13,503 nucleotides of DNA from SAR202 cluster bacterium (GTDB taxonomy: Bacteria > Chloroflexota > Dehalococcoidia > UBA3495), in NCBI GenBank assembly GCA_009392075.1, contig VFHG01000353.1, positions 1 through 13,503 of the forward strand, written 5' to 3'. Made by a program: the position numbers and the translations under genes. Shown here in pieces: positions 1 through 13,503 of this stretch (the first letter of the stretch is position 1; each line of letters begins with the position of its first letter). The notes beneath the pieces were generated by a model. The model saw nothing but the letters and a program-made list of their open reading frames with translations. It was not told the DNA's origin and ran no database searches.

Positions 1-1
1 T

Positions 2-295
2 CCCTTCGAGGTGGAAAGCGCGTTGATCGAACACCCTGCTGTCGCCGAATCGGCCGTCGTGGCCAGTCCGGACGCGGTGCGGGGCGACGTCGTCAAAGCC
101 TTCGTAATCCTGGCGCCAGACTACGTGGCCTCAGATGAGCTGGTGGTCAGCCTGCAGGACCACGTTAAGAACGCCACAGCCCCCTACAAATACCCCAGGG
201 TCGTTGAATTCGTGACTGAATTGCCCAAGACCGTCAGCGGCAAGATACGCCGGGTGGAACTGAGGCAGCAGGAACTGGACCGGGCGGGCCAGTAA
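2..295 (+). CDS. AMP-forming acyl-CoA synthetase, C-terminal fragment (gene starts upstream of window)
   Basis: This is the small C-terminal lid domain of an ANL-superfamily acyl-CoA synthetase, which activates a carboxylic acid to acyl-AMP and then to the CoA thioester in the cytoplasm. The reading frame is open from base 2 with no stop, so the start lies off the left edge; 97 residues remain. Visible landmarks are [14 protein letters not shown] at residues 1-14 (the region after the hinge, motif A8), KAFVIL at 32-37, TAPYKYPR at 59-66, and [11 protein letters not shown] at 74-84, whose Lys81 is the conserved A10 lysine needed for adenylation. The [20 protein letters not shown] combination is typical of medium-chain acyl- or acetyl-CoA synthetase-like members. 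The stop codon overlaps the start of the next gene (TAATG). Substrate cannot be read from this fragment. Confidence 0.9.
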
Positions 296-948
296 TGCCC
301 GGTTTCAGCGAACAACTAAGGGTTGAAGCCGAGCCTATCTGGCGAAAGATCTTTGACCATCCTTTTCTAAAAGAGGTCAAGGATGGAACGCTGCCTTTGG
401 AGACCTTCCAGTACTACCTGGCCCAGGACTATCTGTACCTAGAGGGGTTCGGGCGGACCGTTGCCATGGCCCTGGCCAAAGCCCCCAACTCACAGACCTT
501 TCAGGACCTGGCCCACCGGGTAATGACCCCGGTAGAGCGGCCGCTGCACCATAAGTTATTTGCCGAGGCCGGGCTAACGATCGCCGATGCTGAGAGCGCT
601 GTCCGGTCGCCGGCCAACACCGCCTACGTCGATCATATGTTGCAGACCGTGTCCTTACACGGCCTTGGCCCCGCTGCCGCCGCGTTGCTGCCCTGCCCGT
701 GGACCTACCACCTTTTGAAGGACGAAGTCGGCCAGTCGGAGCATCCGCTCTACGGGCAATGGACCAGCTTCTACGTCCAGGGATTGCTGGAGGGGAGCGT
801 TGAGGCCTGGCGCGGGTTTGTAGACCAGATGGCTGACGACGCCGGTCCGGTGGAACTTGAGGCCATGCGCCAAGCCTTCATGACCAGCAGCCGCTACGAA
901 TTCATGTTCTGGGAAGCCGCCTACAATCGTCAGCAGTGGCCGGTCTGA
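295..948 (+). CDS. tenA: TenA/thiaminase-II family aminopyrimidine aminohydrolase
   Basis: The 217-residue product matches the all-helical TenA family in length and motifs. TenA enzymes hydrolyse aminopyrimidine breakdown products of thiamine (and thiamine itself) to HMP for salvage. Residues that line up with the Bacillus subtilis active site are Asp45 and Tyr48 (QDYLY), Tyr111, Cys134 (the nucleophile, in LLPCPWTY), Tyr138, Tyr160 (SFYVQG), and a glutamate in the C-terminal YEFMFWEAAY (Glu202 or Glu207). Retention of the cysteine places it in the TenA_C group, expected to be catalytically active. The ATG shares one base with the stop of the upstream acyl-CoA synthetase, so translation is probably coupled. 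No TPP riboswitch is visible. The pathway is well supported; the exact salvage substrate is not. Confidence 0.88.
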   Translation: MPGFSEQLRVEAEPIWRKIFDHPFLKEVKDGTLPLETFQYYLAQDYLYLEGFGRTVAMALAKAPNSQTFQDLAHRVMTPVERPLHHKLFAEAGLTIADAESAVRSPANTAYVDHMLQTVSLHGLGPAAAALLPCPWTYHLLKDEVGQSEHPLYGQWTSFYVQGLLEGSVEAWRGFVDQMADDAGPVELEAMRQAFMTSSRYEFMFWEAAYNRQQWPV

Positions 949-992
949 GGTCATGCGAGTCGAATCGCCTACGCGTACCTCGATTTAGGTAT

Positions 993-1006
993 ACTTGGCG
1001 CCAAGT
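993..1006. promoter_or_regulatory. Perfect 14-bp palindrome overlapping a -10-like box: candidate operator
   Basis: ACTTGGCGCCAAGT is its own reverse complement. It begins within TATACT (990-995), a good -10 hexamer, and lies about 31 bases before the GTG of the alpha/beta hydrolase gene. No matching -35 hexamer is obvious. The placement fits a repressor site at the promoter, but the binding protein is unknown. Confidence 0.4.
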
Positions 1007-1037
1007 CCAACAATAATAAATCGAACGGAGGCCCACC

Positions 1038-1841
1038 GTGCCCAAAGCACCGATCAACGGAATAGAACTTTATTACGAGTCCCATGGCGACGATTCGGCC
1101 CCGGCGATAGTCTTCGCCCACGGACGCGGCGGCAACCATATGAGCTGGTGGCAGCAGGTGGCTGCATTTTCCGGAGAATTTCGCTGCATCACCTTCGACC
1201 ACCGCGGCTGGGGAGCCTCCATAGCCGAGCACGGCACCCCGCTACGGGAAAACTTCATCGACGACCTGACCGCCCTCTTGGACTACCTCAAGATAGATAA
1301 GACCTTCTTGGTGGCCCAGTCCATGGGAGGGTTCAGTTGCCTGGGATTTGCGCTGGCACATCCGGAGCGCACCCTGGGACTGGTCTTAGGCGACACAACC
1401 GGCGGAGTGGCCACTGAGGGCACCCTGGCTGCCCTAAAGAACACCAACCCGGCTCCGGAAGGCCCGGCCCGGTCGTTGTCGGCCAGTTTCATCCAGGACA
1501 ACCAGGCCCTCACCTTCCTCTATCAACAGGTCCAAGGGCTGAACCCGCCCCGGGGCGAAGACGGTGTCATCTCGGGGTTCCGCCGCGAGGACGGCCCCCA
1601 GATCGAAGATTTCGCGGGTTGGCAGATACCGACACTGTTGATTGTGGGCAAAGAGGACTCGATCTTCCCTCCTGAGGTTATCGCTGAGGTTCAAAAAGTG
1701 ATCCCCGGCTCCCGGATGGAGATCGTGCCCGGAGCAGCCCATTCAGCCCATTTTGAACAGGCGGCAGTTTTCAACGGTTATCTGTCCGAGTTGTTCGCGA
1801 GCGTGCGCTCCGGCACCGTAGCTGGGGCGGCTGCGGACTGA
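1038..1841 (+). CDS. Alpha/beta hydrolase
   Basis: A 267-residue alpha/beta-hydrolase-fold protein without a signal peptide, probably cytoplasmic. Landmarks: the oxyanion-hole HG in FAHGRGG (residues 26-32), DHRGWGAS (54-61), the nucleophile elbow AQSMGG with Ser95, the acid Asp207 in GKEDSIFPP, and the base His235 in AAHSAHFEQ. A complete Ser-Asp-His triad indicates an active ester, lactone, C-C bond or enol-lactone type hydrolase; the family is too broad to name a substrate. The GTG start is chosen because GGAGG at 1026-1030 sits at good spacing and the family's N-terminal strand (INGIELYYESHG) begins straight after it. It has its own promoter-like region with a palindrome and ends before a strong terminator, so it is probably monocistronic. 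The Ala/Gly-rich tail after residue 257 is outside the fold. Confidence 0.88.
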   Translation: MPKAPINGIELYYESHGDDSAPAIVFAHGRGGNHMSWWQQVAAFSGEFRCITFDHRGWGASIAEHGTPLRENFIDDLTALLDYLKIDKTFLVAQSMGGFSCLGFALAHPERTLGLVLGDTTGGVATEGTLAALKNTNPAPEGPARSLSASFIQDNQALTFLYQQVQGLNPPRGEDGVISGFRREDGPQIEDFAGWQIPTLLIVGKEDSIFPPEVIAEVQKVIPGSRMEIVPGAAHSAHFEQAAVFNGYLSELFASVRSGTVAGAAAD

Positions 1842-1931
1842 TCGGCAACCGCAGAATGGAAATCTGCGATAGACAGCGGATTGGAGCTGCTCCGCCTGTA
1901 GCGTCCCTCAGTCTCATCAACCAAGACGTGG

Positions 1932-1968
1932 AAAGGGGCAGGCCGACGCCGTCGGCCTGCCCCTTTTT
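1932..1968. terminator. Strong bidirectional intrinsic terminator
   Basis: A perfect 16-bp stem (arms 1932-1947 and 1951-1966) with a GCC triloop is flanked by AAA on the left and TTTTT on the right. It lies between two convergent genes, the alpha/beta hydrolase ending at 1841 and the FMN oxidase ending at 1995, so it can end transcription from both sides. Confidence 0.92.
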
Positions 1969-1994
1969 GTGCCTAAAATTAGATACGGTGTTAT

Positions 1995-3092
1995 CTACGG
2001 CGCGCTTGAGCCAGGCCCCCAGTTGTTGGGGATGTTGATAAGCGCGGACTCCAGGTCGGCCACGTCGCTCTGGCCACAGAAATCCATGACCCGTCCAACT
2101 TCTTCCCGGAGCAGTTCAAGGATGTTGTGGACTCCGTCCTCGCCTTCGGTTGCCAGGCCCCAGAACAGGGGCCGGCCGATGCCAACGGCCTTGACGCCCA
2201 AGGCTAGGGCTTTCAGCACGTCGCTGCCGCGGCGTACCCCAGAATCCAGGTAAACTTCGCAGTTGCCCTTAACCGCATCGACGATCTCAGGGACCATCTC
2301 AACGGAGCTCATGGTCTGGTCCAACTGGCGTCCGCCGTGGGTGGAGACCAAGATGCCTTCGACACCGCTTTCGGCTGCGATTTTGGCATCCTCGGCGACC
2401 CGGACACCCTTTAGAACCAGGGGCAGGGGGGTTAGGCTCCGCAGCCATTCCAAGTCTTTCCAGGTGATTGGGTCGGCCCGGGAGACATCCCAGCCGGGGG
2501 TGTCGTCAGTGCCGCTGATCTCGGATCGCGAGAGACCAGAGTCACGGAAATTGCCCAACTCCAGCTTGCGCTCGAATTGATTATGCAGGTCGCGCTCCTT
2601 GGGGCTTGGCACCGGTGTGTCTACAGTCAAGACGATGGCCTTGAATCCCGCGGCCTCGGCCCGGTGGACCAGCATCTCTGTGAGGGCGGCGCCCCGATGG
2701 TAAAGCTGGAACCAGAGGGGTCCGGTGGCGGCTTCAGCCACCTCTTCCATACTGTTGTTGGAGGCTGTACTGAGCATCATCAGTGTGTTCGAACGGCCCG
2801 CGGCCCTGGCGGTGGCCACTTCGGCGTCGGGATGGGCAATGCCGTGGCTGCCGGCGGGGCAGACAAACACTGGCATGCTGATGTCGGTGCCGAGCATGGT
2901 GGTCGCGATCTTACGTTCTTCAACGCTGCGCATGAAACGGGGACGGATCGTCAGTTGGTCGAACGCGCTACGGTTCCGCTTGGTTGTGAACTCGTCCATG
3001 GCGCCGGCATCGATAAAGTCCCAACTGTCGTGGGGCAAAGCTAGCTTGGCCCTGGCTTCATAGTCGTAGAGATTGATGGGGTCGTTTGCCAT
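1995..3092 (-). CDS. FMN-dependent alpha-hydroxy-acid oxidase/dehydrogenase (glycolate/lactate oxidase family)
   Basis: A 365-residue single-domain TIM-barrel flavoprotein of the glycolate oxidase/lactate oxidase/LldD family, which oxidises an alpha-hydroxy acid to the 2-oxo acid using FMN. Core residues are present: Tyr131 (WFQLY), Asp158 (LTVDTP), Lys228 (LVLKGV), the catalytic base His252 and Arg255 in STHGGRQLD, and the phosphate-binding stretch DSGVRRGSDVLKALALG followed by GIGRP. Two pocket positions differ from glycolate oxidase by my alignment: Phe26 replaces the carboxylate-binding Tyr24, and Lys165 replaces Arg164 (PSPKERD instead of GxRExD). DSG also replaces the usual DGG. The ATG follows a near-ideal AGGAGG. 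No membrane segment or signal is seen. It is monocistronic, facing the shared terminator at 1932-1968. The family is certain; the substrate is not. Confidence 0.9.
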   Translation of the reverse strand: MANDPINLYDYEARAKLALPHDSWDFIDAGAMDEFTTKRNRSAFDQLTIRPRFMRSVEERKIATTMLGTDISMPVFVCPAGSHGIAHPDAEVATARAAGRSNTLMMLSTASNNSMEEVAEAATGPLWFQLYHRGAALTEMLVHRAEAAGFKAIVLTVDTPVPSPKERDLHNQFERKLELGNFRDSGLSRSEISGTDDTPGWDVSRADPITWKDLEWLRSLTPLPLVLKGVRVAEDAKIAAESGVEGILVSTHGGRQLDQTMSSVEMVPEIVDAVKGNCEVYLDSGVRRGSDVLKALALGVKAVGIGRPLFWGLATEGEDGVHNILELLREEVGRVMDFCGQSDVADLESALINIPNNWGPGSSAP

Positions 3093-3278
3093 CGGGTCCT
3101 CCTAAAATTTCCAGGTTCGTATCCTCATACAGACGTACTCGGAACATCACGAAAAGAGATACCGCAGTGAGGTTAAAATCGAACTTACTCTAACGTGAAC
3201 AGAGGACGGTGGCAAGTGTGGCGGAGCTTCTTGAAAAGTATGCAGAAGATAAATATTGTTCGACGCTAATGGCGCGGT

Positions 3279-3307
3279 TTGACCCTATTGGCGCGCCACA
3301 CTACCAT
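3279..3307 (+). promoter_or_regulatory. Possible promoter for the higBA remnant
   Basis: TTGACC (3279-3284) and TACCAT (3302-3307) are separated by 17 bases. Two copies of TGGCGCG (3270-3276 and 3289-3295, 19 bp apart) flank the -35-like box and could be remnants of an antitoxin operator. Transcription would begin almost at the ATG at 3315, and no Shine-Dalgarno is visible, so a leaderless message would be implied. The match is modest. Confidence 0.25.
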
Positions 3308-3314
3308 CGATTAA

Positions 3315-3611
3315 ATGATCAAGACATTTCGAGACCAGGAATCTGAGCGCGCTTTCCGGCGGCTGGGCCTGCTAGGCATCGGGGCGGGCGTTCAGTGCAC
3401 AGCGCAGCGAAAGTTGGCTATCTTGGATGCAGCCGACTGCCGAGAGGACCTTCACTGCTCTCCCCGTAGTAGGTTGGCTAGGATTACCAGGAGCGGTGAG
3501 AAACAGGGTGGCCAACGTTTCAATGACCGTCGGTGGCTGCGCTTTCGCTGGGACGACGGGGATGTCTACGACGTTGAAATAAGCAATTATTGGTTAGGAG
3601 CGGCCGCATGA
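3315..3611 (+). CDS. higB: HigB/RelE-family toxin-like protein, diverged and possibly non-functional
   Basis: A 98-residue ORF resembling HigB-type mRNA-interferase toxins (usually about 92 residues), which cut mRNA at the ribosome. The match is good at both ends: MIKTFRDQESERAFRR at 1-16 and FRWDDGDVYDVEISNYW at 77-93. In the middle, the usual GDRxGQYSIRINDQWRICF segment is scrambled to a GEKQGGQRFNDRRWLRF-like run, and the RERxRxxPPDIQ region is also unlike the family, though the frame stays open throughout. The stop overlaps the start of the higA remnant (ATGA), the usual higBA arrangement. Because the antitoxin downstream is broken, an active toxin would be harmful; loss of activity is therefore likely, but this is inference. 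No Shine-Dalgarno precedes the ATG. Confidence 0.6.
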   Translation: MIKTFRDQESERAFRRLGLLGIGAGVQCTAQRKLAILDAADCREDLHCSPRSRLARITRSGEKQGGQRFNDRRWLRFRWDDGDVYDVEISNYWLGAAA

Positions 3612-3945
3612 CAACGGAAAAACTAACGCCGGTCCATCCCGGTGAGATTCTCTTGGAAGACTTCATCAGACCATTGGGTATCAGCTAATACCGGCTGTGC
3701 AAGGACATCAGCGTGCAACCGCGGCGCATCAATCAGATTGTCCATGGCGAGCGGTCCATCACCGCCGAAGCACCGTTCAGTCTGTCCCGTTCCTTCGGAT
3801 CTCGGACCGGTTCTGGCTGGACCTACAGAGCCTCTACGACATTGAGACGGAGAAAGACCGGCTGGGAGACCGATTGGTTTCTGAGGTTAATGAATTCGCT
3901 GCTGCCGAGGCGGAGGAGCAGCCGTCAACGCTGGATTCTGCATAG
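3608..3945 (+). pseudogene. higA: Broken HigA antitoxin (nonsense mutation plus 1-nt deletion)
   Basis: Starting at ATG 3608 the frame encodes a typical HigA N-terminus (VHPGEILLEDFIRPLGIS) and then hits TAA at 3686-3688, where the family has a Gln codon (CAA); a single C-to-T change explains it. The same frame continues with YRLCKDISVQPRRINQIVHG, the helix-turn-helix, and ERSITAE. After the SRSFG segment the homology moves to another frame (FWLDLQSLYDIETEKDRLG and so on to the stop at 3943-3945). Eleven bases lie between the FG codons and the FW codons, where four family codons would need twelve, so one base has been lost. Two independent disabling lesions make this a pseudogene. It overlaps the HigB-like ORF by four bases. 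Confidence 0.85.
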
Positions 3946-3950
3946 GGCAG

Positions 3951-4073
3951 GATTCTTCGGCGCCACTCCCCCTGTCACCTCGAGGGTAGCGAGGGCTCTC
4001 ATTGCTCTTGTTGGAAGTGAATTCCTTGCAGAACGAGATTCTTCGCCGCTTCTCTCCTCAGAATGAAAGTTTA
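3951..4073. repeat. Degenerate repeat-like intergenic stretch
   Basis: This non-coding stretch after the higA remnant contains GATTCTTCGGCGCC (3951-3964) and the near copy GATTCTTCGCCGCT (4037-4050), the second followed shortly by CTCAGAATGAAAG. The pattern recalls the AGATTCTTCGCTGCGCTCAGAATGACA-type dispersed elements seen between genes in many environmental bacterial genomes. A small hairpin, CCTCG (3978-3982) with CGAGG (3990-3994), lies between the copies. No credible protein is encoded. Assignment as a dispersed repeat is from memory of the pattern. Confidence 0.35.
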
Positions 4074-4103
4074 GAGATGTGGTTAGATCCAAAATGGGAA
4101 CGC

Positions 4104-4139
4104 AAAAAAAGAGGAGCGGACTAAGTCCGTTCCTCTTTT
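4104..4139 (-). terminator. Intrinsic terminator of the gntR-oxidoreductase operon
   Basis: A 14-bp stem (4107-4120 with 4126-4139, one G-T wobble, 5-nt loop). On the minus strand it is followed by a run of seven T (A7 at 4104-4110 on the plus strand). It lies about 45 bases beyond the stop of the beta-subunit gene. It also has a short TTTT on the plus side and may stop readthrough from the higBA remnant. Confidence 0.88.
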
Positions 4140-4182
4140 ACTAGCAACGTTAGCGGCCGGAAGTATCTGGCGTACGCAGTAC

Positions 4183-5175
4183 TTAATCCTCTTGGCTGGG
4201 GGTTATGGGGACTAGGCCGGGAATCCACCATTTCTCCCAGGTCTCGTCGATCTTGTCCTGGAATTTCTTGATGTCTTCCGGCAGGAAGTGGGCGAACCGG
4301 CCCTGGCGCAGGAGGTAGTCCTCAACCGGCTTCCGCTTGCGAATCCCCTTGGCGATGGCGCGGCTGGGGCCGTTGAGAATCAACTCGTTGTCGATAATCT
4401 CATATTGGATCCACAGGCCTGTCTCGATGGCCAGCATCCCCAACTCGTGTGAGTACTTGGGGTCATAGTCCCAGCCTTTGGGGCAGGGGTCGATGCAGTG
4501 GATGAAAGTCGGCCCGCCGGAGGTCAGGGCACGGCGCACCTTGTTGTTGAAGTCCAACCCATAGGAAGCGCAGGCCGTGGCCACGTACTTCATGTCTGGA
4601 TGTCCGACTGCCAACATCGGCGCCATGTTCTTCTTCCAACGGGTGTTCATGTTCCGGATCGCTGTGCCCGGAGGGCTGAACGTGGTGTTGGCTCCCCAGG
4701 GGGTGCTGCCCGACGCTTGAATGTCGGTGTTGGCGTACGACTCATTGTCGTAGCAGATAATCAGGAGGTTGTACTCATCGTGCTGCAGAGCCGCGGACAA
4801 GGCTGAAAGCCCCATGTCCACTCCGCCGCCGTCGCCGCAAAAGGCGATGACGTTGATGGGTTCTTCCTGCATCTTCCCCTTGCGCATCATGGAATTCAGA
4901 CCCGCGGCCGTTCCGGTGGCGGCCGAGCCTGCCGACCCTAGTTGGGTGTGCATCCATGGCACTACCCACGGGGTGCTGTAGTAGGTGGTGTTGGCTACGT
5001 ACATGCAGCCGGTGCTGCCCAGTACGATGGTCCGCTGTCCGGCGGCCTTGATCATCAGCCGCATCACCAGGGCCGATTCGCAGCCCTGGCAGGTCCGGTG
5101 ACCAGAGGAGTAGAACTCCTCCACCGGGATATTCTTAACTCCCTTAATCTGGGGAAGGTCTTGCAAAGTAGCCAT
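4183..5175 (-). CDS. 2-oxoacid:ferredoxin oxidoreductase, beta subunit (TPP-binding; OOR-like complex)
   Basis: A 330-residue PorB-type subunit that binds thiamine pyrophosphate and the proximal [4Fe-4S] cluster. Cluster ligands are visible as Cys29 and Cys32 (GHRTCQGCESAL), Cys57 (GSTGCMYV) and Cys231 (DPCPKGW). The TPP/Mg motif begins at GDGGG (114-118) and ends with CYDNESYANT (Asn144). It is followed by IQASGSTPWGANTTFSP, close to the family's IQRSGSTPYGAWTT region. The C-terminal end beyond about residue 285 has a charged helix and the tail WWIPGLVP. It is the last gene of the operon, five bases after the alpha stop, with an AGGGAG Shine-Dalgarno. Beta subunits do not reveal the oxoacid substrate well; see the alpha subunit. 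The enzyme acts in the cytoplasm and reduces ferredoxin; such enzymes are usually oxygen-sensitive. Confidence 0.93.
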   Translation of the reverse strand: MATLQDLPQIKGVKNIPVEEFYSSGHRTCQGCESALVMRLMIKAAGQRTIVLGSTGCMYVANTTYYSTPWVVPWMHTQLGSAGSAATGTAAGLNSMMRKGKMQEEPINVIAFCGDGGGVDMGLSALSAALQHDEYNLLIICYDNESYANTDIQASGSTPWGANTTFSPPGTAIRNMNTRWKKNMAPMLAVGHPDMKYVATACASYGLDFNNKVRRALTSGGPTFIHCIDPCPKGWDYDPKYSHELGMLAIETGLWIQYEIIDNELILNGPSRAIAKGIRKRKPVEDYLLRQGRFAHFLPEDIKKFQDKIDETWEKWWIPGLVPITPSQED

Positions 5176-5180
5176 CTTGA

Positions 5181-6404
5181 TTACTCCCTTACCGCGACCC
5201 AGGTGGTCTCTTGTTCAATTTTACCAGTATCGACGGCTTTTTGGGTGGTTTCTACCATTTGATCTATATCATGAACCATAACTTCCCGTCCGCCTAGGCC
5301 CGCGATGAAGTTCAACATCATAGGCCGATCGTCCAGGTTGTAAAGGGTTGAACGCAACTCGTGGAACAAGACACCGCCGAAAGACGGCGAGCCGTAGGAA
5401 TAGTCGCGGTCGATGACCGCCACGCCCTTAGCCTTGCCCAGGACTTCCTGAATCTCTGCAGCCGGGAACGGCCTGAAGAATTTTATGCGCAGGAACCCGA
5501 CCTTTTTGCCGGCCTCCCGCATGCGGCGAACGGCCACCCTGGTCGGCATGGCAAGTGTGCCCATCCCCACCAGAATGATCTCTGCGTCATCGCACATATA
5601 CTCTTCGATGAACGGGCTGGGGTCACCGCGCCCAAATATTTCCCGGAACTCATCGTAGGCTTCTTTTATCACTCCGGATGTCCGGCGCATGGCCTCGTCG
5701 GTCTGCTTCCGGATCTCCATCAGCCAGTCCTCGTTCACTTGAGGGGCCACGGTGATGGGGTTGTCTGGGTGCAACTGCAGCGTGCCACGCTGGTAGCTGG
5801 GCAGGAATTTGTCCACCTGCCCTTGGGACGGCACCTGTACGATGGCCTGTGAGTGGGTCAAGAACGAGCCGTCGCAACTCAGGGCGAAGGGCAGGAGAAC
5901 CCTGGGGTCTTCTGCCACCTTCCATGCGATCAGCGCCATGTCCAACGCCTCTTGGGCTGTGGCTACCCAGTAGAGGTGCCAGCCCAGGTCACGGACGGCC
6001 ATTGCGTCATTGTGCTCAACGCCGAAGGCACCGGGATCGTCTAGCGCGCGGTTGCCCACCATGGCTACCACTGGCATCCGAAGCCCGGCGGTGACGGTGA
6101 TGGCTTCAAAGGCGTAGAACCAGCCCACTCCGCTGGATCCGGTGAAGGTCCGGGCGCCCACTGCTGAGGCGTGTTTCACGATCTCGAACTGGGAGTGCTC
6201 GCTCTCGGCAACGATGAAATCGAAGTCGAATTTGCCGTCGGCCTTGAGACGGGATACGTATTGCATCACCGTATCGTAGGGCCGGATTGGATATGCGGTG
6301 ATCACATCGACGTCGGCGAGGGCGCAGGCAATCCCGATTGCCTCACTGCCGCTGATCAGTTCCTCTGTGGATTCTGCATAGGGTTTCGACTGTACTGTTG
6401 CCAT
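5181..6404 (-). CDS. 2-oxoacid:ferredoxin oxidoreductase, alpha subunit with oxalate-type YPIRP motif
   Basis: A 407-residue PorA-type subunit covering domains I and II of the enzyme. Family landmarks: TAYPIRPYD at 37-44 and 45, AESEH (66-70), TGSSGVGW (88-95), VGNRALDDPGAFG (116-128), FFRPFP (309-314), VIDRDYSYG (330-338), and IAGLGGREV (367-375). Pyruvate enzymes have YPITP, where the Thr contacts substrate; here Arg41 takes its place. In Moorella oxalate oxidoreductase, as I recall, this residue is Arg31, with Arg109, Asp112 and Phe117 in the substrate loop. With an offset of ten, Arg119, Asp122 and Phe127 here match all three. The ATG at 6404 is chosen over an upstream start at 6509 because it overlaps the preceding stop (TAATG), follows a GGAGG box, and starts the conserved domain. 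Oxalate is the leading substrate hypothesis, not proven. Confidence 0.92.
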   Translation of the reverse strand: MATVQSKPYAESTEELISGSEAIGIACALADVDVITAYPIRPYDTVMQYVSRLKADGKFDFDFIVAESEHSQFEIVKHASAVGARTFTGSSGVGWFYAFEAITVTAGLRMPVVAMVGNRALDDPGAFGVEHNDAMAVRDLGWHLYWVATAQEALDMALIAWKVAEDPRVLLPFALSCDGSFLTHSQAIVQVPSQGQVDKFLPSYQRGTLQLHPDNPITVAPQVNEDWLMEIRKQTDEAMRRTSGVIKEAYDEFREIFGRGDPSPFIEEYMCDDAEIILVGMGTLAMPTRVAVRRMREAGKKVGFLRIKFFRPFPAAEIQEVLGKAKGVAVIDRDYSYGSPSFGGVLFHELRSTLYNLDDRPMMLNFIAGLGGREVMVHDIDQMVETTQKAVDTGKIEQETTWVAVRE

Positions 6405-7555
6405 TAGGCTTCCTCCGTCGCAGTGATCTCTTCGTCGTAGCCGCCAACGTGGTGGAAACCATGGGTCCGAGTCTCGGTTTTCGTTTGATCCACTAGGACA
6501 GTCATCCATTTGTTATAGCCGTCTTTGTCGGCCGTCCAAGCGTCCCATTGGCTGTTGTTGTCGTTGAATTCTGCCTCGCTCACCATGGTCACGCAGTCGG
6601 GCACCGGACAGACGGCTTCGCAGACCCCGCAACCGCAGCACGACTCCATGTTAGCGTCATACAGACCGTCTGGAGTAACGTCGAAACAGGTGTCAGGACA
6701 CTGCAGCCAGCAGAGTGTGCATTTGATGCAGGTGTCGAAGTTGATAACCGGGCGCATAGACCGGGTGCTCCACTTCTTAAAGACTTCGCTCCGGCCGGGC
6801 TGGTAGCCTTCGTCACCGCCCCTAAAGCCGGTGCCTTCGGGAAGACCGCGGATGACCAGGCCTTCTTCCATGGTCTTCCAGCCGGGCATGTCAAAGCTGA
6901 ACGGGGTCTCGGAGTTGCCCTCGCCTGGCTCGACGAGCCGGGTGGTTGTCCGGTCGTGGGCGCGTTGGACCGAGGCAACCTTGGTGCTGTTGTCCGTCTG
7001 CTCCTGGATAGACTCCAACATAGCCTCGAGGCTCACCAACTCAGGGCAGACCTTGCAAAGCGTTCCCAAGATCCGCATGTCGGTGTGGTCGTCTTTGTAA
7101 ACCCAGAGACCGGAGAAACTCACAGTGCTGGGGATGATTGCCAGGTCGTAAGGAGTGTCTTTCTGGTGGATGTCTTCGATCAAGGAATCAGCGTCCTGGC
7201 GGGAGGTCACGATCAAAGTTCCGCCAGACTTAGTCAGTTCGTTTATGGGTTGAAGACCATACCAGGCCCAGGACTCGATTCCTTTGCACATGGCATCGTC
7301 AACGTTGATGGTGACATCCACGGCTTTTGCCTCGTAGACGGCCAGGCTTTCCTCAAGTTCCAGGGCTGTGTCACAAACGATCGCGAATTGCTTGGCTGGG
7401 ATGCCATTTCTTTCGGGGGAGTCGCTGTAACGCCCAAAGGCGGTGCCAATCTTGCCGTCCTTACGGGCGGCGAATACGATCTGTCGGACGATGTTCCGGG
7501 CCAGTGTCCGCTGGAATATGCCCCGGTACACCACCTCCACGGCTAGAGTAGCCAT
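6404..7555 (-). CDS. 2-oxoacid:ferredoxin oxidoreductase, gamma-delta fusion subunit (2x[4Fe-4S] ferredoxin domain)
   Basis: A 383-residue protein joining a gamma domain (about residues 1-180) to a delta-type bis-[4Fe-4S] ferredoxin domain (about 265-330), separated by a linker rich in charged and glycine residues. The ferredoxin ligands are C276IKCTLCWLQC286P and C306CGCGVCEAVC316P, two full CxxCxxCxxxCP motifs that pass electrons to an external ferredoxin. The gamma domain keeps the fold's SPERNG (46-51, usually ERRGG/A) but lacks the glycine-rich GxGGQG at the N-terminus, reading YRGIFQRTLARN (10-21). Moorella oxalate oxidoreductase also has a fused gamma-delta subunit encoded before alpha and beta, as I recall. 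A GAGGAGG box precedes the ATG. The stop overlaps the alpha start by one base, implying coupled translation. Confidence 0.9.
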   Translation of the reverse strand: MATLAVEVVYRGIFQRTLARNIVRQIVFAARKDGKIGTAFGRYSDSPERNGIPAKQFAIVCDTALELEESLAVYEAKAVDVTINVDDAMCKGIESWAWYGLQPINELTKSGGTLIVTSRQDADSLIEDIHQKDTPYDLAIIPSTVSFSGLWVYKDDHTDMRILGTLCKVCPELVSLEAMLESIQEQTDNSTKVASVQRAHDRTTTRLVEPGEGNSETPFSFDMPGWKTMEEGLVIRGLPEGTGFRGGDEGYQPGRSEVFKKWSTRSMRPVINFDTCIKCTLCWLQCPDTCFDVTPDGLYDANMESCCGCGVCEAVCPVPDCVTMVSEAEFNDNNSQWDAWTADKDGYNKWMTVLVDQTKTETRTHGFHHVGGYDEEITATEEA

Positions 7556-7600
7556 AGGTTTCCTCCTCAGCTATCTGATATTTGGTGTCTCTTTTATTTA

Positions 7601-8326
7601 TTAATTGTTGGTGACCGCATCTGGGTAAACCGCGGACGGCTCCACTGCGGTCAGATGATGTTCCATTGCCGACCGGGCGCCCATGTGGTCTCCGGCCCGG
7701 ACCATATCCAAGATATGGCGATGAGAGTCTAATGACCTCTGGGACCGGCCTGGTTGCTGCAAAGTTTGGTCGCGGGATTGACGCAATACGTCTTCAACCG
7801 CGCTGACCACTTTGACCAATGCGGTGTTGTGGGTGGCGGTGGCCAAGGCGAAATGGAACTCTGTGTCGGCATCTACACCGGTCTCGCCCTCCATGATCTG
7901 ACGCTGTTGTTCAACCAAGATAAATGAAAGCCGCTCTACGTCCTCTGGAGTGGCCCGTTGCGCCGCCAAAGCGGCTAGTTGGGGCTCTAAGAGGTGTCTA
8001 ACTTCAAAAATGTCATGGAGCTGGGCCTCAACGGCGTCCAATCCAACGCCCAAAGATGACGTCATCAAAGTGGCAACGGCGTCCAGACTCTGGGTGTTTA
8101 CGAACGTCCCGGAACCGTGTTTGCTGACAACCAGTCCCTGTAGTTCCAAGGTCCTGATGGCTTCTCTCACCGAACTGCGGCTGACCTTTAGTTGCTCGGC
8201 CAAGACCCGTTCAGACGGTAGCTTAGCTCCATGTTCCAGAGACCCATCTTGGATCAAAGCGTGAAACCGCTCGACGATAGACTCGTGGAGCCGTTGACCT
8301 TGGAAATTGCGCAATTCAGCTTGCAT
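7601..8326 (-). CDS. FadR-family (GntR/FCD) transcriptional regulator of the oxidoreductase operon
   Basis: A 241-residue regulator with an N-terminal winged helix (about residues 10-76: LPSERVLAEQLKVSRSSVREAIRTL, wing at GSGTF) and a C-terminal all-helical FCD ligand domain. FCD metal ligands are visible as Asp154 and His158 (DTEFH), His204 (SHRHI) and His223 or His224 (MEHHL), the metal-containing type that commonly binds carboxylic acids (LldR, GlcC and related proteins). The ATG at 8326 is preferred over a TTG at 8380 because the latter lies inside a palindromic operator and the usual FadR start is about ten residues before the first helix; neither has a strong Shine-Dalgarno. It is the first gene of the operon, 45 bases before the gamma-delta subunit, suggesting autoregulation and control of the enzyme by its substrate or a relative. 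Confidence 0.9.
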   Translation of the reverse strand: MQAELRNFQGQRLHESIVERFHALIQDGSLEHGAKLPSERVLAEQLKVSRSSVREAIRTLELQGLVVSKHGSGTFVNTQSLDAVATLMTSSLGVGLDAVEAQLHDIFEVRHLLEPQLAALAAQRATPEDVERLSFILVEQQRQIMEGETGVDADTEFHFALATATHNTALVKVVSAVEDVLRQSRDQTLQQPGRSQRSLDSHRHILDMVRAGDHMGARSAMEHHLTAVEPSAVYPDAVTNN

Positions 8327-8365
8327 AGGTTTAGCCGTTGTCTTGCCCGGTAGGAAGCTCGAAGA

Positions 8366-8382
8366 AAGTGGTCTGACCAATT
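8366..8382 (-). promoter_or_regulatory. FadR/PdhR-type operator (AATTGGTCAGACCACTT)
   Basis: The core TGGTC-A-GACCA (8369-8379) is a perfect palindrome matching the TGGTNNNACCA consensus of FadR-subfamily regulators; the outer bases match the PdhR-like AATTGGTnnnACCAATT on one side. It lies about 9-25 bases downstream of the predicted transcription start, where a bound repressor would block the polymerase. Confidence 0.7.
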
Positions 8383-8397
8383 ATCGTTTTGGTGGAA

Positions 8398-8425
8398 ATT
8401 ATACACTCCGACCAGGCGTTGTCAA
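8398..8425 (-). promoter_or_regulatory. Consensus sigma70-type promoter of the gntR-oxidoreductase operon
   Basis: On the minus strand, TTGACA (8425-8420) and TATAAT (8403-8398) are separated by 16 bases. Both hexamers are perfect. The start site would be near 8391, giving a leader of about 65 bases to the ATG at 8326, with the palindromic operator inside it. The spacer also holds a TGGTC half-site. Confidence 0.8.
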
Positions 8426-8612
8426 GGCGTGAATCGCTGGCGGAACTCGCTCGGTTATTGGCCGTTGTTTGGTTGACAATAACTGAGAACTGGTCGGCCT
8501 GATTCTATGGCCCAACCGGATGCCTGGGAGTATAATCGCCTCGTGGCAACCGGCCCTGTGATCTAGGTTATGAACGGGTCGATTCAAGGGGTAATTTCAA
8601 GGAAGGCTCAAT

Positions 8613-9866
8613 TTGCAAGATGTGATAGTGGTGGGCGCTGGCCCGGCGGGCAATAACACTGCCCTTTCTTTAGCTTCCATGGGTTACGGCGTTACGGTCA
8701 TAGATTCCCGGGAGAACATCGGCGATAAACTCTGCACCGGTCTGGTTGGTGAAGAATGTTTTCGACGCTACCCCATAGACCCTAAACTGGTCCATCGAGA
8801 GCTCAATTCGGCTAGCGTGATTGCCCCTTCTGGGGAGGTTGTCAGATTTGAAACCCCCTATCCTGTCGCCCGGGTGGTCGACCGGGTGGCCTACGTGGCT
8901 TCATTCGCCGATAGAGCCCGGGAAGCCGGCGCTGAATACCTGTTAGGCCACCGTGTATTGAGCCTGGAACAGCGGAAAGACCGAGTCTCAGTGGTAACCG
9001 ATGACGGGACCAAAGAAGCCAGAACATTGGTTTTGGCGGCTGGGTTTGGCTCCCAATTGAACCGCCAGCTGGGACTTGGAGAGCCATCGGATTATGTAGT
9101 TGGCGTCCAAGCCCTGGTTAAGACAGAAGGCGTTGACGAAGTTGAGGTCTATCTCGGACGTAATATAGCCCCTGGGTTCTTTGCCTGGCTCGTTCCAACA
9201 CAGCCCGGATACGCCCTGGCCGGTCTGCTGGTGCGTAAGAACGCTCCGGAACGGTTCGCCCGGTTTGTATCCTCCAGGCAGGCGGAGGGGAAGATCACGG
9301 GATCGATGGACAAACCGGTGTGTTGGGGCATCCCACTACGGCCGCTGCGCAAGACATATTCAGACAGAGTATTGGTAGTTGGCGACGCCGCAGGACAGGT
9401 GAAACCGACCACCGGCGGCGGAATCTTTTATTCCCTTCTCGCCAGCGAGGTCGCCTCAGGCGCGTTGAATCTGGCCTTGAATGAAAATAGGCTGTTTGCC
9501 AACCGCCTGGGCGCCTACCAGAAAAAATGGAAAAGCCTGCTCTCCGATGAACTGGAAGTGGGTTATTCCGCTCGCCGGGTATTTGAGTACTTGGGTGATA
9601 GCCATATTAGTTCGCTGATCCACCAGGCCAGCAGGAACGGCTTAATCGCTGAACTGGCCGACTCTTCAGATGTGTCATTCGACTGGCATAGCTCAATGAT
9701 TCGGAAGATCATGGGCCATCCAACTTTGGGCGGTGTGCTTAGGGTGGTGAACCCTCTATTAGCGCGGATGGCCAAGACGCCGGAGCCGGTGGAGGTTTTC
9801 TCTGCTGATGCTACCCTGGAACCCACTCTGGACGACTCTTTGGCCGAATCAGGCACCCCGGTATAG
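8613..9866 (+). CDS. Geranylgeranyl-reductase-family FAD-dependent oxidoreductase
   Basis: A 417-residue flavoprotein of the geranylgeranyl reductase/FixC superfamily. Members reduce isoprenoid double bonds of chlorophyll side chains, archaeal lipids or menaquinone. Visible motifs: the FAD Rossmann fingerprint VVGAGPAGNNTA (6-17), GDKLCTG (37-43) with Cys41 at the position of a conserved active-site cysteine in archaeal enzymes, FAWLVP (190-195, the YxWxFP region), and VVGDAAGQVKPTTGGGI (255-271) for the second FAD contact. The TTG start is supported by AAGGAAGG six bases upstream and by the FAD motif starting at once. No membrane helix is obvious. In a bacterium without other photosynthesis genes in view, menaquinone side-chain saturation is a reasonable guess. 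NfeD and SPFH genes follow on the same strand and may share its transcript. Confidence 0.85.
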   Translation: MQDVIVVGAGPAGNNTALSLASMGYGVTVIDSRENIGDKLCTGLVGEECFRRYPIDPKLVHRELNSASVIAPSGEVVRFETPYPVARVVDRVAYVASFADRAREAGAEYLLGHRVLSLEQRKDRVSVVTDDGTKEARTLVLAAGFGSQLNRQLGLGEPSDYVVGVQALVKTEGVDEVEVYLGRNIAPGFFAWLVPTQPGYALAGLLVRKNAPERFARFVSSRQAEGKITGSMDKPVCWGIPLRPLRKTYSDRVLVVGDAAGQVKPTTGGGIFYSLLASEVASGALNLALNENRLFANRLGAYQKKWKSLLSDELEVGYSARRVFEYLGDSHISSLIHQASRNGLIAELADSSDVSFDWHSSMIRKIMGHPTLGGVLRVVNPLLARMAKTPEPVEVFSADATLEPTLDDSLAESGTPV

Positions 9867-9918
9867 GAACTTTCCAATCCCCATCATTTAATCGGCTTCA
9901 AACAAGACGGTGGATCTT

Positions 9919-11289
9919 ATGACCCAGCGGTTCCGGTTGGTCCGTCTCTCTCTGGTTTTCGTCTTTTTGGGCATGTTGATAACCGGCATGTTGGGGCCGG
10001 TTATCGCCCGCGCCCAGGAGCCGGACTCCCCCCACGCCTTGGTGATCACGGTCGATGGAATCATCAACAACGTTAAAGAAGGCTTCATCGCTCGGGCTAT
10101 CGACAAGGCCGAAGAAAACAGTGCGACGCTCCTGATCATTCAACTGGACACGCCCGGTGGACTGCTCAGCTCGACTCGCGAGGTAGTTGAACTGCTTTTG
10201 GAGTCTCCGGTGCCGATCGCGGTTTTCGTTTCACCAAGAGGAGCCAGGGCTGGCTCGGCGGGGACGTTCATCACGGCGGCGGGTAACTTCGCGGTGATGG
10301 CGCCGGGCACCAACATCGGCGCCGCATCTCCCATATCGGCAACCGGCGAAGACTTGGACGATACTCTGGCCAGCAAGGTCGAGAACGATGCCTCCGCCCT
10401 AATCAGGAGTATCGCCCAGACGCGGGGCCGAAACCAAGACAAGCTGGAGGAGACGGTCCGGACAGCGGCCTCCTACTCCGCCCAAGAAGCCTTGGCCGAC
10501 AACGTGGTGGACCTGATAGCAGATGACTTGGAAGACTTGCTGGCCAAATTAGACGGTCTGACCGCTGAGACTTCGATAGGCACGGTCGTGCTTGAAACAA
10601 AGGGTCTGGAGCTTTTCCAACTAGAGAAGAACATCTTGGAGCACTTTTTGGAGTTCATCTCTGACCCCAACGTGTCATTCATCCTGCTGACCATGGGTGG
10701 CTTGGGGATCGTGGTTGAACTGTTCAATCCCGGTTTGATTGCTCCTGGGGTAGTTGGCGTGATCTGTCTGCTGCTGACGTTCCTAGCGCTCGGCAACCTG
10801 CCGGTCAACTGGGCCGGGGTTGTGTTCGTTATCTTGGCAATGGTGTTGACCGTGCTGGAAGTGGTGGTGGCGGGGTTTGGCATCTTGGGCGTGGGAGCTA
10901 TCGTTAGTCTCATCGTCGGTGGCCTGATCCTGTTCACCCAGTTCGGAGACGCATCTCCAACCATGCCGTCAATAGAAGTCAGCAGATGGGTTATATCTGG
11001 CACAGGCGGCGTGGTGAGCCTGGCCTTGGTGTATATCGTTGGAACAGCCTATCAGTCGCGCAGGCAAGGGCCGCCTGAAAAGGCGTCTGCCTTGGCCGGT
11101 ATGCAGGGCATGGTTACCGGCGAACTAGCGCCTAGAGGTATAGTTCTTGTGGGCAACGAAACCTGGACAGCGATTAGCGAAGATGATAGTGCGATTTCGA
11201 TTGGCGAACCGGTTGAAGTTAGAAGCGTGGAAGGCCTGATTCTGACGGTTTTTCGCCAAAGTGATACAGGAAAGCAAGAAAACTCGTAA
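9919..11289 (+). CDS. nfeD: NfeD-family membrane-bound ClpP-class serine protease
   Basis: A long-form NfeD protein (456 residues) with three parts. A signal or anchor helix (about 8-33) leads to a ClpP-class protease domain (about 40-210). The nucleophile Ser113 lies in RGARAGSAGTF and the general base Lys153 in ASKVENDASALI, the Ser-Lys dyad known from Pyrococcus PH1510. Hydrophobic helices fill about 252-380 (ILLTMGGLGIVVELF, GVVGVICLLLTFLAL and others), and a C-terminal soluble OB-fold NfeD domain (about 393-447) ends the protein. Such proteases cut partner SPFH/stomatin proteins, and an SPFH gene follows directly. The ATG at 9919 is preferred to a GTG at 9910, since GGTGGA stands just before it. 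The gap to the upstream flavoprotein gene is 52 bases. Role: membrane protein quality control or microdomain organisation, inferred from the family. Confidence 0.92.
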   Translation: MTQRFRLVRLSLVFVFLGMLITGMLGPVIARAQEPDSPHALVITVDGIINNVKEGFIARAIDKAEENSATLLIIQLDTPGGLLSSTREVVELLLESPVPIAVFVSPRGARAGSAGTFITAAGNFAVMAPGTNIGAASPISATGEDLDDTLASKVENDASALIRSIAQTRGRNQDKLEETVRTAASYSAQEALADNVVDLIADDLEDLLAKLDGLTAETSIGTVVLETKGLELFQLEKNILEHFLEFISDPNVSFILLTMGGLGIVVELFNPGLIAPGVVGVICLLLTFLALGNLPVNWAGVVFVILAMVLTVLEVVVAGFGILGVGAIVSLIVGGLILFTQFGDASPTMPSIEVSRWVISGTGGVVSLALVYIVGTAYQSRRQGPPEKASALAGMQGMVTGELAPRGIVLVGNETWTAISEDDSAISIGEPVEVRSVEGLILTVFRQSDTGKQENS

Positions 11290-11343
11290 TATGTCCAGGT
11301 CCTTAACAACGCAGTCCATCGCTTGGAAAATAGGGAGGAGAAC

Positions 11344-12210
11344 ATGGCATTCGGTCTGATACTTGTTCAGCAATACCAAAGATTGGTCGTGCAAAAGTTC
11401 GGCACCTTCGTTGGCACTCGCCGTTCCGGCCTGCATTTCCTTATGCCCGTCGTCTATCACGGGACCAAGGTTGACCTGAGAGAAAGGGTGACCCGGGTCC
11501 CCACCCAGAAATACATCACCGCCGACAACGTGGTAGTCGATATGGACTTCGTCATCTACTACAGGGTGATGGAGGAATATGCCGAGCGTGCGGTCCTGGA
11601 GGTACAGAACTTCGAGTTGGCCGTGGTCAACCTGGCCTTCGCCACATTGAGGGCAGTGATTGGCGGGACAACGCTATCCGAGGCCCTGGCGGAAAGAGAG
11701 CGCATAAGGGATGCCCTCCAGGTCCGGATGGATGAAGTCACCGAACGATGGGGAGTTAAGATCTCCCAGGTAGAGATCAATGAGATCGACCCACCTCCCG
11801 GCGTGAAGGCGGCCATGGAGCGGGAAAAATCAGCGGAAGCCATCAAGACCGCGGAAATCACCGAGTCTGAGGGCGCCCGGCAGTCTCAGATCAACGTTGC
11901 TGAAGGCGAGAAGCAAGCGTCGATCCTATCGGCTGAGGGCCAGCGCCAATCCGAGATTCTCAAGGCTGAGGGCGAGCAGCAAGCCGCCGTGCTCAGAGCC
12001 TCGGGATTCAGTGAAGCTCTAGAACGCATAAATAGTGTTGCGAGTACCGCGGACGGGCGCACCATGAGCCTTCAGTATTTTGAGACGTTGAAGTCTCTAG
12101 GCGAGAGTCCGTCCACCAAATGGATCTTCCCCATGGAATTCACTTCCATGCTGGGCAATTTCCTGGGTATGGGCGGCAACCAAGGAAACGGAGATAGTAG
12201 CTCCAAATAG
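11344..12210 (+). CDS. SPFH/Band-7 (stomatin-like) protein without an N-terminal membrane helix
   Basis: A 288-residue SPFH-domain protein; the domain spans about residues 5-165 (YITADNVVVDMDFVIYYRV at 58-74; VKISQVEINEIDPPPGVKAAME at 138-159). The coiled-coil tail that follows contains an 11-residue repeat with units beginning at residues 172, 183, 194, 205 and 216 (for example INVAEGEKQAS, ILSAEGQRQSE), typical of the ring-forming stalk. The C-terminus holds a hydrophobic MLGNFLGMGG segment and a polar tail. Most stomatins begin with a membrane helix or hairpin; here the domain starts at once, and an in-frame stop at 11287 leaves no room for one. The ATG has a GGAGG five bases upstream; a TTG at 11323 adds only seven polar residues. 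It is the likely partner of the NfeD protease encoded 54 bases before it. Confidence 0.92.
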   Translation: MAFGLILVQQYQRLVVQKFGTFVGTRRSGLHFLMPVVYHGTKVDLRERVTRVPTQKYITADNVVVDMDFVIYYRVMEEYAERAVLEVQNFELAVVNLAFATLRAVIGGTTLSEALAERERIRDALQVRMDEVTERWGVKISQVEINEIDPPPGVKAAMEREKSAEAIKTAEITESEGARQSQINVAEGEKQASILSAEGQRQSEILKAEGEQQAAVLRASGFSEALERINSVASTADGRTMSLQYFETLKSLGESPSTKWIFPMEFTSMLGNFLGMGGNQGNGDSSSK

Positions 12211-12245
12211 CGCCAATCCCTTGGCTCAACCGTAACTCAGGCATG

Positions 12246-12287
12246 AATAAAGCCCACCTTTCCATTTGAGGAAGGGTGGGCTTATTA
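12246..12287. terminator. Hairpin terminator between the SPFH and DUF429 genes
   Basis: A 13-bp stem (12251-12263 with 12270-12282, one G-T wobble, 6-nt loop) is flanked by AATAA and TATTA. It lies 40 bases after the SPFH stop and before the stop of the convergent DUF429 gene. The T-tract is short and interrupted, so efficiency may be moderate. Confidence 0.75.
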
Positions 12288-12317
12288 GTTGGCCCTATTT
12301 GAAGGAATTCGCCCCGT

Positions 12318-12956
12318 TTAGTTCGGGAGCTTGGGCAAAACTAGGATGCCCTCCTCCGGATCGCCCAGAACATCGGTGTTTGACTGGGCATGTAATTGTC
12401 CGGTGTAGGCGTTGATGATCGCATCGCAGCTATTCCGGTCCAGGTCGTCGGCGTGTTTTTCCATGCCTGACACCAGGGGTGTCAAATGGCCGATCATGTA
12501 ACTAACGCTGACGGCGCTATTCTTGGGTGGCACCTTGTCGCCAAAGAGCAGCATCTTGGTGGCGTGAGGATACACTTCAATCACGTTATAGCCGGCGTCC
12601 CGGAGATTTTGACTAAGAAGTATCCCCCGGTAGATCAATTCTCTGATGATTGACCCTTTGTTGGTGTAGAAACAACTGATCCCCATCTTGGCCAGCTCCA
12701 GCTCCAGCAGCCGGCCTTTCCTGTCGGGGACAGAGAAACGGCAGTCGCAGGACTGGTCCAAGCAGCAAAAGCCTGATGGCAGGTTCAACGGCGCTCCGAT
12801 GGCGACCAGGTCCGGCCGGAGATCGTCAACCAGCTTCATCAGTTCGATGTCTTCATAGAAGCTGCCAAGCTCTGTAAGGTGCGAATGGGAATCCAAGATC
12901 GCTACGGAAGAGGGTTTTTTACGAGAGGCCCTTAAATCAACGCCTAGCACTGACAT
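12318..12956 (-). CDS. DUF429-family protein (RNase-H-like fold) with altered active-site position
   Basis: A 212-residue member of DUF429, a family predicted to have an RNase-H-like nuclease fold and no established function. Landmarks: VLGVDLRASRKKPSSVAIL (3-21, with Asp7), DLVAIGAPLNLP (49-60), IIRELIYRGILLSQNL (103-118), GYNVIEVYPHATKMLLFG (122-139), and NSCDAIINAYTG (175-186). The family usually has IDAPL; here Gly54 replaces the Asp, so a catalytic acid may be lost. A cysteine-rich stretch, FCCLDQSCDCRF (63-74), is unusual and could bind metal. The ATG at 12956 is chosen over an upstream one at 13022 because the fold's first strand starts there and a GGAGAT box precedes it. It lies downstream of the MeaB-like gene on the same strand, with a structured 136-bp gap. 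Confidence 0.75.
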   Translation of the reverse strand: MSVLGVDLRASRKKPSSVAILDSHSHLTELGSFYEDIELMKLVDDLRPDLVAIGAPLNLPSGFCCLDQSCDCRFSVPDRKGRLLELELAKMGISCFYTNKGSIIRELIYRGILLSQNLRDAGYNVIEVYPHATKMLLFGDKVPPKNSAVSVSYMIGHLTPLVSGMEKHADDLDRNSCDAIINAYTGQLHAQSNTDVLGDPEEGILVLPKLPN

Positions 12957-13053
12957 TTCGAATCTCCACGTCCGAGAATCGGACAGATTTGTCTCCCCGG
13001 CCCAAAACAGGGACGGGTTCACCCAAGGATGGTCCAGTGGAGTTGCCCGGCTA

Positions 13054-13100
13054 CACCGGCGTATGAATAGGGCCCGAAATCGGGGGATACGCCTATGGTG
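13054..13100 (-). other. Nested inverted repeat at the end of the MeaB-like gene
   Basis: GGCGTAT (13058-13064) pairs with ATACGCC (13087-13093). The outer arms CACC (13054-13057) and GGTG (13097-13100) extend the stem across a 3-nt bulge, and an inner CCCG/CGGG hairpin (13073-13084) fills the loop. It overlaps the MeaB stop codon. No T-tract follows on the minus strand, so it is not a standard terminator; it may be an RNA-stability hairpin or an operon-internal structure. Confidence 0.4.
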
Positions 13101-13503
13101 CGTTAAGCCAGTCTGCCGAAAAAAGAGAAGATTCCAGATACTCTAATGCGGCTGAGTACGGATCGGTCTCTTTCGCCGCTACTTTCTCTAAAGTAGCATT
13201 TAGGTCTGGGTCGTTTTCAACCTTATTTCGAAGGCGCTGCGCCAACACCTCTTCCACCGCTTCAATGAATTCCCGCTTGCGCTGCCTTCCCCGGCGCTCT
13301 TCAAGGTCGCCGCTATCGGTCTGATCTTGCCGGTGGTCCTGTATCTTCCCCCAAAGATCTTCGATGCCCTGCCCGGTATGTGCTGTTGTCAGCATCACCG
13401 GCGGGCTCCACCTGGGACTGACTAGTGCCATGTGGAGCATTCCCGTGATGGCCGCTGCCATCTGATCCGCCCCGTCCCGGTCCGCTTTGGGGGAAGATAC
13501 AGG
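13093..13503 (-). CDS. meaB: MeaB/ArgK-family GTPase, C-terminal part (gene continues off the right edge)
   Basis: The visible 136 residues match the C-terminus of the MeaB/ArgK family of G3E P-loop GTPases, which guard and load adenosylcobalamin-dependent acyl-CoA mutases such as methylmalonyl-CoA mutase. The frame is open to the window edge. Matches are PKADRDGADQ (residues 5-14 of the visible part, the family's NKADRxGAD), the SPRWSPPVMLTTAHTGQGIEDLW stretch (family: WRPPVLxTVAxxGxGIxEL), and a basic C-terminal helix RRGRQRKREFIEAVEEVLAQRL that forms the dimerisation arm. The Asn of the NKxD guanine-specificity motif is Pro here, which would be unusual if real. The P-loop lies outside the window. 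Further upstream one would expect the mutase or propionate genes. Confidence 0.85.
   Translation of the reverse strand, partial: PVSSPKADRDGADQMAAAITGMLHMALVSPRWSPPVMLTTAHTGQGIEDLWGKIQDHRQDQTDSGDLEERRGRQRKREFIEAVEEVLAQRLRNKVENDPDLNATLEKVAAKETDPYSAALEYLESSLFSADWLNAP

Follow-up and report, generated by a model that had tools for sequence, protein, structure and literature searches.

The window, the 13,503-nucleotide stretch of SAR202-type (Chloroflexota) DNA that was analyzed, carries at positions 4183 to 7555 the gammadelta, alpha, and beta subunits of a 2-oxoacid:ferredoxin oxidoreductase, encoded in that order by three open reading frames on the minus strand. The features are as follows.

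6404..7555, minus strand: gammadelta subunit, 383 amino acids; domain III-like N-terminal part and two 4Fe-4S clusters (Cys 276/279/282/286 and Cys 306/309/312/316)
5181..6404, minus strand: alpha subunit, 407 amino acids; YPIRP (R41), R119, D122, D123, A126, and F127
4183..5175, minus strand: beta subunit, 330 amino acids, ThDP binding; Cys 29/32/57/231 probably coordinate the proximal 4Fe-4S cluster
7601..8380, minus strand: GntR/FCD-family regulator, 45 bases upstream of gammadelta on the same strand
1995..3092, minus strand: FMN-dependent 2-hydroxyacid oxidase; nearest solved structures, hydroxyacid oxidase 1/glycolate oxidase
295..948, plus strand: TenA thiaminase II (thiamine salvage)

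For alpha, the start giving 407 amino acids was used, and the nearest relatives are also about 407 amino acids long. The list of open reading frames offers an alternative, longer alpha start at 6509, which would overlap the gammadelta gene.

Among solved structures, all three subunits are closest to Moorella thermoacetica oxalate oxidoreductase (OOR; PDB 5c4i/5exd/5exe), whose alpha and beta subunits are given the locus tags Moth_1592 and Moth_1591 in passages of PMC13290082. The scores for OOR and pyruvate:ferredoxin oxidoreductase (PFOR) were 335 and 228 bits for alpha, 305 and 196 bits for beta, and 82 and 47 bits (PFOR delta chain) for gammadelta. OOR was also the best fold match of alpha and of gammadelta, and the top NCBIfam model for each of the three subunits. 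The window enzyme has the same three subunits, including the gamma-delta fusion to which the sequence-only reading had drawn attention, and the cysteines for three 4Fe-4S clusters. Among the conserved beta positions, 34 match OOR and not PFOR, and 11 match PFOR and not OOR (46 of 53 betas compared). However, alpha is about 43% identical to its Moorella counterpart, and all three subunits missed the curated OOR equivalog cut-offs (372/500, 362/590, and 98/230 bits). The four-subunit PFOR (PDB 9bt4, Methanosarcina acetivorans; NCBIfam PorA) belongs to the same superfamily, with the same domains and cluster layout, but its gamma and delta are separate chains, and it lacks the D112/F117 loop.

It had been proposed from the letters of the sequence that Arg41 of YPIRP, Arg119, Asp122, and Phe127 are spaced as in Moorella OOR, and these residues are indeed the exact alignment partners of R31, R109, D112, and F117 (PDB 5c4i chain A). 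That residue list left out Asp116 of OOR, which is replaced by Ala (A126) in the window alpha, while OOR Pro113 is replaced by Asp (D123). In passages of PMC5020499, Asp116 is named together with Arg31 in the "bait-and-switch" mechanism of OOR. Every one of the 120 Moorella-type alphas listed retains Asp116, whereas each of the 322 aligned relatives from the window clade lacks it. The YPIRP arginine was found in 82/82 genome-derived relatives of the window alpha, and threonine occupies its place (YPITP, YPVTP, or FPITP) in 27/27 relatives outside the clade, which comprise 21 matches in Chloroflexota genomes and 6 plasmid records, few of them named. As judged by these alignments, the split is more than chance. 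Fourteen alpha positions, including OOR R31, D112, and F117, are shared between the two YPIRP types but seldom seen in 28 outside alphas; 22 positions, Asp116 among them, separate the window clade from the Moorella clade.

In the alpha tree, which was built without a true PadG sequence, the YPIRP alphas form a single branch (support, 100/100) apart from all 26 YPITP-type rows; the grouping with pyruvate or branched-chain enzymes for which the sequence-only reading had suggested looking was not seen. Within this branch, the window alpha falls in a sister clade (100/99) outside the Moorella clade (100/100). The curated model for phenylglyoxylate dehydrogenase (PadG) gave 271 bits, below its cut-off of 700. 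Because of the sister-clade position, the altered plug loop, and the scores below the cut-offs, the enzyme does not count as an OOR by a strict test, although it probably functions in the manner of one. The earlier proposal of OOR identity is thus borne out in kinship and in both substrate arginines and fails for the strict Moorella type.

We favor, with a probability of about 0.7, the reading that the three gene products form an oxalate oxidoreductase that depends on ThDP, needs no CoA, and reduces ferredoxin, and that it represents a separate subclass, the sister group of the Moorella enzyme. Oxalate would be gripped by R41 and R119 and then added to ThDP, with loss of the first CO2; oxidation of the leftover carboxyl adduct would yield the second CO2 and release two electrons, which would pass from the beta 4Fe-4S cluster through the two gammadelta clusters to ferredoxin. 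The site would be gated by the plug loop RALDDPGAFG, in which the acidic switch residue would lie at OOR position 113 instead of 116. In SAR202, oxalate could be extracellular or could come from glycolate or glyoxylate oxidized by the neighboring FMN oxidase, and the adjacent GntR regulator may exert control. The analysis shows the sequence, the phylogeny, the cluster cysteines, the oxalate genes next to the enzyme in relatives, and the haem-copper oxidase-family genes of the hosts; from the scheme itself, we infer the substrate, the CoA independence, what Asp123 does, which acceptor takes the electrons, and the link to glycolate. We know of no assay for any member of the clade.

The gene neighborhoods of 81 loci of the window clade were compared, 21 of them titled Proteobacteria or alpha-, beta-, or gammaproteobacteria and 60 others, including the window. 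Curated formyl-CoA:oxalate CoA-transferase (Frc) and/or oxalyl-CoA decarboxylase (Oxc) flanks the enzyme in 9/21 proteobacterial loci. Frc scored over its cut-off in eight (L049, L052, L061, L062, L066, L068, L071, and L072), and Oxc adjoins the enzyme in three (L051, L066, and L071). The eight Frc loci compare with 0.08 expected by chance, a figure that ignores kinship and applies to a group picked after the hits were seen, and Frc is described in passages of PMC10192776 as ubiquitous across metabolisms. This co-location in Proteobacteria supports oxalate as the substrate. The type II Frc/Oxc pathway has the same presumed substrate but is CoA dependent and produces formate, whereas the proposed product of the window enzyme is reduced ferredoxin.

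No Oxc or Frc neighbor was found at 40% identity in the 60 other loci, including those of Chloroflexota. Of 197 genomes sampled from the SAR202 order of the host, 47 carry a window-type alpha. When the 8 or 6 top candidates of each genome were scored, Frc exceeded its cut-off in one of the 197 genomes and Oxc was found in 12, none of them among the 47. The case for oxalate in the lineage of the window itself therefore rests on kinship, the active-site residues, and one neighbor. That neighbor, the FMN-dependent 2-hydroxyacid oxidase, lies downstream on the same strand in 35/81 loci, including the window, and Chloroflexota loci often carry it. Among solved structures, the window protein scored 290 bits against hydroxyacid oxidase 1 and no more than about 212 bits against a single-domain lactate oxidase, and it is a possible source of glyoxylate and oxalate. 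A GntR/FCD-family regulator is upstream in 40/81 loci, including the window, and TenA recurs in 27/81, any tie between it and the ThDP enzyme being no more than tentative. In many Chloroflexota loci there is also an unexplained upstream cluster of a ThDP enzyme, a CoA-transferase, and an amine oxidase.

The same neighbors could be read differently. It is possible, though unlikely, that the enzyme is a glyoxylate:ferredoxin oxidoreductase converting glyoxylate from the adjacent glycolate oxidase to formyl-CoA and CO2, the formyl-CoA priming Frc in Proteobacteria. The frequent FMN neighbor, the presence of Frc, a formyl-CoA user, in the eight proteobacterial loci, and a plug loop unlike that of OOR would agree with this. 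However, the second substrate arginine, R41, would suit the dianion oxalate better than glyoxylate, Oxc already makes formyl-CoA from oxalyl-CoA in three clusters, and the gammadelta model is closest to the OOR chain. R41 and R119 together imply a dianionic substrate without naming which, and another small dianionic 2-oxoacid, such as mesoxalate or oxaloacetate, would be compatible with them, with the 22 clade-specific alpha differences from OOR, and with the cluster upstream of many Chloroflexota loci; we regard it as quite improbable, since the proteobacterial Oxc and Frc indicate oxalate.

An ordinary oxidoreductase acting on pyruvate or another 2-oxoacid and supplied with pyruvate by an FMN lactate oxidase or dehydrogenase would match the public names of these genes, which, where given, are mostly pyruvate ferredoxin oxidoreductase, as had been predicted of annotation pipelines. 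Lactate and pyruvate would also agree with the best NCBIfam models, none of which reached its cut-off, of the FMN enzyme (L-lactate dehydrogenases, 267 of 376 bits) and of the regulator (LldR, NanR, and PdhR, then GlcC). This reading is nevertheless very unlikely, because the YPITP threonine that binds the pyruvate carboxylate according to passages of PMC5020499 is replaced by arginine in essentially all members seen, the PorA model gave 356.7 of 550 bits, far below its cut-off, the fully supported branch places the enzyme opposite PFOR, and, among solved structures, the FMN enzyme resembles glycolate oxidase more closely than lactate oxidase.

Returning to oxalate oxidation as the preferred reading, the trait had been taken as one described in very few bacteria. 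This is too low for the clade, which, besides the 47 SAR202-order genomes, is present in several other phyla. Moorella is anaerobic, whereas haem-copper oxidase-family genes were found in 21/21 hosts tested, and the hosts are probably oxygen-respiring bacteria of ocean and soil. SAR202 is described as abundant in the dark ocean, and an "anaerobic" route through PFOR has been attributed to it (PMC5864207); por transcripts are reported as well (PMC9416657). In 11 SAR202-order hosts, all matches to the pyruvate-type N-terminal domain lie in the window-type enzyme or in a 571- to 626-residue frame of another type, with one 445-residue frame as the sole exception; the published PFOR and por reports may therefore reflect oxalate oxidation. 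A 2023 survey (PMC10192776) detected oxc among the oxalate genes present in marine data and states that active oxalotrophs are documented on land only; the word "oxidoreductase" does not appear in its main text. The accessible parts of the literature on oxalate oxidoreductase, oxalate in seawater, and SAR202 oxalate or PFOR yielded nothing on the window clade, and no publication on SAR202 with glycolate oxidase was found.

On balance, we lean toward the view that the clade is an unrecognized OOR subclass with a re-engineered plug loop, found in aerobes of several phyla, chiefly dark-ocean SAR202, where it may be what has been published as "PFOR," and drawing ferredoxin electrons from oxalate. 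The Ala/Asp replacement of Asp116/Pro113 makes the bait-and-switch mechanism directly testable, and the clade is a marker gene that makes marine oxalate use directly testable. If the reading is true, oxalate would give oxygen-respiring bacteria low-potential electrons by way of ferredoxin, and some of that oxalate would be produced by their own glycolate oxidase.

The window is SAR202-type Chloroflexota DNA, and the alpha subunit encoded on a contig of SAR202 bacterium OSU_TB47 (locus L004) proved identical to the window alpha in a sequence search. The three enzyme genes are tightly packed, with a one-base overlap or a five-base spacing, and lie among the following features.

Features of the window in and around the enzyme operon
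7601-8380, minus strand: GntR/FCD regulator, upstream of gammadelta with a gap of 45 bases
6404-7555, minus strand: gammadelta subunit, first of the three enzyme genes
5181-6404, minus strand: alpha subunit, between gammadelta and beta
4183-5175, minus strand: beta subunit, last of the three enzyme genes
1995-3092, minus strand, as the operon: FMN-dependent 2-hydroxyacid oxidase, about 1.1 kb beyond beta
Past the FMN oxidase, strand opposite to the operon: alpha/beta hydrolase, then TenA
Window edge, after TenA: incomplete frame, putative end of an acyl-CoA synthetase, so read because relatives carry one at that place

A flavoprotein of the geranylgeranyl-reductase family adjoins an NfeD and SPFH/Band 7 pair (window 8613-9866 and 9910-12210); of the 81 loci (80 relatives and the window), 16 have the flavoprotein beside the operon and 16 have NfeD there.

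The sequence-only reading had named alpha residues R41, R119, D122 and F127 as oxalate oxidoreductase (OOR)-like, and alignment matches them to R31, R109, D112 and F117 of Moorella thermoacetica OOR. The motif YPIRPY is present in 119/120 of the proteins closest to the window alpha and in 119/120 of those closest to a proteobacterial member (each set the best 120 of several thousand; the remaining proteins have FPIRPY and an alignment gap, respectively), as well as in 81 of 82 genome-derived loci, the last having FPIRPY. It is absent from all 27 aligned relatives outside the clade. Two CxxCxxCxxxCP sets are kept in the 44 aligned of 59 gammadelta sequences, and beta Cys 29, 32, 57 and 231 coincide with cysteine places of OOR and pyruvate:ferredoxin oxidoreductase (PFOR).

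The residue list had, however, left out Asp116, which is Ala in the window alpha. A passage of PMC5020499 assigns the bait-and-switch mechanism of Moorella OOR to Arg31 and Asp116. In the window clade, the loop following R119 reads RALDDPGAFG in 118/120 and 120/120 proteins (each the best 120 of several thousand; V replaces F in the two exceptions) and in 82/82 loci, the 80 relative loci having been collected with a pair of peptide patterns, of which PG[AD]FG[VE]EH spans this plug loop, admits Ala or Asp at position 116 and demands Phe at 117. The Moorella-type loop is R[T/A]LDPPGDFG in 120/120 proteins among the matches listed, and OOR Asp116 is therefore Ala in the window clade, which has an extra Asp at position 113. 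Judged from these sequences, the acidic switch may have been displaced from OOR position 116 to 113. The two clades differ at 22 alpha positions, each conserved to at least 95% within either clade, and have 14 in common against the outside rows. At several of the 22 (e.g., S68 and N118) the outside rows mostly have the residue of the window, and at others (e.g., T34 of OOR) they mostly have that of Moorella. Of the proposal that the enzyme is an OOR, OOR-like working stands with fair confidence (probability about 0.7), whereas identity as a Moorella-type OOR is ruled out by strict tests.

Of 21 loci whose titles give Proteobacteria or its alpha, beta or gamma class, 9 have curated oxalate genes in their flanks, flanks being incomplete at many of the 81 loci. 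Formyl-CoA:oxalate CoA-transferase (Frc) exceeded the cut-off in the flanks of loci L049, L052, L061, L062, L066, L071 and L072 and is also present in L068 (a copy that shares 70% identity with that of L052 and is over the cut-off in the genome search); oxalyl-CoA decarboxylase (Oxc) is present in L051, L066 and L071. The chance expectation for Frc is 0.08 of 21 loci, a value that ignores kinship and concerns a group picked after the matches were seen. Neither Frc nor Oxc was found at 40% identity in the flanks of the remaining 60 loci. Across the whole genomes of the 21 loci, Frc and Oxc exceeded the cut-off in 18/21 and 5/21, respectively, and in 1/14 control genomes each; in SAR202-order genomes the counts were 1/197 and 12/197, with scoring limited to the 8 or 6 top candidates in each genome. 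A ThDP enzyme lies directly ahead of Frc in L052, L061, L062, L068 and L072 and ~5 kb ahead in L049, and no Oxc was seen in the flanks of these six loci. Five of these ThDP enzymes were scanned: their best models were PRK05858 acetolactate synthase, joined in four cases by 2-hydroxyacyl-CoA lyase, with every score below the cut-off. This enzyme may be an oxalyl-CoA decarboxylase or lyase that has escaped recognition.

A tblastn search of the 81 loci placed the GntR regulator upstream of the operon in 40 of them and, in 35, the FMN oxidase downstream of it, invariably on the same strand. These neighbours may instead serve lactate-pyruvate metabolism, since the best NCBIfam models were L-lactate dehydrogenases for the FMN enzyme and LldR, NanR and PdhR for the regulator, all below the cut-off. 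However, the solved structure closest to the FMN enzyme is hydroxyacid oxidase 1/glycolate oxidase (290 bits); two lactate oxidase entries total higher but are tandem chains with ~198 bits per copy. Glycolate oxidases are known to take glyoxylate further to oxalate. TctC of the tripartite tricarboxylate transporter, a candidate oxalate uptake system, is near the operon in 12/81 loci; TctA, B or C was seen in L047, L049, L051, L052, L055, L056, L060, L062, L066, L072, L077, L079 and L080. Upstream of and divergent from the operon is a ThDP-enzyme cluster in L015, L018, L019, L021-L023, L025-L032, L034, L035, L040 and L044, often also with a two-domain family III CoA-transferase and a ThiO-like amine oxidase; the one ThDP copy scanned was nearest to sulfoacetaldehyde acetyltransferase/acetolactate synthase models, below the cut-off. 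A ~460-residue protein (cluster C25) adjoins the operon in 8/81 loci (L049, L053, L057, L058, L061, L063, L068 and L072), and a Pfam scan of one copy gave no match at E 1e-8.

Window-type alpha occurs in 47/197 sampled genomes of the host's order. Further loci, each with MAG in its title, belong to Alpha-, Beta-, Gamma- and Deltaproteobacteria, Acidobacteria, Armatimonadetes, Myxococcales and other groups. In the class sample, 81/197 genomes matched the OOR model at E 1e-60, mostly with lower scores, as did 4/14 control genomes; no match in the 197 exceeded the model cut-off, and the three top ones (L084, L085 and genome G001) are window-type. The COX1 family of haem-copper oxidases, to which nitric oxide reductases also belong, is present in 21/21 selected hosts (11 from the SAR202 order, 10 from elsewhere), and the hosts can therefore probably respire oxygen.

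Casp-Chloro-G2 and G3 (L010 and L015), names that we take to come from the work describing PFOR in SAR202, are two of the 11 SAR202-order hosts. In these 11, the pyruvate-type N-terminal domain is confined to window-type alpha, frames of 571 to 626 residues and one 445-residue frame (G200). Another SAR202 genome (G383) has an extra 418-residue frame. PFOR in SAR202 is reported in PMC5864207.

No SAR202-order genome that carries the enzyme had Frc or Oxc over the cut-off (197 genomes searched, best 8 or 6 candidates each), which makes the assignment to oxalate an indirect one for the lineage of the window. Locus L114 (genome G304) of this order has canonical Oxc and Frc adjacent and is not among the genomes with window-type alpha; the order may thus have two alternative routes for oxalate. 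The enzyme is a sister subclass to Moorella OOR with an altered plug loop, in probable aerobes, and would be the only nameable oxalate route in the SAR202-order genomes that carry it.
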